Part shown: piece by piece, positions 1 to 64,000 of the stretch
How the letters are laid out: each line of letters begins with the position of its first letter
How positions within the stretch are numbered: position 1 is the first letter of the stretch
The notes under the pieces: generated by a model
Databases searched by the model: none
What the model was told of the DNA's origin: nothing
Seen by the model: the letters and a program-made list of their open reading frames with translations, nothing else
Program-made: the position numbers and the translations under genes
Assembly (NCBI GenBank): GCA_944389505.1
Contig: CALXMP010000005.1
Span: forward strand, 62,001 to 126,000
DNA length: 64,000 nucleotides
From: an uncultured Spirochaetaceae bacterium
Lineage (GTDB): Bacteria; Spirochaetota; Spirochaetia; Sphaerochaetales; Sphaerochaetaceae
Direction of reading: 5' to 3'

Positions 1-57
1 CCCGAAGATTCCTGTTGATGTCCAGAGCTGCATAAGTCCGGTTAAGATTGCGTCCAT
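1..57 (-). CDS. oadB: Oxaloacetate decarboxylase beta subunit, N-terminal fragment
   Basis: Only the first 19 codons are inside the window (MDAILTGLMQLWTSTGIFG); the gene runs off the left edge. The start ATG is at 57 with AAGGAG about 10 bases upstream, 16 bases after the oadA stop. The short hydrophobic start resembles OadB/GcdB, the membrane subunit that couples decarboxylation of carboxybiotin to Na+ export. Gene order gamma-alpha-beta on the minus strand supports the call strongly, although the sequence available is too short to identify alone. Confidence 0.75.
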   Translation of the reverse strand, partial: MDAILTGLMQLWTSTGIFG

Positions 58-73
58 CTGGTTTAATTCTCCT

Positions 74-2542
74 TTAGATGATCATCAGCACTGTATCTGC
101 AGAAAGCTGATCACCCTGGTTTACGAGAATCTGCTTTACCACACCATCGCATGGAGCATAGATCTCGTTCTCCATCTTCATAGCCTCCATGACCATGAGG
201 ACCTGATCCTTCTTTACTGCATCGCCGACCTTGACATTGAAGCGGAGCGCGAGGCCCGGCATCGGTGCCTTGATCTCTGTGCCTGCGCCTGCTGCTGCCT
301 GTACCGGAGCTGGCTGAGGAGCTGGAGCTGCCTGAACAGGAGCTGCCTGCTGGACAGGAGCTGGCTGAGGAGCTGGAGCTGCAACTGCAACACCGCCGAT
401 TGTCATAAGGACTTCACCAGACTGAAGCTGCTGACCCTGTGAGACTGGGATGGATGAGACAACGCCATCACATGGAGCGTAGATCTCGTTCTCCATCTTC
501 ATAGCCTCCATGACCATCACAACCTGATCTTTCTTTACTGTATCGCCGACCTTAGCGTTGATACGGAGCACGAGGCCCGGCATTGGTGCCTTGATCTCCT
601 CGGATCCTGTTACAGCAACCTGAGGCTGAGCCACAGGAGCTGCCTGTGCAGGAGCTGCCTGCTGGACAGGTGCTGGCTGAGGAGCTGGAGCTGCGACTGC
701 AACACCGCCGATTGTCATAAGGACTTCACCGGACTGGAGCTGCTGACCCTGTGAGACTGGGATGGATGAGATGACACCATCGCATGGAGCGTAGATCTCA
801 TTCTCCATCTTCATAGCTTCCATAACCATCACAACCTGATCCTTCTTCACTGCATCGCCGACCTTGACGTTGATGCGGAGGACGAGACCCGGCATTGGTG
901 CCTTGACCTCTTCAGAACCAGTTACGACAACCTGCTGAGGAGCAGCCTGCTGTACAGGTGCTGCCTGCTGTGCTGCAGCGATTCCCTCTGCAATCGAGAG
1001 AGGATAGGAAACGCCATTGACAACAGCTGCATTAGCATCGAGCTTGACGCCGTAAGCCTTTCCGTTGACTGTGACTGTGTACTCGCCATTGGAAGCCTTC
1101 TTTGCAGCTGCCGGAGCCTCTGCCTTCTTCTCCTGGCTCTTGAGTCTGACTCCATTGACCTTTGCCTTGCCTGTGAGATAGAGGATTCCCTTCTCTTTGC
1201 AGGTTGAAGCAATGAAGATATTCTCATCGTTGATTGGGAGGTTTGCCTCCTCAAGCATCTTCTTAGCAGCCTCGATACCCTTGTTCGGGTTCTTGTCGTT
1301 GATATCAACAACCTTCTCAGTTGTAGGCTCGAGCTTGAGCTGAGCTGCAGCTGCCTTTACAACCTCCGGATCCGGAGCGACAGGAGTCTTTCCGAAGTAG
1401 CCGAGGACCATCTTTCCATAGCCTTCTGCTATCTTCTTCCAAGGTCCGAACATAACGTTGTTGAAAGCCTGCTGGAAGTAGAACTGGGAAACAGGTGTAA
1501 CAGATGTGCCGAAGCCACCCTTTGCAACTGTATCGCCCATAGCCTCGACAATCTGAGGATACTTGTCCATGAGACCGTTGTCCCTGAGCATCTGGGTATT
1601 TGCTGTGAGAGCTCCGCCCGGAAGAGGGAAGAATGGGATCTCAGGATTGACTGACTTTGCCTCTGGTGGGAGGAAGTAGTCTGCCATGCACTCCTCGAAT
1701 ACCTTCTCAGCATCTCTTACCTTGTTGATATCGACATCGAGTGTGTAGTCAGTGCCTCTGAATGCATGCCACATCGTAAGAACGTCTGGCTGGCATGTTC
1801 CGCCGGAAACCGGAGACATTGAGAGGTCGATTGAGTTTGCACCTGCGTCGAGCGCTGCCATGTACTGTGCAACGGAAACACCAGCTGTCTCGTGTGAATG
1901 GAATACGATCTTCACATTTGGTCCGAGGAGCTTTCTTGCTCTCTTGACTGTCTCGAATACATTGTGTGGTGTTGATGTTCCTGATGCATCCTTGAAACAT
2001 ACAGAATCGTAAGGAATGCCTGCATCGAGGATCTGGCGGAGGATGCGCTCATAGAAATCAGGTGTATGTGCGCCTGTGACACCCTCAGGAAGGCTCATCA
2101 TCGTTACTGTTACCTCGTGCTTGAGGCCTGCGTCGTGGATTGCTCTTCCGCTATCGATGAGGTTGTTGACATCGTTGAGTGCGTCGAAGTTCCTGATTGT
2201 CGTCATGCCATGCTTCTTGAAAAGCTGTGCATGGAGCTTGATGATGTCCCTTGGCTGGGAATCAAGACCTACAACGTTGACGCCTCTTGCGAGGGTCTGG
2301 AGGTTCGCCTCAGGTCCTGCGACCTGGCGGAACTCATCCATCATCGCGAATGCATCTTCGTTTGTATAGAAATAAAGCGACTGGAATCTTGCACCGCCAC
2401 CTGCTTCGAAGTGGGTGATGCCTGCTTCCCTTGCAGCTGCGACAGCTGGCATGAAATCCTTAGTGAAAACACGGGCTCCATAGACGGACTGGAATCCATC
2501 GCGGAACGCCGTAAGCATGAAATCAACTTTCTTCTTGCCCAT
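74..2542 (-). CDS. oadA: Oxaloacetate decarboxylase alpha subunit (carboxyltransferase) with three tandem biotinyl domains
   Basis: 822 aa. Residues 1 to about 450 form the carboxyltransferase barrel: a divergent FRDGFQS motif near the start, CFKDASGT with the candidate carboxylysine, and HSHETAG with the metal-binding histidines. After a linker come three biotin carboxyl carrier domains, each with VMEAMKMENEIYAP; the biotinylated lysines are K578, K682 and K789. The linkers between them are Ala/Pro/Gln-rich. Family members normally have one biotinyl domain of a total near 600 aa, so this protein is about 200 aa longer. The enzyme transfers CO2 from oxaloacetate (or a related acid) to biotin, and OadB releases it with Na+ pumping. 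It sits between oadG and oadB. Exact substrate is not provable; a methylmalonyl-CoA or pyruvate transcarboxylase role is possible. Confidence 0.9.
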   Translation of the reverse strand: MGKKKVDFMLTAFRDGFQSVYGARVFTKDFMPAVAAAREAGITHFEAGGGARFQSLYFYTNEDAFAMMDEFRQVAGPEANLQTLARGVNVVGLDSQPRDIIKLHAQLFKKHGMTTIRNFDALNDVNNLIDSGRAIHDAGLKHEVTVTMMSLPEGVTGAHTPDFYERILRQILDAGIPYDSVCFKDASGTSTPHNVFETVKRARKLLGPNVKIVFHSHETAGVSVAQYMAALDAGANSIDLSMSPVSGGTCQPDVLTMWHAFRGTDYTLDVDINKVRDAEKVFEECMADYFLPPEAKSVNPEIPFFPLPGGALTANTQMLRDNGLMDKYPQIVEAMGDTVAKGGFGTSVTPVSQFYFQQAFNNVMFGPWKKIAEGYGKMVLGYFGKTPVAPDPEVVKAAAAQLKLEPTTEKVVDINDKNPNKGIEAAKKMLEEANLPINDENIFIASTCKEKGILYLTGKAKVNGVRLKSQEKKAEAPAAAKKASNGEYTVTVNGKAYGVKLDANAAVVNGVSYPLSIAEGIAAAQQAAPVQQAAPQQVVVTGSEEVKAPMPGLVLRINVKVGDAVKKDQVVMVMEAMKMENEIYAPCDGVISSIPVSQGQQLQSGEVLMTIGGVAVAAPAPQPAPVQQAAPAQAAPVAQPQVAVTGSEEIKAPMPGLVLRINAKVGDTVKKDQVVMVMEAMKMENEIYAPCDGVVSSIPVSQGQQLQSGEVLMTIGGVAVAAPAPQPAPVQQAAPVQAAPAPQPAPVQAAAGAGTEIKAPMPGLALRFNVKVGDAVKKDQVLMVMEAMKMENEIYAPCDGVVKQILVNQGDQLSADTVLMII

Positions 2543-2561
2543 TTTCTGCTAACCCCTTTCC

Positions 2562-2864
2562 TTAATTTCTTGATTTGTCGTAAGCAGCTGCAATTGCTGC
2601 GGCGACTGCCGCATCATCGTTCACGGGTGCGGCTGCCACGGTCCTAGCGGCTGTTGCAGCAGGTGCTGCAGCCTCTGTCTTGGCTTTGGCATTGGCCGGA
2701 TGGTTCGGATCCCTCATGCAGAGCTTACTCATGATTTTCGTGATGTAGATAAGCAGTACAAGGAATACGAAGACCGTGCCCATTCCAAGAACCAGGAGCA
2801 CAAGACCGTCGTAAAGCTGAGCAATAAGCTCTTCTCTCGGCATGTTATATAACAATCCCAACAT
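2562..2864 (-). CDS. oadG: Oxaloacetate decarboxylase gamma subunit
   Basis: 100 aa. One membrane segment at about residues 18-42 (LVLLVLGMGTVFVFLVLLIY) is typical of the OadG/sodium pump decarboxylase gamma family, followed by an Ala-rich cytoplasmic tail with charged ends. The gamma subunit anchors and stabilises the alpha-beta complex at the inner membrane. The start has GGAG seven bases upstream. First gene of the operon, 19 bases before oadA. Confidence 0.88.
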   Translation of the reverse strand: MLGLLYNMPREELIAQLYDGLVLLVLGMGTVFVFLVLLIYITKIMSKLCMRDPNHPANAKAKTEAAAPAATAARTVAAAPVNDDAAVAAAIAAAYDKSRN

Positions 2865-2876
2865 GTTTAACTCCTG

Positions 2877-2935
2877 TACCGAAAAGCATCGGTATTCAAG
2901 TCCAGAATATATCAGAGATTGGGAAGTAGGTGCAA
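2877..2935 (-). promoter_or_regulatory. Probable oadGAB promoter and leader hairpin
   Basis: Minus strand: TTGCAC (2935-2930), 18-base spacer, TATATT (2911-2906), then a 6-bp hairpin TACCGA/TCGGTA (2894-2877) just before the ribosome site of oadG. The hexamers are only fair matches. The rest of the 250-base gap to 3114 shows no gene. Confidence 0.4.
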
Positions 2936-3077
2936 TATGCGGGCGCGATGGAAAAAGGGGGTATGGAAGACAATAATCGCTGAATTAATACTTTCTTATC
3001 ATTCTGCAGTGATAATGCGTGAATAATGTTCCAGACGGAATATTATCATGGAGATGATGGCAATATAATGGGAGGAC

Positions 3078-3104
3078 AGAAATAAGGGGGCTTTGCCAGC
3101 CCCC
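3078..3104 (-). terminator. Intrinsic terminator of the SIMPL-domain gene
   Basis: 7-bp GC-rich stem (GGGGGCT 3086-3092 with AGCCCCC 3098-3104), 5-base loop, followed on the minus strand by TTATTTCT. It lies 10 bases past the stop of the minus-strand gene ending at 3115. Confidence 0.85.
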
Positions 3105-3114
3105 TCGGATCGGA

Positions 3115-3795
3115 TCAGTTGAGTGTGTAGGTTATAGAGACCTCTGCCCGTGCCGTCACATCTCCTGCTCTGTATGTCACGCTGCTGTTGCCTGCCATAT
3201 CCATTGATGCAGCCTCAAGCCTGAAAAGAGGTGCATAGGAAGGAGAGGAGTCGGAAATCCTTTCAACGCTTCCGAGAACCGCGCCTGCGGCCTCTGCATA
3301 TGTCTCAGCCTTATCGCGCGCATCCTTTACAGCACCAATCCTTGCAGCCTTGAGCGCTTCCGCCATCTTTGTCGATGAGAGCGAGATCGATGAGAGCGTT
3401 ATGCCATCTAGCTCGGAAAGCCTTCCATATATAGGACCAATGCTGTCCATATTCCTTATTGTTATCTCAAGGGACTGCGATGCGGACTGCCCTGTATGGA
3501 CCCTCTCCCCATCTTTATAGATATATTCAGGGGTTACGCCGATATATGAGGTAGTTATGTCATCATCGGCAAGCCCATACTCCGACTCAAGAATCGCTAT
3601 TGCCTCATTGATCATTGCAGACGTCTTGTCCATGGCTTCCTTTGTTGTCTGCTCTGTGAATGAAGCCGTAAGCGTGAATGAAGCCATATCGGGGACTGCC
3701 GATACCTCGGCGCTCCCTGATACCGTTATCGTGCCTGCTGCGAAGCAGGATAGCGATGCGGCCAATAATGCCGTTATCATGATTGCCTTTCTCAT
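3115..3795 (-). CDS. SIMPL-domain (DUF541) periplasmic protein
   Basis: 226 aa from the chosen start MRKAIMITALLAASLSCFA, a signal peptide cleaved near residue 20; an upstream ATG at 3831 would add 12 residues without improving the signal. The mature part begins TITVSGSAEVSAVPDMASFTLT, the usual opening of SIMPL proteins, and keeps the alternating beta pattern to the end. Family members (BP26/OMP28 type) form periplasmic ring assemblies of unclear role. Single-gene unit with its own terminator, divergent from mrp. Confidence 0.85.
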   Translation of the reverse strand: MRKAIMITALLAASLSCFAAGTITVSGSAEVSAVPDMASFTLTASFTEQTTKEAMDKTSAMINEAIAILESEYGLADDDITTSYIGVTPEYIYKDGERVHTGQSASQSLEITIRNMDSIGPIYGRLSELDGITLSSISLSSTKMAEALKAARIGAVKDARDKAETYAEAAGAVLGSVERISDSSPSYAPLFRLEAASMDMAGNSSVTYRAGDVTARAEVSITYTLN

Positions 3796-3886
3796 ATTCC
3801 GGATTATATTCCATGTTCTGTGGACGAGCATGGAGAAAGGAAGGAGATAATATGTGTTCTCTTTGCTTCACTTGTTCCATTTACAG

Positions 3887-3895
3887 TGCTATCTT
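3887..3895 (+). promoter_or_regulatory. Extended -10 of mrp (near-leaderless)
   Basis: TGC followed by TATCTT, ending 9 bases before the mrp ATG. No Shine-Dalgarno is visible before that ATG, so the transcript probably begins within about 4 bases of it. Same arrangement as several other genes in this window. Confidence 0.45.
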
Positions 3896-3904
3896 TAAGC
3901 TACT

Positions 3905-4825
3905 ATGGCTGATAATCAGATGGATGAGTATGAGGCTCAGGATAAGCGTATCCGCGAGCGGATGGATAGAATCGGACGCAAGATAATGATAATGTCCGGG
4001 AAGGGCGGTGTAGGCAAGACCACTGTGACGGTGAATCTTGCGAATGCCCTTGTCGATATGGGATGCACAGTCGGTGTGCTTGATACGGACCTCCATGGAC
4101 CGAATGTCGCTGTTATGTTCGGCTGCAAGGATGCTGAGCTTATGTCGGAGGATGGGCATACATTCATTCCTGTTACTCCAAGACCCGGGCTTAAAGTCAT
4201 GTCGCTTGCATTCGCCCTTGAAGATCCCGATGCACCTGTCATCTGGCGCGGATCGCTCAAGAACAGTGCTATCAGGCAGTTCCTTTCCGATGTGGAGTGG
4301 GGCGACCTGGACTATCTTCTGATAGACACGCCCCCAGGAACAGGTGATGAGCAGCTCACAGTCTGCCAGTCAATCCCTGAGCTTACAGGCTCGATAATCG
4401 TCACAACACCGCAGGAGGTGGCAGTACTTGATGCACGCCGTTCCGTAAACTTCTCACGCAAGCTCGGTGTTGCGATCATCGGTGTGATTGAGAATATGTC
4501 GGGTCTCATCTGCCCACACTGCAAGGAGGATATCCCTATCTTCGGCAAAGGCGGCGGAAAGAAGATGTGCCAGGAGATGCATGTGCCATTCCTTGGTGCC
4601 ATCCCGATGGAAATCGGTCTTCCTGAAGCTGAGGATGAAGGCAAGGAGTGGGTTGCAGAGACGGGCCACCCATCTGCAGAGGCGCTCAAGGCCATTGCCA
4701 ATGAGATCAACAACGGAACCGCGTGCTCCACATCCCGTGATACATCGTTCCTCGGGACTCCGTCCTGCAAGCCTTCCGCATGTGCGTCCTGCACATCGAA
4801 CTGCCCATCGAGGAAGAAGCAATGA
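3905..4825 (+). CDS. mrp: Mrp/NBP35-type iron-sulfur cluster carrier ATPase
   Basis: 306 aa. Deviant Walker A SGKGGVGKTT at residues 31-40, the DTPPGTGDE switch region, and the CxxC pair C203/C206 that bridges an Fe-S cluster in the dimer. The C-terminal tail is unusual, with four further cysteines (CSTS, CKPSACASCTSNC), possibly a second metal site. Mrp proteins carry Fe-S clusters to apoproteins in the cytoplasm. It overlaps the next gene by ATGA, so the two are co-translated. No SD; see the -10 at 3887. Confidence 0.9.
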   Translation: MADNQMDEYEAQDKRIRERMDRIGRKIMIMSGKGGVGKTTVTVNLANALVDMGCTVGVLDTDLHGPNVAVMFGCKDAELMSEDGHTFIPVTPRPGLKVMSLAFALEDPDAPVIWRGSLKNSAIRQFLSDVEWGDLDYLLIDTPPGTGDEQLTVCQSIPELTGSIIVTTPQEVAVLDARRSVNFSRKLGVAIIGVIENMSGLICPHCKEDIPIFGKGGGKKMCQEMHVPFLGAIPMEIGLPEAEDEGKEWVAETGHPSAEALKAIANEINNGTACSTSRDTSFLGTPSCKPSACASCTSNCPSRKKQ

Positions 4826-5400
4826 GAGAGCTTGGCTGGAGGACGGATAGCGAGAAGAAGGTCTTCTCAACCCCTATCTTTGATATCTCCGAGATGGAGA
4901 GGACATCGCATGACGGCAGACATGGTAAATTCGTCAGGCTCGACAGCCCTGACTGGGTTGTTGCGATTCCATGGTTCAGAAGACAGGACGGTGTTCCATG
5001 CTTTGTCATGGAGGAGCAGTGGAGGCATGGTCCCGGACGTGTGACAAGGGAGTTCCCCGCCGGTCTTGTCGAGAAGGGCGAGAGCGGCGAGGATGCTGCG
5101 AAAAGGGAGCTTATGGAGGAGACCGGCATGTCCGGGAAGTTCACTCTTCTTGGAGCTGCATGCCCGAATCCGGCGTTCATGAACAATGTCCAGTCATTTT
5201 TCCTCGTTGAGGATATAAGGAAGGAAGGCGGACAGAGCCTCGATCCGAATGAGGAGATAGTCGTAATAGAGGTTCCTGTCGAGGAGGTCATCCGCGATAT
5301 GGGTGAGGGCCTCTATGATAATGGAATAATGATGGAAGCGATTGGCTTCTTCATGCGCTATGCGGAGAAGCATCCTCAGTTGAGGACGCTCACCGTATAA
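4822..5400 (+). CDS. Nudix hydrolase, ADP-ribose pyrophosphatase-like
   Basis: 192 aa. The Nudix box GX5EX7REUXEEXGU is complete at residues 81-103 (ending RELMEETGM). The N-terminal beta region with FVMEEQWRHGPGR resembles ADP-ribose pyrophosphatases (NudF type), but substrate specificity cannot be read from sequence. The start MRELGW overlaps the mrp stop (ATGA) with GAGGAAG upstream. The 3' end overlaps gpsA, convergent, by 25 bases. Confidence 0.85.
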   Translation: MRELGWRTDSEKKVFSTPIFDISEMERTSHDGRHGKFVRLDSPDWVVAIPWFRRQDGVPCFVMEEQWRHGPGRVTREFPAGLVEKGESGEDAAKRELMEETGMSGKFTLLGAACPNPAFMNNVQSFFLVEDIRKEGGQSLDPNEEIVVIEVPVEEVIRDMGEGLYDNGIMMEAIGFFMRYAEKHPQLRTLTV

Positions 5401-6335
5401 TCATTGAGGCTGTCGTTCTCATAGAGCAGCCTATAGAGAGCCTGGACAAGGGGGAATTCGCCAGCGACGTTCTTCTCCCTTGTTATCTCTCCCATGAGCT
5501 TCACGGTCCTGAATCCTTCAACCACCGTTGATGATTTCGATTCAGGATCGAAGCCGAATCCCTTTCCTATAAGCATTCCGAGCGTTCTGTTCCTTGAGAG
5601 ATCATTGAGGGCTGTCAGTCCAAGATCTCCGATGCCGCAGTAGCGGAATATCGTGTCGGATTCGCAGCCGAAGATCCTCAGGAACCCACGCATCTCATTC
5701 ACAGCCTTCGTATATACAAGGAAGTCTACGTTCGGGCTATTGAACTTGCCGGATACGAGGCCTATCGCTATCGCATACATGTTCTTCAGGATGCTCATGA
5801 GCTCCACGGCACGTACATCGCTGGAGTAATCCAGAGAGAACTGCGTATCGGTCAGAACTTCCTTCTTGAAGTACTCATAGTCCGAACGCTGGCCACCGAA
5901 TGTGAAAGAGGTAGGGAATCCGTTTATCGTTTCGATTGCGAATGAAGGTCCCTTCATGCTCGCTGTACGGCTGAATGGTATGTTCTCCGTGATGAATGCG
6001 CCATCATCGCTCATTCCTTTGGCAAGGTTCACGATGAGAGGTTCCTTATCGGTATTCTTGCGTATCTCCTCGGAGAACGGGACAATGGCCTTTGATGGTA
6101 TTACAAGCATTATGACATCCGCTTCCTTGAATACCGAGAATGAGGATGTCGCTGTCAGGTATCGTGAGAGAAAGCGGGTAGGGAAGTACTTCCTGTTCTG
6201 ATGGTGCTCGTTTATATCCTTCTCGACATCCTTCTCAATCGTATGGAGTGTCACTCTGTTCTTTGTATTCCACGATAGTCTTTCAGCGACTGCTGTTCCG
6301 AATGTTCCTGCGCCTGCGATGATTATATTATTCAA
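5376..6335 (-). CDS. gpsA: NAD(P)-dependent glycerol-3-phosphate dehydrogenase
   Basis: 319 aa from a TTG start at 6335 preceded by AGGAGG; the TTG overlaps the stop of the upstream alpha-galactosidase (TTGA), so translation is coupled. N-terminal Rossmann motif IIIAGAGTFGTAVAERL, PSKAIVPF, then VNLAKGM, KGPSFA, and the C-terminal catalytic segment with LKNMYAIAIGLVSG and GIGDLGLT. It makes sn-glycerol-3-phosphate for membrane lipids from dihydroxyacetone phosphate. Divergent in places (GPSFAIE instead of GPSFA.E) but all core motifs are present. Confidence 0.88.
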   Translation of the reverse strand: MNNIIIAGAGTFGTAVAERLSWNTKNRVTLHTIEKDVEKDINEHHQNRKYFPTRFLSRYLTATSSFSVFKEADVIMLVIPSKAIVPFSEEIRKNTDKEPLIVNLAKGMSDDGAFITENIPFSRTASMKGPSFAIETINGFPTSFTFGGQRSDYEYFKKEVLTDTQFSLDYSSDVRAVELMSILKNMYAIAIGLVSGKFNSPNVDFLVYTKAVNEMRGFLRIFGCESDTIFRYCGIGDLGLTALNDLSRNRTLGMLIGKGFGFDPESKSSTVVEGFRTVKLMGEITREKNVAGEFPLVQALYRLLYENDSLNDYTVSVLN

Positions 6336-8593
6336 TCCTCGATCCTCCTGATGATGTATAGTCTGGAAGAGAAGTCCCCAAGCATCCTCATTCCCTCCCT
6401 GTATCCATTCCCGGATACCTGCTCGACAAGCGATACCCCCGCATATTTCAGGGCATCTCCCGGTACGGTATAGCATTCGCTCTCCTGCGGGTATGAAGAG
6501 GCTTCCTGGTCTGTCAGAAGATGACTTCTGGAGAATATCCTGTAGTCATACTCAGAAGATGCCTGGCTGACGAAGATCTTCTCCGCAGAGGTATTCGGTA
6601 TGATTCTCTTCTGCAGATACAGCATAAGTATCGTGCTCCTGTCCTTGCTTGCAACCGACCAGATTATCCTGTTGCCGTTCTCCTCAAGCCTGAACGAACC
6701 GAACTGGAAAAGCATCCTGTAGCTCTTGTAGAACTCAACCTGCTGCCTGAAAGCCGCCATCTCGATCCTGGAGAGCGTGGATGGATCGAGAGAATAGGAA
6801 AGCACACCGAATGCCGCGACATTGAAACGCGTCTCCCTGTCTGTGATGCGGTGTGTCATCGAATTTGGCGAAGGTGAGACCGATGACTCAATCACGGAAA
6901 GCGGGTAGAGCATCGCTGCATTGGCTATCATGGAAGCTCTCTCGATAGGGTCGGAATCGACGCTCAGCCAGATTGAGGCCGAGTAGCAGAGCATGCCAAG
7001 GTCGAAACGCGCACCGCCGGAGGCACTTGTCTCTATATACAGTCCCGGGAATCTCCTTCCTATCGATCCAAGTATCTGATAGAGCCCCAGGATGTATTTA
7101 TGGCAGAACGTCCCATAGTCCTTTATATCCTGATACGAGAAGATATCCGAATAATGGCGCGACATATCCCACCGGAGGTAATCGACGCGGCAGCGGTCTA
7201 TGACCGATGATACTGTATTGACTATCCAGTCCCTGACATCCTGCCTTGTCAGATCGAGAAGCTCCTCGCTGCGGCCTTTCGCATTCTCCTCATCGGTTCT
7301 GCCTATTATCCAGTCAGGATGCTCTTTGTACAGAAGCGATTTACCACTGATGCCTTCCGGTTCGAACCATAATCCGAACAGCAGTCCCATTCTGTGCACG
7401 CTCTCCGAAACCTCAAAGAGCCCTTCAGGGAATTTCATCGTGTTTGCATGCCAGTCTCCGACGCTTGTACGGTCATTGCGCCTTGCGCCGAACCAGCCGT
7501 CATCGACGATGATGCCTTCAAGCCCCATTTCCTTTGCGCCTTCGGCCATGTCGAGGACACGCTTCTCTGAGAGAGCATAGTACGCTCCCTCCCATGTATT
7601 GAGCATAAGAGGTCTCATCCTGCTCGACCATACGCTTCTGATGATCGCACTGTCGGCGAATGCATGCATCTTCTCCGATGCGCTCCATAGGCCATCCGGG
7701 CTGCAGACTATCACAGCCTCCGGTGATGTGAATGACTCGCCTGGATTCAGCGGCCATGAGAACATGTCCGGATTTATTCCCCAGACTATATGGGTCAGAC
7801 CATGCGGCGTCTGGGAGAAGACTGCTCTGTGAGGACCTGAGTAGATGAGGTTGCAGATATATGCAGTGCCATTGCTGTCCTCAAGTATGAAGCCCGGATT
7901 GGCTTCTGCAGATGATGCCATCCTCCTTGATTCCGATACGATGCTGCCTTCCTCTATCTTCCTTGTGGTCTTCCCGAACTCCCTTGCCCATGTCCCTGAG
8001 AATGTTGTTACCGCCATATCCCGGGTCCTGAAATCGAGCTGTGCGGATGCTAGTGCACGTATCGTCAGGCCGTTTTTGCCTTTTGCTGTCACGATGCTGC
8101 GCCTTGTTATGGCATCGAGGGAGGGGAAAACCGTATAGATAAGCCTCAGCTCGATCTGCCTCAGATCATCGTCGAAGATGAGCTCAAGGGTCTCCGCCTC
8201 TCCTGCTTTATCCTTTGCCTGGGGCAATCCGCTGCCCATGGTGAGGATTCCATCATGCTTCCTGTATCCGGAGAATCTGAAATCAGCAGTACGCTCTCCC
8301 TTGTCTCCCCATGATAGAGCTATGAGAGGAACCCTGTAGTCTCCTTTTCCCTCCGATGAGAACTCCAGAAGCGAATCGTCGAGCGCGAGGGAGAAGTCAT
8401 CCTCGGATATATAAGTCGCCATGCCCGGGGAAATGTACCTTTTCTCCCGGATTGCTGTCAGGGATGCCCCCGCGTCCCTGAGCCTCTTTCCATAGTACAG
8501 ATGCTCAGCATGTCCCGAAGGGAGTATGTGCACTATATAACTTGTATTGTCTGTAGCAATGTGGAATATGCTTCCATTTTCGATTCCTATCAT
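6332..8593 (-). CDS. Alpha-galactosidase, glycoside hydrolase family 36
   Basis: 753 aa, the usual length for GH36. An N-terminal beta-supersandwich is followed by the catalytic barrel: VDDGWFGARRND, nucleophile D476 in YLRWDMSRH (most homologues read KWDMNR), SASGGARFDLG, and the acid/base aspartate in SVDSDPIER (D546/D548). No signal peptide, so it acts in the cytoplasm on imported alpha-galactosides such as melibiose or raffinose fragments. First gene of a two-gene unit with gpsA; divergent from the gene at 8651. Confidence 0.9.
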   Translation of the reverse strand: MIGIENGSIFHIATDNTSYIVHILPSGHAEHLYYGKRLRDAGASLTAIREKRYISPGMATYISEDDFSLALDDSLLEFSSEGKGDYRVPLIALSWGDKGERTADFRFSGYRKHDGILTMGSGLPQAKDKAGEAETLELIFDDDLRQIELRLIYTVFPSLDAITRRSIVTAKGKNGLTIRALASAQLDFRTRDMAVTTFSGTWAREFGKTTRKIEEGSIVSESRRMASSAEANPGFILEDSNGTAYICNLIYSGPHRAVFSQTPHGLTHIVWGINPDMFSWPLNPGESFTSPEAVIVCSPDGLWSASEKMHAFADSAIIRSVWSSRMRPLMLNTWEGAYYALSEKRVLDMAEGAKEMGLEGIIVDDGWFGARRNDRTSVGDWHANTMKFPEGLFEVSESVHRMGLLFGLWFEPEGISGKSLLYKEHPDWIIGRTDEENAKGRSEELLDLTRQDVRDWIVNTVSSVIDRCRVDYLRWDMSRHYSDIFSYQDIKDYGTFCHKYILGLYQILGSIGRRFPGLYIETSASGGARFDLGMLCYSASIWLSVDSDPIERASMIANAAMLYPLSVIESSVSPSPNSMTHRITDRETRFNVAAFGVLSYSLDPSTLSRIEMAAFRQQVEFYKSYRMLFQFGSFRLEENGNRIIWSVASKDRSTILMLYLQKRIIPNTSAEKIFVSQASSEYDYRIFSRSHLLTDQEASSYPQESECYTVPGDALKYAGVSLVEQVSGNGYREGMRMLGDFSSRLYIIRRIED

Positions 8594-8650
8594 GGCAGAC
8601 CTCGGCTCTATATTATATAATATTCTATATCAAAGGAGAAATCTGTCACA
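8594..8650. promoter_or_regulatory. Divergent promoter region
   Basis: 57-base AT-rich gap between the start of the GH36 gene (minus) and the gene at 8651 (plus). It contains TATATTATATAATATTC; TATAAT-like hexamers can be drawn on both strands. AAAGGAGA at 8632-8639 is the ribosome site of the plus-strand gene. Confidence 0.4.
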
Positions 8651-9826
8651 GTGGATATAAGGCGGCTTGTGCTCTGGGAAGGGCGTTATGCGACATATAT
8701 GTCGAATGATATATTCGCGGCAACTATCGAGGATCAGGGAGATGTGCTTCTTGAGCTGACATCAAGAGCGCTGTCAGGGGCAAGGATAAATGCCCTCGCG
8801 CTCCCATATTTCCGCGCAACGGGCGAAAGCGTTGAGTCAGATCCCAATGGTCCTTGGTGGCAGAATCTCCAGAGCCTCTACCAGGCAGGAGGCGGCTATT
8901 TCTCATTCCAGACAGACAGGGGCCTGAGCACCGATTCCTACTGGATACTGAGACGCTATGGAACCGAGGATGAGTTCGGCGGGGTATGGCGTTATTCCGA
9001 GCTCAAGATGCGGGGAGATAATGGATACCGTCTCGGGAAGATCGATATGATCCTTCCTGGGCAGCCTGTTCTCTATACGGCTGTGAGGATTGAGAACCGG
9101 GGCGATACAGAGCTCAGGGCATCCGCTGCATGGCATTCGATGCTGGGCTATCCTGCAATCGAGACGGGTACGATGATCCAGACCAGTGCCCGGTATTTCA
9201 CCGCATATGGTATGACACAGAGGGAATCGGGAGTCGGCAGATTCAGGCCAGGGGTTGTATTCGAGGATCTGAAGCATGCGCCTCTTGCGCGCGGCGGAAA
9301 CGCTGATGCTGGGTACATTCCGGCCCCTACAGGTACATATGATTATATCATAGGGAAGATCCCGGAGCGCGATGATAAGGCGTGGATTGCTGTCAACAAT
9401 CCGAGAAGCCAGCTCATATTCTTCATGCTTACTCCAAACCGCGCTGTATCCGATGATGATTTCCTCTTTCCGAATGCGGATCTTGCAGAGAACTTCCTGG
9501 GGCGCATGGATGCTCCCTGGGCACTGTATGATGGTGGTGTTCCAGAGGTAATGGCCCTTACCTGCGGCTTCAATGCAGGACCTAAGGGAACCCGCAATGT
9601 GGTAATTCCTGCGGGAGGATCAAGGATGCTGTATCTTGCCAATGGCTTTGTCAGCTATGATAACCCCAGGATTGGGCTGGGGTATTCCGGGACGGAGTTC
9701 ACAGACGAGGGTGTTGTATTCAAGCGCACAAAGAGCTGGGCTTTCCTTGCTATCGACCACAGCTTCAGAGCAATCAGACGGCAGGTTGAGAAGGTCTTCG
9801 CTGGCGAAGGTGAGGATGCTGGTTGA
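8651..9826 (+). CDS. Unknown protein, possibly with a sugar-mutarotase-like beta fold
   Basis: 391 aa from GTG at 8651 (AAAGGAGA 11 bases upstream). No signal peptide or membrane segment. Rich in beta strands, Trp and Tyr (GPWWQNLQSL, GGVWRYSEL, SAAWHSMLGY), which recalls the galactose mutarotase/aldose epimerase fold, but I cannot place it in a family. Divergent from an alpha-galactosidase, so a sugar-related role is plausible by context only. The nifS gene starts 44 bases downstream, perhaps in the same transcript. Confidence 0.6.
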   Translation: MDIRRLVLWEGRYATYMSNDIFAATIEDQGDVLLELTSRALSGARINALALPYFRATGESVESDPNGPWWQNLQSLYQAGGGYFSFQTDRGLSTDSYWILRRYGTEDEFGGVWRYSELKMRGDNGYRLGKIDMILPGQPVLYTAVRIENRGDTELRASAAWHSMLGYPAIETGTMIQTSARYFTAYGMTQRESGVGRFRPGVVFEDLKHAPLARGGNADAGYIPAPTGTYDYIIGKIPERDDKAWIAVNNPRSQLIFFMLTPNRAVSDDDFLFPNADLAENFLGRMDAPWALYDGGVPEVMALTCGFNAGPKGTRNVVIPAGGSRMLYLANGFVSYDNPRIGLGYSGTEFTDEGVVFKRTKSWAFLAIDHSFRAIRRQVEKVFAGEGEDAG

Positions 9827-9870
9827 CGTTGTGTCCCAATGCTAATACCTTACGTCTGAAGAGGTATTCT

Positions 9871-11040
9871 ATGGATAGATGGGTCTATCTGGACAATAAT
9901 GGTACAACCAGGACAGCGGATGAGGTCTTGGAGTTCATGAGGGAAAATTCCGGACTGTACGGAAATGCTTCAAGCATGCATACGCTGGGGCGGAATGCTG
10001 CGGCGGGAATCGACTGGGCAAGGCAGAAGACTGCAATGCTCATCGGGGCGTTGCCTGAGGAAATCTATTTCACATCAGGAGCTACGGAGAGCAACAACAC
10101 CGTGCTCAGCATATTCCGGGACAGAGCCGATGATGGCGATAAGCGATCACGGATCATAATATCCTCGGTAGAGCATCCTGCATCGATTGAGAGCGCAAAG
10201 TATCTGAGGAAGAAAGGATACAAGGTCGATCTCTGTCCTGTCGATCATTCAGGGCGTGTCATAGTCCAGGAGCTTGAGAAGCTGATGGGTGATGATGTCG
10301 CGCTGGTCTCGATCATGACAGGCAACAATGAGACTGGAACGATACAGCCTGTGGCCGAGTGTGCAGAGATAGCGCACAGATATGGTGCATATATGCATAC
10401 CGACGCAACCCAGGCAATAGGGAAGATCCCTGTTGATGTCAATGATCTTGGTGCGGATTATCTATCGCTCTCAGCACATAAGTTCTATGGCCCTAAGGGA
10501 ATAGGTGTCCTTTACGCCAGAAAGGGTGTCCCGATGGCCCCTTACATCCATGGCGGACACCAGGAACATGGAATGAGGGCTGGAACATACAATAATCAGG
10601 CAATCTATGGCCTTGGCAAGGCTGCAGAGCTTGCATTGGCAGGTGTCCAGGAGGAGCATGATAAGCTCTGGTCAATGCGTGAGGCTCTCAGGAAGGGCAT
10701 AGAGGAGAGGATTCCCGATGTTGTCATCAATGGCTCCAATGATGAGGCCCTCTGCCTTCCGGGAACGCTCAATGTATCATTCCCCGGCGCGGAAGGGGAG
10801 TCCATACTTCTCTATCTGGATCTTGAGGGAATAGAGGTGTCTACGGGATCCGCATGCGCTACAGGGTCGCTTGAGCCAAGCTATGTGCTTTTAGCATCAG
10901 GGCTTGATGTGGAGCTTGCCCATGGTTCCGTGAGGTTCTCGTTCGGCAGGTACAATACGATGGATGATGTCAGCTACGTGCTGGAAAAGCTCCCGCCGAT
11001 CATCGAGAAGATAAGGGCGATGAGCACAAGGAGAGGATAA
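9871..11040 (+). CDS. nifS: Cysteine desulfurase (NifS/IscS family)
   Basis: 389 aa. Starts MDRWVYLDNNGTTR with GAAGAGG upstream. Motifs: ATESNN, TGNNETGTIQP, HTDATQAIGK, the PLP lysine in SLSAHKFYGPKG, and the persulfide cysteine in STGSACATG. It takes sulfur from cysteine for Fe-S cluster assembly. The stop overlaps the next start by one base (TAATG), pairing it with a NifU scaffold; together they make a two-gene assembly system. Confidence 0.92.
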   Translation: MDRWVYLDNNGTTRTADEVLEFMRENSGLYGNASSMHTLGRNAAAGIDWARQKTAMLIGALPEEIYFTSGATESNNTVLSIFRDRADDGDKRSRIIISSVEHPASIESAKYLRKKGYKVDLCPVDHSGRVIVQELEKLMGDDVALVSIMTGNNETGTIQPVAECAEIAHRYGAYMHTDATQAIGKIPVDVNDLGADYLSLSAHKFYGPKGIGVLYARKGVPMAPYIHGGHQEHGMRAGTYNNQAIYGLGKAAELALAGVQEEHDKLWSMREALRKGIEERIPDVVINGSNDEALCLPGTLNVSFPGAEGESILLYLDLEGIEVSTGSACATGSLEPSYVLLASGLDVELAHGSVRFSFGRYNTMDDVSYVLEKLPPIIEKIRAMSTRRG

Positions 11041-11651
11041 TGCAGAGTTTCATGTCCCAGTGGGTATATACAGATACGGTCAAGGATCATTTCATGAATC
11101 CGAGGAATCTCTGGAAAGAGGATGAGGATTTCACTCCCGATGGGGTTGGTGAGGTTGGCTCGCTAGCGTGCGGAGATCAGATGAGGGTAGGCATAAAGGT
11201 TGAGGACGGGAAGATCAAGGATCTCAGGTGGCTGACCTATGGCTGCGCTTCTGCCATTGCTTCGACATCGATGATGAGCGAGATCGCTATAGGAATGACG
11301 CTCGATGAGGCCTATCACATCACTCCTCAGATGATTACTGAGAAGCTTGGTGGTCTTCCTGAGCATAAGTTCCACTGCTCGGTCCTCGGGGATAAGGCCC
11401 TCAGGGCTGCTATCGATGACTATCTTGAGAAGCACGGGATGGAGAATCCATACAAGGGCACGACGGCCAGGATCATCTGCGAATGCAAGGGAGTGACTGA
11501 TCATATGATCGAGGATCTCGTGAAGAACGATAAGGTCAGGACATTCCAGGAGCTTCAGGATGCTACTGGCTGCTGCACGGCATGCGGAAAGTGCAAGGAA
11601 AGGATACTGGAAGAGCTCAATGAGTGCCTCCATATCTATGGCAAGCAATGA
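11040..11651 (+). CDS. nifU: NifU-like Fe-S scaffold fused to a BFD-like [2Fe-2S] domain
   Basis: 203 aa. Residues 1 to about 135 are the IscU/NifU scaffold with its three cysteines (SLACGDQM, YGCASAIAS, HKFHCSVLG). Residues 140-195 form a bacterioferritin-associated-ferredoxin-like domain with CxC (CEC) and CxxC (CTACGKC). The C-terminal NifU/Nfu domain of nitrogen-fixing bacteria is absent. A second ATG four codons in (MSQWVYTD) could also start it. Coupled to nifS and, by ATGA, to the next small gene. Confidence 0.88.
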   Translation: MQSFMSQWVYTDTVKDHFMNPRNLWKEDEDFTPDGVGEVGSLACGDQMRVGIKVEDGKIKDLRWLTYGCASAIASTSMMSEIAIGMTLDEAYHITPQMITEKLGGLPEHKFHCSVLGDKALRAAIDDYLEKHGMENPYKGTTARIICECKGVTDHMIEDLVKNDKVRTFQELQDATGCCTACGKCKERILEELNECLHIYGKQ

Positions 11652-11971
11652 TAAGCGTCTATCTCGATCTTGTCCGCGATGCACTGTATCCAAAAAAGAG
11701 GGGAACGCTGACAAAGAGGAATAAGTTCCTTGCTGTCAGCGAGCTTTCGGAGATGAGCGCGGAGGATATAAGGAAGCTGAGACTTCGCCTCCGCCTCTCT
11801 TCAGGTATGTTCGCATCTATCCTTGGTGTTTCCGAGAAGACGGTAGAGGCATGGGAGAGCGGAACGAACAAACCTGCAGGCTCCTCGCTCCGCCTTATGA
11901 ATATGCTCTCGGTCTATCCTGACATACTAGTGGAGACACGCACCGTATTCGAGACCGGGGAGGTCAGATAG
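11648..11971 (+). CDS. Small helix-turn-helix (XRE-like) regulator
   Basis: 107 aa. The start overlaps the nifU stop (ATGA). The C-terminal half has a Cro/C1-type HTH (LSSGMFASILGVSEKTVEAWESGTNKP) like that of HigA/NadS antitoxins, with an N-terminal basic region. No toxin gene is adjacent, so it may regulate the nifSU unit rather than act as an antitoxin; this is inference from position. Its end overlaps the convergent kinase gene by 8 bases. Confidence 0.7.
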   Translation: MISVYLDLVRDALYPKKRGTLTKRNKFLAVSELSEMSAEDIRKLRLRLRLSSGMFASILGVSEKTVEAWESGTNKPAGSSLRLMNMLSVYPDILVETRTVFETGEVR

Positions 11972-13616
11972 CACCGTATATAGAGCCCCCGATGAATTCT
12001 CTGAGCGTTGAGTCCGGCGGCACGATATCCGACGGAAGAGGATAGACAATACTGAGGAATTCCAATAGCCTCCTTGCAACTGCATATGGCTCACCATCCT
12101 CCTTCTTCACCGATTTCAGGAGGGGAATAGCGTATGTTGCTATCACAGGAAGCTCATACTCAAGAGCACTGTTTATCATGACATCGGCATTGTTCTGGAA
12201 TGGGAAGATGTTGTTCTTCTCCCCACGTTCCACCTGAGGCCAGCGCCTGAGTGTCTCAGAGGCTGTTATACCCCTTGTCCTTGCATCACGCACCATGCGT
12301 CTGAGTATGCGGTTATCGGTCGTGCTGATCCTGGATCTTGTATCGAGATTCACCTGCGTCAGCGCAGAGATGTAGACGCGGAAAACCATCTCCTCGGGGA
12401 AGTCCGCGATAAGGGCAGGATTCAGGCCATGGATGCCCTCTATGATAAGTATCGAATTCTCTTCCATCTTCAGTGTCTCATCGCTCAGAACGGTCTTCTT
12501 TTCCCTGAACGAGTGGACTGCGGGGTGTATTTCCCTTCCTTCAGCCAGGTCAGTCAGCTGGCTTCTGAACAGCGGGATATCAAGGGAATGGAGCACATCG
12601 AAGTCCTTCTCCCCATTCTCATCCAGAGGTATATCCTTCTCAGAGAGGTAGTAGTCATCGAGCGAGAGCCTGATCGGATCATAGCCGAGCAGCCTGAGCT
12701 CATCGGTAAGCTTCATCGAGGATGTTGTCTTTCCTGATGATGATGGCCCTGCGATGAATACGGCCTTTACAGTCCCTTTCTCCTTTATGGCACGGGCAAT
12801 TGAGACTATTCTTTGCCTCTGCAGCGATTCAGAGAGCCTTATCGTCTCTGTTATCGATCCATCGGCAATCTTCATGTTGAGGTCGCCAAGCGATTCGATC
12901 CCAAGTACGCTGGAAATCCTTTTGTTCTCGGAGAAGACAGAGAAGAGAAGGGGATTATCCGCAAATGGCATAATCTGGAATGGGCTGCGCGACTGCGGGT
13001 ACCTAAGCAGCAGGCCACCCTCATAGTCCATAAGCTCCCATAGCCCGATATATCCGGCGGATGGGAGCATCGGCTCATAGTACATCTCATAGCATGTTCC
13101 GAGCCTGGCAAATCTGTATTCGCTTCCATTTTCTGTCAAGAGTAGCTTCTTTGTCTCTTCGAGATGCCTGTCCCCCGAATACTTGAGTGCCTCCTCTGCA
13201 GTCAGCGTAACGAGGTCAATCGGAAGATTGTCCCTGACGGCATCTTCCATTGCCTTGCGGAGTTTTTCTGTATCTGGCTTATGTCCATCACGGTAGCGGA
13301 AGAAGAAGCCGTCTCCGAGACTGTGCCCGATTATCAGCGTCCTGTCAGGAGCGATGAGCGCGGATGCATAGCACAGGAGGAAGCACAGGGATTTCCGGTA
13401 TATGCGCTTTCCTTCCGGGGATATTGTCCTTATGGTCTTGATCTCAGCATTGCCTTCCAGCTTCTCCCTGAGCGATACGATGCTTCCATTGACATATGCA
13501 GCGGCTATCGGGTTGTCCATATAGTTTATGCTGTATCTGTCGACAAGCCCCAGAAGCTCTGTTCCGGTTCCGGTCGTCATCTCAGTGCCATCAATCCGTA
13601 CTATTATCTTTTCCAT
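11964..13616 (-). CDS. Uridine-kinase-like nucleoside kinase with N-terminal TGS/ThrRS-like domains
   Basis: 550 aa. The N-terminal ubiquitin-like (TGS) segment and a threonyl-tRNA-synthetase-like second domain (IIGHSLGDGFFFRY, LGTCYEMYYEP) precede a phosphoribulokinase/uridine kinase domain with Walker A IAGPSSSGKTTS and the SLDDYYL acceptor motif. This domain order is known in anaerobes and spirochaetes as a nucleoside kinase family; the substrate is unproven. No SD: the -10 TATCAT with preceding TGC ends 6 bases before ATG. Confidence 0.82.
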   Translation of the reverse strand: MEKIIVRIDGTEMTTGTGTELLGLVDRYSINYMDNPIAAAYVNGSIVSLREKLEGNAEIKTIRTISPEGKRIYRKSLCFLLCYASALIAPDRTLIIGHSLGDGFFFRYRDGHKPDTEKLRKAMEDAVRDNLPIDLVTLTAEEALKYSGDRHLEETKKLLLTENGSEYRFARLGTCYEMYYEPMLPSAGYIGLWELMDYEGGLLLRYPQSRSPFQIMPFADNPLLFSVFSENKRISSVLGIESLGDLNMKIADGSITETIRLSESLQRQRIVSIARAIKEKGTVKAVFIAGPSSSGKTTSSMKLTDELRLLGYDPIRLSLDDYYLSEKDIPLDENGEKDFDVLHSLDIPLFRSQLTDLAEGREIHPAVHSFREKKTVLSDETLKMEENSILIIEGIHGLNPALIADFPEEMVFRVYISALTQVNLDTRSRISTTDNRILRRMVRDARTRGITASETLRRWPQVERGEKNNIFPFQNNADVMINSALEYELPVIATYAIPLLKSVKKEDGEPYAVARRLLEFLSIVYPLPSDIVPPDSTLREFIGGSIYGAI

Positions 13617-13631
13617 GCATTAATGATAGCA
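13617..13631 (-). promoter_or_regulatory. Extended -10 (TGC-TATCAT) of the kinase gene, leaderless
   Basis: Reading the minus strand: TGC TATCAT TAATGC then ATG. The -10 matches consensus at 5 of 6 bases and transcription should start at or next to the A of the start codon. Confidence 0.5.
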
Positions 13632-13714
13632 GAGGATAGAGGGTGATTGTATGAATTTCCTGTCTGGCTTGTGTGCCTTCCTGCAAGCTCTTTCTCAATA
13701 TGCGGGCGTTGGGG

Positions 13715-13720
13715 TATAAT
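13715..13720 (+). promoter_or_regulatory. Consensus -10 (TATAAT) of the AOR-like gene, leaderless
   Basis: Perfect TATAAT six bases before the ATG at 13727, with TTCTCA 17 bases upstream as a fair -35. No Shine-Dalgarno is present between them. Confidence 0.5.
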
Positions 13721-13726
13721 CACGCT

Positions 13727-15451
13727 ATGCGCATACTCCATATTTCCCTTGATAAGGGAATGTATGAGGATCTTGATACAAGTGAATATAGCGGCAGCCT
13801 TGCACTTGAGCTTGCTCTGAAGCTTTATGATAGATTCATCGATGATGATCCCGTCGTCATCGCATCACCATCGCCTGATAGTGCTGCATTCAGGGGATCG
13901 GCTGTCTTCTCTGTTGTTTTCCGATCTCCAATCACTTCACGTATCTCTGCTGTTTTTTCAAACCTCTCCCCAGGGTATTCCATGAGACGGCTTGGCATAG
14001 ATGCCATTGCCATTACCGGAAGGGCCAGGAAACTGTCCTCCATTGCTCTATCAAAGGATGCTGTATCGATAGAATCGGCCGAGAACTATGCAGGCGTGAG
14101 TGCTGATAGCTTCGGCAGAGTCTCTACAGGAAGTCCTACCGATTCCTATCTTGCGATAGGACGGGCAGGTGAGAATGCTGTCATCTACGCTTCCGTTATA
14201 GCTGAAGGCAGGGAGATTCCATCTGATGGGCTGGGATATGCTTTCGGCATAAAGAATCTGAAGGGAATCACGATGCCCGGATTCCACCAGCCCTCATCCG
14301 AGAAGAAGGAATGGACTAAGATGGAGCGGAAGCTGGAGAGATCAAGGGCATTGAGGAACTTGCGCCTTGAAGGAAGCTGCAGGATCATCGACAGTGCACT
14401 GCGCCTTGGCTGGCTTCCAGTGAATGGCTATCGCGACCGTTTTGATCCCAGGGCGTATTTCCTTGATGGAAAGGCTCTGATGGACAGGTATGGTATCATG
14501 CCGTCTGGCTGCAATGACTGCATAGTCTCATGCATAAGACGCAATCAGGAGGGTAATATCCTTCCTGACTGGAGGGAGTGTGCATTCCTTGGTGCCAATC
14601 TCGGGTTCTTCTCCCCTGAAAGCGTCCGAAAGCTTCGGGATGCAGCTATTGAGGAAGGACTCGATACCGCATATACAGGAGCTGTGCTGGCATCTCTGAC
14701 AGAGCTATCGGATCCGATGCTTCCTTCTCTGGAAGGGGATGGTATCGAGGAATACCTGAGAGTGATCCATATGATAGGTGGAGGAATGGATTACGGGAGG
14801 AAGCTTTCCAAGGGAATTCCTGGAGGGATAAAGAGTGCTGATGGTCGGGTGGTTTCCTCAGACCTCAGAGGCTCCTTCCCTGATGCTATCGCATCGATGT
14901 ACTCATTCCCCATAGTCCCGATTGTCTCGGATTACCTTCCGCATAAGCCCCTTTCTCCTGAAGCAAGCGCAGTCATGGTTTTGTATGAGAGTATCTATAC
15001 GTTATATCTGGCATCTATGGGTTATTCTCCATTTCCAGTCCTTGCATCATGGTTCGGAAGGTTCCCATCCTGGATATACCGTTTCCCGGTCTTCCTGAGA
15101 ATAATCGCATCAGGATTCAGGGCATATGGCATAAAGGGCAGTGATATGCTGGAGCGTGGGCTGATGCTTCTTGGCAGATTATCACTGGAAGAGCCTCAGA
15201 AGATTCCAGAGAGGTTTGTGACGGAGTTCAATGGCCGTACCGTTCCAGAGGCCCGTCTTATCTCATATTTCTCGATTGAGCGCTCACGTCTTGAGGAAAA
15301 GATCCAGAAGCGGCATCAGAGGAAGGGCAAAGTGCGTAAGGGTTCCAAGGATAGAAGGGATATCAACGATAAACCTGAATCATCAAGCAATGCCGCAGAT
15401 GGTCCCTCCGATGATCTCGGACGCGACGGAGATCCTGGATTGCATATATAG
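13727..15451 (+). CDS. Divergent aldehyde:ferredoxin oxidoreductase (AOR)-like protein
   Basis: 574 aa from MRILHISL. The N-terminal domain keeps AOR-type features (RSPITSRI, GIDAIAITGRA, AIGRAGEN, GLGYAFGIKNLKGI). The first three [4Fe-4S] cysteines are present as CxxCxxxC (C262, C265, C269), and EEGLDTAYTGAVLA resembles the family's LGLDTISTG. The fourth cluster cysteine in the C-terminal domain is not found; after C269 the only cysteine is in RECAFLG. The C-terminal tail is basic and low complexity. AOR enzymes carry a tungsten-pterin cofactor and oxidise aldehydes with ferredoxin; this one may be inactive or altered. Its last 136 bases lie antisense to the phosphoesterase gene. Confidence 0.72.
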   Translation: MRILHISLDKGMYEDLDTSEYSGSLALELALKLYDRFIDDDPVVIASPSPDSAAFRGSAVFSVVFRSPITSRISAVFSNLSPGYSMRRLGIDAIAITGRARKLSSIALSKDAVSIESAENYAGVSADSFGRVSTGSPTDSYLAIGRAGENAVIYASVIAEGREIPSDGLGYAFGIKNLKGITMPGFHQPSSEKKEWTKMERKLERSRALRNLRLEGSCRIIDSALRLGWLPVNGYRDRFDPRAYFLDGKALMDRYGIMPSGCNDCIVSCIRRNQEGNILPDWRECAFLGANLGFFSPESVRKLRDAAIEEGLDTAYTGAVLASLTELSDPMLPSLEGDGIEEYLRVIHMIGGGMDYGRKLSKGIPGGIKSADGRVVSSDLRGSFPDAIASMYSFPIVPIVSDYLPHKPLSPEASAVMVLYESIYTLYLASMGYSPFPVLASWFGRFPSWIYRFPVFLRIIASGFRAYGIKGSDMLERGLMLLGRLSLEEPQKIPERFVTEFNGRTVPEARLISYFSIERSRLEEKIQKRHQRKGKVRKGSKDRRDINDKPESSSNAADGPSDDLGRDGDPGLHI

Positions 15452-15807
15452 ATTCCATTCTCCATTTCCAGTATAGGTACATGTGTGTGCCCTGATATGA
15501 AGATATCCCCGGAATTGAGCTGGAAGTCATCAAGCCATAGCCTGTCGCCATGCGTTACCGTGATTCTATGTCCATAGGACTCCATCGTCAGAGAGACGGG
15601 AGGAAATGGGATATTCCCGTATTCATAGAATCTATCGCAGTTGCCTCTCACTGCTATCAGCGATAAGAAGAAGGATGCATTCTCCTCGTCAGGGCATTGA
15701 TCCCCTGCAGAGATGATGCTTTCAGGTCTGAATTTCCTTATGGCATTCTGCAGAAGCCTGACGCCATCTCTGCTGCCATGTATGTCTGAAGTGATAAGGA
15801 CCGGCAT
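15316..15807 (-). CDS. YfcE/MJ0936-type metallophosphoesterase
   Basis: 163 aa. Short calcineurin-like phosphoesterase with all metal motifs: TSDIHG, AGDQC, RGNCD, THGD and GHTHVP, then NPGSPSRPR. Members hydrolyse phosphodiesters in vitro with Mn2+; the cell substrate is unknown. The start has no strong SD. The 3' end overlaps the AOR-like gene by 136 bases, unusually long for two convergent genes here. Confidence 0.85.
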   Translation of the reverse strand: MPVLITSDIHGSRDGVRLLQNAIRKFRPESIISAGDQCPDEENASFFLSLIAVRGNCDRFYEYGNIPFPPVSLTMESYGHRITVTHGDRLWLDDFQLNSGDIFISGHTHVPILEMENGIYICNPGSPSRPRSSEGPSAALLDDSGLSLISLLSLEPLRTLPFL

Positions 15808-15830
15808 ATTGTTAAGGATAATGCACTAGA

Positions 15831-15846
15831 TGGCGATTGTTGCCAA
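15831..15846 (+). repeat. 16-bp direct repeat, copy 1 (downstream of higBA)
   Basis: TGGCGATTGTTGCCAA, identical to 16541-16556. The two copies bracket the HigBA module, 710 bp apart. The unit is itself an imperfect palindrome (TGGC...GCCA). Confidence 0.8.
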
Positions 15847-15852
15847 GTAATC

Positions 15853-16161
15853 CTATATATGCGTCCAGTGGTAGACAGGAAGGTGCTTTGTTTCCTTCTC
15901 AAATTCATTTCTCCTGTTGCGGAGAGAATATTCTGCCTGCACGTTCAGAAAGAAGTTGGGACTCATTCCAAAATAGCGTGAAAGTCTCCAGCATACATCT
16001 TCTGACATGCGGTTCTTGCCAGCGATTATCTTCCCTAGAGCTGCCGGTGATATACCTAGATCCTTTGCCAGCCGGTATGCGCTCAGATTCAGAGGTTCCA
16101 TCCAGTCTTCCTTCAGATACTCACCAAATGTTCCTAGCTTTATTTCATAGGTATTGTTCAT
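15853..16161 (-). CDS. higA: HigA-type antitoxin
   Basis: 102 aa. XRE helix-turn-helix of the HigA/VapI family (AYRLAKDLGISPAALGKIIAGKNRMS, then CWRLSRYFGMSPNFFLNVQAEY). Such proteins bind and block the partner toxin and repress their own operon. It follows higB by 12 bases, the usual toxin-first order of HigBA. Confidence 0.88.
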   Translation of the reverse strand: MNNTYEIKLGTFGEYLKEDWMEPLNLSAYRLAKDLGISPAALGKIIAGKNRMSEDVCWRLSRYFGMSPNFFLNVQAEYSLRNRRNEFEKETKHLPVYHWTHI

Positions 16162-16173
16162 TTCATCCTCCTA

Positions 16174-16455
16174 TTAATGATAGTCTGTAAATTCCACATC
16201 ATATGCATCGCCATCTTTCCAGATGAAGCATATTCTGTATCTGTCATTTACCCTTATCGAAAACTGTCCTTCTCTATCTCCTTTGAGCTGTTCAAGATGA
16301 TTGCTGGGCGGAATCCTCAGATCATTTATGCTTTGCGCATTATTCAGGTCAATCAGTCTGCGCAGAATCCTCTTTGACAATTCCTGCGGTATTCTTCTAG
16401 GAGATTGTCCTTTGAAAATCATTTCAGCTTCCTTGTTTCTGAAGGATTTAATCAT
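16174..16455 (-). CDS. higB: HigB-type toxin (mRNA interferase, RelE superfamily)
   Basis: 93 aa from MIKSFRNKEAEMIFKGQ, matching the standard HigB length and opening. Motifs include RRLIDLNNAQSINDLRIPPSN and the C-terminal YRICFIWKDGDAYDVEFTDYH. It cleaves ribosome-bound mRNA when free of HigA. An upstream ATG at 16536 would lie ahead of the promoter found at 16505-16477, so the shorter start is preferred. Confidence 0.87.
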   Translation of the reverse strand: MIKSFRNKEAEMIFKGQSPRRIPQELSKRILRRLIDLNNAQSINDLRIPPSNHLEQLKGDREGQFSIRVNDRYRICFIWKDGDAYDVEFTDYH

Positions 16456-16476
16456 AGGTTTTCTCTTTCTTTTGTA

Positions 16477-16505
16477 ATAATAAACCAGCGGTTCATTATT
16501 TGCAA
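16477..16505 (-). promoter_or_regulatory. higBA promoter
   Basis: Minus strand TTGCAA, 17-base spacer, TATTAT (5 of 6). It lies 21 bases before the higB start. The 16-bp repeat copy at 16541 is 36 bases upstream of the -35, too far to be a simple blocking operator. Confidence 0.6.
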
Positions 16506-16540
16506 TGGTATTGTGTATGATTGCCCGATGATCCATTTTG

Positions 16541-16556
16541 TGGCGATTGTTGCCAA
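16541..16556 (+). repeat. 16-bp direct repeat, copy 2 (upstream of higBA)
   Basis: Same sequence as 15831-15846; the flanking bases differ on both sides, so identity stops exactly at 16 bp. Confidence 0.8.
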
Positions 16557-16595
16557 CATCCTGTCCTGCGGCTAGAATTGGTCTGAGAGGTGATC

Positions 16596-17522
16596 ATGGA
16601 GGAAAGAAGGCTTACGCTCTCGGATGGGCATCCATTGTTCTTCAGGGTATGGGATACGGAAGGCGCAAAGGCAACGCTCCATATTCTTCATGGCATGGCA
16701 GAGCATAGTGCCAGGTATGACCAGTTCGCGCGGTATATGAATTCCCTTGGTTTTATCGTATATGCTCAGGATCACAGAGGTCATGGATGCACGAAGGCTG
16801 AGGATGAGAAGGGCTGGTTTGCTGAAAGCGATGGCTGGAAGCTGGTGTGCGAGGATTCATGGACTCTCGATAAACTCATTTCACAGGAGCATCCGTATCT
16901 TCCTCATTTCCTCCTAGGCCATTCCATGGGATCCTTTATGGCAAGAAGCGTGCTTGCGATGCACTCGAATGCCTTCGATGCTGCTATCATCATGGGATCG
17001 GGGGCCTCTCAGGGTATTGTTGGGAAGGTTGGACGGATGATAGCAAAGCACAACGCCTCACGCTCTGGCGGCAGGATGCCTGATAACATGATGAACATCC
17101 TTGCATTCGGAGGCTATGCTAAGCATTTCCCGGGAGAAGGGGACTTCGGCTGGCTGACAAAGGATAAGGATGAAGTCAGAAAGTATGAGGATGATCCGCT
17201 CTGCGGCTTCACTTGCTCGTCTGCGTTCTTCAGAGACCTTCTGGAAGGAATCGAGATGGCGAATGACCGCCAGCTGATACAGAATATAAGGAAGGATATC
17301 CCGATACTCATCATCTCCGGCGAGGATGATCCCGTAGGGGGCTATGGGAAGGGCATACGTAAGATACATAAGCTCTATAAGAATGCGGGGATAGAGGATG
17401 TCCGCCTGAAGCTCTTCCCCGGCGACAGGCATGAGCTTCTAAATGAGATCGATAAGGATGCGGTCATGGAAGAGATAGGCCGCTTTGCAGAGGATATCCT
17501 CCGGAGGATGGATGAAGAGTAA
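16596..17522 (+). CDS. Alpha/beta hydrolase, monoacylglycerol lipase-like
   Basis: 308 aa. HGMAEHSARY and AQDHRGHG oxyanion region, nucleophile elbow GHSMGS, acid in ISGEDDPVGG, and catalytic histidine in PGDRHELLNE: the pattern of the Serine aminopeptidase S33/monoglyceride lipase family. No signal peptide. The ATG at 16596 follows GAGAGGTGA; a GTG two codons earlier is also open. It overlaps the next gene by 11 bases. Confidence 0.85.
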   Translation: MEERRLTLSDGHPLFFRVWDTEGAKATLHILHGMAEHSARYDQFARYMNSLGFIVYAQDHRGHGCTKAEDEKGWFAESDGWKLVCEDSWTLDKLISQEHPYLPHFLLGHSMGSFMARSVLAMHSNAFDAAIIMGSGASQGIVGKVGRMIAKHNASRSGGRMPDNMMNILAFGGYAKHFPGEGDFGWLTKDKDEVRKYEDDPLCGFTCSSAFFRDLLEGIEMANDRQLIQNIRKDIPILIISGEDDPVGGYGKGIRKIHKLYKNAGIEDVRLKLFPGDRHELLNEIDKDAVMEEIGRFAEDILRRMDEE

Positions 17523-18750
17523 TATCTTCCACAGATTCGCCTCATGGTGGGCAGGATACATCAATGTCGCATTCACAGCCTTCCGTGGCATGGGGCGCGA
17601 TAATATCATGATGATATCATCAGGGATGGTCTATTCGACGCTGATAGCGCTCATACCATGCATGACATTCCTTGTCGCTTTCCTTTCGGTATTCGGCGTG
17701 CTCCAGCCATTCATGGATCTGATCACAGAGCTTCTTGTCGATGTCTTCGGAGGTGAGACCGGCCACCAGCTTGCAGATTATATCTCACTGTTCTCTTCAA
17801 ACGCCATGTCGCTCGGTGTTGTAGGTCTTGTGTCCTTCATAATCACAGGCATCCTGCTTGTGGACAAGATCTATATATCCATCAATCAGATATTTCATAC
17901 GCGTCCGACATCGGGAGCGATGAGAAGGTTCTCGTCATTCCTTACATTCCTGATTGTCGTTGCCTTTCTCATCGTTGCATCCTTCGCGCTCCAGACAATG
18001 GTTAGGAATATGTTCTCACGTATTGCGATAGGTTATGGCCCCCGCGGAGGACTTGGCCGCCTTGGAACAACATCGCTTGCGATATGGATGTTCCTATTCC
18101 TTCTTTATAAGGCAGTCCCTTCTGCGAAGATAAGGACATCATCCGCTTCAATCGGGGCTACTACCGGGCTTATAGCACTGCTTATAGCTACAAGCATCCT
18201 GCAGCAGATTACGGGTATGATGGTCTCGTATTCCGTTATTTATGGATCCCTCGCGTCGGTGTTCATCGCGCTTCTCTATCTCTATGTCTGCTGGTTCATA
18301 ATCTTCTTCTCAGCAGAGATGGTCTATGTCCACCAGTTCAAGCCTGACAGGACGCTCATCATCGGTCATACAAGGCCTCCTGTGATCCAGGTTGCAGAGG
18401 CTGTGAATATGCTTCTTCTCATATCGAAGAAGTACATGGAAGGTGATGGCGCCATGTCGTTAAGGGAGCTTATGAAGAGGCTTGGAGTGCCATCTGCAAC
18501 GCTTGTTTCCTACCTTTCCGACTTCGAGGATGCGAAGATGGTGATGGCAGTCAATGCCAGACGTTCCTCATTTGTCCCTGCAAGGCCTCTGGACCAGATT
18601 ACGATAAAGGATGTCATCCTTGTTGTCTGCGGAACTGTAAGCAACAGCGATGTCGAGACGCTTGGCGATGCCGTGGCAATGGATTTCCTTGATAAAGGAA
18701 CACGTGATACAAGCACTATAACAATAGAGAATCTTCTGGAGAGATTATGA
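17512..18750 (+). CDS. YihY/UPF0761 (former BrkB) family membrane protein
   Basis: 412 aa. About six membrane helices in the first 280 residues with the family's pattern (SSGMVYSTLIALIPCMTFLVAF, then IYGSLASVFIALLYLYVCWFIIFFSAEMVYVHQ), and a cytoplasmic C-terminal domain of about 120 aa with a winged-helix look. Function unknown in the family; the former RNase BN label is not valid. The start lies inside the end of the lipase gene with GGAGG upstream. Confidence 0.85.
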   Translation: MKSNIFHRFASWWAGYINVAFTAFRGMGRDNIMMISSGMVYSTLIALIPCMTFLVAFLSVFGVLQPFMDLITELLVDVFGGETGHQLADYISLFSSNAMSLGVVGLVSFIITGILLVDKIYISINQIFHTRPTSGAMRRFSSFLTFLIVVAFLIVASFALQTMVRNMFSRIAIGYGPRGGLGRLGTTSLAIWMFLFLLYKAVPSAKIRTSSASIGATTGLIALLIATSILQQITGMMVSYSVIYGSLASVFIALLYLYVCWFIIFFSAEMVYVHQFKPDRTLIIGHTRPPVIQVAEAVNMLLLISKKYMEGDGAMSLRELMKRLGVPSATLVSYLSDFEDAKMVMAVNARRSSFVPARPLDQITIKDVILVVCGTVSNSDVETLGDAVAMDFLDKGTRDTSTITIENLLERL

Positions 18751-19208
18751 TACTTGACCGCAATACAGAGGAAATGGATCTGGATGCGTTCCAGACAATC
18801 GTGATGCCTGATTCAGCTGTGATCAGGCGGTATAAAGCCGGAGGCATCGAGATAAGGATACATAGAAGGCCGATGCTTTCCTCTGAATCTGCCGTGATAG
18901 ATGTACCGCTTGCAGCTACTGCCCACATCGGCGGGAGATATCTGTTTGAGGCGGGGTTTGAGAGGGATGACCTCAGGGCTATGGCACCTCTTATGGGTGC
19001 TTCCCTGAAGGAGCTTCAGGCTGATTACGGTGTGAAGGGCTTCTATGGGCCTGAGCATGTCAGTCTTTATGGCGGTGGAATCAAGGAGAGCCTTGGTGAG
19101 TACCGTGGCATGGAGGATGATCAGAGCAGAATTGAATTCCTGCTGTCAATAATCCTTGATACCTTCGATGAGATTGCAGAGCCTGAGGAGATTCAGAATC
19201 CCAGGTAG
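18747..19208 (+). CDS. Unknown cytoplasmic protein
   Basis: 153 aa, acidic, no signal peptide or membrane segment and no recognisable motif. The ATG overlaps the stop of the YihY gene (ATGA), so the pair is translationally coupled. The last 16 bases overlap the convergent ccdA gene. Likely real given coupling and codon use, but its function cannot be inferred. Confidence 0.65.
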   Translation: MILDRNTEEMDLDAFQTIVMPDSAVIRRYKAGGIEIRIHRRPMLSSESAVIDVPLAATAHIGGRYLFEAGFERDDLRAMAPLMGASLKELQADYGVKGFYGPEHVSLYGGGIKESLGEYRGMEDDQSRIEFLLSIILDTFDEIAEPEEIQNPR

Positions 19209-19879
19209 AGCATATAAAGACCCAGTGCCAGTATTGCTATCCCGAGGATTGCATTCAGTACCGATGATACCGCATGCATCTTCCCCGACCTTCCCAGCTT
19301 TCTGATAAGAGCAGGGGAGAAGCCTAGGATGAGTGCGAGCGATGAGGAGCCGAGCGCGTAGAGAAGCATCAGCAAAGCACCTTTCATAAGCGTTCCTTCC
19401 GCTGCGATTACAGATAGAAGCGCTATGATCACAGGCGTGGAGCAGGGGGAGGAGAATACACCTCCGAGTATTCCTGCTATGAATGCGCCTGCATAACCCC
19501 TTTTCCTGTTGAGCGCTGACATGTATGTCGATGGGATTATATTGAATATCCCCAGTATCTGGAGCGACATGAGAACCATGAGGATTCCAAGTATCAGATA
19601 CCAGAGCTTTCCTGCATTCCCTATAAGATGACCCATCAGGGCGGCTGCAACGCCGAATGCCGTGAACGTAACTGCAAGACCTATCGAGTAGACAACCGAC
19701 AGCCTGAATGCCTTTGCAGGCGATTCCTCTCCGCCGACATAGGCAAGCACCAATGGAAGCTGGGAGAGCGAGCATGGCGTAACTGCCGTTATGATTCCGG
19801 CAGCAAGTGCGATGAGCGGTGCTGTGATGCCTCCGCCTGATATGGCATCAGCCATTGATCTCAGTATTGATTCAATCAC
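19193..19879 (-). CDS. ccdA: CcdA/DsbD-type thiol-disulfide membrane transporter
   Basis: 228 aa, six predicted membrane helices. Two conserved redox cysteines in AVTPCSLSQLP and SSPCSTPV define the CcdA family, which carries electrons from cytoplasmic thioredoxin across the membrane. It overlaps the upstream thioredoxin-like gene by 8 bases, its likely periplasmic partner. No cytochrome c genes are in the window, so general disulfide reduction is the likelier role. Confidence 0.87.
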   Translation of the reverse strand: MIESILRSMADAISGGGITAPLIALAAGIITAVTPCSLSQLPLVLAYVGGEESPAKAFRLSVVYSIGLAVTFTAFGVAAALMGHLIGNAGKLWYLILGILMVLMSLQILGIFNIIPSTYMSALNRKRGYAGAFIAGILGGVFSSPCSTPVIIALLSVIAAEGTLMKGALLMLLYALGSSSLALILGFSPALIRKLGRSGKMHAVSSVLNAILGIAILALGLYMLYLGF

Positions 19880-20405
19880 CTAGGACTTCCTCTATAAGGC
19901 CTTCAAGCTCGGATCTTGTAAGATATCCTTCATGGACTGTCATCACGTGCTCGCCTGTATTCCTGTCAGAGTAGAGAATGTATGAGAGCGGCGAATCCTC
20001 TCCTGGTGTGAATGGTGCTCCGTTCTTTTCGAATACAGCGATTGTCGGCGTTACGCGGATTGGGAAGTACGCTGCCGCACTCTCGTTCTCCCCGAGATCG
20101 ATATATCTGATGGAGATATCATCATGGAGACGATGGAGCTCCTCCAGATCGGGCATCATCCTCAGGCATGGCTGGCAGTAGTCCTCTCCGATGACGATTA
20201 TCATCGGAATCTCCGATTCAGTAACCATCGATGGATCGAAATCCTGGATTTTGAGGTTTTCCCTTCCGCTCTGCAGAACGCCTGCATTCTCATCGATGGA
20301 ACTCTGCATAGGAGCTATGCTGCCGCTGTTCTTTATGACATACACAGCGGCTATCAGCAGGATGACTACAATGATAGCCGCGGCTTTGATAAGTCTTCTG
20401 TCCAT
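19872..20405 (-). CDS. Membrane-anchored thioredoxin-like protein (TlpA/ResA type)
   Basis: 177 aa. One N-terminal membrane anchor (residues 7-25), a linker, then a thioredoxin fold with the active site EDYCQPC and cis-proline segment RVTPTIAVF. It should face the periplasm and be reduced by the adjacent CcdA. No SD: TGC-TAAACT ends 6 bases before ATG. Confidence 0.85.
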   Translation of the reverse strand: MDRRLIKAAAIIVVILLIAAVYVIKNSGSIAPMQSSIDENAGVLQSGRENLKIQDFDPSMVTESEIPMIIVIGEDYCQPCLRMMPDLEELHRLHDDISIRYIDLGENESAAAYFPIRVTPTIAVFEKNGAPFTPGEDSPLSYILYSDRNTGEHVMTVHEGYLTRSELEGLIEEVLGD

Positions 20406-20420
20406 GCAGAGAGTTTAGCA
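20406..20420 (-). promoter_or_regulatory. Extended -10 (TGC-TAAACT), leaderless
   Basis: Minus strand TGC TAAACT CTCTGC then ATG. The hexamer is a 4 of 6 match but the geometry equals that before the kinase and carD genes. Confidence 0.4.
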
Positions 20421-20518
20421 TAGAAAACCGAGGCAGTCTTCTGTCGATAGAAGGTGATTTGCGCTACAAAGACATGTTATCATATGAATCACGGATAAAG
20501 AGGAGGGACTATCCAAGA

Positions 20519-21499
20519 ATGGTAACGCTTACCGATGTTGCAGCCTGTGCTGATGTCGCTGTTTCGACCGTTTCGAAGTACTTCAATGGCGGATCTATCA
20601 GGGAATCAAGCAGGAAGAAGATAGAGGAAGCGCTTACAAAGCTCGATTATCATCCCAATTTTGTCGCACGGAGTCTGAAGACAAGGCGCACGAATGTGCT
20701 TGGCGTACTCCTTCCGAATCTCCAGAGCAGCTTCGATGTAAATCTTGTGACAGCCATTGAGAATGAGATATCAAGCCGGGGCTATGGGATGATCCTCACG
20801 CTTTACGGCAACGATCCAGAGAAGGAAGCGAAGATGCTCCAGTTCCTGCGCAATCAGCAGGTTGATGGCATCATACTCGTACCGTCTGGAACGAATCATA
20901 AAGAGCTCTCTGATTTCGTTGCACTGGGCAAGGGGCTGGTCCTTGTTGATAGAACAATCGATGGCATGGATATCGATGCAATCATCACAGATAATGAGGC
21001 CATTTCCTATGAGGCTATTTCCTATGCGATAACACAGGGCCATCGGCATATAGCAATAATGACAAATCCATCTGTCTATACAGGCCGCAAGAGGCTGGAA
21101 GGATATATGAGAGCGATAGCCGATTCAGGCATTGGATTCAATAACCAGTATGTGAAGGATGCCGGCTGGAGCATTGACTGCGGAAGGCAGATGATGGAGG
21201 AGATCCTGGACAGGAATCCCGAGGTCTCTCTTGTCTTTGCCTGCAGTGAGGAGCTTGCGATCGGCGCTTATCAGATAATCCGCGAGAGGGGATTGCGTAT
21301 TCCTGATGATATCTCTGTCATCGCATTTGACCTCTACGGTGTCTCATTGATCACGAGCCCTGAGATATCTGCAATCCAGCAGCCTATCCAGGATATCGGG
21401 AGATCGGCTGTCGATACGCTGCTTTCTGAGAATCCCAGCCATGGCAATCAGGTTTTCCCTTCATCCCTCGTATCACGCAATTCAATCAGAAAGCTCTGA
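20519..21499 (+). CDS. LacI-family transcriptional regulator
   Basis: 326 aa from MVTLTDVAACADVAVSTVSKYF, the standard LacI DNA-binding helix; AGGAGG lies 12 bases upstream. Hinge segment NFVARSLKTRRTNVLGVLLP, then a periplasmic-binding-protein-like sugar domain (QVDGIILVPSG, DISVIAFDLYG). It directly precedes the ABC importer/GH127 operon, and a 22-bp palindrome lies between them, so it is the likely local repressor. The effector is probably an arabinose-type sugar, by context only. Confidence 0.9.
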   Translation: MVTLTDVAACADVAVSTVSKYFNGGSIRESSRKKIEEALTKLDYHPNFVARSLKTRRTNVLGVLLPNLQSSFDVNLVTAIENEISSRGYGMILTLYGNDPEKEAKMLQFLRNQQVDGIILVPSGTNHKELSDFVALGKGLVLVDRTIDGMDIDAIITDNEAISYEAISYAITQGHRHIAIMTNPSVYTGRKRLEGYMRAIADSGIGFNNQYVKDAGWSIDCGRQMMEEILDRNPEVSLVFACSEELAIGAYQIIRERGLRIPDDISVIAFDLYGVSLITSPEISAIQQPIQDIGRSAVDTLLSENPSHGNQVFPSSLVSRNSIRKL

Positions 21500-21515
21500 G
21501 TCTTTCTTCATCTTC

Positions 21516-21537
21516 AAAAACGAAACGTTTCGTTTTT
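21516..21537 (+). promoter_or_regulatory. LacI-type operator, also a possible lacI terminator
   Basis: Perfect 22-bp palindrome with core CGAAACGTTTCG (21521-21532) flanked by five A and five T. It ends 4 bases before the -35 of the transporter operon. Because the 3' arm runs into eight T, the same DNA could fold as a weak intrinsic terminator for the regulator gene. Confidence 0.75.
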
Positions 21538-21541
21538 TTTC

Positions 21542-21572
21542 TTGACGAATGGGAAAACCCATTCAGAATAAT
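21542..21572 (+). promoter_or_regulatory. Promoter of the ABC importer/GH127 operon
   Basis: TTGACG at 21542-21547; the -10 is AGAATA (17-base spacer) or AATAAT (19-base). The spacer holds a second inverted repeat AATGGG-AAAA-CCCATT (21548-21563), possibly a further operator. Confidence 0.6.
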
Positions 21573-21599
21573 AGGTAAGGGCCACCTAAGGAGGTATAA

Positions 21600-22877
21600 A
21601 TGAAGAAGATTACAATGCTGTTTCTGGTAGCAATGCTTTCGGTATCAATGGTATTCGCGCAGGGAAACAAGGAGTCTGCGGATAGTGGGGTTGTCGAGCT
21701 TAATTTCATCGAGACGCTTCCTTCTCCATCGCGTACAGCACTTATTCAGTCGATGATCGATGAGTTCGAGGCTCAGAATCCGGATATAAAGATCAATCTT
21801 ATATCTCCTCCATATGAGCAGGCTGAGAACAAGATGACGATGATGCTCAATGCGGGCGAGAAGCTCGATATCGTTGAGTCAAGGGATGCAACGATAATGC
21901 AGCTGCTGAATAACGGCCATGTCATATCGCTTGAGGGCTATCTTGCAGACTGGGAGCATTCCGATGATTTCATGGATATCTCATGGAGAGCAGCACGCAC
22001 CGTCGGCGATGAGGCATATATCCTTCCGATGATCTACTTTGCAAAGGGACTTTTCGTAAGAACGGATATCCTTGAGGAGAAAGGCATTGAGATTCCGACT
22101 ACGATAGAGGAGCTCTATGATGCTGCTGTAGCCCTTACCGATGGCGAGACGCATTTCGGATATGCAATCAGAGGAAAGAACAAGGCATGGAAGGTATCTT
22201 CCGATCTTATTTCCCTGGCCAACGTCCCGAATATAAGCATGGATAACTTCTATCTCACAGAGGATGGAACGTTCTCATATGCCACAGAGGAAGGTAAGGC
22301 TGGTCTTCAGAGATATGTCGATCTTTATAAGAACGCTGTGCCAGCAGATGGTATAAACTGGGGATTCAATGAGCAGCTCAATGCATTTGTAAGCGGTGTA
22401 TCGGCATTCCTTATCCAGGATCCTGATTCAATTCCTGTTCTTGATCAGCAGCTTTCCAGGGATAAATACACTGTAGTTCCTGTGCCGGTAGGTGAGGATA
22501 CTGGCGTCGTATACCAGGATTTCGCATTCCAGGGTCTTTCGATCACATCCAGCTGTGAGCATCCGGATGAGGCATGGCGCTTCATATCATTCATGGTATC
22601 GCCTGAGAACAATGCAAGATTCTGCAGAGAATATGGTGCTATACCTGTATTCAACAGCGTATTTACCGATGACGAGTACTTCTCATCCGATCTCTTCAAG
22701 GCGTGGAATACGATGTTCAACAATCCTGATGTCTACAAGTTCGTGAACTACCCGATTACAAGCGAGAAGTTCGCAGCATGGGAGCCATACAACCAGCAGT
22801 ATATGCAGCAGCTCCTGATGGGTAATATCACAATCGATGAGACAATCGCAAAATGGCAGGAGTACTGGGGATATTGA
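21600..22877 (+). CDS. ABC sugar transporter, extracellular solute-binding protein (family 1)
   Basis: 425 aa. Signal peptide MKKITMLFLVAMLSVSMVFA, with mature start QGNKESADSG, a form common in spirochaetes; no lipobox cysteine. Family 1 fold: LNFIETLPSPSRTALIQSMIDEF, GEKLDIVESRD, and conserved C-terminal EYWGY. It delivers an oligosaccharide to the two permeases downstream. AAGGAGG precedes the ATG. No ATPase gene is in the operon, so a shared MsmK/UgpC-type ATPase elsewhere is expected. Confidence 0.92.
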   Translation: MKKITMLFLVAMLSVSMVFAQGNKESADSGVVELNFIETLPSPSRTALIQSMIDEFEAQNPDIKINLISPPYEQAENKMTMMLNAGEKLDIVESRDATIMQLLNNGHVISLEGYLADWEHSDDFMDISWRAARTVGDEAYILPMIYFAKGLFVRTDILEEKGIEIPTTIEELYDAAVALTDGETHFGYAIRGKNKAWKVSSDLISLANVPNISMDNFYLTEDGTFSYATEEGKAGLQRYVDLYKNAVPADGINWGFNEQLNAFVSGVSAFLIQDPDSIPVLDQQLSRDKYTVVPVPVGEDTGVVYQDFAFQGLSITSSCEHPDEAWRFISFMVSPENNARFCREYGAIPVFNSVFTDDEYFSSDLFKAWNTMFNNPDVYKFVNYPITSEKFAAWEPYNQQYMQQLLMGNITIDETIAKWQEYWGY

Positions 22878-22900
22878 TCCGATGACAGTCTGCTAGTTCT

Positions 22901-22936
22901 ATCCGGGATCTGCTGACACATACAGCAATCCCGGAT
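22901..22936 (+). other. Stable intercistronic hairpin after the binding-protein gene
   Basis: ATCCGGGAT (22901-22909) pairs with ATCCCGGAT (22928-22936); an inner TGCTG/CAGCA stem continues after one bulged C. No T-run follows, so it is not a full terminator. It may protect the binding-protein mRNA or reduce read-through to the permeases. Confidence 0.7.
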
Positions 22937-22955
22937 TCTGATAACCGGAGGTCAA

Positions 22956-23840
22956 ATGAAGGAACGCAAAGGATTCGATATCTATCTTCTCTATCTTATT
23001 CCCGTATTCCTGCTGATAACAGCAGTTGTCTATTATCCTGTGCTGAAGGGACTTGTATTCGCATTCCAGGACTATAATCTCTTCAATACAACGAACATAA
23101 CCTTCAATGGCTTTGATAATTTCAGGCATATCATAGAAGATATTGCATTCCCATTCGGCCAGATACTTTGCAATACATTCGTCTGGGTATTCGCAAGCCT
23201 GATTCTGCAGTTCGTCTTCGGATTCATACTTGCGATGCTTCTCAAGAAGCCATTTCCAGGCCGTGGAATATATACAAGCTTCGTGTTCTATACCTGGGCA
23301 GTCTCCGGCTTTGCCATCGGACTGATCTGGGCCTGGATATTCAATGGCCAGTTCGGTCTCATGAATGATATACTCATGAGACTTCATCTCATAGATAAAC
23401 CCATCGGATTCCTGTCGGATCCGAAATACGCCATGAAGAGCGTTATCATGGCAAATGTATGGTATGGGATACCATATTTCGGGATAATGCTCCTTGCAGC
23501 ATTGCAGTCCGTTCCAGAGGAGCTGTATGAGGCTGCGAAGGTCGATGGAGCCAATGCATTCACCCGTCTTTTCTCCGTCACCATTCCGTATATCAGGCCG
23601 ACAATCATCAGCACAACGCTCCTGAGGATGATGTGGATAATGAATTTTCCTGAGATCATCTATGGAATGACAAGCGGAGGACCTGCCAATTCCACGAATA
23701 TACTCTCATCCTACATGCTTAATAAGATCTACATAGAGTTCGATTACGGTCAGGGTGCAGCGATAGGCGTGATGATCATGACACTTCTGTTTACCTTTGC
23801 CGTCATATATATCGGGATAACATCCCGGAAGGAGGACTAG
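22956..23840 (+). CDS. ABC sugar transporter permease, MalF/UgpA type
   Basis: 294 aa, six membrane helices. The coupling motif ELYEAAKVDGANAFTRLFSVTIPYIRP (EAAxxDGA) contacts the ATPase. N-terminal LYLIPVFLLITAVVYYPVLKG is typical of this permease class. CGGAGGT before the ATG. Directly abuts the second permease. Confidence 0.92.
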   Translation: MKERKGFDIYLLYLIPVFLLITAVVYYPVLKGLVFAFQDYNLFNTTNITFNGFDNFRHIIEDIAFPFGQILCNTFVWVFASLILQFVFGFILAMLLKKPFPGRGIYTSFVFYTWAVSGFAIGLIWAWIFNGQFGLMNDILMRLHLIDKPIGFLSDPKYAMKSVIMANVWYGIPYFGIMLLAALQSVPEELYEAAKVDGANAFTRLFSVTIPYIRPTIISTTLLRMMWIMNFPEIIYGMTSGGPANSTNILSSYMLNKIYIEFDYGQGAAIGVMIMTLLFTFAVIYIGITSRKED

Positions 23841-24686
23841 ATGAGTACACACAGCTGCAGAAAAGGCCTGCTGACTGCAGGACGCTTTATCGCTCTTGCT
23901 GCATTTCTTCTCTTCTCAATTGGTCCTCTGCTATGGATAATCACAACATCGCTGAAATCTACGGATGAGATCTATACATTCCCTATAAAGTACATACCAT
24001 CGCATCCCTCGTTTGAGAGCTATCGTAAGCTTTTCAGCTTCGCGGATTTCGGAATGTATATAACCAACAGCTTGCTTGTCACGATCTCCGGATCGATCGG
24101 GGCTGTGTTCTTCTCGATGTTCGGCGGTTATGCGCTTTCAAGGCGGAAGAGCCGCAGGTCAAATAAGGTACTGCTCCTTGTGCTGTATTTCACGCGGACA
24201 GTGCCGACATTCATCCTCATGGTTCCGCTTTATACGATGGTGGTTAAGTTCCATGGTACGGATAATCTCACCGTTCTCAGCATCATATACATGGTCACGG
24301 TCCTTGCGTTCTGCACGATAATGGCAAAGAGCTTTTTTGACCGTATACCAGAGAGTCTTGAGGAAGCTGCGATTATCGATGGATGCACTACAACCCAGGC
24401 TCTTTTCCGTGTTGTGATGCCCCTTGTCCTTCCCGGCATTGTCGCTGTTTTCAGCTTTGCATTCACGAATATCTGGAATGAGCTCTTCATCGCGATAATG
24501 TTCATATCATCAAGCAGCAAGATGACAGTTCCGATTGCCTTGAATTCATTCATATCGAAGGCAGGAATAAGCTGGGATATAATGAGCGCTGGACTTGTAA
24601 TGGCTCTTCTGCCTACGATGATCATCTTCGCGGTAGGTCAGAAATATATTGTTGCAGGTCTGACGGATGGCGGGGTCAAAGGGTAG
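23841..24686 (+). CDS. ABC sugar transporter permease, MalG/UgpE type
   Basis: 281 aa, six membrane helices, with the coupling motif SLEEAAIIDGCTTTQALFRVVMPLVLPG. It starts at the base after the previous stop. Forms the heterodimeric channel with the upstream permease. Confidence 0.92.
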   Translation: MSTHSCRKGLLTAGRFIALAAFLLFSIGPLLWIITTSLKSTDEIYTFPIKYIPSHPSFESYRKLFSFADFGMYITNSLLVTISGSIGAVFFSMFGGYALSRRKSRRSNKVLLLVLYFTRTVPTFILMVPLYTMVVKFHGTDNLTVLSIIYMVTVLAFCTIMAKSFFDRIPESLEEAAIIDGCTTTQALFRVVMPLVLPGIVAVFSFAFTNIWNELFIAIMFISSSSKMTVPIALNSFISKAGISWDIMSAGLVMALLPTMIIFAVGQKYIVAGLTDGGVKG

Positions 24687-24689
24687 TAT

Positions 24690-26564
24690 ATGAAATCATT
24701 CTGTACGAGATTGAATCCTGGGAATATAAGGATCGGAGGATGGCTCAGGAATGTCCTTGAATGCTACTCCGATGGTCTTCTGGGCCATCTTGAGGAAATA
24801 TGGCCCGATGTAGGCCCTGATAACGCCTGGAAAGGTGGCAATGGTGATAGCTGGGAGCGAGGCCCATATTATGCCGATGGTCTTGTCCCGATGGCTTTCC
24901 TTCTTGAGTCGGAAGGGCTGAGAGCAAAAGCGGATGTATGGATTAGCAATGCGCTTTCCAGCCAGCGTCCTGATGGTGATTTCGGTCCCGTACAGAATGA
25001 TGACTGGTGGCCGCGCATGGTTATGCTCAAGGCAATTACCCAGTATGCCGATGGCATAAACGATGAGGCATTCTATGGCCGGACTGAGGCGTTCATCGAC
25101 CGCTACTTTGAATATTTCCGGAAGAATATAGAACAGAAGTCGTTTTCCATGTGGGCATATGTCAGGGGCGGAGAGCTTGTATCCACAATACTCTGGATGT
25201 ATGACAGGAAGCATGATGAACGCTATCTCGACCTTGCGCGCATCGTGCTGGATGAGTCCATGGACTGGTATTCGTTCTTCAGCTCAATGCCATTTGAGCT
25301 TCCTGCAGGAGCGTATCTTCCCTGGGATGCATTCCAGTCGTATCTTGAGAGATTCAATGCACAGTATGACGATCCAATGAAGCATCGGCGCTATGATGAT
25401 CCGTTCTTCAGAATCTTCCATCAGACACATGGCGTGAATGTAGCGATGGGACTGAAGTATCTGGCATACCAGTATGCAGTGACAGGGAATGAATCATATA
25501 GGAAAACCCTCCATTCAGGATATTGTGCACTTCTTGACCATCATGGACAGATAACAGGTGTGTTCAGCTGCGATGAGCATCTCAATGGGACTTCCCCTGA
25601 GAAGGGAACTGAGCTCTGCACTGTTGTTGAGCTGATGTATTCACTTGAAGAGATAATGCGCATCACAGAGGATTATTCCTGGATGGATCTTCTTGAGAGA
25701 CTCGCATTCAATGCGCTGCCTGCTACAATCGCAAAGGATGGCTGCTCGCATCAGTACGATCAGATGGTGAATCAGATAAGCTGCACCATTGCGCATCGCG
25801 GATGGTATAACAACCTCGATGATTCGAATATCTTCGGTCTGGAACCGAATTTCGGCTGCTGTACGGCCAATATGCATCAGGGAATGCCGAAATACGCCTC
25901 ATTCATCTGGCTTAAGGGTGATGAAGGGTATCGCTGTCTGAGTTATATCAAGGGGAAATATATCCTTGATAGAGAATCCGGCCTGTCGGTGGCAATTGAT
26001 TCCTGCTACCCATTTTCCGGAGATGCTGAGATACATGTCCATGCGGATAAACCCTGCAGAGCGAAGCTTATGTTCAGAATCCCTTCGTGGGCCAGCAATC
26101 CTATATGTTCAGCAGGAGCTATTCCAGAGGATGGTTTCTTTTCCATTGATAGAGAATGGAAGGATGAAACATTATCCATCTCATTCGGTATTCCCAATCA
26201 TGTACTGAGAAGTCCTCACGGAATTTCATTGGAACGTGGTCCTATCATCCTTGCACTCCCGATCAAGAAGGATGTGAAAGTCGTAAAGGACAGAGGAAGG
26301 TTCTCTGATTACGAATACCGTCCTGTGTCTGAGTGGAGATACTGCATCTCTGCAGAGGCATTGGAGAATGCGAGGATAACTGTATGCAATGATTCAGTCT
26401 CTGCAGAAGCCGATGCATACAGAGAGCTCAGCTGGACCGATGACGGAGCTTCATGCAGCGAAGTGCCATCATCTCCTGTCAAAGGAAGCAAGGAGACAAT
26501 ACACCTGGTTCCATATGGCATGACCGATCTACGCATCGCTGTCTTCCCTGAGATCGGAGACTGA
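24690..26564 (+). CDS. GH127-type beta-L-arabinofuranosidase
   Basis: 624 aa. The N-terminal (alpha/alpha)6 barrel has the family signatures GDSWERGPYYADGLVPMAF and WWPRMVMLKA. The zinc-thiolate site of GH127 (E-x-C plus C-C) is intact: E308, C310 in GTELCTVVE and C390, C391 in FGCCTANMHQ, one cysteine serving as nucleophile in the studied enzyme HypBA1. A beta-rich C-terminus follows. No signal peptide, so it acts in the cytoplasm on imported short arabinosides. Last gene of the LacI-controlled operon, 3 bases after the permease. GH146 or a related DUF1680 activity is the main alternative. Confidence 0.87.
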   Translation: MKSFCTRLNPGNIRIGGWLRNVLECYSDGLLGHLEEIWPDVGPDNAWKGGNGDSWERGPYYADGLVPMAFLLESEGLRAKADVWISNALSSQRPDGDFGPVQNDDWWPRMVMLKAITQYADGINDEAFYGRTEAFIDRYFEYFRKNIEQKSFSMWAYVRGGELVSTILWMYDRKHDERYLDLARIVLDESMDWYSFFSSMPFELPAGAYLPWDAFQSYLERFNAQYDDPMKHRRYDDPFFRIFHQTHGVNVAMGLKYLAYQYAVTGNESYRKTLHSGYCALLDHHGQITGVFSCDEHLNGTSPEKGTELCTVVELMYSLEEIMRITEDYSWMDLLERLAFNALPATIAKDGCSHQYDQMVNQISCTIAHRGWYNNLDDSNIFGLEPNFGCCTANMHQGMPKYASFIWLKGDEGYRCLSYIKGKYILDRESGLSVAIDSCYPFSGDAEIHVHADKPCRAKLMFRIPSWASNPICSAGAIPEDGFFSIDREWKDETLSISFGIPNHVLRSPHGISLERGPIILALPIKKDVKVVKDRGRFSDYEYRPVSEWRYCISAEALENARITVCNDSVSAEADAYRELSWTDDGASCSEVPSSPVKGSKETIHLVPYGMTDLRIAVFPEIGD

Positions 26565-26613
26565 AGCAGGTAATTGGATTCCTTAGAGAAACGTGAGCAG
26601 CAGTGGTAAGAAG

Positions 26614-26652
26614 TTTACCAGAATCGATTCTGCCAAAATCGTTTCTGGTAAA
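26614..26652. repeat. Long inverted repeat after the GH127 gene
   Basis: TTTACCAGAA (26614-26623) with TTCTGGTAAA (26643-26652), continued inward by CGATT/AATCG across a T-T mismatch, loop of 7. No T-run follows, so it is not a classical terminator. Could be an RNA-stability hairpin or a protein site. Confidence 0.65.
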
Positions 26653-26672
26653 GCTGGATTGCAGCAAGCAGA

Positions 26673-26703
26673 GTGAAAAGAACAAGGCCGCGTTATCACG
26701 GCC
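26673..26703 (-). terminator. Terminator of the iron alcohol dehydrogenase gene
   Basis: 5-bp GC stem CGGCC/GGCCG (26686-26703), 8-base loop, followed on the minus strand by TTGTTCTTTT; 32 bases past the stop at 26736. Confidence 0.65.
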
Positions 26704-26735
26704 CTGCTGATTATGATATTGAATACAGAGAAGTA

Positions 26736-27956
26736 TTAAGCAGTCTCTCCCTTCTTCCTGCTCTTTGCCTCGACAATCTTATAGAAAATCTTGAGCTCAT
26801 CCTTGTCCATGAGCATCGGGACCGGGTAGAGAGGATTGGCTTCCTTGTCTGCATAGGCTGAAAGCTCTTCGATATCTTCCTCCCTTACCTCAGGAAGCTC
26901 TGCAGGAATCTTCATATCCTTCTCCATCTTCCTGATGGCGATGATGAATGATTCTGCCATATCCTTGTCGCTATTGCCTTTGATGCCGACAGCATCGGCA
27001 AGGATTGCAAGCTTCTTCCATGCACTCTCGCCATAGTACTCAAGCACATAAGGGAGAAGGACTGCATTTGCAAGACCATGCGGGGTGTTGTACTTTCCTC
27101 CGAGGGAATGCGCAACGGCATGGACGTATCCTACATATGACTTTGTGAATGCGGCTCCTGCAAGATAGGCAGCGCGGAGCATGCCTCTTCTTGCTTCCAT
27201 GTCCGAGCCGTTCCTGTATGCTCTTGGAAGATACCTGAAGATAAGGCTGACAGCCTCAATAGCTTCTTCCCTTGTCTCCTTCGTCGTTGATCTTCCAATG
27301 AATGCCTCAATGGCATGTGTGAGGGCATCCAGGCCCGTTGATGCTGTAATCGAAGCAGGAAGACTCTTTGTGTTCTCTGGATCAAGAACAGCATAGCGGG
27401 GAATGAGAGGGAAGCTGTTGATGGGATACTTATGCCTTGTTCTGCTGTCGACGATGACGGAAGCAAGCGTTGTCTCGCTGCCTGTTCCCGCTGTTGTCGG
27501 AACAGCAATCAGGAGAGGAATTTTCTTAAGGACTTTAAGTATTCCTTCCATCTTTGAAAGCGGCTTTCTGGGATATGCGATCCTTGCACCTACAGCCTTT
27601 GCTGCATCGATGGATGACCCGCCTCCGAAGCCGATGATGGCCTCACAGTCTTCCTTTATATATAAAGCCCTTGCTTCTTCGACATTATCAGTTGTCGGAT
27701 TGGCAACGGTCTTATCATATACAGAAACATTGATACCGCAGGATGCAAGATTCTCCTCAAGCGGCTTTGTAATTCCAAGCCCCCTTATTGAAGGATCTGT
27801 TACAAGAAGGACCGACTTTATGTTCTTCTTCGCGAAAAGCGATGGAAGCTCACTCATCGATGAAAGAATCTCAGGCTTCCTGTAAGGAAGGAATGGTATC
27901 GCGATCCTGAATGCAGTCTGGAATGTCCTGCAGTATATTTTCTTCAATGTATTCAT
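26736..27956 (-). CDS. Iron-containing alcohol dehydrogenase
   Basis: 406 aa from MNTLKKIYCRTFQ. NAD-binding GFGGGSSIDAAKA, PTTAGTGSETT, and the metal ligands in STGLDALTHAIEAF, HAVAHSLGG and YNTPHGLANAVLLP (D-H-H-H). This family reduces aldehydes to alcohols, or the reverse, in fermentation; the substrate is not readable. An extra N-terminal stretch of about 25 residues precedes the usual start. Monocistronic, with its own promoter, palindrome and terminator. Confidence 0.9.
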   Translation of the reverse strand: MNTLKKIYCRTFQTAFRIAIPFLPYRKPEILSSMSELPSLFAKKNIKSVLLVTDPSIRGLGITKPLEENLASCGINVSVYDKTVANPTTDNVEEARALYIKEDCEAIIGFGGGSSIDAAKAVGARIAYPRKPLSKMEGILKVLKKIPLLIAVPTTAGTGSETTLASVIVDSRTRHKYPINSFPLIPRYAVLDPENTKSLPASITASTGLDALTHAIEAFIGRSTTKETREEAIEAVSLIFRYLPRAYRNGSDMEARRGMLRAAYLAGAAFTKSYVGYVHAVAHSLGGKYNTPHGLANAVLLPYVLEYYGESAWKKLAILADAVGIKGNSDKDMAESFIIAIRKMEKDMKIPAELPEVREEDIEELSAYADKEANPLYPVPMLMDKDELKIFYKIVEAKSRKKGETA

Positions 27957-27966
27957 GATAGTTGGC

Positions 27967-27995
27967 AATTTAACACTAAGTGTATAAACTGTCAA
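27967..27995 (-). promoter_or_regulatory. Alcohol dehydrogenase promoter with overlapping palindrome
   Basis: Minus strand TTGACA (27995-27990), 17-base spacer, TAAATT (27972-27967), 10 bases before ATG. The spacer and -10 contain a near-palindrome built on ACACT-T-AGTGT (27969-27988), a likely repressor site. Confidence 0.65.
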
Positions 27996-28030
27996 TAAAA
28001 ACAAAATAATAGAAAATGTATTAAATAAGA

Positions 28031-28074
28031 TTGCGATAAAGACAAATGGATAATTCGCTGTTGCGATTAAGACA
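28031..28074 (+). repeat. Two 14-bp direct repeats in the 27957-28306 gap
   Basis: TTGCGATAAAGACA (28031-28044) and TTGCGATTAAGACA (28061-28074), one mismatch, 30 bp start to start. They lie in a 350-base AT-rich gap with no gene. That gap also has a 7-bp hairpin TCACTCT-TTTG-AGAGTGA (28176-28193) and the G-tract promoter. They could be a regulator site or the end of a lost insertion element. Confidence 0.6.
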
Positions 28075-28236
28075 GTGTTTCATTATCTTGATTTGAGCAC
28101 TTAACAGAGAACCGTATCTCTGGCAATGCTATCTTTACTATCAACTAGGTTCACTTGTGTTATTTTGTCCATATATCACTCTTTTGAGAGTGAATTACGG
28201 CAGAAAAAGATTTTCAAACAAAACTTGCAAAAAGAC

Positions 28237-28269
28237 TTGACAAATGCCAACCAGGGGGGGGGGTAAATT
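28237..28269 (+). promoter_or_regulatory. Lipoprotein promoter with a G10 tract in the spacer
   Basis: TTGACA (28237-28242), then a 21-base spacer containing ten consecutive G (28254-28263), then TAAATT (28264-28269). A spacer of 17-18 would need 6-7 G. Homopolymeric G tracts between -35 and -10 are a known phase-variation device (for example in Neisseria), and poly-G tracts upstream of tpr genes act in Treponema. Here the same role is inferred from layout. Confidence 0.6.
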
Positions 28270-28306
28270 GTAGTCATCATTAATTTAGGAATAGGAGAGG
28301 AATACG

Positions 28307-29480
28307 ATGAAAAAATCTATTTCTGCAATTCTCGTTGCAGCTCTGATTTTTTGCATTCACAGCTTGTGAGCAGCCTGCTATGGAGATCCCTACTGAGAAT
28401 GGTAAGGAAATTGCAAATATCTCTGTAACATCTGCGAATGTTTACGCAGGCACCGAAGAGACATCAGTTCCTGCAGTCGTAACAGTAACTTACAGAGATG
28501 GGTCAACAACACCAAATGTAGCTGTTGAGCTTACACTTGCTTCGGAGACTGTTGCTGGATCAAATTTTGGCACGGTGAGTTATTCTGGACTTTCTGGAAA
28601 CAATGCAAAATGGACAGTGGAGTATCAGGGCATTGCTGTATCGAATATTACTCTTGATGTTGCAGAGGAAGATCTTAAGGTAAGTTATACTGACCTGGCT
28701 TCTCTCTGCGCAATCACGGGCGATGTAACAATTACCTATGCTGATGGTCATATAGAAACAGTAAAAGATGCAACGCTTAGTTGGAATTCAACTGAGCAGA
28801 GTAAGATTACAGCGGTTCAGGCTTCCGTACCAGCTAAATATACTTCAGGAAAAACTGATCTTGTAGCTTCTGCTGATCTTGCAATAACAGGAGGTCCCAC
28901 TGCTCCTGCTATTACTGGTCTCGTTGTCGAGTATCAGTATCCAGATGCATTTGATGCAACAGGCGCAAAACATTTCTATGGTGAAAAATATACATACAAT
29001 GTGTATGCAGCTACAGGCTCAACAGGATCATATGTAAAGACTGGAGAACCTCTTGTTCTTAATAGGGATTATTATATCGAAGATGGAAAGACATTCTCTG
29101 GGGTATTTGGTGCTGGAGAGACTTTAACTCTTGTTTATGCAAAGAATCCTACAATAAAGCTTCCTGTTACGATTGCTGCTGGTGATGACTATATTAGTAA
29201 TGTTGCTGGCTCTGGAATAATCAAGGGAACTGCTACTATTTCAAAGAATACAAAGCTTAGTGCTGATGATATTCAGATAGTTGCAACATATGCAAAACCA
29301 GCAACCGGTACGGATCCGGTTTATGTTCCTTCGGCAAATCTTACAGTGCTTGATGCTAATCCTGATGCAGGTAAAACAGGTTCTGTAAGAGTTCTTGTTA
29401 AGTATGGTAAAGGCGAGTCACTGGCAACAACAGTAACACTTTCCGTTACAGTTCCTGCCGAACAGGGACAGCAGGGCTGA
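28307..29480 (+). CDS. Beta-rich surface lipoprotein, out of frame at a T6 tract in the signal peptide
   Basis: ATG 28307 follows AGGAGAGG, but the frame stops after 20 codons (TGA 28367). Deleting one T from the run at 28347-28352 gives a continuous protein: a lipoprotein signal ending LIFAFTAC-EQPA, joined to the long open frame (366 codons from ATG 28380). The mature part is built of repeated beta segments resembling bacterial Ig-like folds (VTVTYRDGST, VTITYADGHIET, IQIVATYAKPATG). It is more AT-rich than neighbouring genes. It may be a phase-variable gene caught in the off state, a recent pseudogene, or a sequencing slip. Function unknown. Confidence 0.7.
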
Positions 29481-29497
29481 TTTAAAGGAATTATCTA

Positions 29498-29530
29498 AAC
29501 CTGTTTCAGTAATTATGACTGGAACAGGTT
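29498..29530 (+). terminator. Hairpin after the lipoprotein gene
   Basis: 13-bp stem with one G-T pair (29498-29510 with 29518-29530), 7-base loop; the following tail is only moderately T-rich (CCTGAATCTTTCT). Confidence 0.6.
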
Positions 29531-29555
29531 CCTGAATCTTTCTAGGAGGAAGACT

Positions 29556-29753
29556 ATGGAAGAAAATAGAGAGTCCCTCCGGAAACATTGGATTCCAACA
29601 GAGAAGCGTAAGGAATGCCTTGAGCTCTTTGAGCAGGGATTTGGGTACAAGAAGACTGCATCAATTGCGGGGTTGAATACATATACTGTAAGAGACTATA
29701 AGCGTAAATATGCTGCAGGAGATACTTCTTGGGCTTATAGAGTGATTGAATGA
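29556..29753 (+). CDS. Small helix-turn-helix protein, transposase OrfA-like
   Basis: 65 aa with AGGAGGA before the ATG. It is essentially one HTH domain: RKECLELFEQGFGYKKTASIAGLNTYTVRDYKRKY. This resembles the N-terminal HTH of IS transposase OrfA proteins and small stand-alone HTH proteins of firmicutes and spirochaetes. No OrfB or terminal repeats are seen nearby. It sits between two hairpins directly after the lipoprotein gene, so it could regulate that gene or be an IS relic. Confidence 0.65.
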   Translation: MEENRESLRKHWIPTEKRKECLELFEQGFGYKKTASIAGLNTYTVRDYKRKYAAGDTSWAYRVIE

Positions 29754-29766
29754 TCACCGGCTATAT

Positions 29767-29795
29767 GGGTCATGTCCTATTATAGGATATGGCCC
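29767..29795 (+). terminator. Terminator after the small HTH gene
   Basis: 13-bp stem with two G-T pairs (GGGTCATGTCCTA with TAGGATATGGCCC), 3-base loop, then TTAAATTTT. Confidence 0.8.
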
Positions 29796-29836
29796 TTAAA
29801 TTTTGCTTGATGCATGCCATTTGTCTTATGAAATAT

Positions 29837-31333
29837 TCAGTTGACCTTAAGCTTTATTTTCTGATTTGGTGCTCGCAGGTTTTTCTCTGTGTATTCGATC
29901 TTTTGTTCTTCTGCCAGTTCCTTTATTGCAGCCCGGAGAGAGGATGTCGGCATAGGATAACCTAATGCATCGGCTAATTGTCCTACCGACATCTTTCCGC
30001 AATCAGCAAGGATTGAGAGGATAGCTTTCTTCATTTCTGATTTTGATCTGCGTGTGGGTCCTTTGTCTTTCCTATCTTCTTTTGGTATAAAACTTTCATG
30101 AATAGGAAGGATGACTCCGAAATGTATTCGCTCACTGTCTGTTATAAACAATGGTGAAGGAGAACCATTCTTGCTCATAGAATCTATTATCTTCGGTATT
30201 CCCGTATTACGACCCTCTGCGAGTTTCAGTTCCTTTAAATAATCCCCAATCCTGCGATTGCGATACTGAAGTCCTATCAGATGACCATTTTCCAGATCCT
30301 CATCTGTTATGTAACGATCAGGGCCTGGAAAGCTTCTGATTTCAATCTGCTCGGGTGTAAGGGTTATCGTAATTGGTTCTCGTATCTCATATGACTTATG
30401 GTATACGGCATTGACAAGAGCTTCCTCGATTGCTGCAAAAGGATAATTGAAAGTACGTACTGCCTCTGCTGTATATTCGAGCTTCTGGATACGTTCTTTG
30501 ATTACATATCCTTTAATGAATCTAAGTGCTGTTGTTATCTGCTGGTCCAAAGGCCCTGTGAAGGTTGTTTCAGTCATATTCTCCCCGGCAGGATTGGGTT
30601 TATCGACGAATTCAATTCTGGCATACGGGAAGAATCTCTCTGGGTTCTCAGAAAAGAACATCAGGGCAACATTCTTAGGGAATCTCATTTCGGCCGGACC
30701 ATCCAGAAGTCCCATCTGGAGCATTATATCGTTGATGCCTGTCGCCTGATTAATGGTCAGTGAGCTATTAGTCCTATTCAGGAAATAGGATATAAGATAT
30801 GGAGCGATATCATTGATACTTGCCTGGGGATTTGGCCTGTCATCGAATGGTATGCTTGACGATATTGAAAACAGGTGTCGCTCCTCATCTGCATTTGCTT
30901 TTATAGTATCGGATCCTTTCCTGATATAGTAAGCCTTAGGGGATTTGGTTTTCTTGTCTATCTCTGTGGGACATTTATATGGACGCGTATTACCTCCCGG
31001 TATCCACAGTATAAGGATATCTTTGCCTTCATATATTTCATGAGAGATGACGGGTATATATCTTGGTTCAATTAGATTGCATTTTTGCAACAGTTCTTTA
31101 TTGATTGTATCGATAGAATCCTTATCGATACCCTTGATTGGGAAAACTGGCATTCCATTTTCTTCATCAATGCCTATTACAATATATCCGCCACCGATAT
31201 TGTCGATATCATTGGCAAAAGCGCAGATGGTATGGATTATCGGCTCAGGATTCCATCCTGCTTTGTAATCGATGCGTGAACTTTCAACTGTTTTCTGCTC
31301 AAGAAGATTTTCTATGTTTATAGGCAATGGCAT
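29837..31333 (-). CDS. AlbA_2 (Schlafen-type) / HATPase_c_4 / winged-helix regulator
   Basis: 498 aa from MPLPINIENLLEQ, which has GGAG 6 bases upstream; ATG 31345 is four codons earlier with a poor site. N-terminal AlbA_2 domain (ESSRIDYKAGWN, CAFANDIDNIGGGYIVIGID), a central GHKL-like ATP-binding segment (AIEEALVNAVYHKSYE, NRRIGDYLKELKLAEGRNTGIPKI), and a C-terminal winged helix (MKKAILSILADCGKMSVGQLADALGYP). COG2865-type proteins are predicted transcription regulators or helicase-related, some near defence genes. Its promoter holds tandem repeats. Confidence 0.82.
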   Translation of the reverse strand: MPLPINIENLLEQKTVESSRIDYKAGWNPEPIIHTICAFANDIDNIGGGYIVIGIDEENGMPVFPIKGIDKDSIDTINKELLQKCNLIEPRYIPVISHEIYEGKDILILWIPGGNTRPYKCPTEIDKKTKSPKAYYIRKGSDTIKANADEERHLFSISSSIPFDDRPNPQASINDIAPYLISYFLNRTNSSLTINQATGINDIMLQMGLLDGPAEMRFPKNVALMFFSENPERFFPYARIEFVDKPNPAGENMTETTFTGPLDQQITTALRFIKGYVIKERIQKLEYTAEAVRTFNYPFAAIEEALVNAVYHKSYEIREPITITLTPEQIEIRSFPGPDRYITDEDLENGHLIGLQYRNRRIGDYLKELKLAEGRNTGIPKIIDSMSKNGSPSPLFITDSERIHFGVILPIHESFIPKEDRKDKGPTRRSKSEMKKAILSILADCGKMSVGQLADALGYPMPTSSLRAAIKELAEEQKIEYTEKNLRAPNQKIKLKVN

Positions 31334-31351
31334 GAAGGTCTCCATACTCTT

Positions 31352-31375
31352 ACTTTAACTTTTACTTTGACTTTT
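31352..31375 (-). repeat. Tandem 12-bp repeats in the regulator promoter
   Basis: ACTTTAACTTTT followed by ACTTTGACTTTT on the plus strand, i.e. a run of AAAGT units on the minus strand, ending 18 bases before the AlbA_2 gene start. A likely binding array, possibly for autoregulation. Confidence 0.6.
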
Positions 31376-31447
31376 ATATATGGAAAAGTAATGGAACATA
31401 ATGAATAGTCCGACTTATTTATTGATATCCTTATTATCAGGAAATAG

Positions 31448-31556
31448 CTTATTCCTAATAAGAGTAATCCTGTTATTCGAATTCAATGATTTCCACAGAT
31501 GAGAATTTGCTGTTTTATATTGTTATATAACATATAAACTATTCTTAGCTAGGAAT
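31448..31556. repeat. Three short palindromes between ispF and the AlbA_2 gene
   Basis: CTTATT-CCT-AATAAG (31448-31462), GTTATATAAC (31522-31531) and the near-palindrome ATTCTTAGCTAGGAAT (31541-31556), all in AT-rich intergenic DNA. None has a T-run typical of a terminator. Confidence 0.5.
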
Positions 31557-31566
31557 GAATAATCTG

Positions 31567-32025
31567 TTATTCAATGAGTACAACAGCCTCTGCCTTTATA
31601 GCTTTGCCTTCACCTATTGGGCCTAGACCTTCAGCAGTTTTTGCCTTTACAGAGACCTGCTTGATATTGATTTCAAGTAAGTCCGCTATTGATTTCCTTA
31701 TCGCTGGAATGTGATTCGCAAGCTTTGGCTTCTCAAGCGTTATTGTCGAATCTATGTTTATTATCCTTGCGCCCGAAAGAATCTGAACGCTCTTCAGGAT
31801 GGCTAGGCTCGGCATATCCTTCGTATGTGGACTATCATCGGGAAATAACTGCCCGATGTCTCCCATGGCTTTAGCACCTAGTATGGCATCAGATATCGCA
31901 TGGAGAAGGACATCACCATCGGAATGAGCGTCCTCGCCTTTATCGAAGGGAATCTCGATTCCTCCGAGCATGAGCGGTCTGCCTTCAACAAGCCTGTGGA
32001 TATCATTGCCGAAGCCAACTCTCAT
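31567..32025 (-). CDS. ispF: 2-C-methyl-D-erythritol 2,4-cyclodiphosphate synthase
   Basis: 152 aa, full length. Opens RVGFGNDIHRLVEGRPLMLGG, with the metal ligands in GNDIH and AHSDGDVLLHA, and ends with the GLGPIGEGKAI and EAVVLIE segments. Fifth step of the non-mevalonate isoprenoid pathway. Overlaps ispD by 4 bases. Confidence 0.95.
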   Translation of the reverse strand: MRVGFGNDIHRLVEGRPLMLGGIEIPFDKGEDAHSDGDVLLHAISDAILGAKAMGDIGQLFPDDSPHTKDMPSLAILKSVQILSGARIINIDSTITLEKPKLANHIPAIRKSIADLLEINIKQVSVKAKTAEGLGPIGEGKAIKAEAVVLIE

Positions 32026-32819
32026 TCCTCATCATCTCCCTGGGACATAAGCTCACGCATCCTGCGCGATGCCTTTGCGCTGTTCCTGCCTTTCTCCCTT
32101 GCTGCTGCATATTCCTCAATCTGCTTCTCCGCATCAGGGATATCTGATAGGAATGTGATCTTCGTATTTGCTTTTGATCCTGGAACGACGGTGCAGCTGT
32201 AGCCAGCTTTCATGAAGACCTCGGCATCGTCATCGGCTTCAGGGAATGCGAATGAATCGTAGGCATCCATGAGTTCCTGTGCCCTGAAGATCTGAGGAGT
32301 CTGCACAGTGATGAGTCCTGTTCTATCTATCGTCTCATTGATGAGTCCATCCTTGCCGATGCGTCTTACAGCATCTGTGACTGAGATTGCGGGGACAGCA
32401 CCGCCTGCGATTGTTGCAGCTGCAAGTACGCGGATTATAAGATTGCGGTCGATGTATGGACGTGCTCCATCATGGATTGCTATATAGTCGTATCTGCATG
32501 GAATGCTGCCAAGCTTCTCAAGCGCTATCCTTACCGATTCCTTCCTTGTGACTCCTCCCGGTACGATCATCAGCGGTATCGTCGCTATATCGATAAGATC
32601 CTCAAGCGCCACCGCAGTCTCATCCTCCGAGCCTTCAGGGCAGGTGACAATCACACATGATAGCCCCGGTGTCTCATAGAACGCCTTTGCAGCCCTATAG
32701 AGTACCGTATGTCCATCAATGGAAAGGTACTCCTTCTTCACTTTCTCCTTCTGTTCACCTGAAAAGCGGACAGATGCTCCTGCTGCCGTTATTATTGCTG
32801 CAAATGGCGGTATACTCAT
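32022..32819 (-). CDS. ispD: 2-C-methyl-D-erythritol 4-phosphate cytidylyltransferase
   Basis: 265 aa. AAIITAAGASVRF nucleotide-binding loop, KVKKEYLSIDG, AIHDGARPYI, and QTPQIFRAQELMDAY. Adds CMP to methylerythritol phosphate. About 25 residues longer than usual at the C-terminus (charged tail). Overlaps carD by 4 bases and ispF by 4. Confidence 0.93.
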   Translation of the reverse strand: MSIPPFAAIITAAGASVRFSGEQKEKVKKEYLSIDGHTVLYRAAKAFYETPGLSCVIVTCPEGSEDETAVALEDLIDIATIPLMIVPGGVTRKESVRIALEKLGSIPCRYDYIAIHDGARPYIDRNLIIRVLAAATIAGGAVPAISVTDAVRRIGKDGLINETIDRTGLITVQTPQIFRAQELMDAYDSFAFPEADDDAEVFMKAGYSCTVVPGSKANTKITFLSDIPDAEKQIEEYAAAREKGRNSAKASRRMRELMSQGDDEE

Positions 32820-33307
32820 TTCTCAAGTCTGCTGAAGATCTTCTTCTTCATCTCCTCCTGGTCTATACCTAGCACAGAAGATGATTCATCTACAAGCAGG
32901 GTGAGCGCACTGTCATAGAGCTTCCTTTCCTGGACAGGAAGCTCCTTAACCTTCGAGCGGTGGTAGAGCGAGTTCACGACCTTTGCAACTGCAAGCATAG
33001 AACCTTCCTTCATCAGCTCCTGATTGAGTATCAGCCTCTGCTTCCAGTCAGTTCTGCCCATTTCCCTCCTTACGGAGAGGGAAGAGATAGCCTTCCTTGC
33101 CTCTGTAGCGCTCGCAAGATGACGCAGCCCGAGCGACTGGGCTGTATCGACAGGCAATAGCACATCCATATCAGAGGAGTTTATCTGCACTCTGTAGTAC
33201 TCGCGGGTATTCCTCATCTCCTTCGCGAGTATGCAGCCAACACCCTGAAGAGGGTATACGACATTGTCGCCGATCTTGAAAACTGCATTTATTTCTGTGC
33301 TATTCAT
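32816..33307 (-). CDS. carD: CarD-family transcription regulator
   Basis: 163 aa. N-terminal Tudor-like RNA polymerase interaction domain (FKIGDNVVYPLQGVGCI) and an alpha-helical C-terminal domain. CarD binds RNA polymerase beta and stabilises open promoter complexes. Its place ahead of ispD-ispF is a recurrent spirochaete arrangement. No SD; the -10 TGC-TAGAAT ends 6 bases before ATG. Confidence 0.9.
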   Translation of the reverse strand: MNSTEINAVFKIGDNVVYPLQGVGCILAKEMRNTREYYRVQINSSDMDVLLPVDTAQSLGLRHLASATEARKAISSLSVRREMGRTDWKQRLILNQELMKEGSMLAVAKVVNSLYHRSKVKELPVQERKLYDSALTLLVDESSSVLGIDQEEMKKKIFSRLEK

Positions 33308-33322
33308 ATACTTATTCTAGCA
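33308..33322 (-). promoter_or_regulatory. Extended -10 (TGC-TAGAAT) of carD-ispDF, leaderless
   Basis: Minus strand TGC TAGAAT AAGTAT then ATG. 5 of 6 match to TATAAT plus the extended TGn element; no good -35. Confidence 0.55.
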
Positions 33323-33446
33323 TGGAATTGAAAATCTGGTACATAATATTTGCGAAGTGTCTAGGAAAGAAGGATAGCTCAGAAAAAAGTGCAATAATGT
33401 ATCTCCCTTGCATTTCATGGGCCATAAACCTTAGAACAATACGCAA

Positions 33447-34088
33447 ATGAGAAAAGAACATTTAGTCTTGCGGATAGCTGTCCTTGTCATTGGCCTGTGG
33501 ATTATGGCTCTCGGTGTGGCATTCTCGATTGCCGCAGACCTTGGCACCTCTCCGATATCAAGCGTTCCATATACGATAAGTCTGTTTACCCAGCTGTCTG
33601 TCGGTGTTGTTACCATAATGATGCATGTCGTTTTCATTGCGCTGCAGATTGTTATCCTTCGCCATGAATACAATCCAATACAGCTTCTGCAGCTGCCGGT
33701 TGCTTTTGTTTTCGGGTTCATGACCGATGCTGCCGTATACCTTCTTGGTTCACTTGAACCTGGCAATTATGCAGAGTCACTGCTGTTCTGTCTCATCGGA
33801 ATCGTACTTGTGGCAATAGGTGTCTCTGCAGAGGTTGCTTCCGATACGGTTCCGCTAGCTGGCGAGGGACTGGCATTGGCAATTTCTGGGAAAAGCGGCA
33901 TCCGATTCGGTACTGCGAAAGTCTCCGTCGACTGTTCTCTTGTTGCGATCTCCCTGATTCTGTCGTTTGTTTTCCTTCATTCCCTTGGAGGTGTGCGCGA
34001 GGGAACGTTGCTTGCGGCGCTTCTGGTCGGGACCTTTGCACGTTTCTTCAATAGGCTCGTCCTGCCTTTGCGTGGTAAGTATCTCTGA
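33447..34088 (+). CDS. YczE/YitT-like integral membrane protein
   Basis: 213 aa, about five membrane helices. Conserved opening LRIAVLVIGLWIMALGVAFSIAADLGTSPISSVPY, found in the YczE/DUF6198 family (predicted transporters of unknown substrate). No SD; TAGAAC lies 9 bases before the ATG. Confidence 0.75.
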   Translation: MRKEHLVLRIAVLVIGLWIMALGVAFSIAADLGTSPISSVPYTISLFTQLSVGVVTIMMHVVFIALQIVILRHEYNPIQLLQLPVAFVFGFMTDAAVYLLGSLEPGNYAESLLFCLIGIVLVAIGVSAEVASDTVPLAGEGLALAISGKSGIRFGTAKVSVDCSLVAISLILSFVFLHSLGGVREGTLLAALLVGTFARFFNRLVLPLRGKYL

Positions 34089-34093
34089 TAATC

Positions 34094-34102
34094 TGCTACA
34101 AT
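34094..34102 (+). promoter_or_regulatory. Extended -10 (TGC-TACAAT), leaderless
   Basis: TGC TACAAT followed by 7 bases and the ATG at 34110; 5 of 6 match. It begins 6 bases past the stop of the preceding gene, so the two genes are transcribed separately at least in part. Confidence 0.55.
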
Positions 34103-34109
34103 CATCAAT

Positions 34110-34877
34110 ATGGCAGAGATAATCGCAAGGCGTACATTCACGACCTCATATATCATCCTGGATACAATCTTCCTCGTGCTTTTCTTTATCCTGCTTCTTT
34201 GGCAGAAGAAGCGTATCACCGCGATAGTAGGCATCGTCATGGGTATTGTCTATTTCATCGTGGACTATGGTATCTTCCATCTTCTTCTCGGCACGAGGAG
34301 CATAACAGGAGGGGGAATGTTCCTCGTCCTCCTATGGATGTCCATGAGCTATGGATTCACGAACTTCGTATGGATCTGGCTCTGGCTGAGAAGGGATGAG
34401 CATCTCTTCTCCTGGTCTCTGCTGATCCTTCTGTGGTGGTTCTGCTGCCCGATGCTCGCATCGTTCATCCCTGGAACGGAGATAACAATCCAGCGTACAA
34501 CAGGGGCATACCATCAATCGATGGCATTGATCCTCTTTATCGGGTACCTTCTTGCCATCATCTGGAACCTGCGCGAGAAGAGGGAATACCGTATCCCGAT
34601 ACCCTGGCTTCTCGCAATCGGCATACTTGTCCAGGCTGGGTGGGAGCTCTCACTGCTTATCGGTGGTGTCAGAAGTGTAGGGCTGTCCTTCTCCGATTCG
34701 ATGAGGACGCTTGTCATAAATTCCCTGCTGGAGACGAATCTCGGTCTCCCATACAGCTATTTCATCTTCATTGCAATCACTTCCAGATTCAAAGAGGAGC
34801 TTGGAAGACGCCCCAATCCGCTGTCTTTCAGGGCCCGTATAGCAGAGAACAATGGCGAAAGGGCAGGGCTTTTCTGA
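34110..34877 (+). CDS. Unknown integral membrane protein
   Basis: 255 aa with about seven membrane helices and many Trp residues (FVWIWLWLRRDEH, LILLWWFCCPML). I recognise no family. Short cytoplasmic C-terminus rich in Arg. Flanked by another membrane protein and by the exported-protein cluster. Confidence 0.7.
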   Translation: MAEIIARRTFTTSYIILDTIFLVLFFILLLWQKKRITAIVGIVMGIVYFIVDYGIFHLLLGTRSITGGGMFLVLLWMSMSYGFTNFVWIWLWLRRDEHLFSWSLLILLWWFCCPMLASFIPGTEITIQRTTGAYHQSMALILFIGYLLAIIWNLREKREYRIPIPWLLAIGILVQAGWELSLLIGGVRSVGLSFSDSMRTLVINSLLETNLGLPYSYFIFIAITSRFKEELGRRPNPLSFRARIAENNGERAGLF

Positions 34878-34921
34878 TAGCAGTGGAAAGAAAACGCACA
34901 ACTCAGCATAATATGGTTAAT

Positions 34922-34967
34922 CAGAAGGGAATGCTCCTGTATATTGATAAGGCCGTTTTCCCTTCTG
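34922..34967. repeat. 10-bp inverted repeat upstream of the exported-protein cluster
   Basis: CAGAAGGGAA (34922-34931) and TTCCCTTCTG (34958-34967), 26-base loop, in the 136-base gap before 35014. Operator or leader hairpin. Confidence 0.5.
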
Positions 34968-35013
34968 TTCCGTGGGAGATAGGAATGAAAAGGGAGGCTT
35001 ACAGAGTTCAGGT

Positions 35014-36216
35014 ATGAGACGAAGGCTGCTGCTTCCTTTTCTTCTCTTCACCTTGCTTCTTCCCGTAGGAGCTGATTCCTATTCGCTCTCTGCATTCATC
35101 TCCGGTGTCTCCAATGGTCCTGATAGCTTCGGATACAATCTCTTCCCGCTCGGAACGACATTCGGCTTTGAGAAGTTCTTCCCTATAATCGATGGCCTGA
35201 AGGATGCTGAATTCCAGATTGAGATGAATATGGCCTTCAATGAGGCTGTCATCTCCGAGCTATATGACTGGAAGACTGGAAGACCTAAATGGAGTATGAC
35301 GAAGGAAGAGGAAGCAGAGTATGAATTCCTCAGAGGAACGTATCTCTATCCCCGAGCATACATAGATGTATATCTTGATCAGGGGTTCTGGACCAATCCT
35401 CTGTATCCTGATGGAACACTGTTCAATGTGAAGCTTGGATTCAATTCATTCTATTCAGCGGCAGTTGAGCGGCTGGGACTGTCGAGGCCAGGGGATAACG
35501 GGCTGCCAGTGTTTACAGACTGGGAAGGGAATCTCAGGTATCCATACACAGAGACCATTCCAGCTTTCCCTTGGCTACAGGGCTCGCGGAATGTCCTGTC
35601 GAACTTCATCTATCTCGATCTCTACCTGAATCTTGACCGCGACACGCCGACAGATGCCGAGCCCGAGCATGGATTCTATATGGAATTCCTGCTGCAGTAT
35701 GGGCCATGGTGGCTCGCGAATAATCTCGTTAATGGGAAGCAGAGCGACTATCTGAGGATGGTACTGTATGCAGAGGAGAAACTGGAGCTCTTCTCCATAC
35801 AGCAGGAGAATGGCTGGAACTGGGTGAATATGTACTTCGGGCATTCGAATACGCTGCAGTATATTGCAGGGGATATAGTGCCACAGCATATGATTCCTGA
35901 AGACAGACTCCGCGGATATATCTCGGATAGGATATGGCTCCATTTCACAGGCCCTCAGTTCATGGCAGGTGACTGTTTCACATTCATCGAGCTGAATCTC
36001 TACAATACGATCAGGTTCGGAGGGGTTGTGAATGAACCTGGTAATGTGACGCACGCTGTCGAGCTTCAGTCCAGCTTTACTGCTGTTGTGCAGGTGAGGC
36101 TCTTCGGATTCATACGCCTGGAGTATCAGGTGGGATATGATTTCATTCGCGGAATATGGGCAGAGAAGCCGAGATGGTGGCAGAATGCCGCCCTCTCATT
36201 CTATGTCTCGGTATAG
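35014..36216 (+). CDS. Exported protein 1 of a four-gene cluster, probable outer membrane protein
   Basis: 400 aa from MRRRLLLPFLLFTLLLPVGA, a signal peptide; an in-frame GTG at 34972 would add 14 residues. The mature part is rich in Tyr, Trp and Phe with alternating beta strands and ends in ALSFYVSV, the aromatic ending expected of beta-barrels. No family recognised. The next gene starts 8 bases later with the same style of protein, suggesting a paralogue. Confidence 0.75.
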   Translation: MRRRLLLPFLLFTLLLPVGADSYSLSAFISGVSNGPDSFGYNLFPLGTTFGFEKFFPIIDGLKDAEFQIEMNMAFNEAVISELYDWKTGRPKWSMTKEEEAEYEFLRGTYLYPRAYIDVYLDQGFWTNPLYPDGTLFNVKLGFNSFYSAAVERLGLSRPGDNGLPVFTDWEGNLRYPYTETIPAFPWLQGSRNVLSNFIYLDLYLNLDRDTPTDAEPEHGFYMEFLLQYGPWWLANNLVNGKQSDYLRMVLYAEEKLELFSIQQENGWNWVNMYFGHSNTLQYIAGDIVPQHMIPEDRLRGYISDRIWLHFTGPQFMAGDCFTFIELNLYNTIRFGGVVNEPGNVTHAVELQSSFTAVVQVRLFGFIRLEYQVGYDFIRGIWAEKPRWWQNAALSFYVSV

Positions 36217-36224
36217 GAGGAAGC

Positions 36225-37394
36225 ATGAGAAGGGTACTGGCTGTGATTCTGCTATCTGTTATCTCCATGCTTTCCCTGAGCGCGATAGGATTCGGGTACC
36301 ACGTATTCGAGATCCGGACAGAGCCCGATTTCGCACATGGCGTATTCCCGTCATCGGTCATGTATCAGTTCAACTTTCCGATGCCGGATCTTATCCCGGG
36401 TACGAAGACCGAACTTGCATTCCGCCTCGATAACGGTCTTGTGTACAGACATCTCAGGCAGAATCCCGATGATGGTTCGTTCCTTGCCATTGATCCACCG
36501 GACTATCCTACGGAGTATACGGTGCTTTTCGATGAGTTCAATCTCTTCTTCGGGCAGGGATTCGTCGATACAGAGTTCTCGGACAATGATCTTGTTACAG
36601 TATTCCTCTCGATAGATGGCAGATTCGAGAATGCATATGAGCGTCTCTCATGGCTCTCCAGCCCAAGTGAGACAGGAGGTGTATTCGGATACACCACCAG
36701 CAGTGGATGGGTAGACAGATATCCGGGTTCATCATGGATCGGGGCCCCGGAGCTGTCAGGGGACAGGATGATGTTCCAGACATCGATAACGGCAGGTGTC
36801 GTTGTCGATTATATGAGAACGCGTGTCACCCGGAGGGATGGTGTGCGCCTTGGATCGTATCTGAGAATGGCCCCGGACTGGATGCTACTCAGCGATAAGA
36901 CCGGCAACTTCCTCGCTTCCTGGACAGAGCTTGATCTGTCAAAGACGCTCTTTGCTGTAGAGCAGACGGATCCCCGGGATCTGTCATGGGTCAGCATCGT
37001 GCTCGATAACCACACGGAGTACAGATATCTCTTCGGAGACAGGATTCCCCAGTATATTCTGGGAGGGGATATCTGGGGAGATTCCGATGTTCCCGCATTC
37101 AGTTCTGTTCTGGTAAACAGACTATCGCTGACGGTATATGGCCCGCAGATAAACAGCAGGGATACCTATCCTCTGATAATGGTATTCTGGGATTTCGGCA
37201 TCGGATTCGGAGAGCCTCTGAATAGTCTGAACCGGTCATCCGGCGTAGAGACTGTAGGAAGCTACGGTTTCCGTGCGGAGTTCATTATCTTTGATATCGC
37301 AAAGCTGTATTATGAGATAGGATGCGTATATGACCCGGCATTCAATGAGAAGGTGTATGTCGAGCAGAGATTCGGGTTCTCGGTGGGTATATGA
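36225..37394 (+). CDS. Exported protein 2, probable outer membrane protein
   Basis: 389 aa from MRRVLAVILLSVISMLSLSAIG with TAGGAGG upstream. It parallels protein 1: YLFGDRIPQYILGGDIWGD and LTVYGPQINSRD match YIAGDIVPQHMIPED and LHFTGPQFMAGD there, so the two look like diverged paralogues. Ends EQRFGFSVGI. Overlaps the next gene by 4 bases. Confidence 0.75.
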   Translation: MRRVLAVILLSVISMLSLSAIGFGYHVFEIRTEPDFAHGVFPSSVMYQFNFPMPDLIPGTKTELAFRLDNGLVYRHLRQNPDDGSFLAIDPPDYPTEYTVLFDEFNLFFGQGFVDTEFSDNDLVTVFLSIDGRFENAYERLSWLSSPSETGGVFGYTTSSGWVDRYPGSSWIGAPELSGDRMMFQTSITAGVVVDYMRTRVTRRDGVRLGSYLRMAPDWMLLSDKTGNFLASWTELDLSKTLFAVEQTDPRDLSWVSIVLDNHTEYRYLFGDRIPQYILGGDIWGDSDVPAFSSVLVNRLSLTVYGPQINSRDTYPLIMVFWDFGIGFGEPLNSLNRSSGVETVGSYGFRAEFIIFDIAKLYYEIGCVYDPAFNEKVYVEQRFGFSVGI

Positions 37395-38041
37395 GGAAGA
37401 TAGCGGCAATTCTGATTCTTTTACTGACAGCAGCGGCGGCATGGGCCGGACCTGCGATGTATCTCAGGTTCTCTGCTGAGTGGTCGTATCTTACGAACGC
37501 ATTTTCCGATCCGCTTCCAGTGAATGCAAGCGATAGCTACCTCGAGGATATCGAGTTCATAAAGCGCTGGAATGCTGCGCCTGTTATTACGTTTGATACC
37601 TTCTTCAATGATTCTGATCCTGCAGGACTTACTCTCAATGCGGCTTTCCGGTTTCCTGTCGCATCCACATCGATAGTCCATGACGGAACATCGTATGTAT
37701 CCCATGATTCCCTCTCAGAGCAGCAGATAGGTGTGTTCTTTGGCATTGGTCCGGTATTCCGCTACCGGTTCGGCATTGTGGATATAGGCTTTTCGCTCCG
37801 CGCATCGCTCGGCAGCTATGACTACTTCAAGACAGGCCTTGTCTTCGGCGTTGAGGCAGAGCCGTTCGTCAATATCGCCTTAACGGATTATATGTACCTG
37901 TCGCTTGGGATGAAGTACGATGCCCATCTCATCAAATTCCTCGATTTCACATCATCAAGCATCTATGAGGATGGATTCATCATGATGACTGCGGGAGGTA
38001 TTGTAGGCATCGGTTTCAGATTCGGAGGCGGGGATGCTTAG
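37391..38041 (+). CDS. Exported protein 3, small beta-barrel-like
   Basis: 216 aa; signal peptide MRKIAAILILLLTAAAAWA. Strand-rich with regular Gly/aromatic alternation (VGIDIGFSLRASL-like pattern, GIVGIGFRFGGG at the end). No family recognised. Overlaps its neighbours by 4 and 8 bases. Confidence 0.72.
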   Translation: MRKIAAILILLLTAAAAWAGPAMYLRFSAEWSYLTNAFSDPLPVNASDSYLEDIEFIKRWNAAPVITFDTFFNDSDPAGLTLNAAFRFPVASTSIVHDGTSYVSHDSLSEQQIGVFFGIGPVFRYRFGIVDIGFSLRASLGSYDYFKTGLVFGVEAEPFVNIALTDYMYLSLGMKYDAHLIKFLDFTSSSIYEDGFIMMTAGGIVGIGFRFGGGDA

Positions 38042-38657
38042 AAGGAAGATCGTGGCGGTGACCATATTCATTGCTGTGATGCTCTCCGCAGTCCAGGCCC
38101 GTCCGGAGTTCTGGCTTGGAGGAGGTCTCCGCTATGATATGAATCTGGTCTCCCCAGACTGGAAGCAGTACTTCCCTGCATACAATGAAGGGAAGATAAG
38201 CTTCATAAACTCTGGAGGACTTGCTGCCAATTTCCTCTGTTTCTATTCCGAGGATCTCCGGCTCGGGCTCTTCACTTCATTTGATCTGCTCTTTCCGGTG
38301 GGGTTCGTCGCAGAGAGCGGAGCAACCGAAGGATTCATCTCGTATAAGTTCGATTACAGGATGGATTTCGCGCTTGGTGCCGCTTATTACCATATGCTCT
38401 CCCCGAAGCTTGGACTGTTCCTTGAAGCAGGCATGGGCTACAGCCTCTACCGTATAGCTGTCACGAATGATGTCAATGAGCGTGATCCGGGGGAGTTCAA
38501 TCAGTTCGGCGAATGGATAGCTCTGGCGAATCTTGGTATCGTATCGGTCTATCGCAACAGCTTCTTCAGGTTCTATGCCTCATGCTCCTATTCAATCCTC
38601 ACCAGTGGCATTCCCATCCGCTTCGGTGTCGGCGCAGGGGGAGGGTTTATCTTCTGA
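38034..38657 (+). CDS. Exported protein 4, small beta-barrel-like
   Basis: 207 aa; signal peptide MLRRKIVAVTIFIAVMLSAVQA. Barrel-like strands (FALGAAYYHMLSPKLGLFLEAGMGY) and terminal GAGGGFIF with the aromatic last residue. Same general design as protein 3. The last 66 bases are antisense to the AI-2E family gene. Confidence 0.72.
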   Translation: MLRRKIVAVTIFIAVMLSAVQARPEFWLGGGLRYDMNLVSPDWKQYFPAYNEGKISFINSGGLAANFLCFYSEDLRLGLFTSFDLLFPVGFVAESGATEGFISYKFDYRMDFALGAAYYHMLSPKLGLFLEAGMGYSLYRIAVTNDVNERDPGEFNQFGEWIALANLGIVSVYRNSFFRFYASCSYSILTSGIPIRFGVGAGGGFIF

Positions 38658-39737
38658 GGGAATCAGAGCATATACTGCAGATACGACAGGGACAGCAATG
38701 ATCATCCCTACAAGCCCGAAGAGGATTCCTCCAAGCGTGACTGCGGCAAAGACATATATAGGCGGAAGACCTGTCGATGTGCCCACAACACTCGGGTATA
38801 TGAAATCGCCTTCGAACTGCTGGAGTATGAATATGAATACGAGGAATAGCGCTCCTTTCAATGGTTCTGAGACTGCGATTATGAATGCGCCTGCAACAGC
38901 TCCGATCACAGCTCCATAGATCGGTATCAGGGCCATGAGCCCTGTGAATGCCGACACCGCAGCTGCATATGGCATGAGGAAGATAAGCATACCTATGAAG
39001 CAGATCGATCCTATGATTACAGCTTCCAGCACCTGGGCCACGGCAAATCTTGAGAATGACAGCGATACCGTCGATGCTATCCGCTTCAGCTTCGCGCCTG
39101 TTTCAGGCTTTATTCTCCGCCCGAATATCCTGTGCCCATCATGCCTGAGCAGTTCCATGTTCATCATGAAGTAGAATGCGAATACAAGCGATACGAAGAA
39201 AAGGGCTATCGATGATACCGCTCCTGAGATCGTATCGATTGTCATTGTGATAAGCATATTCCTGAGGCTGGCGAGCCATTCGATAGCGCTTTCTGAGAGC
39301 GTAATGCCACCTGCAGGGGTCTTATCAATGATCTCATTGATTACGGGAATCGAATCAACATCGATATTGCTCCAGAACCTGCTGTCCGATGCGAATGCGG
39401 AGAGCTGCTCGGCAAGGATGCGGCATGCGGAAATGAATTCAGGAATGATGAGCGAGATTATGATTGCGGAAAGAAGAAGTATTATCAGGGCTGAAGCCAC
39501 GGCAGCAATAGCGTTTGCTCTCTTTTCAGGCATATGCTTTGAAAGCGCTCTTCTTATAGGAACTGCGGGTATGGATATTATGAATGCGATTGCTATGCCG
39601 CCTATTATCGGGTACAGAATCGAGGAGAGTGTTCTCCATATAGCAGGAATCGTTATGCTTCCGTTCCAGAGTATCACGAATACGGCAATGAGCATCGAAC
39701 CGAGAAGGAACGAGCTCCAAAACTTCTTTCTGTCCAT
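38592..39737 (-). CDS. AI-2E/PerM-family transporter
   Basis: 381 aa, about eight membrane helices with the typical LIPIYGAVIGAVAGAFII and GDFIYPSVVGTSTGLPPIYVFAAV segments. The family includes putative autoinducer-2 exporters and Na+/H+ antiporters, so the substrate is open. No SD; TATATT ends 6 bases before ATG. Convergent overlap of 66 bases with the gene ending at 38657. Confidence 0.87.
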   Translation of the reverse strand: MDRKKFWSSFLLGSMLIAVFVILWNGSITIPAIWRTLSSILYPIIGGIAIAFIISIPAVPIRRALSKHMPEKRANAIAAVASALIILLLSAIIISLIIPEFISACRILAEQLSAFASDSRFWSNIDVDSIPVINEIIDKTPAGGITLSESAIEWLASLRNMLITMTIDTISGAVSSIALFFVSLVFAFYFMMNMELLRHDGHRIFGRRIKPETGAKLKRIASTVSLSFSRFAVAQVLEAVIIGSICFIGMLIFLMPYAAAVSAFTGLMALIPIYGAVIGAVAGAFIIAVSEPLKGALFLVFIFILQQFEGDFIYPSVVGTSTGLPPIYVFAAVTLGGILFGLVGMIIAVPVVSAVYALIPSEDKPSPCADTEADGNATGED

Positions 39738-39743
39738 GGAAAG

Positions 39744-39749
39744 AATATA
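39744..39749 (-). promoter_or_regulatory. -10 (TATATT) of the AI-2E family gene, leaderless
   Basis: Minus strand TATATT CTTTCC then ATG. 5 of 6 match; no SD between. Confidence 0.45.
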
Positions 39750-39881
39750 ATAATCCTATGCTGTGAACGTGAAGTAGCAACACTGCGGGAATGAGCGCGT
39801 GTATCGCCCTATTTGAGGCCGATAGGGGGTGCCATGGGAGGAATGCCCCTCTAAATCCATAAAGCATTACATGATAAAGTG

Positions 39882-39910
39882 TTGACTAGCAGTATCGTTT
39901 ATGGTAATTT
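39882..39910 (+). promoter_or_regulatory. rpsT promoter
   Basis: TTGACT, 17-base spacer, TAATTT preceded by TGG (extended -10). The 76-base leader has a GCTGTC/GACAGC hairpin, which might serve S20 autoregulation. Further upstream, 39807-39827 holds a small CCCTAT/ATAGGG hairpin of unknown role. Confidence 0.6.
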
Positions 39911-39986
39911 CTTTAATCGCTGCTGTCCGTGCGACAGCGCATTTATTTAGAATAATTTCATTTATCGGAAATGTTTGGAGGAATAA

Positions 39987-40247
39987 ATGGCTAACAAGTC
40001 CGCAGAGAAGAGAGAACGTCAGGAAGCTCAGCGCCGTATCCGCAATCACGCTGCAAAGAGCACCGTACGCACAGCTATCAAGAAGTTTGATGCAGCTGTT
40101 GCAGCAGGTGATAAGGCAGAGGCCGAGAAGGCTATGGCTCTCAGCTGCAAGCTTCTCGATACAGTTGCAGGAAAGGGTATAATCCACAAGAATACTGCTG
40201 CCAGGAAGAAGAGCAGACTCGCACACGCATATCATAAGATGGCCTGA
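39987..40247 (+). CDS. rpsT: 30S ribosomal protein S20
   Basis: 86 aa, standard length. Opens MANKSAEKRERQEAQRRIRNHAAKST and is Lys/Ala-rich throughout, ending HKNTAARKKSRLAHAYHKM. TGGAGG before the ATG. Binds 16S rRNA early in 30S assembly. Confidence 0.96.
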   Translation: MANKSAEKRERQEAQRRIRNHAAKSTVRTAIKKFDAAVAAGDKAEAEKAMALSCKLLDTVAGKGIIHKNTAARKKSRLAHAYHKMA

Positions 40248-40279
40248 TTATAGATTTCTTTTCCGGAGGTGTATTCATT

Positions 40280-40594
40280 ATGGAACAGAAACTGACAAAG
40301 GCTGCGATTATAGAAAGCATTCATGAGAAGCTTGGCACTAACCGCAATGATATTCATATGGTTATCGACGAGCTTTTCGAGGAAATCAAGGATGGTCTGA
40401 AGAAGAATCAGATCATTGAGCTGCGTGGTTTCGGAACATTCGAGGTCCGCATCAGAAAGGGCAGGGAGAAAGCACGCAATCCAAAGACTGGTGATGTTGT
40501 ATCCGTGGATAGACATGGAGTCGCTATCTTCCGTGCAGGAAAGGAGCTCAAGGACTTCGTCTGGGATATCACGGATGCAGCCGATGAGGACTGA
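40280..40594 (+). CDS. HU/IHF-family DNA-binding protein
   Basis: 104 aa. TKAAIIESIHEKLG, ELRGFGTFEVR and the DNA-minor-groove arm GREKARNPKTGDVV are all present. The last 15 residues are acidic and beyond the usual 90-aa length. The family members bend and package DNA. CCGGAGG upstream. Confidence 0.92.
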   Translation: MEQKLTKAAIIESIHEKLGTNRNDIHMVIDELFEEIKDGLKKNQIIELRGFGTFEVRIRKGREKARNPKTGDVVSVDRHGVAIFRAGKELKDFVWDITDAADED

Positions 40595-40599
40595 TCACA

Positions 40600-42276
40600 T
40601 TGGATAATACAGCATCAACAAGGGCTGGATATAACCTCAGGACATTCTGTTCTGAGGTTGTTGTTTTAGTAGCCTCTGCATTTGTTCTTTCAATAGCTTC
40701 TCCGGGGTTCATGTCTGCAAATGGCGTGTGGCCTTTCGCATTCCTGGCATTGATTCCCGTGTTTGCCGTGATAAGGCATACATCATGGAAGGTAATCTGG
40801 CTTTTCGGGTTCCTTTTCGGATTCATATTCCAGGTCTTCTTCTCCTACTGGCTGAAGAGCTTCCATGCGCTTGCAATCCTCCTTATCCCTGTAATAAAGG
40901 GATTCGAGATGATGCTGGCCTTCATGGCCCTGAAGGCTGCGGATTCATTCTTCAGGCGTTTCGGATACTTTTTCCAGGCAATCATATGGGTGGCCTATGC
41001 GTATCTTTCCGAGAGCTGGTTCGCAGGAATACCGTATGGAACAATCTCCTATGCGTTCTTCCGCTTCCATGCCTTCGTTCAGATTGCTGACATCACGGGA
41101 ATCTGGGGCATAATATTCCTTGCGGTCCTTCCGCAGTCCTTCCTTGGAAGGTATCTTTCTGACTTTGCCTCAAGGACTCAGATTCCGTTCAGGAAGTATA
41201 TCCTATCAAACCTTCCTTTCATCATTCTCTGGGCTGTGCTCATGGCCGCGTCGCTTATATATGGCGCGGTCAGGATAAGCGAATGGAGGAACAGAGAGCC
41301 TGATAGGATCTGGAATGTCGCGGCAGTGCAGCATAACCATGATTCGTGGAAGGGCGGGTATACAACCTACCTCCATAACTTCAATAATCTCAGGCGCTTC
41401 ACGCTTGAGGCTCTGCAGGGCTCCGACCCCGATATAGTCATATGGAGCGAGACGGCGTTCGTCCCTTCTGTCGCATGGCATACGAAGTACTCTGAGCCGG
41501 GTACAGGCTATGAGGCTACTGCGAAGCTTGTCGATGAGTTCGTATCGTTCGCATCGAATCTCGGGGTGCCGCTTGTGACAGGCAATCCTGAAGGTGTGAT
41601 AAAGGATCCGTCGCTCCCTCCGATACTTGAGGATGGATCGATGAACAGGACGGATTATAATACTGTTATTCTCTTCGATGATGGAGCTATCCAGGAGACT
41701 TACAGAAAGCAGCATCTTGTCCCGTTCACGGAGTACTTCCCGTATGAGAAGGAGCTCCCATGGCTATACAACCTGCTTCTTGCCAATGACTATAACTGGT
41801 GGGAGCAGGGTACTGAGCCTGTGGTATTCAGCTCCGATGGTGTGAGGTTCTCAACACCGATTTGCTTCGAAGATGTCTTCGGGTATATCTCATCGGAGTT
41901 CGCAGCAGCAGGAGCTGATGTCATTGTCAACATGACGAATGACAACTGGTCGAAGAAGGTAAGCGCGGAGATGCAGCATGCGGCGATGGCTTCGCTCAGG
42001 GCTGTTGAGACTAGAAGACCAATGGTCCGCGGTACGAATAGCGGCATCACATGCCTCATCACTCCCGAAGGAACAATCCATGATATCATGGAGCCGTTCG
42101 CGATGGGCTGGAATCTTTATGAGGTTCCTATCTACGAGGACAACCCCGTTACATTCTATTCAAGCCATATCGATCTCTTTGCCCATATCGCGGTCTATAT
42201 ATCCTACGCGGTCCTTGCAATCGGAGCCGTTCTGAGGATCATCAGGGCAGTGAAGGAGAGAAAGAATGAACGCTAG
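40600..42276 (+). CDS. lnt: Apolipoprotein N-acyltransferase
   Basis: 558 aa from TTG at 40600, five bases after the HU stop. Six or so N-terminal membrane helices, then the nitrilase domain with catalytic Glu in WSETAF (near 283), Lys in YRKQHLVPF (near 369) and Cys in PICFEDVFG (near 421). It adds the third acyl chain to lipoproteins, consistent with the several lipoproteins in this window and a didermic envelope. Confidence 0.92.
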   Translation: MDNTASTRAGYNLRTFCSEVVVLVASAFVLSIASPGFMSANGVWPFAFLALIPVFAVIRHTSWKVIWLFGFLFGFIFQVFFSYWLKSFHALAILLIPVIKGFEMMLAFMALKAADSFFRRFGYFFQAIIWVAYAYLSESWFAGIPYGTISYAFFRFHAFVQIADITGIWGIIFLAVLPQSFLGRYLSDFASRTQIPFRKYILSNLPFIILWAVLMAASLIYGAVRISEWRNREPDRIWNVAAVQHNHDSWKGGYTTYLHNFNNLRRFTLEALQGSDPDIVIWSETAFVPSVAWHTKYSEPGTGYEATAKLVDEFVSFASNLGVPLVTGNPEGVIKDPSLPPILEDGSMNRTDYNTVILFDDGAIQETYRKQHLVPFTEYFPYEKELPWLYNLLLANDYNWWEQGTEPVVFSSDGVRFSTPICFEDVFGYISSEFAAAGADVIVNMTNDNWSKKVSAEMQHAAMASLRAVETRRPMVRGTNSGITCLITPEGTIHDIMEPFAMGWNLYEVPIYEDNPVTFYSSHIDLFAHIAVYISYAVLAIGAVLRIIRAVKERKNER

Positions 42277-43504
42277 TCTCATAATGATAGGAACAGAGCT
42301 TACACGGGGAATCATCCAGGACAAGAATGGCCCGATGATAAGCCGTGAGCTTACCCATCTTGGCGTTCATGTATCGCAGTTTGAGATACTCCCGGACGAT
42401 GGCACTATCGGATCGGTACTTGCTGCGGAGATTGCACGCTCTGGCCTTGTGGTTATAACAGGAGGGCTTGGCCCCACCACCGATGATATGACGCGCAATG
42501 TCATTGCTGATGCTTCTGGCCATAAGCTTATAAGGGATGAGGGTAGCTGGAACGCCCTTGTCGCAAAGCTCGGGGAAAGGGCATATGGCCCCAATTCGCG
42601 CCAGGCGATGATTCCGGAGGGATTCACTATAATCCCGAATGGCAATGGTACGGCTCCTGGCTTCTATGGTTATGCCGGTTCCTGTCTTATTGTCTGCCTT
42701 CCAGGACCTCCGAGAGAGCTTGAGCCGATGCTCTATGACTCCGTTCTTCCATTGATCAGGAAGAAGCTCGATCTTCCTGATGCCGAGCGTGATGAGTATT
42801 CGACATTCATAACGGCAGAGGCGAAGCTTGAGGAGCTCTATGAGGGCATCGATCCGGAGCTTGACTGGGGAACGAGATTCCAGGATTACAGGATATCATT
42901 GTATGTATCCGGAAAGACGAGGCGTGAACGCGATGAGGCGATCTCGAAGCTGAGATCCGTGCTTGGCGAAGGCCGTGTCGTTGATGGCGATACAGATCCG
43001 CTGTCAATGCTTATTGATTCGCTGAAGTGCCATGGTGCTACTGTATCAGCAGCAGAAAGCTGTACCGGCGGACTTGCTTCCGCCCTGCTTACCGAGCGTC
43101 CGGGATCATCTTCGTTCATGCTTGGTGCCGTGACATCATATGCCGCATCCGCGAAGGAGAATGTGCTGGGCGTCCCTGCTTCGCTGATAGATGAGCATGG
43201 AACTGTCTCATATGAGTGCGCAGAGGCGATGGCTGAGGGCGTAAGGCGCATAATGGGCTCTGATTACTCATTCTCGATTACAGGCGTTGCTGGACCTGAT
43301 GAGGATGAGGGAAAGCCTGTCGGCACTGTCTATATTGGATTTGCCGGCAAAGACAGGGAGAGCGAGAGCATAGTGCTCCGCTTCACTTCCTGGGGAAGGG
43401 CATCTATCAGAAGACGTGCTGCAGCTGCCGCTTTCATCCTTCTTTCGATGTATATCGAGGGAAAGAGCCCTGAGAAGATAGTGTCTTCATGGGATAACCT
43501 GTGA
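42266..43504 (+). CDS. cinA: CinA-family protein (NMN deamidase)
   Basis: 412 aa. N-terminal COG1058 domain (MIGTELTRGIIQDKN, TGGLGPTTDDMT) and C-terminal PncC-type nicotinamide-mononucleotide deamidase domain (SAAESCTGGLASALLT, GVAGPDEDEGKPVGTVYIG). Recycles pyridine nucleotides. Overlaps lnt by 11 bases. Confidence 0.92.
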   Translation: MNASLIMIGTELTRGIIQDKNGPMISRELTHLGVHVSQFEILPDDGTIGSVLAAEIARSGLVVITGGLGPTTDDMTRNVIADASGHKLIRDEGSWNALVAKLGERAYGPNSRQAMIPEGFTIIPNGNGTAPGFYGYAGSCLIVCLPGPPRELEPMLYDSVLPLIRKKLDLPDAERDEYSTFITAEAKLEELYEGIDPELDWGTRFQDYRISLYVSGKTRRERDEAISKLRSVLGEGRVVDGDTDPLSMLIDSLKCHGATVSAAESCTGGLASALLTERPGSSSFMLGAVTSYAASAKENVLGVPASLIDEHGTVSYECAEAMAEGVRRIMGSDYSFSITGVAGPDEDEGKPVGTVYIGFAGKDRESESIVLRFTSWGRASIRRRAAAAAFILLSMYIEGKSPEKIVSSWDNL

Positions 43505-43515
43505 ATTTCGTTCAT

Positions 43516-43576
43516 TTCATGGTTTGCGGTCATAATGGAATCGCATGTTGACTACAAACCATGAACCGATTAACAT
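43516..43576 (+). promoter_or_regulatory. rho promoter overlapping an 11-bp inverted repeat
   Basis: TTGACT (43548-43553), 17-base spacer, TAACAT (43571-43576). A perfect inverted repeat TTCATGGTTTG (43516-43526) / CAAACCATGAA (43555-43565) has its right arm inside the spacer, so it could be an operator or, in read-through RNA from cinA, a hairpin. Confidence 0.6.
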
Positions 43577-43651
43577 CCAGATTGTAGTTTGATTTGCCTT
43601 CTGAAGAGGGCACTCCAATTCTTTTAACTGAAATAACCCGGAGAATATTCA

Positions 43652-45457
43652 ATGTCAGATTTGTTTGACGAGGCTGGAGAAGCTGAAGCTGCTGTACCTG
43701 CAGTTGCGGCAGAGGAAGCGGCCCCGGCCAGAAGAAGGCCAGGAAGACCAAGAAAGACAAGACCAGTTGCAGAAGGTGAGAAATCGCCTAAGCGCGTTAC
43801 GATAAAGAGAAAGCCAAAGGTGACGGTCAAGGCCGCACCTGCACAGGCTGAGGCTGAGGTCAAGGAATCGCCAGTTGAGGCTGCGGCTCCTGCAGCTATG
43901 GAGATTCAGGAAATCCCTGCAGAGACCATTGCGGATGAGCCCGTTGCACAGGAGAGCAATCCCGAGTCCGACGGCTCAGCTCCTGTCCCGGAAGAGGCAG
44001 ATGCAGCATCTGCCGAGGCTGAGGATAATGGTCAGAGATACCGCGATGAGCGTTTTGACAGGAACGGCTATCGCCAGAACCGCCGCGATAAGCATATGCG
44101 GAACAACAGCAGGGGAAGGAAGGAGGAGTATCCGCCAGAGGTCAATCTCGACGAGCATCCCGATGCACCACAGCTCTTCATATCCGTCCTTACAGCCCTT
44201 CATCTCGATGCATTGAGGGACAGAGCAAGAGAGGCTGGTATTCCAGAGGATGTGATCTTCGATTCGAGGAAGCAGGATCTTATCGCAAGGATGCTCAGGC
44301 TCCATTCCGCAGCGGGCGGGGTTCTCCTTGTAGAAGGCGTGCTCGAGATTCTGCAGGAAGGTAGTTTCGGATACATCAGATATGCGGTGAATAACTATCT
44401 TGCAGGAACGGAGGATGTATATGTTCCTTCATCGATCATCAAGGCTGTCGGCCTTAAGACCGGTGACTTCGTATACGCACAGATCCGTGCTCCGAGGGAA
44501 GGCGAGAAGAGCGCTGCGGTCATCCGTGTCCTCAAAGTGAATAATGAGGAGCCGCGTATGGCGAAGGTCCGCGCTCCGTTCGATTCCCTTACTCCGATCT
44601 TCCCCGATGAGAGACTTCATCTGGAGGTTATCCCTGAGGATGGCAGCGCAGATCTCTCCACTAGGGTCGTCGATCTTTTCTGCCCGATCGGAAAAGGCCA
44701 GAGGTCGCTTATCGTCGCACCTCCAAGAACAGGTAAGACGGTCCTGATGCAGAAGATCGCGAATGCCATAACAGCCAACCATCCGGAGGTCATACTCATT
44801 GTCCTCCTTGTCGATGAGCGTCCTGAGGAGGTCACCGATATGGAGAGGAATGTAAAGGCCGAGGTAATCGCTTCTACATTCGATGAGCAGGCTCAGCATC
44901 ATGTCCAGGTTGCAGAGATGGTCATCGAGAAGGCAAAGAGGCTTGTTGAGTACAAGAAGGATGTTGTCATTCTTCTCGATTCGATCACAAGGCTTGCCCG
45001 TGCATATAACCAGACAGTTCCTGCATCAGGCAAGATTCTCTCGGGCGGCGTTGATTCCAATGCTCTCCATAAGCCTAAGAGATTCTTCGGAGCAGCGAGG
45101 AATATTGAGGAAGGTGGATCCCTTACGATTATCTCGACAGCGCTTATCGAGACAGGCTCCAGAATGGATGAGGTCATCTTCGAGGAGTTCAAGGGTACGG
45201 GAAACAATGAGATTGTGCTTGACCGCAAGATGGCTGACAACCGCCGCTTCCCTGCAATAAATATCAAGAAGTCGGGTACAAGGCGCGACGATCTGCTGCT
45301 TGCTGAGGATGTTCGGTCCAGGATCTATCTCCTGCGCACGGCGTTCGGTAATCTCGATGATATGGATATGTCCGTAAGCATCATTGACAAGATGCGGAAA
45401 ACGAACAACAATAAGGAGTTCCTCGACTCGATGAATACACCGGCGAGGATGATATGA
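43652..45457 (+). CDS. rho: Transcription termination factor Rho, with long N-terminal extension
   Basis: 601 aa against about 420 in E. coli. Residues 1 to about 170 are a low-complexity Ala/Glu/Pro-rich then Arg/Asn-rich extension holding an AT-hook-like RRRPGRPRK near residue 30. Then the RNA-binding cold-shock domain ([17 protein letters not shown]), Walker A APPRTGKT near residue 358, [13 protein letters not shown], and the Q- and R-loops ([23 protein letters not shown]). Hexameric RNA helicase that ends transcription. Long inserts also occur in actinobacterial Rho. Confidence 0.95.
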
Positions 45458-45510
45458 AATCTTTTGTCTGTGAAAGCAGGCGATATATTCAATAGACCGG
45501 AGGAAGGAAA

Positions 45511-45717
45511 ATGAAGAAGAATATCCACCCTGATTATGAGCTTCAGGAAATCCATTGCTCTTGCGGCAATGTGATCAAGACAAAGTCCACTGCAAAGAAC
45601 CTGCATGTTGAAATCTGCTCGGCATGCCATCCGTTCTTCACAGGAACACAGAAGCTTGTTGATACGACAGGTAGAGTTGAGCGCTTCAACAAGAGATACA
45701 ACAGAACAGCAAAATAA
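45511..45717 (+). CDS. rpmE: 50S ribosomal protein L31, zinc-binding type
   Basis: 68 aa. [20 protein letters not shown] and [15 protein letters not shown] supply the four zinc cysteines (C-x-C, C-x-x-C). GGAGGAAGG before ATG. Follows rho, a common arrangement, and is closed by a strong terminator. Confidence 0.96.
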
Positions 45718-45738
45718 GACAGCTGAATCGTATTGCAG

Positions 45739-45766
45739 GGCCGGGTTTTATCCCGGCTTTTGCTTT
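45739..45766 (+). terminator. rho-rpmE intrinsic terminator
   Basis: GCCGGG/CCCGGC stem, 6-base loop, followed by TTTTGCTTT. Confidence 0.9.
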
Positions 45767-45831
45767 GTCTGGCTGTACTTGCAGGAAAACCCTGTGATTT
45801 ATTATAATTCCACCAGAAAGGTGGGATGCAT

Positions 45832-46995
45832 ATGGACGGCATTGAAAAAGCCCATACTGAGGAATATGGAGGGGAACCAGCTGTATTGGTTGAGGTTCCT
45901 CAGGTTACTACACTGCTCGGGGCATTCTCGGAGTTCTGCAATGGATATGCCATCACGAGTACAAATGATCATGGATTGAGGGTTGCGATAACCCCTAGGA
46001 CAGATAATCTTGTGCGGGTCTATAACGCATCCCGCAATGAACGCAAGAAGTTCCAGCTTGCAGTGATAAGACAGCGCAAGGAGGACAAGTGGGCGCAGAT
46101 CGTCAAAGCAGTATGCCAGGCGGTCATCTCCGCAGAGCTTCCCATTACCGGATTCGATATGACATTCAAGGGACAGAGCGCCGTGGCGGACAATCCGTCT
46201 CTTACAGCGGCCCTTGTATCCGGGCTTGTTTGTGCCCTCAATACGCTTTTCAATTTCGGACTCGATGCCGATGGGCAGGTAAGGCTTGCATTCAGCACAA
46301 ACAGATTCTCAGAGGTCTATAAGCTCAGGCTCCGCGATCTTATAACGATATTCACAGCAGAGCCGGGGAAGATAATCTTCTTCGATCTTGAGAGCTATGA
46401 CTATGAATCCTTTGATTACCCATTTGTGAAGGGCAGTGGTGTGGGCTCATATTTCATTGACTGCAGCCTCCCTGAGGGGGAGCTCTCGGAAGAAGTCATA
46501 ATCTTCAGGGAGAACTGCGTAGAGGCTGCAAAGCGCATGAAGGAGATTCTTCCAAGAGGTGAAAAGCTCAGGCAGCTGACGGAGCGTGGCATACGCCATC
46601 TCCATCTGCCATTCTCTGAGGAGCTCAAGCGCACGCTGTCATTCGTCGTAGAGGATTCAGCCTTTGCCAGGAAATCGATGGATTCGATAAAGAGCGGCAA
46701 TTCCACAGCATTCGGCAAGATATTCACTGCAGAGCAGAGGAATCTCTCAGAGCTTGCGGAGCTTACTTCCCCAGAGGTTGACTGGCTTGTGAAGCGTGGC
46801 ATAGAGGCCCATGGAGTCAAAGGCATCACCGAGATCTCTGTGGGGATATCAGGGACACTGGTTGCTCTTATAGATGATGGAGCGGAGGAGCTATATAGAA
46901 AGCAGCTTGAGGAGTATGAGCGCATTTTCGGCTTCCATCCGATCATGAGGGAGTATGTTCCCTCTGGAAGCATCAAAGTGATAAGCGGGAAATGA
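45832..46995 (+). CDS. Galactokinase-like GHMP protein with altered active-site motifs
   Basis: 387 aa from MDGIEKAH (ATG 45826 also possible; AAAGGTGGG upstream). The overall order matches galactokinase: TTLLGAFSEFCNGYAI stands where IGEHTDYNGGYV is expected, GQSAVADNPSLTAALVSG where the PxGAGLSSSAA phosphate loop is expected, RDLITIFTAEPGKIIFFDLES keeps the catalytic-Asp spacing of MDQFIS...LIDCRS, and SPEVDWLVKRGIEA with ISVGISGT replaces MTGGGFGGC. Sugar-contact and glycine-rich residues are therefore largely changed, so galactokinase activity is doubtful. It precedes surE. Confidence 0.75.
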   Translation: MDGIEKAHTEEYGGEPAVLVEVPQVTTLLGAFSEFCNGYAITSTNDHGLRVAITPRTDNLVRVYNASRNERKKFQLAVIRQRKEDKWAQIVKAVCQAVISAELPITGFDMTFKGQSAVADNPSLTAALVSGLVCALNTLFNFGLDADGQVRLAFSTNRFSEVYKLRLRDLITIFTAEPGKIIFFDLESYDYESFDYPFVKGSGVGSYFIDCSLPEGELSEEVIIFRENCVEAAKRMKEILPRGEKLRQLTERGIRHLHLPFSEELKRTLSFVVEDSAFARKSMDSIKSGNSTAFGKIFTAEQRNLSELAELTSPEVDWLVKRGIEAHGVKGITEISVGISGTLVALIDDGAEELYRKQLEEYERIFGFHPIMREYVPSGSIKVISGK

Positions 46996-46997
46996 CG

Positions 46998-47735
46998 ATG
47001 AATATACTTCTTTCAAATGATGATGGATATATGGCTATGGGTCTGAAGGCCCTTGATGCCATCCTCTCCGAGGCGGGACATAAGATATCTGTGGCTGCTC
47101 CTGATAGCGAGCAGAGCGGTAAGTCCCACAGCTTTACCATAACAGGAAGGATGAGGGCTGTTGAGTATGCCCCCGGTCATTACCATTTCTCCGGTACTCC
47201 TGTTGACTGCATAATATACAGCCATCGCTGTTCTTTATTCCAGGAGATGCCCGATATCGTGATATCAGGGATAAACCATGGATATAATCTCTCTACTGAT
47301 ATCATATACTCCGGGACCTGTGCGGCTGCGAGGCAGGCTGCTTTGTATGGCATGAAGGCTATTGCGGTATCGCTTGAGCCAGGGGCTCCTTCCTATATGT
47401 TCGGCGTCGCTGCGGAGTTTATCCGTGATAATCTTCCATCATTTGCTGCAGCTATCCCTGAGTATTCCTTCATGAATGTTAATATCCCAGCTTCATTCAA
47501 TGGGGAATGGAGGCTTTCCGGCATAGGGGTCTCCTCATATTCCGATACGATCATCATCGCAGAGGATAACGGTTCGGAGAAGATCCTTGCTATGGCTGAC
47601 AGCGAGATCACAAGAGGGGGAGATGCTGGGGATTATCCTGTCGATTCAGATGTATGCAGCAGTGGTATGGCCTCAGTCTCGATCGTGAAATGCTTCCCTG
47701 AGATCGATGAGAGGGGAATGGGTCTTCTTTCCTGA
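46998..47735 (+). CDS. surE: 5'/3'-nucleotidase SurE
   Basis: 245 aa from MNILLSNDDGYMAMG, the classic SurE opening with metal Asp-Asp. SGKSHSFTI, GTPVDCI and SGINHGYNLSTDIIYSGT(C)AAARQA complete the site. Hydrolyses nucleoside monophosphates. Overlaps the next gene by one base. Confidence 0.93.
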   Translation: MNILLSNDDGYMAMGLKALDAILSEAGHKISVAAPDSEQSGKSHSFTITGRMRAVEYAPGHYHFSGTPVDCIIYSHRCSLFQEMPDIVISGINHGYNLSTDIIYSGTCAAARQAALYGMKAIAVSLEPGAPSYMFGVAAEFIRDNLPSFAAAIPEYSFMNVNIPASFNGEWRLSGIGVSSYSDTIIIAEDNGSEKILAMADSEITRGGDAGDYPVDSDVCSSGMASVSIVKCFPEIDERGMGLLS

Positions 47736-48022
47736 TGTGGGATGATATCTGCGAAGGATGCGCTCTATGCTGTTATGAGCGTACTGTATCTGAAGATCAT
47801 GTAATAATCGATCTGTCTTCTCCCTGCAGGTTCCTTGATGAGGAAACAAAGCGCTGCACTGTCTATAAAGATCGTACCCGGCTGAATAAAAGCTGCAGCA
47901 GGCTTACCCCGCTGCATGCCATGTTCTCTTCATGCCTTCCTCCCTCCTGTGCTTATATCAGATGGGCAGAGGATCATCATATAAGATTCAGGAAGGGGAA
48001 GGAGATGGTTCTGGAAAGCTAA
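47735..48022 (+). CDS. YkgJ/YcgN-type cysteine-cluster protein
   Basis: 95 aa. Cysteine pattern CEGCALCC...PCRFLDEETKRCTVYKDR...SCSRLTP...SCLPPSCAY matches the Zn/Fe-chelating YkgJ family and, in its spacing, UPF0260 (YcgN). Function in the family unknown; metal binding is predicted. Coupled to surE (TGATG). Confidence 0.85.
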   Translation: MWDDICEGCALCCYERTVSEDHVIIDLSSPCRFLDEETKRCTVYKDRTRLNKSCSRLTPLHAMFSSCLPPSCAYIRWAEDHHIRFRKGKEMVLES

Positions 48023-49152
48023 TTCCAGGGCCAGGTATCTGTCAGTCCGAACCTTGCTGAGAGCTCATTGATCACTTTCTGCAATGATTTAGGTACAGGG
48101 CAGCCATGCTTCATCCTGTAGCCTCTTGCCTCCCATTCCAGTTCTCCTGCTGTATATATCCTGTCCTCTCCTGGTGCTTTCCTGCTTTCCCTGAGTTCCT
48201 TTAGTATCTGTGTGGAGATTTTCCTGAAAAGCTCTCTTCCCATGAAGAAACCGGGATCTATGGCAATGAAGAAATGTCCGAGGTGGTATGGCTTTGGATT
48301 GCCATTGGCATCTTTATCTGTAAGATCCTTCAGAAAGCTGCCATCCTGCAATGCAGCGGAGAGAATCTCTACGACAGTCGCATAGCCGTAGCCTTTGTAT
48401 CCTGCTCCGTCTGTACCTATGCCGCCTAGCGGTGCAAGCGCGGCCTTGCCAAGCGTAAGATCCTTGAGTATGGCTTCTGTATCGGTTCTGGTCTTTCCGG
48501 TCTCATCGATTACCCATCCAGGAGGTATCTCTTTTCCAGCTCTTCCATAGACTTCGATCTTCCCACGCTGCGATACAGATGTAGCTGCATCGATTATGAA
48601 TGGGAACGGATCATCGGTCGGGATACCAATGGTAAGTGGGTTTGTCCCGAGCATGTTCTCCGTACCAAAGGTTGGAGCGATTGACGGCCTTGCATTTGTG
48701 CCGGTTATGCCTATCATTCCTTTCTCTGTTGCCATTGAGGCATAGTATCCGGCAATGCCATAGTGGCTACTGTTCCTGACCACGGACATTCCCATACCGT
48801 ATTCAGCTGCCTTGCTTATGGCAATCTCCATTGCTTTGTGGGATGCGACATGTCCCATGCCATCATGGGCGTCAATGACACAGGCTGTTTTATCATCCTT
48901 TATGATCTCGACCTCTGTGACCGGATTCAGGATGCCTTTGTCTATCCTGTCGATGTATATCGGCTTGAGGCGTCCGATGCCATGGCTGTCTATACCGCGT
49001 TTATCGGATTCAATAAGGATATCTGATATGATGTCTGCATCATTCTCAGGTACGCCTGAATGTATAAGACAAGCCTTCATGAATGCCTCTAGCTTATCGA
49101 AGGGAACGAATGCATCATCTTTGTACTTCTCAAGGAATTCCTGTTCTGTCAT
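48019..49152 (-). CDS. Ldh-family (malate/L-lactate/sulfolactate-type) NAD(P) dehydrogenase
   Basis: 377 aa. RGIDSHGIGRLKPIYIDRI, VVRNSSHYGIAGYYASMA, TGTNARPSIAPTFGTENMLGTNPLTIGIP and YKGYGYATVVEILSAAL are signatures of the type-2 malate/lactate dehydrogenase (Ldh_2) family, unrelated to classical LDH. Members use 2-hydroxy acids such as malate, ureidoglycolate or sulfolactate; which one is not readable. GGAG before the ATG. Confidence 0.9.
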   Translation of the reverse strand: MTEQEFLEKYKDDAFVPFDKLEAFMKACLIHSGVPENDADIISDILIESDKRGIDSHGIGRLKPIYIDRIDKGILNPVTEVEIIKDDKTACVIDAHDGMGHVASHKAMEIAISKAAEYGMGMSVVRNSSHYGIAGYYASMATEKGMIGITGTNARPSIAPTFGTENMLGTNPLTIGIPTDDPFPFIIDAATSVSQRGKIEVYGRAGKEIPPGWVIDETGKTRTDTEAILKDLTLGKAALAPLGGIGTDGAGYKGYGYATVVEILSAALQDGSFLKDLTDKDANGNPKPYHLGHFFIAIDPGFFMGRELFRKISTQILKELRESRKAPGEDRIYTAGELEWEARGYRMKHGCPVPKSLQKVINELSARFGLTDTWPWN

Positions 49153-49166
49153 GTTGACTCCTTTTC

Positions 49167-49748
49167 TCAGTAGATTATATATCCCAGTGGTGGGGGAGTG
49201 AGCTGGTCCCAGCTATATCCTGGGAATCTCCAGGATATTCCTATATATCCAGTACCGGCAAAATTGAATGTCCTCTTCGGATCGGCCTCATCTATTACCA
49301 GGAACTGAGGATATAGCGATGTTCCGACAGTCACGCCGATATTCGGATACGTCGTATCGAAGTAGTAGGTGAACGATGCATCGATTCCAACTCCAAAGCC
49401 GAAAGAATCGCCTCTGGCATATTCAACGACAACACCAGGTCCTACTGTAAGGTTAAGGGCTATGTTCTCTGCTACCCTGAATTCAAAGCCTGGACCTGCA
49501 ATGAACCCGACCATGAATCCGAAATAGTTATGTGAGAAATTGAATGCGACATCGGCATGGGTGCTGAGGCCTATCCCGAAGTATCTCGATATATCTCCTA
49601 GATACTGATACGTAGAGTTGAATCCGAGAAGCCCAGTACCTCGTGTGGAGTATCCTCCATTGAAACCCAGATTGCCTGTCTCTGTTGCAGCGCCTAGCGG
49701 CATGAAGACTATTAAGACAAGCAGGATTATCATTGCGATCTTTCTCAT
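49167..49748 (-). CDS. Small outer-membrane beta-barrel-like protein
   Basis: 193 aa; signal peptide MRKIAMIILLVLIVFMPLGAA. Repeated strands with Gly and aromatics (GNLGFNGGYSTRGTGLLGFN, GFGVGIDASFTYYFD, GTGYIGISWRF). Resembles the small exported proteins at 37.4-38.7 kb in design. No family recognised. Confidence 0.72.
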   Translation of the reverse strand: MRKIAMIILLVLIVFMPLGAATETGNLGFNGGYSTRGTGLLGFNSTYQYLGDISRYFGIGLSTHADVAFNFSHNYFGFMVGFIAGPGFEFRVAENIALNLTVGPGVVVEYARGDSFGFGVGIDASFTYYFDTTYPNIGVTVGTSLYPQFLVIDEADPKRTFNFAGTGYIGISWRFPGYSWDQLTPPPLGYIIY

Positions 49749-49835
49749 AACGTTCCCTCGGCTATAGTATACAGGAAAACAGAGAACCGGATGAAACGAA
49801 ATCAGGAATTAACATAGCATGGATAGTATCATGCT

Positions 49836-50519
49836 ATGGAAAGAAGACGCATACATTCTCTTGTTTTCTCGATAGTCTTCAAAGGATTATTCACTGCGAT
49901 AGGAATCGGTCTCATGATCGGCGCGCTGGCAGTGATGCTTTCTGGAAGGAATTTCATCAGGAATTCCTTTCCTGTCTCTGGGGAGATCATCGATATCGCG
50001 TGGGATGGCCTTTCTGAGACTTATGAGACGATTGCAGGGTATGAAGTCGCAGGGGAATCGTATATCAGGGACATAGGATTCTATTCATCAGATATGCGGC
50101 CAGGGGATGTCATAGAAATACTCGTATCAAACGTAGATCCCTGGGATATACGGTATCCGGGAAGTGATACATTGGCTATCATAGTATTATTCTCGATGGG
50201 CACGGTTTTCCTGTTCTTCGGGGTTATGTGCATTATCATCGATCATAGGAAAAGAAAGAAGACTGAAGATCTGCTTGCAACGGGTATCAGGGTAGAAGCA
50301 AAGATCATCGATATACGGGAGAATACCAATGAAAGCCTCGATGGCTATCATCCGCTTATAATATACTGCCGCTATGATTCACCCGATGGCAGGATATATC
50401 TATTTCATAGTGATTCCGTCTGGAAGGAAAGCTATCAAATCAACCCTGATGCATTGGTTCCTGTCTATGTGGATAAGAACAATCCATCGCACTACTATGT
50501 TGATACAAATGAAATATAA
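49836..50519 (+). CDS. DUF3592-like membrane protein
   Basis: 227 aa. Membrane helices near residues 11-32 and 113-135 bracket an extracytoplasmic beta domain (VSGEIIDIAWDG..., MRPGDVIEILVSNVDPWDIRYPG), and a second similar domain follows (GIRVEAKIIDIRENT, VPVYVDKNNPSHYYVD), as in DUF3592 proteins. TAGTAT lies six bases before the ATG and no SD is present. Function unknown. Confidence 0.7.
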   Translation: MERRRIHSLVFSIVFKGLFTAIGIGLMIGALAVMLSGRNFIRNSFPVSGEIIDIAWDGLSETYETIAGYEVAGESYIRDIGFYSSDMRPGDVIEILVSNVDPWDIRYPGSDTLAIIVLFSMGTVFLFFGVMCIIIDHRKRKKTEDLLATGIRVEAKIIDIRENTNESLDGYHPLIIYCRYDSPDGRIYLFHSDSVWKESYQINPDALVPVYVDKNNPSHYYVDTNEI

Positions 50520-50588
50520 GGACAAATTCGTTTATTTGCTTGATTGAATTGGATTCTTCTGTTACAGTCTTAAAGCAACTTAATAAAT

Positions 50589-50662
50589 GGTGCGATACCC
50601 AAGTGGCCTAAGGGGGCGGTCTGCAAAACCGCTTTTCATCGGTTCGAATCCGATTCGCACCT
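50589..50662 (+). tRNA. tRNA-Cys (anticodon GCA)
   Basis: Acceptor stem GGTGCGA/TCGCACC, anticodon stem GCGGT/ACCGC enclosing loop CTGCAAA (anticodon GCA), T-arm GGTTCGAATCC. Discriminator T; CCA is not encoded. It marks the left edge of the accessory stretch up to 55 kb. Confidence 0.95.
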
Positions 50663-50670
50663 CTAGAGCT

Positions 50671-50697
50671 AACTCCTTGCGATGCAAGGAGTTTTTT
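50671..50697 (+). terminator. Terminator after tRNA-Cys
   Basis: 10-bp perfect stem AACTCCTTGC/GCAAGGAGTT with a 3-base loop and six T. Confidence 0.9.
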
Positions 50698-50738
50698 ATG
50701 TAAAAATGCTAAAATTATGTTGATTTGCCCATTAAATA

Positions 50739-51062
50739 ATGTACATTAATATATGGATATTAAATCTGACAGAGAAGAGTCGCGATGGATTATTTGAATG
50801 GGATACCGAAAAGAACAAAGTGAATATCATCAAGCATGGAATCTCGTTCTCTGAAGCCATAGGCATCTTTCTTGATTCAAACAGGCAGGAATTCTTTGAT
50901 GAGCTGCATTCATCAGAAGAAGAACAGAGATACATAACCATAGGAAGGTTGCCAGGAAAATTTCTTGTTGTGCTTGTCGTCTCTACTGACCGGAATGGAA
51001 TAACAAGAAGCATATCCGCCAGATATGCTTCGAAAAAGGAGGAACAGCTTTATTATGGATGA
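50739..51062 (+). CDS. brnT: BrnT-family toxin
   Basis: 107 aa. Core LFEWDTEKNKVNIIKHGISFSEAI and ITIGRLPGKFLVVLVV...ITRSISARYASKKEEQLY match the BrnT RNase toxin (RelE-like fold). The N-terminal 18 residues exceed the usual start and the ATG at 50739 lacks an SD, so the true start is uncertain. Overlaps brnA by 8 bases. Confidence 0.88.
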   Translation: MYINIWILNLTEKSRDGLFEWDTEKNKVNIIKHGISFSEAIGIFLDSNRQEFFDELHSSEEEQRYITIGRLPGKFLVVLVVSTDRNGITRSISARYASKKEEQLYYG

Positions 51063-51300
51063 TAAAAGACTAGATTTCTCAGATATTCCGGAGCTCACAC
51101 CGGACTATCTAAAGACATTGAGAAAAGTGACTCCCAGGGAGTTTTATAAAGTAACCCCAATCAAAGAATCATGTCACATAATGCTCGACAAAGATGTCCT
51201 TGATTTCTTTGGCAAGGGGAAGAAGAAAGGCTATCAGACGAGGATAAATAAAGCCTTGAGAGAATATATGTCAGAACATATTAATGAGTATCATGCTTAG
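51055..51300 (+). CDS. brnA: BrnA-family antitoxin
   Basis: 81 aa. MDDKRLDFSDIPELTPDYLKTLRKVTP then a C-terminal ribbon-helix-helix type segment GKKKGYQTRINKALREYM. Neutralises BrnT and represses the operon. AAAGGAGG 12 bases upstream. Confidence 0.87.
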   Translation: MDDKRLDFSDIPELTPDYLKTLRKVTPREFYKVTPIKESCHIMLDKDVLDFFGKGKKKGYQTRINKALREYMSEHINEYHA

Positions 51301-51560
51301 ACCAAAAGCCTTGAGGGCAATCAAACTATTAGCTGATTTTGGGAATGCGCTCAGAGAACCTGACTCAAACCAATTGGAGATGGGATATTCGAACTGAGGG
51401 CTAAGCTTGGCACAGATATAGTTCGGATTTTGTATTTCTTCTGTGAAGGACAGGCTGTGGTCCTGACAAATGGATTTGTGAAGAAAACACAGAAGACACC
51501 GGATAATCAGATCCGGCAGGCTAGAATATACAGGGCTGATTACCTGGAAAGGAGAAAAGC
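51293..51560 (+). pseudogene. Broken Gp49/HigB-type toxin
   Basis: Frame 1 from 51293 reads LRPKALRAIKLLADFGNALREPDSNQLE, then a one-base deletion near 51379 shifts the frame; the other frame continues GIFELRAKLGTDIVRILYFF...LTNGFVKKTQKTP. Together they are residues from about 25 to the end of a phage-derived Gp49-like (RelE) toxin. The N-terminal part is missing and the remnant begins exactly at the end of brnA. The adjacent antitoxin is intact. Confidence 0.8.
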
Positions 51561-51563
51561 AGA

Positions 51564-51836
51564 ATGGATGATTTCAGAAAATTCCTCAATAAGCAGCTTG
51601 AAGATCCTGATTTCAGAAAGGAATGGGATGAGATGGAGCCTGAATACCAGATTATGAAAGCTATGATTGCGGCAAGAATGGAGACCGGTATCACTCAGCA
51701 GCAGCTTTCAGAGAAAACGGGTATCAACCAGTCAAATCTCAGCATGATTGAGAATGGCAATGGCAATCCTTCGGTATCTTCTCTTAATCGTATTGCCTCT
51801 GCTCTTGGAAAGAAACTCTCGATTTCCTTTATTTGA
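51564..51836 (+). CDS. XRE-type antitoxin, partner of the broken toxin
   Basis: 90 aa. HTH: TGITQQQLSEKTGINQSNLSMIENGNGNPSVSSLNRIASALG. Such genes directly follow Gp49-type toxins. GGAAAGGAG upstream. With its toxin dead it may persist as an orphan regulator or as an anti-addiction factor. Confidence 0.85.
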   Translation: MDDFRKFLNKQLEDPDFRKEWDEMEPEYQIMKAMIAARMETGITQQQLSEKTGINQSNLSMIENGNGNPSVSSLNRIASALGKKLSISFI

Positions 51837-52017
51837 TTGGCGGAAGGATATCAACCTCATAATCGGCAAGCAGACCCTCCTCGCCCGGATAGCGGAGGAA
51901 AACTGGTTTGATTTTGAGATAATAGAGAACTGCAACGTGTGGATGGAATAGGTTGCTAGGTATCTGAGAGAACAAGGTGCTAAAAAGTATGACGAGATAT
52001 CTAGTACTGTAATATAA
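51833..52017 (+). pseudogene. Decayed ORF remnant
   Basis: Open text after the antitoxin reads DWRKDINLIIGKQTLLARIAEE...NCNVWME, stops at TAG 51949, and continues in the same frame as VARYLREQGAKKYDEISSTVI to TAA 52017. No start or SD. A second related relic (DW-stop-WKDINSIINKRMLF) lies at about 53967-54040. Family not recognised. Confidence 0.4.
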
Positions 52018-52071
52018 TTTTAGAAGGGTCTTATATTGATCTCGCTTATCATGTACATCGGAGGTAATAGT

Positions 52072-52479
52072 ATGATGATAATGGCAAGAATCATCTTAGT
52101 GCTACTTGCTTCTTTTATGGTAATCAGCTGTTCTCCTGTAACAAACCAGAATAGTAATAATGATGAAGTAATCGATGTTCCTGCAATTGATATGGATAGT
52201 GATTATTCAATTGAGCAGGGTATGATAGGAACATGGGTTTCCACAGATGGAAAGTATAGACTCATCTGTACAACTGGAAGCAGAGCAACTTGGTATACAG
52301 ATAATGAGATAATATGGGATGGAACTTATGCAGTTGTTGACCGAAGCCTGACAATCAAGGTCCCTCCTTATGTCGGGCCGGTATTTAAGGTTAATTCAAT
52401 CTCTGTAGAATCTATGAGTATTACAGGGACTGGTCGTTATTATTTTACTAATCAGGTATTGAGTTTTGTGAGACAGTAA
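52072..52479 (+). CDS. Small putative lipoprotein
   Basis: 135 aa from MMIMARIILVLLASFMVISC with CGGAGGT upstream; lipobox VISC. The mature part is small and beta-rich with GTWVSTDGKYRLICTTGSRATW and a repeated YxxxxQ end, like lipocalin-type or META-like small lipoproteins. No family recognised. Confidence 0.7.
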   Translation: MMIMARIILVLLASFMVISCSPVTNQNSNNDEVIDVPAIDMDSDYSIEQGMIGTWVSTDGKYRLICTTGSRATWYTDNEIIWDGTYAVVDRSLTIKVPPYVGPVFKVNSISVESMSITGTGRYYFTNQVLSFVRQ

Positions 52480-52548
52480 TCCTTTTTGACATGTAATATC
52501 ACTGATGAATTGCAGTGTCTTATGCATGCGTATACAACATGGAATTTG

Positions 52549-53796
52549 CTATTTCCTCACTGTCTTGATAATCACTCTGTCATTCTTCCATTGGTTCCGT
52601 TCATGTGCCCTAACATATATAGTCCTTACTTCGCCATCTGGCTCTTCCAGCTGCCTTATATGAGCTCTGACAGGTGTCAGTTCCTGATGTTTTCCTTCTT
52701 TGCTCAGGGCAGATGGTGGAACCTTCTGTTTGGATTTAGGATATTTGTATTCTGCCGTCAGATGGACAAGCTTATGGGTGAAAAACGGTTGGTTATTCTG
52801 ATCATCTGATGGAGCAGTTACTTCAATGCTGGTTGCACGCTTTTCACGTTTTGCCTCAACCGTCATGACAGGTTTATCAACCTTTTCGAGCAGCCTGTAT
52901 TTTATGACGAATGCCAGGCAATTCGCGAACAGCTTCTTATGCTGCTCCTTCATCTTGTCTGTATAGAGAGGATCGCCCCAATTGTAATCCGATGGCCGTT
53001 TGCCGAGGAGCACATCAATGAATTTCTGAGGGGAATAGGTAAGCGTATGGATCTCTGTTCTGTTTAGGTCATCGGCTATCATGGAGACTATGATCTTGCA
53101 TTCGTCATTGATGGTACCAATAAGTACGCCTTGCACATTCTCCAGTTTCCTGCCTGATGATTTTGTTTTGGAGAAATCGATGAACACTGGAGAGAGATAT
53201 TTCACTAAATCCTCTTTGATTTCCCTGATCTCTGCTTCATCTATAATCCTGCATGCCTCGAAGTCCGGGACGATTATCTCCTTGAATGTATTCTGTCCGA
53301 CAATCTCCAGGGTCTGTCGTTCCATGTCGAACTGCTGTTCCACCGCATAAAGAGAGAAGAATCCATTGCCGAGCCTCGCGTCAGTATATTCTGCCATCTT
53401 TTGTGAGCGTTTGGCTTCATTATCTGCATTCAGGATTGCCGTTATCTCATCGACGTCTTCTAGCTGTTTCAGGAACCTGTAGACTGTTTCCTTCATATCC
53501 ATCTCAGAGTGAATAAATCTCCGGAGCTTCCCATTGAGTATGCTGTTATAGCTCTTAGCCATTATGAGGATCAGGTTGGATTCAGGTTCTCTTTCCATTG
53601 GCTGATTGTTACTCGCTAAAAGATATTCTCCTCTCAATCCAAAGGAGACATTGGGGAATATTCTGAATAGCTTGAAGGCTGAGTGCTTATTATTCCATAT
53701 CCTCAATTCTTGTGTTGAGGAAAAAGGAATGTTTCCCAATGTTCCAGCTGTATCCATGAATTGTCCGACTACAGTGTAGGATGAATTGCTGTTCAT
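52549..53796 (-). CDS. Unknown accessory-region protein
   Basis: 415 aa, soluble, charged. No motif I can name with confidence. Its C-terminus has VRAHIRQLEEPDGEVRTIYVRAHERNQWK, a basic His/Arg pattern that recalls the C-terminal domain of uncharacterised phage and plasmid proteins (including an anti-CRISPR-like family); this is only a resemblance. Sits alone between TA modules, with higher A+T than the core genes. Confidence 0.65.
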   Translation of the reverse strand: MNSNSSYTVVGQFMDTAGTLGNIPFSSTQELRIWNNKHSAFKLFRIFPNVSFGLRGEYLLASNNQPMEREPESNLILIMAKSYNSILNGKLRRFIHSEMDMKETVYRFLKQLEDVDEITAILNADNEAKRSQKMAEYTDARLGNGFFSLYAVEQQFDMERQTLEIVGQNTFKEIIVPDFEACRIIDEAEIREIKEDLVKYLSPVFIDFSKTKSSGRKLENVQGVLIGTINDECKIIVSMIADDLNRTEIHTLTYSPQKFIDVLLGKRPSDYNWGDPLYTDKMKEQHKKLFANCLAFVIKYRLLEKVDKPVMTVEAKREKRATSIEVTAPSDDQNNQPFFTHKLVHLTAEYKYPKSKQKVPPSALSKEGKHQELTPVRAHIRQLEEPDGEVRTIYVRAHERNQWKNDRVIIKTVRK

Positions 53797-54165
53797 AACG
53801 TAAGGGTATCATGAAACAATCAATTACGGTGACATCATGTGTTGTCATCAATCAATAATAAAGAGGCGTGCCGTGTATTCTTCGTTAGAGCTAGGGATAG
53901 AAGAAGTCTGGTAGATTAAATTTGTGATATGTAAATGCAAAGTTGCAGATTAAGCTTGTTAATTGATTGGTAGTGGAAAGATATCAATTCGATAATTAAC
54001 AAGCGAATGCTTTTCATCTCAGTATCCGCATATGCATAAATAAGCGCGGTCTCAGGATTTGATGTCTAAGCTAGCTGCCTGACAATTGAGAGGCTTATGC
54101 CATTTAAAATAGTTCTATTGCACTGCTATAATATATGCAATATACTTCTATTAGAGGTAGATTAT
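53797..54165. other. Gene-poor AT-rich stretch with inverted repeat
   Basis: 369 bases without a credible gene. Contains an 11-bp perfect inverted repeat GCTTGTTAATT (53954-53964) / AATTAACAAGC (53994-54004); the decayed DWxWKDIN relic lies within and after it. The relB promoter occupies the right end. Confidence 0.6.
54103..54140 (+). promoter_or_regulatory. relB-yafQ promoter and possible operator
   Basis: TTTAAA (54103-54108), 18-base spacer, perfect TATAAT (54127-54132). TTGCA (54118-54122) and TGCAA (54136-54140) flank the -10 symmetrically, suggesting the RelB/DinJ operator. Confidence 0.6.
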
Positions 54166-54438
54166 ATGGCAGATACAACGAATTTCAGTTTGCGCATAGA
54201 TAATGATTTAAAAAAACAGAGTGAAGTTCTTTTTGCTGAACTTGGAATGAATCTTACAACCGCAATAAATGTTTTTCTCCGTCAGGCTGTGCGGGATGGA
54301 GGTTTTCCGTTTAAGGTCAGGCTAGACGTGCCGAATAAACGTACGATAGCAGCTATGGAAGAAGCTCTCGCATTGATTGCTGACAAGGATGCCAAAAGGT
54401 ATTCCGTTGAAGAAGCGCTGCAGGAACTGAAGAAATGA
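54166..54438 (+). CDS. RelB/DinJ-family antitoxin
   Basis: 90 aa from MADTTNFSLRIDNDLKKQSEVLF; ribbon-helix-helix N-terminus then ELGMNLTTAINVFLRQAVRDGGFPF, the DinJ signature. AGAGGTAG upstream. An earlier in-frame ATG at 54097 lies upstream of the -10 and is rejected. Overlaps the toxin by ATGA. Confidence 0.92.
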   Translation: MADTTNFSLRIDNDLKKQSEVLFAELGMNLTTAINVFLRQAVRDGGFPFKVRLDVPNKRTIAAMEEALALIADKDAKRYSVEEALQELKK

Positions 54439-54710
54439 GCCTCAGTGTAATATGGACCTCACAATTCAAGAAAGATTATAAGAAAGCTTTTAAACGCAAT
54501 CTGCCAATCGGGTTGCTGGATGATATAATCAGAAAACTTGCAGCAGGAGAGAAACTGCCAGAGAAGAATAAGGATCATGCACTTTCCGGTACTTGGAGTG
54601 GATTCCGGGAATGTCATATCCTGCCTGACTGGCTCCTGATATATCGGATTGAATCTAGTATTCTTGTGCTTACTTTATCGAGAACTGGAACTCATGCAGA
54701 TTTATTCTGA
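54435..54710 (+). CDS. YafQ-type mRNA interferase toxin
   Basis: 91 aa. WTSQFKKDYKKAFKRN opening, and the His/Asp catalytic pattern in KNKDHALSGTWSGFRECHILPDWLLIYRI ending LSRTGTHADLF. Cuts mRNA on the ribosome when not bound by the RelB/DinJ partner. Confidence 0.92.
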   Translation: MSLSVIWTSQFKKDYKKAFKRNLPIGLLDDIIRKLAAGEKLPEKNKDHALSGTWSGFRECHILPDWLLIYRIESSILVLTLSRTGTHADLF

Positions 54711-54749
54711 TTCAGTATTTAAGAATGTCATAAGTGAAAAAAGGATTTT

Positions 54750-54990
54750 ATGCTTAGACCTACAGCTGTTAATGTACTTGCACTTGATGATTTCCGTATT
54801 CTTGTTGAATTCGATACTGGAGAGAGAAGGTTCATGGATATATCAAAGGCGAATGGTATGATATGTTCTCCGATCCTTCCTACTTCCTACAGTAAGGACT
54901 AATGGATATACAGTAGAGTGGAAGGATGGGCAGGATCTTTGTCCTGATGAGCTGTATTACTGCAATACTCCAGTTTATTGCCATTGTTAA
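54750..54990 (+). pseudogene. DUF2442-type gene with two frameshifts
   Basis: MLRPTAVNVLALDDFRILVEF...DISK in frame 1, KGEWYDMFSDPSYFLQ in frame 2 and YTVEWKDGQDLCPDELYY in frame 3, in the order of a DUF2442 protein (about 80 aa). Two single-base losses. DUF2442 genes usually accompany DUF4160 or TA loci. Confidence 0.75.
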
Positions 54991-55026
54991 AAATGGATAG
55001 GATGCTTATGCAGGGCCTATCCATTT
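54991..55026. terminator. Hairpin between the accessory stretch and the aminotransferase
   Basis: 11-bp stem AAATGGATAGG/CCTATCCATTT with a 14-base loop; A/T flanks on both sides suit a bidirectional terminator. It serves the minus-strand gene ending at 55032. Confidence 0.7.
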
Positions 55027-55031
55027 GTGAT

Positions 55032-56153
55032 TCAGAGTGAAGCTGCGAATTCCGATATCGCCTTAAGTCCTTCTCTGAGCGTATCGGTGTCAGAGCCATA
55101 GCCGATGCGCATGCATTTCTCTTCGCCGAAGGCATCTCCGGGGGTTACGAATGCTCCTGTCTTCTGGTATAGCGATGTGCAGAAATCATAGGAAGGGATA
55201 TCGTAATCATAATATACGAGCGCTGTAGTTCCTGCCTGCGGCTTAACGAAAGAGAAGTGGGGTTCCGATTCAATCCAGTCTGAGAGAATCCCGAGGTTCT
55301 TCCTTACAATGCCACGGTTCCTTGCAAGAATGGCATCCTTATGCTTCAGCGCAATTGAGGATACTGCATCGTCGAACATTCCGCAGCTTATGAGATTGTA
55401 ATCGCGATGTGACAGGAATGCCTTCAGCGCATTATCGTCATGAGTGAATATCCAGCCCATGCGGAGACCTGCAAGGGAGAAGACCTTTGACATGCTGCCT
55501 ACGGAGATTCCTTTCTGGTAGAGGTCCGCAACGGATTCGCACCAGATATCCTCCTGAGTCAGATGTCTGTATACCTCATCGCAAAGGAGATATGCATCAT
55601 TCTCTTCAGCTATGCTTATGATTTCTTTCAGGAGAGCTGTTGGAATCAATGCGCCTGTAGGGTTGTTCGGATTGTTGATGCAGATCATCCGTGTGTTCTT
55701 CCTTATAAGAGAACGCAGCTCGTTTATATCAGTAAGATACCCATTTTCCTTTCGCAGATGCATTATGCTCACTTCCGCTCCGATAGATTCCGGTATGGAA
55801 TAGAGCTGCTGGTATGTTGGCATTATGCTTATCACATGGTCGCCCGGAGATATCAATGAGCAGAAGACATGGTGGTTTGCTCCTGCAGCTCCATGGGTTG
55901 GTACAATAAGATCTGGCGAAGCTGTCTTATACAGCTCGGAAATGCCTGATTTAAGCGCTACGCTGCCGGTAATATCACCGTATGTGAGCCGGCGAGATGA
56001 GAAAGAAGTGAGGAATGCATTCTTATCCTCTCCTGCAAGCTCAAAGAGCTCATCAAGCGATACTGAGTCGACACAGGTCTCTGCTATGTTGTACTTAGCC
56101 CCTTCCTCGTATGCGTTCATCCATTCCTCAACCCTGAATGGTGTGATATCCAT
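55032..56153 (-). CDS. PLP-dependent aminotransferase, class I/II
   Basis: 373 aa from MDITPFRVEEWMN with AAGGAGG upstream. Motifs: GAAGANHHVF, INNPNNPTGALIP, LCDEVYRHL, and PLP lysine in SVGSMSKVFSLAGLRMGW. The N-terminal FRVEEWMNAYEEGAKYNIAETCVDS resembles the group annotated as capreomycidine synthase-like/aspartate aminotransferase-related proteins. Substrate unknown. Confidence 0.85.
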   Translation of the reverse strand: MDITPFRVEEWMNAYEEGAKYNIAETCVDSVSLDELFELAGEDKNAFLTSFSSRRLTYGDITGSVALKSGISELYKTASPDLIVPTHGAAGANHHVFCSLISPGDHVISIMPTYQQLYSIPESIGAEVSIMHLRKENGYLTDINELRSLIRKNTRMICINNPNNPTGALIPTALLKEIISIAEENDAYLLCDEVYRHLTQEDIWCESVADLYQKGISVGSMSKVFSLAGLRMGWIFTHDDNALKAFLSHRDYNLISCGMFDDAVSSIALKHKDAILARNRGIVRKNLGILSDWIESEPHFSFVKPQAGTTALVYYDYDIPSYDFCTSLYQKTGAFVTPGDAFGEEKCMRIGYGSDTDTLREGLKAISEFAASL

Positions 56154-56282
56154 GGAAATCCTCCTTGGTGTATATTCGGTTTTCTCTGCGTCTGGAGTCA
56201 ATATAGTTCGTGTTTTCCTTCAGGAAGAATATATACTTGCTCCCGCATAAGTCATTATTATTCCGTATCAGGAGATTGTTTC

Positions 56283-56693
56283 ATGAATATAGTTGTGATC
56301 GATTCGCAGGGAGGGGGTATTGGACGCCAGGTCGTGTCCTCGATAAAGACAGCGTTTCCAGAGCAGAGCATTACTGCTATTGGAACGAATGCCCAGGCAA
56401 CTGCAGCGATGCTGAAGGCTGGAGCCGATCAGGGTGCAACTGGAGAGAATCCCGTCATTGTCGCAAGCAGGACGGCCGATGTCATAATCGGGCCAATCGG
56501 AATCGTCATTGCCGATTCAATGATAGGCGAGGTATCTCCCGCGATGGCCCTCGCTGTATGCCAGAGCAGGGCAAAGCGCATCCTGATACCGGTCAATCAT
56601 TGCGATAACATCGTCGTTGGCGTTGCCGACCTCAGCCTTTCCAGGCTTATACAGGAGGTAGTTGACCGCATCCGCGAGCTGAAAGCAATTTGA
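56283..56693 (+). CDS. DUF3842 family protein
   Basis: 136 aa. MNIVVIDSQGGGIGRQVVSSI begins a Rossmann-like or P-loop-like glycine motif; AIGTNAQATAAMLKAGAD and ENPVIVASRTADVIIGPIGIVIADSMIGE are characteristic of DUF3842, a family of unknown function in anaerobes. It precedes the metal-import/Lar operon but is separated by a terminator-like hairpin. Confidence 0.85.
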   Translation: MNIVVIDSQGGGIGRQVVSSIKTAFPEQSITAIGTNAQATAAMLKAGADQGATGENPVIVASRTADVIIGPIGIVIADSMIGEVSPAMALAVCQSRAKRILIPVNHCDNIVVGVADLSLSRLIQEVVDRIRELKAI

Positions 56694-56810
56694 CAACGTG
56701 TCAGCTTGTATGTAGTATTCCTGACGTAGATTCTGCATGAAGCAAGTCTCTGGAGCTGTAGCTTCAGGAAATAATCATATCGAAAGAGGCCATTTGGACG
56801 GCATCTGACC

Positions 56811-56835
56811 GGGACTTCCCGAAGGGAGCCCTTTT
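56811..56835 (+). terminator. GC-rich terminator-like hairpin before the metal-import operon
   Basis: GGGACTTCCC-GAA-GGGAGCCC folds into an 8-bp stem with small bulges and is followed by TTTT. It may end DUF3842 transcription or act as an attenuator. A perfect TATAAT follows at 56848-56853. Confidence 0.6.
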
Positions 56836-56866
56836 CCGGATGGACTGTATAATCAGGACTTGCTCT

Positions 56867-58036
56867 GTGGGACGTTTTCTGTTTTTCATATTCACTGCTG
56901 TTGCCCTTGTTACCTCTCTATCTGCCAATGGTGTATCGGAGCAGACTGTCTCTGAGGAGAATACAAGGGTTGTCACGGATGTATGGAACCGTGATGTCGT
57001 CATTCCTGAGGATGTCGATTCAATAGCCGCAATCGGTTCCATGGGCCCACGGATGGCCGCTTATCTTGATGTCGTTGATATGCTTATTGGAGCTGAGGAT
57101 AGCGATATCCGCACAATGTCTGTGCGATATGATTACAGCCCTGTATATCACGATGCGATGAAGAATCTGCCCAGCATCGGAACAGGAGGCGGAAGCGGTG
57201 AGAACAATGCCTATCCAGAGGAACTCATCATGCTCGATCCCGATGTCATCATAGCGGGATTCAATGAATCTGCCTGCAATGAGCTCCAGAGACAGACCGG
57301 AATACCTGTAGTAAGCATCAGATACCGTACTCAGGGCTTTATCGATGAGGGATTCTATCGTTCCATACGCATATTCGCCGATGTTGCTGGTGCGGAGGAG
57401 CGCTGTGAGGAGATCATATCATACATCGATGCATGCAAGCGCGATCTGCAGGAACGGACAGAGGATATTCCCGATGCATCCAAACCATTGGCATATACCG
57501 GAGCTGTGACATTCAATGGTCGTCATGGATTTGCATTCACCTATGTTGATTTCCCTCCATTCGATGCTGTGAATGCATTGAATGCTGCCGATGTGCTTGC
57601 CGAGGAGCAGACAGGAGAGGCTTCAGACATAGCTGCCGGATCAGGAACGGCATATCTTGGCAACAATGGCTTTGAGGTCGATCCTGAAATGATAATCGAA
57701 TGGGATCCTGACATCATATTCCTAGACCCGGGAAATATGGATCTGGTGAATGCTGAATATGATTCGAATCCTGGCTATTTTGAGTCGCTGAGGGCAATAC
57801 AGGAAGGAAATGTCTATACGATGCCCTCTTCGAATTCCGCAGGTCCTAATATCACATACCTGCTGATGAATGCATATTTTGCAGGCAAAGTCCTGTTTCC
57901 GGATGCTTTTTCCGATATCGATTTCCGTTCAAAGTGCGGTGAGATCATGGAGATGATGCTCGGACGGGATTTTTTTGATGAGATGGAAGATGGTGGGCTT
58001 TATTACGGCGTGATAGAGATGGGAGGTGCTGAATGA
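56867..58036 (+). CDS. BtuF/FecB-type ABC substrate-binding protein, probable metal or metal-chelate import
   Basis: 389 aa from GTG 56867, which gives a clean signal peptide (GRFLFFIFTAVALVTSLSA-NGVSEQ). ATG 56840, nine codons earlier, is the alternative but overlaps the -10 TATAAT. Binding-protein fold with VVIPEDVDSIAAIGSMGPRMAAYLDVVDMLIGAED, MLDPDVIIAGFN and WDPDIIFLDPGNM. Class III binding proteins of this type carry cobalamin, haem, siderophores or nickel. First gene of an operon ending in Ni-cofactor genes, so nickel (possibly chelated) is inferred. Confidence 0.85.
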   Translation: MGRFLFFIFTAVALVTSLSANGVSEQTVSEENTRVVTDVWNRDVVIPEDVDSIAAIGSMGPRMAAYLDVVDMLIGAEDSDIRTMSVRYDYSPVYHDAMKNLPSIGTGGGSGENNAYPEELIMLDPDVIIAGFNESACNELQRQTGIPVVSIRYRTQGFIDEGFYRSIRIFADVAGAEERCEEIISYIDACKRDLQERTEDIPDASKPLAYTGAVTFNGRHGFAFTYVDFPPFDAVNALNAADVLAEEQTGEASDIAAGSGTAYLGNNGFEVDPEMIIEWDPDIIFLDPGNMDLVNAEYDSNPGYFESLRAIQEGNVYTMPSSNSAGPNITYLLMNAYFAGKVLFPDAFSDIDFRSKCGEIMEMMLGRDFFDEMEDGGLYYGVIEMGGAE

Positions 58037-59100
58037 CTACGGCAGGATCAGGCAGCTATCGGCAATATATAAGGCGTAAATGGGCAGTACTTATTCTTCT
58101 TTGCCTTCTTACCGCTGTTTTCAGCATCATGTCCCTTCTATCCGGATCGGCAAACATGACCTTCTCAGATGTTATCGCATCCATTTTCGGAAGGGGCACA
58201 AGGCAGATGAACACCATCATCTGGAATGTAAGGATGCCAAGGATTGCCGCCGCCATGGCTGTAGGGGCAGCTCTCTCAATGTGTGGCTGCATAATGCAGA
58301 ATGTGCTCCGCAATCCGCTTGCTTCCTCGTCTACGCTTGGGGTATCGCAGGGAGCTTCATTCGGGGCTGCTGCAGCGATAGTCTGCTTAGGAGCCGGAAC
58401 ACAGATCAACTCTGGCAATGGCGCGTCTGCGCTGACAATCACCCAGCCATATATGGTTTCTCTTGCGGCTTTCTGCGGAGGAATGCTTACAACAATCCTG
58501 ATGCTCGGCTTGTCGAGGCTCAGGGATGCCACACCTTCGGTGATGGTTCTTGCAGGAGTTGCGCTGAGCTCAATGTTCACAGGTGGGACGACGCTTATCC
58601 AGTACTTTGCCGATGATGTCATGGTTGCCACTATTGTCTACTGGACCTTCGGAAACCTTGGAAGAGCAGGATGGAGCGAGATAGGGCTCATCGGGATTCT
58701 ATCGTTTGCGGCATTCCTGTTCTTCATTATCAACAGCTGGAATTACAATGCCATTGAAAGCGGCCATGATACTGCAAAGAGCCTCGGGGTGAATACTGGT
58801 CTGCTTGTCCCTTTGAGCCTTGTTATCTGTGCCCTGATAACATCCGTCTCCGTTGCTTTCACAGGCTGCATAGGCTTCATAGGGCTTATTGCCTCGCATA
58901 TCATGCGGCGCTTTGTCGGGAATGATTACCGCTTCCTGCTTCCATGCTCAGCTCTGATGGGAGCTGTGCTTCTTCTGGCTGCGGATATAGCGTGCAGGAT
59001 GATTGTCTCTCCCATTGTATTGCCTATCGGAGCGCTTACTTCCTTCATGGGGGCTCCGCTATTCCTCTATCTCATACTCCGCCAGAGGAGGTCCAGATGA
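58033..59100 (+). CDS. BtuC/FecCD-type ABC permease
   Basis: 355 aa, about ten membrane helices. WNVRMPRIAAAMAVGAALSMCGCIMQNVLRNPLASSSTLGVSQGASFGAA is the FecCD signature, and SVAFTGCIGFIGLIASHIMRRFVG the coupling helix. Overlaps the binding-protein gene by 4 bases and the ATPase by 4. Confidence 0.92.
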   Translation: MTTAGSGSYRQYIRRKWAVLILLCLLTAVFSIMSLLSGSANMTFSDVIASIFGRGTRQMNTIIWNVRMPRIAAAMAVGAALSMCGCIMQNVLRNPLASSSTLGVSQGASFGAAAAIVCLGAGTQINSGNGASALTITQPYMVSLAAFCGGMLTTILMLGLSRLRDATPSVMVLAGVALSSMFTGGTTLIQYFADDVMVATIVYWTFGNLGRAGWSEIGLIGILSFAAFLFFIINSWNYNAIESGHDTAKSLGVNTGLLVPLSLVICALITSVSVAFTGCIGFIGLIASHIMRRFVGNDYRFLLPCSALMGAVLLLAADIACRMIVSPIVLPIGALTSFMGAPLFLYLILRQRRSR

Positions 59101-59855
59101 TAGAGATCCGCGGACTGTCTTTCTCCTATGGCTCGCAGCGTATCCTCCATGATATCTCCTTCTCTGCAGATGATGGGAAGGTCGTAGGCATACTTGGGAC
59201 CAATGGGACGGGCAAGAGCACGCTAATAACATGCATAAACAGAATCAGACGTCCCGATTCCGGTGAAGTGCTGATCGATGGAGTGCCTGTAAGCCATATG
59301 GATCGCAGGACTTTGGCCCGTAAGATAGCCTACGTTCCTCAGCGTAGCGAAGCGACTGCAATATCCGTCTTCGACAGCGTGCTTCTCGGAAGAAAACCCT
59401 ATATGGGATGGGGAGCAGGAAGGGATGATGTCGCTGTATGCCAGAGCATGATTGATCGCATGGGGCTTGGAAGGTGCCAGCTCCGCAATCTTGATGAGCT
59501 TTCTGGCGGAGAGCAGCAGAAGGTGATGCTGGCCCGCGCTCTGGTGCAGGAGCCTCGGGTAATGCTTCTGGATGAGCCGACAAGCAGCCTCGATCCGCAT
59601 AATCAGTATGGAATGATGGCTAGAATACGCGATATGGCAAAGGAGAATGGAATGACGGTCCTTGTCGTTCTCCATGACCTCAATCTTGCCATGGATTACT
59701 GCGACAGCTTTTTCTTCATGAAGAATGGAACTGGTCTGCGGTATTGCGCGCTTGGCGGGATTGATTCTGCTCTGATCGAAGATGCCTATGGTGTCCGGGC
59801 AGAGATCGCAGAGATAAAAGGACGTCGTTTTGTCCTGATAGATAAGGAGTCCTGA
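59097..59855 (+). CDS. FecE/BtuD-type ABC ATPase
   Basis: 252 aa. Walker [11 protein letters not shown]-loop YVPQRSE, signature LSGGEQQK, Walker [11 protein letters not shown], switch VLHDLNLA. Powers the importer with the two preceding genes. Starts at ATGA inside the permease stop; earlier in-frame ATGs lie in permease coding DNA. Confidence 0.93.
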
Positions 59856-60395
59856 ATGGATAGATTGGATAAGGAAAGCCTATGGCAGCGCTGTCAAAGC
59901 TTCCATGGCCATGTATGCGGAGGCCTTCTGACTGGTTTTCTGGCCTCGCTTTATGCCTCAGAGCTGCTGGATCTTGGGATATCCCAGGATGAGGAGATTG
60001 TCTGCATCAGCGAGAATGATACCTGCGCAGTTGATGCTGTCCAGGTAGTTCTTGGATGCACTGTCGGCAAAGGTAACCTTCTTTTCCACATGACTGGCAA
60101 GCTTGCATTCTCATTCTATAGCAGGGAGACTGGTAAGTCGGTCCGTCTCATCAGAACTGGCATGCTTCCTGATCCCAGAACTATAGATGTAATAGATTAC
60201 TGCATGAATAATCCTTATTCGGATGTATTTACCGTAAAGGATACCGTGATACCTCTCCCGGAAAGGGCCCGTATCTTTGATGCTTATATCTGCGATAATT
60301 GCGGAGAGAAGACCGGGGCAAACTGGATTCATCTGCAGAACGGGAAGAAGCTTTGCCCTGACTGCTATGTGAAGTATGATAGATTCCGTATCTGA
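59856..60395 (+). CDS. FmdE-domain protein with C-terminal zinc ribbon
   Basis: 179 aa. N-terminal FmdE domain with CQSFHGHVCGGLLTGF (H-x-x-x-C type metal site), ENDTCAVDAVQVVLGCTVGKGN, and C-terminal CDNCGEKTGANW...LCPDC zinc ribbon. FmdE proteins were named from a tungsten formylmethanofuran dehydrogenase operon and often sit beside metal ABC importers; a metal-chaperone role is inferred. Starts 1 base after the ATPase stop, inside the Lar operon. Confidence 0.88.
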   Translation: MDRLDKESLWQRCQSFHGHVCGGLLTGFLASLYASELLDLGISQDEEIVCISENDTCAVDAVQVVLGCTVGKGNLLFHMTGKLAFSFYSRETGKSVRLIRTGMLPDPRTIDVIDYCMNNPYSDVFTVKDTVIPLPERARIFDAYICDNCGEKTGANWIHLQNGKKLCPDCYVKYDRFRI

Positions 60396-60408
60396 TAATG
60401 GAGGCTGT

Positions 60409-61158
60409 ATGACACTGGAAGGATTCTTCGCTGAAAACAGCAGGGTAGCTCTTGCATTCTCGGGCGGGGTTGATTCTGCTTATCTCCTCTATGCCGCGAT
60501 GAAGGCGGGTGCTGATATCACTGCCTATTATGTCAGGACTGTCTTCCAGCCGCAGTTTGAGCTTGATGATGCGATGCGTCTTGCCAGGGAGCTCAATGCA
60601 AAGCTCAGGATCCTTGATGCAGATGTCCTTTCATCTCCCGAGGTTTTTTCCAACCCTCCGGACCGGTGCTACCACTGCAAAGCGATCATAATGGGAGCAA
60701 TCAGCAGGGCTGCCCGTGAGGATGGTTATCCTGTGATCATAGATGGAACCAATGCAAGCGATGATATCTCCGACAGGCCAGGTGTCAGGGCACTCAGGGA
60801 ATATGGCATACGCTCACCGCTCAGGGAGTGCTCTATCGGCAAGGAGGAAATCCGCAGAAGGTCCAGGGAGGCGGGACTCTTCACCTGGGATAAGCCTGCG
60901 TATGCCTGCCTTGCTACAAGGATTCCTACTGGAGAGAAGATAGATGCGGAGAAGCTTAGAATAACGGAGGAGGCAGAGGATTTCCTCCATTCCATCGGCT
61001 TTTCCGATTTCCGGGTTAGAATGCTCGATGGCAAAGCACGGATACAGCTCCAGAGCGGGCAGTTCCCGCTTCTGATTGAGAACCGTGAGAAGATTTTAAG
61101 CACTCTGGGAAAGCTCTATGGGGCTGTGCTTCTGGATCTGGAGGCTAGGAATGATTGA
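60409..61158 (+). CDS. larE: LarE, ATP-dependent sacrificial sulfur transferase
   Basis: 249 aa from MTLEGFFAENS with GGAGG upstream. PP-loop ALAFSGGVDSAYLLYAA, CYHCKAIIMG, GTNASDDISDRPG, and PAYACLATRIPTG whose cysteine is the sulfur donor position in Lactobacillus LarE. It turns the two carboxylates of the pincer precursor into thioacids. Overlaps larB by 8 bases. Confidence 0.93.
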   Translation: MTLEGFFAENSRVALAFSGGVDSAYLLYAAMKAGADITAYYVRTVFQPQFELDDAMRLARELNAKLRILDADVLSSPEVFSNPPDRCYHCKAIIMGAISRAAREDGYPVIIDGTNASDDISDRPGVRALREYGIRSPLRECSIGKEEIRRRSREAGLFTWDKPAYACLATRIPTGEKIDAEKLRITEEAEDFLHSIGFSDFRVRMLDGKARIQLQSGQFPLLIENREKILSTLGKLYGAVLLDLEARND

Positions 61159-61909
61159 TATAAGAACGCTTCTTGAGAATGTCCGGGACGGTAGAACCGG
61201 GATTGATGAGGCTATCCTTGAGCTGAAGGAGAAGCCTTTTGAGGATATAGGATTTGCAAAGGTGGATCTCCACCGACGCATCAGGCAGGGTGCTGCCGAG
61301 GTGATATACGGTCAGGGCAAGACTCCTGAGCAGATTATTGGCATTCTTGATGCCATGAAACGCAACGGGCAGGATACGGTACTTGTCACAAGGTTATCGA
61401 AGGAGGCGGCAGACATTGTCTCTTCAGTTCATCCTCTGGATTACCATGAGGAGGCAAGGATCGGAATTGCAGGCCCTGTTCCAGAACCGGATGGTATCGG
61501 GACCATCGTTGTGGCGACAGGCGGCACCAGCGATATCCCTGTCGCGGAAGAGGCTGCTCTGACAGCGGAGGTTCTTGGCAATACCGTCATCAGGCTTTAT
61601 GACGTCGGGGTTGCAGGGCTGCATAGAACTCTCAGCCATCTTGATGAGATCATGAGTGCTGATGTTATCATCGCGATAGCGGGCATGGAAGGGGCGTTGG
61701 CAAGCGTTCTCGGCGGTCTTTCGGACTGTCCTGTGATCGCTGTCCCGACAAGTGTGGGCTATGGGGCCGCATTCGGTGGTCTTGCAGCTCTTCTGTCTAT
61801 GCTCAATTCATGTGCAAGCGGCGTGTCAGTAGTCAATATAGATAATGGTTTCGGTGCAGGCTATCTTGCCAGCATGATAAATCATAAGCGCATTAAGGAG
61901 GAACGATAA
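61151..61909 (+). CDS. larB: LarB, pyridinium-3,5-biscarboxylic acid mononucleotide synthase
   Basis: 252 aa from MIDIRTLLENVRDG. PurE-like C-terminal domain with VVATGGTSDIPVAEEAALTAEVLG, YDVGVAGLHRTL, IAIAGMEGALASVLGGL, and PTSVGYGAAFGGLAALLSMLNSCA. Carboxylates and hydrolyses nicotinate adenine dinucleotide to start pincer cofactor synthesis. Overlaps larE by 8 and larC by 1 base. Confidence 0.95.
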   Translation: MIDIRTLLENVRDGRTGIDEAILELKEKPFEDIGFAKVDLHRRIRQGAAEVIYGQGKTPEQIIGILDAMKRNGQDTVLVTRLSKEAADIVSSVHPLDYHEEARIGIAGPVPEPDGIGTIVVATGGTSDIPVAEEAALTAEVLGNTVIRLYDVGVAGLHRTLSHLDEIMSADVIIAIAGMEGALASVLGGLSDCPVIAVPTSVGYGAAFGGLAALLSMLNSCASGVSVVNIDNGFGAGYLASMINHKRIKEER

Positions 61910-63150
61910 TGAAGACACTATATATTGATTGCGGAATGGGTGCTGCCGGCGATATGCTCACAGCTGCCTTGCTGGAGCTTGTCCCGGACAGGGATGGTTT
62001 CATAGATGATTTCAATAGCCTTGGGATTCCTGGAGTCCATATGTCTGCAGAGAAAGCCGTGAAATGCGGTATTACAGGAACGCATGTATCCATTCTCGTG
62101 AACGGAGAAGAGGAAGGCGCCGGACATCATCACCACCATGACCATGAACATGAGCACGAGCATGACCATGAACACGTCCATGAGCACGAACATGAGCATG
62201 ACCATCACCATGAGCATCATAGGCTTGCGGATATAGAGCATATTGTATGCCATCATCTCAATCTCCCTGAGAATGTGAAGAATGATGTTATGGCTGTATT
62301 CAATCTCATAGCTGAGGCAGAGAGCCATGTCCATGGAGTCCCTGTCACGGATATCCACTTCCATGAGGTTGGGACGATGGATGCCGTTGCTGATATCACA
62401 GCAGTATCGATGCTGATGGACCGTATCCATCCAGATGAGGTAGTCGTTTCTCCGATTCATGTAGGGTATGGGCATGTGCACTGCGCGCATGGCATCCTTC
62501 CCATTCCTGCACCTGCAACAGCATATATCCTTTCAGGTCTCCCGATATACTCAGGGAGAATCGAAGGTGAGCTCTGCACACCCACAGGGGCTGCGCTTCT
62601 TAAGCATTTCGCTACATCATTCGGGCAGATGCCGCTTATGAATGTCGATGGAATCGGCTATGGCATGGGAAAGAAGGACTTTGAGGCAGCTAACTGCGTC
62701 AGGGTGATGCTTGGAGAAAGATCGGGTTCTTCTGACAGTGTTATCGGTCTTTCCTGCAATGTCGATGATATGACAGGAGAGGAAATCGGTTTTGCGATGG
62801 ACAGGATTTTTGAAGCAGGTGCCAAAGATGTCTATACAGTTCCTATTGGAATGAAGAAATCCAGGCCCGGCATCATGATATGCGCAATCTGCCTTGAAAG
62901 CGATATGGACAGGATCGTAAGGACCATATTCCGCTATACCACTACGATTGGAATCCGCAGGTCCGTCTATGACAGATTCGTGCTTGATCGCAGGGCTGAA
63001 TCCGTTGATACGGAATATGGGAAGGCCAGGGTCAAAATTTCCGAAGGCTATGGAGTAAAGCGCATCAAGGCCGAATACGATGATATGGAAAGAATCGCAA
63101 AGGATAATGATATAACGCTGGAGGAAGCCAGGAACGGGATTAATACTTGA
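61909..63150 (+). CDS. larC: LarC, nickel insertase of the nickel-pincer cofactor
   Basis: 413 aa in a single frame; in Lactobacillus LarC is made through a programmed frameshift, which is not needed here. LYIDCGMGAAGDMLTAALLEL opening, then a strongly His-rich region (about residues 72-103, alternating His with Asp/Glu), then FHEVGTMDAVADITAVSMLMD, ELCTPTGAALLKHF and C-terminal MTGEEIGFAMDRIFEAGAKDVY. CTP-dependent nickel insertion. The His stretch probably holds Ni. Confidence 0.95.
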   Translation: MKTLYIDCGMGAAGDMLTAALLELVPDRDGFIDDFNSLGIPGVHMSAEKAVKCGITGTHVSILVNGEEEGAGHHHHHDHEHEHEHDHEHVHEHEHEHDHHHEHHRLADIEHIVCHHLNLPENVKNDVMAVFNLIAEAESHVHGVPVTDIHFHEVGTMDAVADITAVSMLMDRIHPDEVVVSPIHVGYGHVHCAHGILPIPAPATAYILSGLPIYSGRIEGELCTPTGAALLKHFATSFGQMPLMNVDGIGYGMGKKDFEAANCVRVMLGERSGSSDSVIGLSCNVDDMTGEEIGFAMDRIFEAGAKDVYTVPIGMKKSRPGIMICAICLESDMDRIVRTIFRYTTTIGIRRSVYDRFVLDRRAESVDTEYGKARVKISEGYGVKRIKAEYDDMERIAKDNDITLEEARNGINT

Positions 63151-63250
63151 GTCTGTTGGCTCCATTCTACCAAATGTGTATTTTCTCTCGGATTTCATCT
63201 TATTTTAATCTTTCTGTGGGATAATCCTCCTGACTAATAGGAGGACTACA

Positions 63251-64000
63251 ATGACTCGGAGAAAAACACACGCAGCCATCGCAATACTCCTGATGGCTGT
63301 TTTTTTCGCTGCTGGCTGCCAGGCTGGCGGTGGCACCGTGCCCTCAACGACAGAGGAGAAGGCTGTATCGGCATTCAGAGCAATGGCTCAGGCCGCAGAT
63401 GTTACATCTCCTTCGGGTGATGAGTACACGGTACGGAATTTCATAGCGGATGATGGCTCGGTCATAAACGGAACATTCAGGATGGATTCTGCAGGCAATG
63501 TTCTTGAGGCAGATCTTGAGATGACTTTTGCTAATAACCAAGTGATCAGATTCGCAATGGTGCCGGAGACTGGAAGTACTGAACCGGTAATCACTGTTGA
63601 TGACACCACTGTTCCAGATGCTGTCATTCCTGATCCGATGACCGATGAGGAGAGAAGAGCTTTTATGCTGTTCCTCATCGGGTTCGATGAAGCACAGGAT
63701 GAGATAAGGGATGAGATTGAGGATGTGTTTGAGCATCTGGAGGACAGAGCTCCTGGAAGATATGATATCCCATCAAACAGACTTGGTATCAGCGGGACAG
63801 TCATAGTTGATTTCGAGGAACGTGGAGATGATGATACAGAGGTCGTAGGTGGCAACGTCGTATTGTCTGGATTCAGCCTAGGTGGAGGCAATAACATATC
63901 CGGATCATACAGCTTCACATCCCGTGATGACTACGAAGATGCTGAGATGGACATCTCAATCAGTTCCTTCACTGACGATGGCATTACACTCAGCAATGTG
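63251..64000 (+). CDS. Putative lipoprotein, 3' end outside the window
   Basis: 250 codons, open to the right edge. Starts MTRRKTHAAIAILLMAVFFAAGC with GGAGG before the ATG; lipobox AAGC, and the h-region is encoded across a T7 run (63300-63306). The mature part is acidic: AVSAFRAMAQAADVTSP, MVPETGSTEPVITVDDTTVPD, DIPSNRLGISGTVIVDFEERGDDDTEV. No family recognised. Confidence 0.8.
   Translation, partial: MTRRKTHAAIAILLMAVFFAAGCQAGGGTVPSTTEEKAVSAFRAMAQAADVTSPSGDEYTVRNFIADDGSVINGTFRMDSAGNVLEADLEMTFANNQVIRFAMVPETGSTEPVITVDDTTVPDAVIPDPMTDEERRAFMLFLIGFDEAQDEIRDEIEDVFEHLEDRAPGRYDIPSNRLGISGTVIVDFEERGDDDTEVVGGNVVLSGFSLGGGNNISGSYSFTSRDDYEDAEMDISISSFTDDGITLSNV

Follow-up and report, generated by a model that had tools for sequence, protein, structure and literature searches.

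A recurrent poly-G promoter cassette of lipoprotein genes, most likely phase-variable, in an uncultured spirochaete genus

The promoter and the gene in the window

The 64-kb stretch of DNA analysed here (the window) contains one long homopolymer, a G10 tract that lies between the two boxes of a promoter-like sequence; apart from this tract, the window has no run of more than five Gs or Cs. The following features were found at the locus.

28237-28242 (+): -35 box TTGACA, an exact consensus as read from the sequence, kept in the genus family
28243-28253 (+): spacer segment AATGCCAACCA, 11 bases, between the -35 box and the G10 tract
28254-28263 (+): G10 tract, which completes the 21-nt spacer and abuts the -10 box
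28264-28269 (+): -10 box TAAATT; the family consensus is TAGNMT, in which T1, A2 and T6 are nearly invariant
28276 (+): predicted transcription start, an A at the 13th base past the tract, where A is enriched in the family
28307-28369 (+): signal-peptide frame, 20 residues followed by TGA (28367-28369), broken by being 2 nt shorter than in the orthologue at a T6 (28347-28352)
28380-29480 (+): mature lipoprotein, frame open for 366 aa from the ATG at 28380
29498-29530 (+): stem-loop past the stop codon (-17.6 kcal/mol, z -4.5)

The homopolymer is wholly inside the interval between the -35 and -10 boxes, which sets the spacer at 21 nt. An earlier note on this DNA had described TTGACA, a 21-nt spacer with ten Gs and TAAATT at 28237-28269, and each of these elements proved to be exact. 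The same note called the gene behind the promoter a lipoprotein gene, a description that does not fit the sequence as assembled. The ATG at 28307 has a good Shine-Dalgarno sequence upstream, and the frame that it opens encodes only a 20-residue peptide: the signal peptide with its lipobox is frameshifted relative to the mature part, and the first start in the offset mature frame is the ATG at 28380, already past the lipobox region. Judged from this arrangement, the window gene as assembled should make no lipoprotein, whatever the length of the tract. The mature part gave weak matches to Ig-like domains (Big_4/Rib), all below the cut-off, and no relatives of the window protein were found in viral contigs.

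A syntenic orthologue in genome G066 is 70% identical and neighbours the same dehydrogenase-like gene. Its signal peptide is intact and 2 nt longer, its -35 box reads TTGATA, and its tract is interrupted, with 19 nt between the boxes. The dN/dS ratio of the mature frame against this orthologue is 0.22, so the signal-peptide lesion looks either recent or an assembly error. Past the stop codon, the stem-loop at 29498-29530 is a possible terminator, with no strong U run. Directly downstream, positions 29556-29753 (+) encode a 65-aa helix-turn-helix protein with a weak match to HTH_23.

Recurrence of the promoter and its link to lipoproteins

A pattern search for runs of exactly n Gs across the assembly (2.12 Mb in 19 contigs, both strands) returned 70 runs of G6, 4 of G7, 1 of G8, 8 of G9, 6 of G10, 3 of G11 and 1 of G12. 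Run lengths in this genome are thus bimodal, with the 18 runs of 9-12 forming a separate class and G7-G8 almost absent. A first-order Markov model of base composition predicts about 12 runs of at least nine Gs, as compared with the 18 observed, and far more runs of G6-G8 than are present. Under this model the 18 long runs alone are not surprising, and the argument is built on where they lie and on which genes follow them. TTGACA precedes the tract by 7-12 nt in 12 of the 18 long runs, and in nearly all of these 12 a -10-like hexamer follows the tract directly. The other long runs, which have no exact TTGACA at this distance, are placed as follows.

L017, G000:C6:13736-13745 (minus): G10, within the part of a lipoprotein gene that encodes the signal peptide
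L026, G000:C18:11539-11549 (minus): G11, before a gene for a PapD-like chaperone
L011, G000:C1:308316-308326: G11, before a gene for a BrnA-like antitoxin
L012: 89 nt upstream of a lipoprotein gene, with no TTGACA
L015 and L022: no clear downstream gene

The tract of L017 lies just ahead of the hydrophobic signal segment, is in frame at G10 and might act as a switch at the level of translation. At L011, a disrupted or switched partner gene possibly lies upstream, and L026 suggests that a pilus-like system may be switched too.

The pattern TTGACA-N4-16-G8 was found in 24 of 36 genomes of the same genus, often in many copies, whereas the reversed pattern had no match in these 36; the association of the tracts with TTGACA thus goes far beyond chance. 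The genus set comprises 94 distinct promoters, collected by a search that set no requirement for a -10 box; nonetheless, the bases directly after the tract are T (87 of 94), A (89), G (66), any base, A or C, and T (91), which gives TAGNMT. At the 13th base after the tract, 63 of the 94 promoters have an A, mostly preceded by a pyrimidine, and after removal of similar sequences the count is 44 of 69 (p = 8e-7). These conserved positions are the predicted -10 box and +1 of the promoter. Across a class-wide sample of 395 genomes, the promoter-like pattern was detected in 79 genomes belonging to 23 of 133 genera, as against one match in all for the control.

Matches to TTGACA-G8+-TANNNT (L059-L173) are also seen in gut Clostridia, Bacilli, Saccharibacteria, Alphaproteobacteria, Streptobacillus and others, often ahead of genes for secreted proteins; a share of these matches will be due to chance. 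A scan of viral contigs with the pattern gave 25 matches. Several members of the genus share a conserved promoter consisting of TTGACA, 17-18 nt and TAGAAT (L270 at G000:C1:122202-122231, minus strand; L266, L274 and L277). It lies 12 nt upstream of the ATG of a 498-aa protein; with the predicted start on this ATG, the transcript is possibly leaderless.

The genus promoters are closely tied to one class of genes. A lipoprotein signal peptide starts at most 60 nt downstream of 84 of the 88 promoters for which there was sufficient downstream sequence, compared with 4.1% of random positions, lipoproteins being recognised in both cases by a simple lipobox pattern and not by SignalP. The median position of the ATG is 38 nt downstream; the window gene is among the four that have no lipoprotein signal peptide. 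In the pairs L016/L020 and L010/L021, the promoter, leader and signal peptide show 86-98% DNA identity, and the mature parts have no blastp match. The mature parts found behind such cassettes contain GLUG, Ig-like (Big_3) or right-handed beta-helix domains, or nothing recognisable. The earlier note had proposed a slippage-tuned promoter of a surface lipoprotein gene; this genus-wide family strongly supports the proposal, except that the promoter is not a lone one but one of about a dozen in the genome.

Tract length, spacing and alternative explanations

The note had also suggested that tract lengths be counted in related genomes. Among near-identical promoters, defined by no more than 5 mismatches over a flank of 64-66 nt, the number of Gs differs in 8 of 11 comparisons (G9/G10, G9/G11, G8/G9, G10/G8), all of which are between paralogues and species and not within one strain. 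Of 17 lipoprotein promoters with short (G5-6) or interrupted tracts, such as GGGGTGGGGG, 15 have a spacing of 18 or 19 nt. Long-tract promoters have this spacing in 57 of 86 cases and centre on the same values as the short-tract set, the difference in spread being not significant (p = 0.09). Because the short and interrupted members hold 18-19 nt and the long-tract ones centre there, 18-19 nt, and not 17, is probably the active spacing in the genus. The TTGACA/TANAAT promoters of the genome (13 against 8 in the control) were too few to set a normal spacing. With an active spacing of 18-19 nt, the window promoter is two or three Gs too long and, at 21 nt, is predicted to be weak or off. A loss of two or three Gs would bring it to the active spacing, in place of the three or four, leading to 17-18 nt, that the note had proposed.

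G9 is the commonest tract, accounting for 57 of the 94 genus promoters. No compensation between the number of Gs and the length of the rest of the spacer was seen in the genus set (rho -0.12), which was searched without a limit on their sum. An apparently strong compensation in other phyla was discarded, as the search pattern itself had confined the sum to 14-20.

We consider the window promoter to be a phase-variable promoter cassette in which a poly-G tract completes the spacer of a lipoprotein gene, and assign to this reading a probability of about 0.8. The promoter would be of the sigma-70 type, with the tract completing the spacer and directly abutting the -10 box. Replication slippage within a population would alter the number of Gs and with it the distance between the -35 and -10 boxes and their helical phase, and the spacing would then set transcription of the downstream lipoprotein, presumably located at the cell surface, separately for every cell lineage. 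Copies of the cassette, consisting of promoter, 5' UTR and signal peptide, stand at many places in the genome ahead of unrelated mature lipoproteins, so that independent slippage at each copy would generate combinatorial surface variation, presumably with an adaptive role. This reading is supported by the bimodal run lengths, the 12 long runs that follow TTGACA, the recurrence in genus and class as against the controls, the conserved -10 box and the A at +1, the lipoprotein linkage, the differing G numbers of near-identical promoters, the 18-19 nt of short and interrupted members and the 19 nt of the window gene's orthologue. In addition, tp0126 of T. pallidum works in this way by reporter assay (PMC7864442). 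The concentration of tracts at G9, the lack of compensation, a spread of spacing that is not significantly wider in long-tract promoters (p = 0.09) and the frameshift in the window gene all count against it.

The frameshift speaks for the view that the window copy is a dead relic, that is, a pseudogene with a drifting promoter within a switch family that is otherwise real. We regard this as a serious possibility, if below an even chance. The 21-nt spacing, which is beyond the modal 18-19 nt, would also fit a relic; on the other hand, the exact -35 box and a family-type -10 box have been retained, and a mature frame that stays open over 366 codons with a dN/dS of 0.22 points to a recent loss of function, if there was one, or to an assembly error. 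Such a fate of the window copy is compatible with the phase-variable explanation for the whole family. It is rather unlikely that the G-tract is a fixed cis-element, such as a regulator-binding site or a structural feature, whose length is of minor importance and whose genes are co-regulated but not phase-variable. A strongly modal G9 and the tie to one gene class would be expected of such an element, but the number of Gs differs among near-identical copies, the tract exactly fills the gap between the boxes, and members in which the G-run is broken keep the same spacing, a break that is hard to reconcile with a G-specific binding site. Finally, although the Markov model expects about 12 long runs in the genome, the near absence of runs of 7-8, the reversed-pattern control of zero in the genus and the lipoproteins after 84 of 88 tracts refute the notion that long G-runs merely happen to fall between promoter-like boxes, which has next to no probability.

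Significance and comparison with known systems

The poly-G promoter-spacer system of lipoprotein genes is real and recurrent, and it is most likely phase-variable. A broader view, to which we give about even odds, is that the surface of this uncultured spirochaete genus is controlled by about a dozen dispersed, interchangeable cassettes of poly-G promoter and signal peptide. Recombination would have carried the cassettes to unrelated lipoprotein genes, each would switch by itself, and a tract-interrupting substitution at the active 18-19 nt could lock it. If true, poly-G promoter switching, so far described for a handful of genes of the syphilis spirochaete, would be a major strategy of surface control in uncultured spirochaetes outside the pathogens. 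Dozens of natural promoter variants would be available, and the rule relating tract length to expression could be read from existing metagenomes and metatranscriptomes. The members with interrupted tracts suggest a route by which contingency loci become fixed.

The mechanism of a homopolymer in the promoter spacer is already known from tp0126, porA and the Mycoplasma Vlp genes; novelty appears to lie in the organisation and in the host group. In the open-licence literature, we came across no description, for this group, of poly-G lipoprotein genes that are dispersed, span a whole genus and share a promoter and signal-peptide cassette. In the Vlp lipoproteins of Mycoplasma hyorhinis, promoter and signal peptide are conserved and the mature parts diverge; a homopolymer lies in the spacer of the promoter, and switching is combinatorial. 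Their tract is poly-A, their genes are clustered, and they vary in size through repeats. The cassettes described here share with Vlp the conserved promoter and signal peptide followed by divergent mature parts, but have poly-G tracts and belong to dispersed genes of a spirochaete. The Vlp papers are cited in PMC11868660.

In Neisseria meningitidis, a poly-G spacer between the -35 and -10 boxes tunes transcription of porA, as described in PMC7864442; the poly-G spacer is common to both systems, but porA is a single porin gene of a proteobacterium. The tprE/G/J/L genes of T. pallidum also have poly-G tracts upstream of surface-protein genes, with G8 or fewer being permissive in E. coli reporters (PMC7864442). 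The tract of tprL, which in vivo has lengths of 7-11 and mostly 9, overlaps the -10 box, and transcription starts at the fourth base past it (PMC7864442), so spacing is not the mechanism there; in the present genus the predicted start is the 13th base past the tract. A further likeness in a spirochaete is tp0126, an OmpW homologue with a poly-G of variable length between the -35 and -10 boxes and the best transcription at 17 nt (PMC7864442). It differs in encoding an outer-membrane porin-like protein, in contrast to the dozen or so lipoprotein genes per genome found here, whose tracts abut the -10 box and whose active spacing is probably 18-19 nt.

Follow-up and report, generated by a model that had tools for sequence, protein, structure and literature searches.

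A probably recent frameshift in one member of a poly-G-promoter lipoprotein family of an uncultured Spirochaetaceae bacterium

Our analysis indicates that the gene studied here is probably a recently frameshifted member of a family of lipoprotein genes with poly-G promoters, and not a gene that carries a second hypermutable switch in its coding sequence. The gene lies in a window, the whole stretch of DNA that was analysed, of 64,000 nt from an uncultured Spirochaetaceae bacterium (assembly GCA_944389505.1, contig CALXMP010000005.1, positions 62,001-126,000, forward strand). The features on which the argument draws are given below in window coordinates.

28237-28242, plus strand: -35 element TTGACA (sequence; alignment to 97 promoter sites built in the same way)
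28254-28263, plus strand: G10 tract, the downstream part of a 21-nt -35/-10 spacer and a probable transcriptional phase-variation tract (sequence, genus-wide pattern)
28264-28269, plus strand: -10-like element TAAATT; the family consensus is TAGNNT directly after the G tract (site alignment)
28293-28300, plus strand: ribosome-binding site AGGAGAGG (sequence; conserved in the orthologue L033 and in L019)
28307-28369, plus strand: truncated leader reading frame of 20 codons and TGA, its signal peptide broken before the lipobox (sequence)
28347-28352, plus strand: T6 run where the frame shifts; relatives have two bases more (sequence, comparison with relatives)
28353-29480, plus strand: out-of-frame lipoprotein remainder of 375 codons, comprising lipobox AFTAC and mature domain (sequence)
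28380-29480, plus strand: reading frame of 366 codons from an internal ATG, starting after the lipobox cysteine and 11 bases past the leader stop (sequence)
29556-29753, plus strand: small helix-turn-helix (HTH) gene of 65 amino acids, the second gene of the cassette (HTH_23, E 0.002, below the curated cut-off)
29767-29795, plus strand: intrinsic-terminator-like hairpin of 13 pairs, closing the two-gene unit (sequence)

Translation from the ATG at 28307, which follows a good ribosome-binding site, yields MKKSISAILVAALIFCIHSL and ends at the TGA at 28367-28369 (codon 21). The T6 run and this stop had been placed exactly by an earlier note made from the sequence. The second frame, read from 28353, begins AFTAC-EQPA, has its lipobox cysteine codon at 28365-28367 and stays open for 375 codons. 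The lipobox frame given in the earlier note was right, but its 366 codons count only from the ATG at 28380. Upstream, a TGA at 28344-28346 closes the lipobox frame, whose open stretch begins FFAFTAC, and the sequence holds no start codon in that frame ahead of the lipobox cysteine. An alternative start is ruled out by these two facts, and only a change of frame can yield the lipoprotein. A signal peptide and lipobox in a single frame, as a lipoprotein needs, are found in L033 and the siblings and not in the window copy. Re-initiation at the internal ATG could give a cytosolic product; this codon has no evident ribosome-binding site. A 7-pair hairpin (CTGCAATTCTCGTTGCAG, 28323-28352) located just ahead of the T6 has a weak terminator-like look within the leader, which is probably due to chance.

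Comparison with relatives clarified how the frame was lost. The nearest orthologue, L033, comes from another uncultured Spirochaetaceae metagenome-assembled genome; its mature part is 71% identical to that of the window gene, and both genes adjoin the same iron-containing alcohol dehydrogenase gene. Its leader is identical to the window's up to the frameshift site, where it has two extra bases and remains in frame. L035, L036 and L002, a sibling from the window's own genome, agree with L033 at this site. Measured against these relatives, the window copy has lost a net two bases, which is not what a slip from T5 to T6 would give, and we rejected the T6 as a slippage product. From these relatives we infer the polarity of the change, a deletion in the window copy. 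A pattern scan of 48 congeneric genomes found 54 in-frame leaders of the form ATG-CTN-TTT-GC (ATGCTNTTTGC...lipobox) in 18 of them, and the T6 leader of the window occurs in no other genome of the 48. All homologues lack the frameshift, an outcome that the earlier note, joining it with reads of one T5 length, had itself listed as telling against its proposal of a second switch.

According to that proposal, the T6 slips to T5 and back and so switches translation on and off in addition to the promoter tract. Dropping one T would indeed open the leader, and the downstream frame, intact and maintained by purifying selection, is what one would expect if the gene were switched off for a time only. 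Also, a leader with T5 (ATG-ATT-TTT-GCA) is found in frame in another genome (L174 in G006). The window sequence would, however, be derivable from either leader type, CTN or L174, by a single loss of two bases, and a T5-to-T6 slip would additionally need the loss of one codon. The T5 leader of L174 is not evidence of T5/T6 switching. In a coding contingency tract, the alleles are set apart by whole repeat units; here the net difference is two bases. Among 48 genomes the T6 state occurs a single time, and many sibling leaders carry in-frame T5 or T6 runs without a frameshift. Using a first-order Markov model of the window to obtain expected run counts, we found 8 T runs of at least six where 9.3 were expected. 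The T6 is therefore at chance frequency, and not longer than chance as a coding tract should be. A/T contingency tracts are usually longer than six, and the tracts that we take as real in this organism are of G (G7-12, those of this genome G9-12, and one of them, a G10, in coding sequence). Contingency tracts are, moreover, hypermutable, typically 100-10,000 fold (PMC11868660). Taken together, these observations make a switch at the T6 very improbable; of the two-level locus that had been suggested, the promoter tract stands, being genus-wide with variable lengths, and the coding tract is not supported, given the two-base difference and its chance frequency. Even less probable is rescue of the frame by programmed +1 ribosomal frameshifting, or by transcriptional slippage on the U run, to give a low level of lipoprotein. 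In the zero frame the sequence is ...AUU UUU UGC, and a +1 step might let a Phe tRNA pair with UUU again. Yet no other member of the family has kept this arrangement, which would be new in one copy, and there is no conserved stimulator. Six U are short for transcriptional slippage, which counts against this variant.

The state of the mature domain bears on the age of the lesion. Relative to L033, its dN is 0.217 and its dS 1.019 (dN/dS 0.21), with 70, 66 and 174 nucleotide differences at codon positions 1, 2 and 3. When L035 serves as the outgroup, the window branch receives 25 amino-acid changes and the L033 branch 27. Purifying selection acts on the mature frame, and the window branch shows no acceleration. 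Selection until very recently means that the lesion is young, is a minority allele or is a consensus error. An old pseudogene decaying in place might account for the gene having the sole broken leader among 109 promoter sites, but this is hardly credible and was rejected, given the dN/dS, the lack of excess changes on the window branch and the intact frame. The scan of 28353-29480 revealed no further stop or frameshift in the remaining 375 codons. An error of consensus or assembly, with the gene intact in the organism, deserves more weight, although we consider it unlikely. It would agree with the intact state of all relatives and with selection that shows no relaxation. The leader is also nearly identical to that of the same-genome sibling L019, a situation in which assemblies get confused, and leaders of this kind lie at or close to the start of two other contigs of the genome, C6 and C17. 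On the other hand, a T6 is not a usual source of short-read consensus errors, a misjoin with a sibling would not create a sequence found in no sibling, and the window copy lies deep within a 207-kb contig.

The poly-G tract upstream is of a different kind. The window has a single G run of at least nine, the G10 at 28254-28263, where 0.13 were expected under the same model, and no other G run of at least six where 11.5 were expected. The G10 exceeds chance, and G runs of at least six are otherwise avoided. A pattern search for TTGACA, 7-11 bases, G7-12 (most commonly 9) and TAGNNT identified this layout in 36 of the 48 genomes of the genus, and a reversed-pattern control gave 0 or 1 match per genome. 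Across the 139 genomes of the order, a stricter pattern was limited to 3 of 22 genera. The optimal spacer of sigma-70 promoters is 17 nt; the commonest in the family is 19 nt and that in the window is 21 nt. We compared 26 pairs of sites whose downstream flanks are at least 85% identical, and 21 of these pairs are unequal in their number of G; the pairs are not independent and compare genomes or paralogues, not one clone. Gap counts in the coding part of the paired sites were set aside as alignment-end artefacts. The sequence pattern strongly supports the view that the promoter tract belongs to the spacer of a promoter family that extends through the genus and in which tract length varies. Two near-identical contig-end copies of one genome, L067 and L117 (G010:C37 and C49), have G12 and G9. 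In the orthologue, the promoter tract is interrupted (GGTGGGGG, L033:5900-5920), which would lock its spacer at 19 nt.

Nearly all of the 97 sites that were read in detail lead to a lipobox signal peptide about 40 bases downstream. Only two signal peptides of the other type, one cytosolic oxidoreductase-like gene and the broken leader of the window depart from this rule. The oxidoreductase-like gene is L105 (G007:C10, about 23600), which has the poly-G promoter but takes the place of a lipoprotein gene. A second count, of 109 sites, found a broken leader only in the window gene; the six sites for which the rule of this count gave no start, and L090, were compared with the detailed 97-site reading where listed, with L185 outside this check. 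Short reading frames behind the promoters L067, L073 and L117 were rejected as broken leaders because the contigs end there, and L090 was rejected because its start is merely further downstream. Elsewhere in the genome, another lipoprotein gene (L015, L173) has a G10 within its signal-peptide codons (MRKIYKSHTTGGGYKSLTVLVSLLIAVLAITSC..., G000:C6:13736-13745), in frame. This is a probable coding contingency tract in the same genome, and it is made of G, not T.

The promoter and leader belong to a larger cassette. In the window's own genome, an HTH gene of 62-65 amino acids follows most lipoprotein copies of the AFTAC type; there are 11 copies of it, mostly behind poly-G lipoprotein genes, and it was found in 30 of the 48 congeneric genomes. 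Between copies, the leaders and HTH genes are much more similar than the mature domains. Such similar ends with diverging mature domains suggest exchange at the cassette ends. The mature domain itself fell below the curated cut-offs of Pfam for both Rib (18.4 of 27 bits) and Big_4 (14.9 of 22.1 bits). A structure model of the lipoprotein had a mean pLDDT of 37.6, too low to judge an Ig-like fold or to search with.

Based on these observations, we propose the following account of the recently frameshifted gene. What the sequence shows is a sigma-70-like promoter with a G tract at the end of its spacer, followed by a leader that is conserved, the signal peptide of a lipoprotein, a mature domain that diverges and a small HTH gene. 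The promoter elements presumably function as such, with tracts that would vary within one population; slippage of the G tract would alter spacer length and thereby turn transcription, and presumably expression, up or down. In the window copy, a net deletion of two bases in the signal-peptide codons would have shifted the frame and incidentally left the T6. On this view the gene would have lost its function recently and through a non-programmed event, or the assembler would have picked up a minority allele. Reversion would be expected only at ordinary rates, or if the copy recombined with a similar leader, of which there are many.

We can further speculate that the genus maintains a repertoire of promoter-leader-lipoprotein-HTH cassettes, each with its own poly-G switch and with conserved ends that flank diverging surface domains and could recombine, and that the window copy is parked out of frame and could be reactivated by conversion from a sibling leader. 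As a whole this is a tentative reading. The existence of a cassette repertoire is supported by the sequences, while recombination is suggested by leaders that are far more alike than the mature domains. The T6 itself is ordinary, the mark of one damaged copy, and it is the poly-G background that matters. Single genomes of the genus carry as many as about a dozen G-tract promoters, or more, nearly all of them before secreted lipoproteins, and each cell could display a different random set of surface proteins.

The literature searched, with partial coverage, contained no description of a poly-G lipoprotein system in gut spirochaetes; related systems are known from other bacteria. In Neisseria meningitidis, promoter strength at loci of the porA/opc type depends on a homopolymeric G/C tract within the -35/-10 spacer; these loci differ from the present family in being single loci with unrelated genes in an unrelated organism. 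For SabA of Helicobacter pylori (PMC2715451), both tracts are true slippage tracts, whereas the coding run here is a chance-level T6 with a two-base difference. The tprE, tprG and tprJ genes of T. pallidum also carry poly-G in the promoter region of a surface-antigen family, and eight or fewer G are permissive for transcription (PMC7864442). The Tpr proteins are putative porins, not lipoproteins, and the likeness drawn here is one of promoter region. A close parallel in layout, as judged from sequence on our side, is tp0126 of T. pallidum, in which a G tract between -35 and -10 sets the spacer length and transcription is best at 17 nt (PMC7864442). Both cases involve a spirochaete, a promoter-spacer G tract and a surface-protein gene. 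As in tp0126, the tract found here lies between a recognisable -35 and -10, and tracts of its family vary in length between similar flanks; by this precedent, the number of G would set expression in the present family as well. In contrast, tp0126 is a single locus that encodes an OmpW homologue, while here dozens of lipoprotein loci share one promoter and leader, often with an HTH gene. In a gut lineage, the switching of promoters by poly-G spacers, described for a few genes of the spirochaete that causes syphilis, would be the principal means of surface variation.
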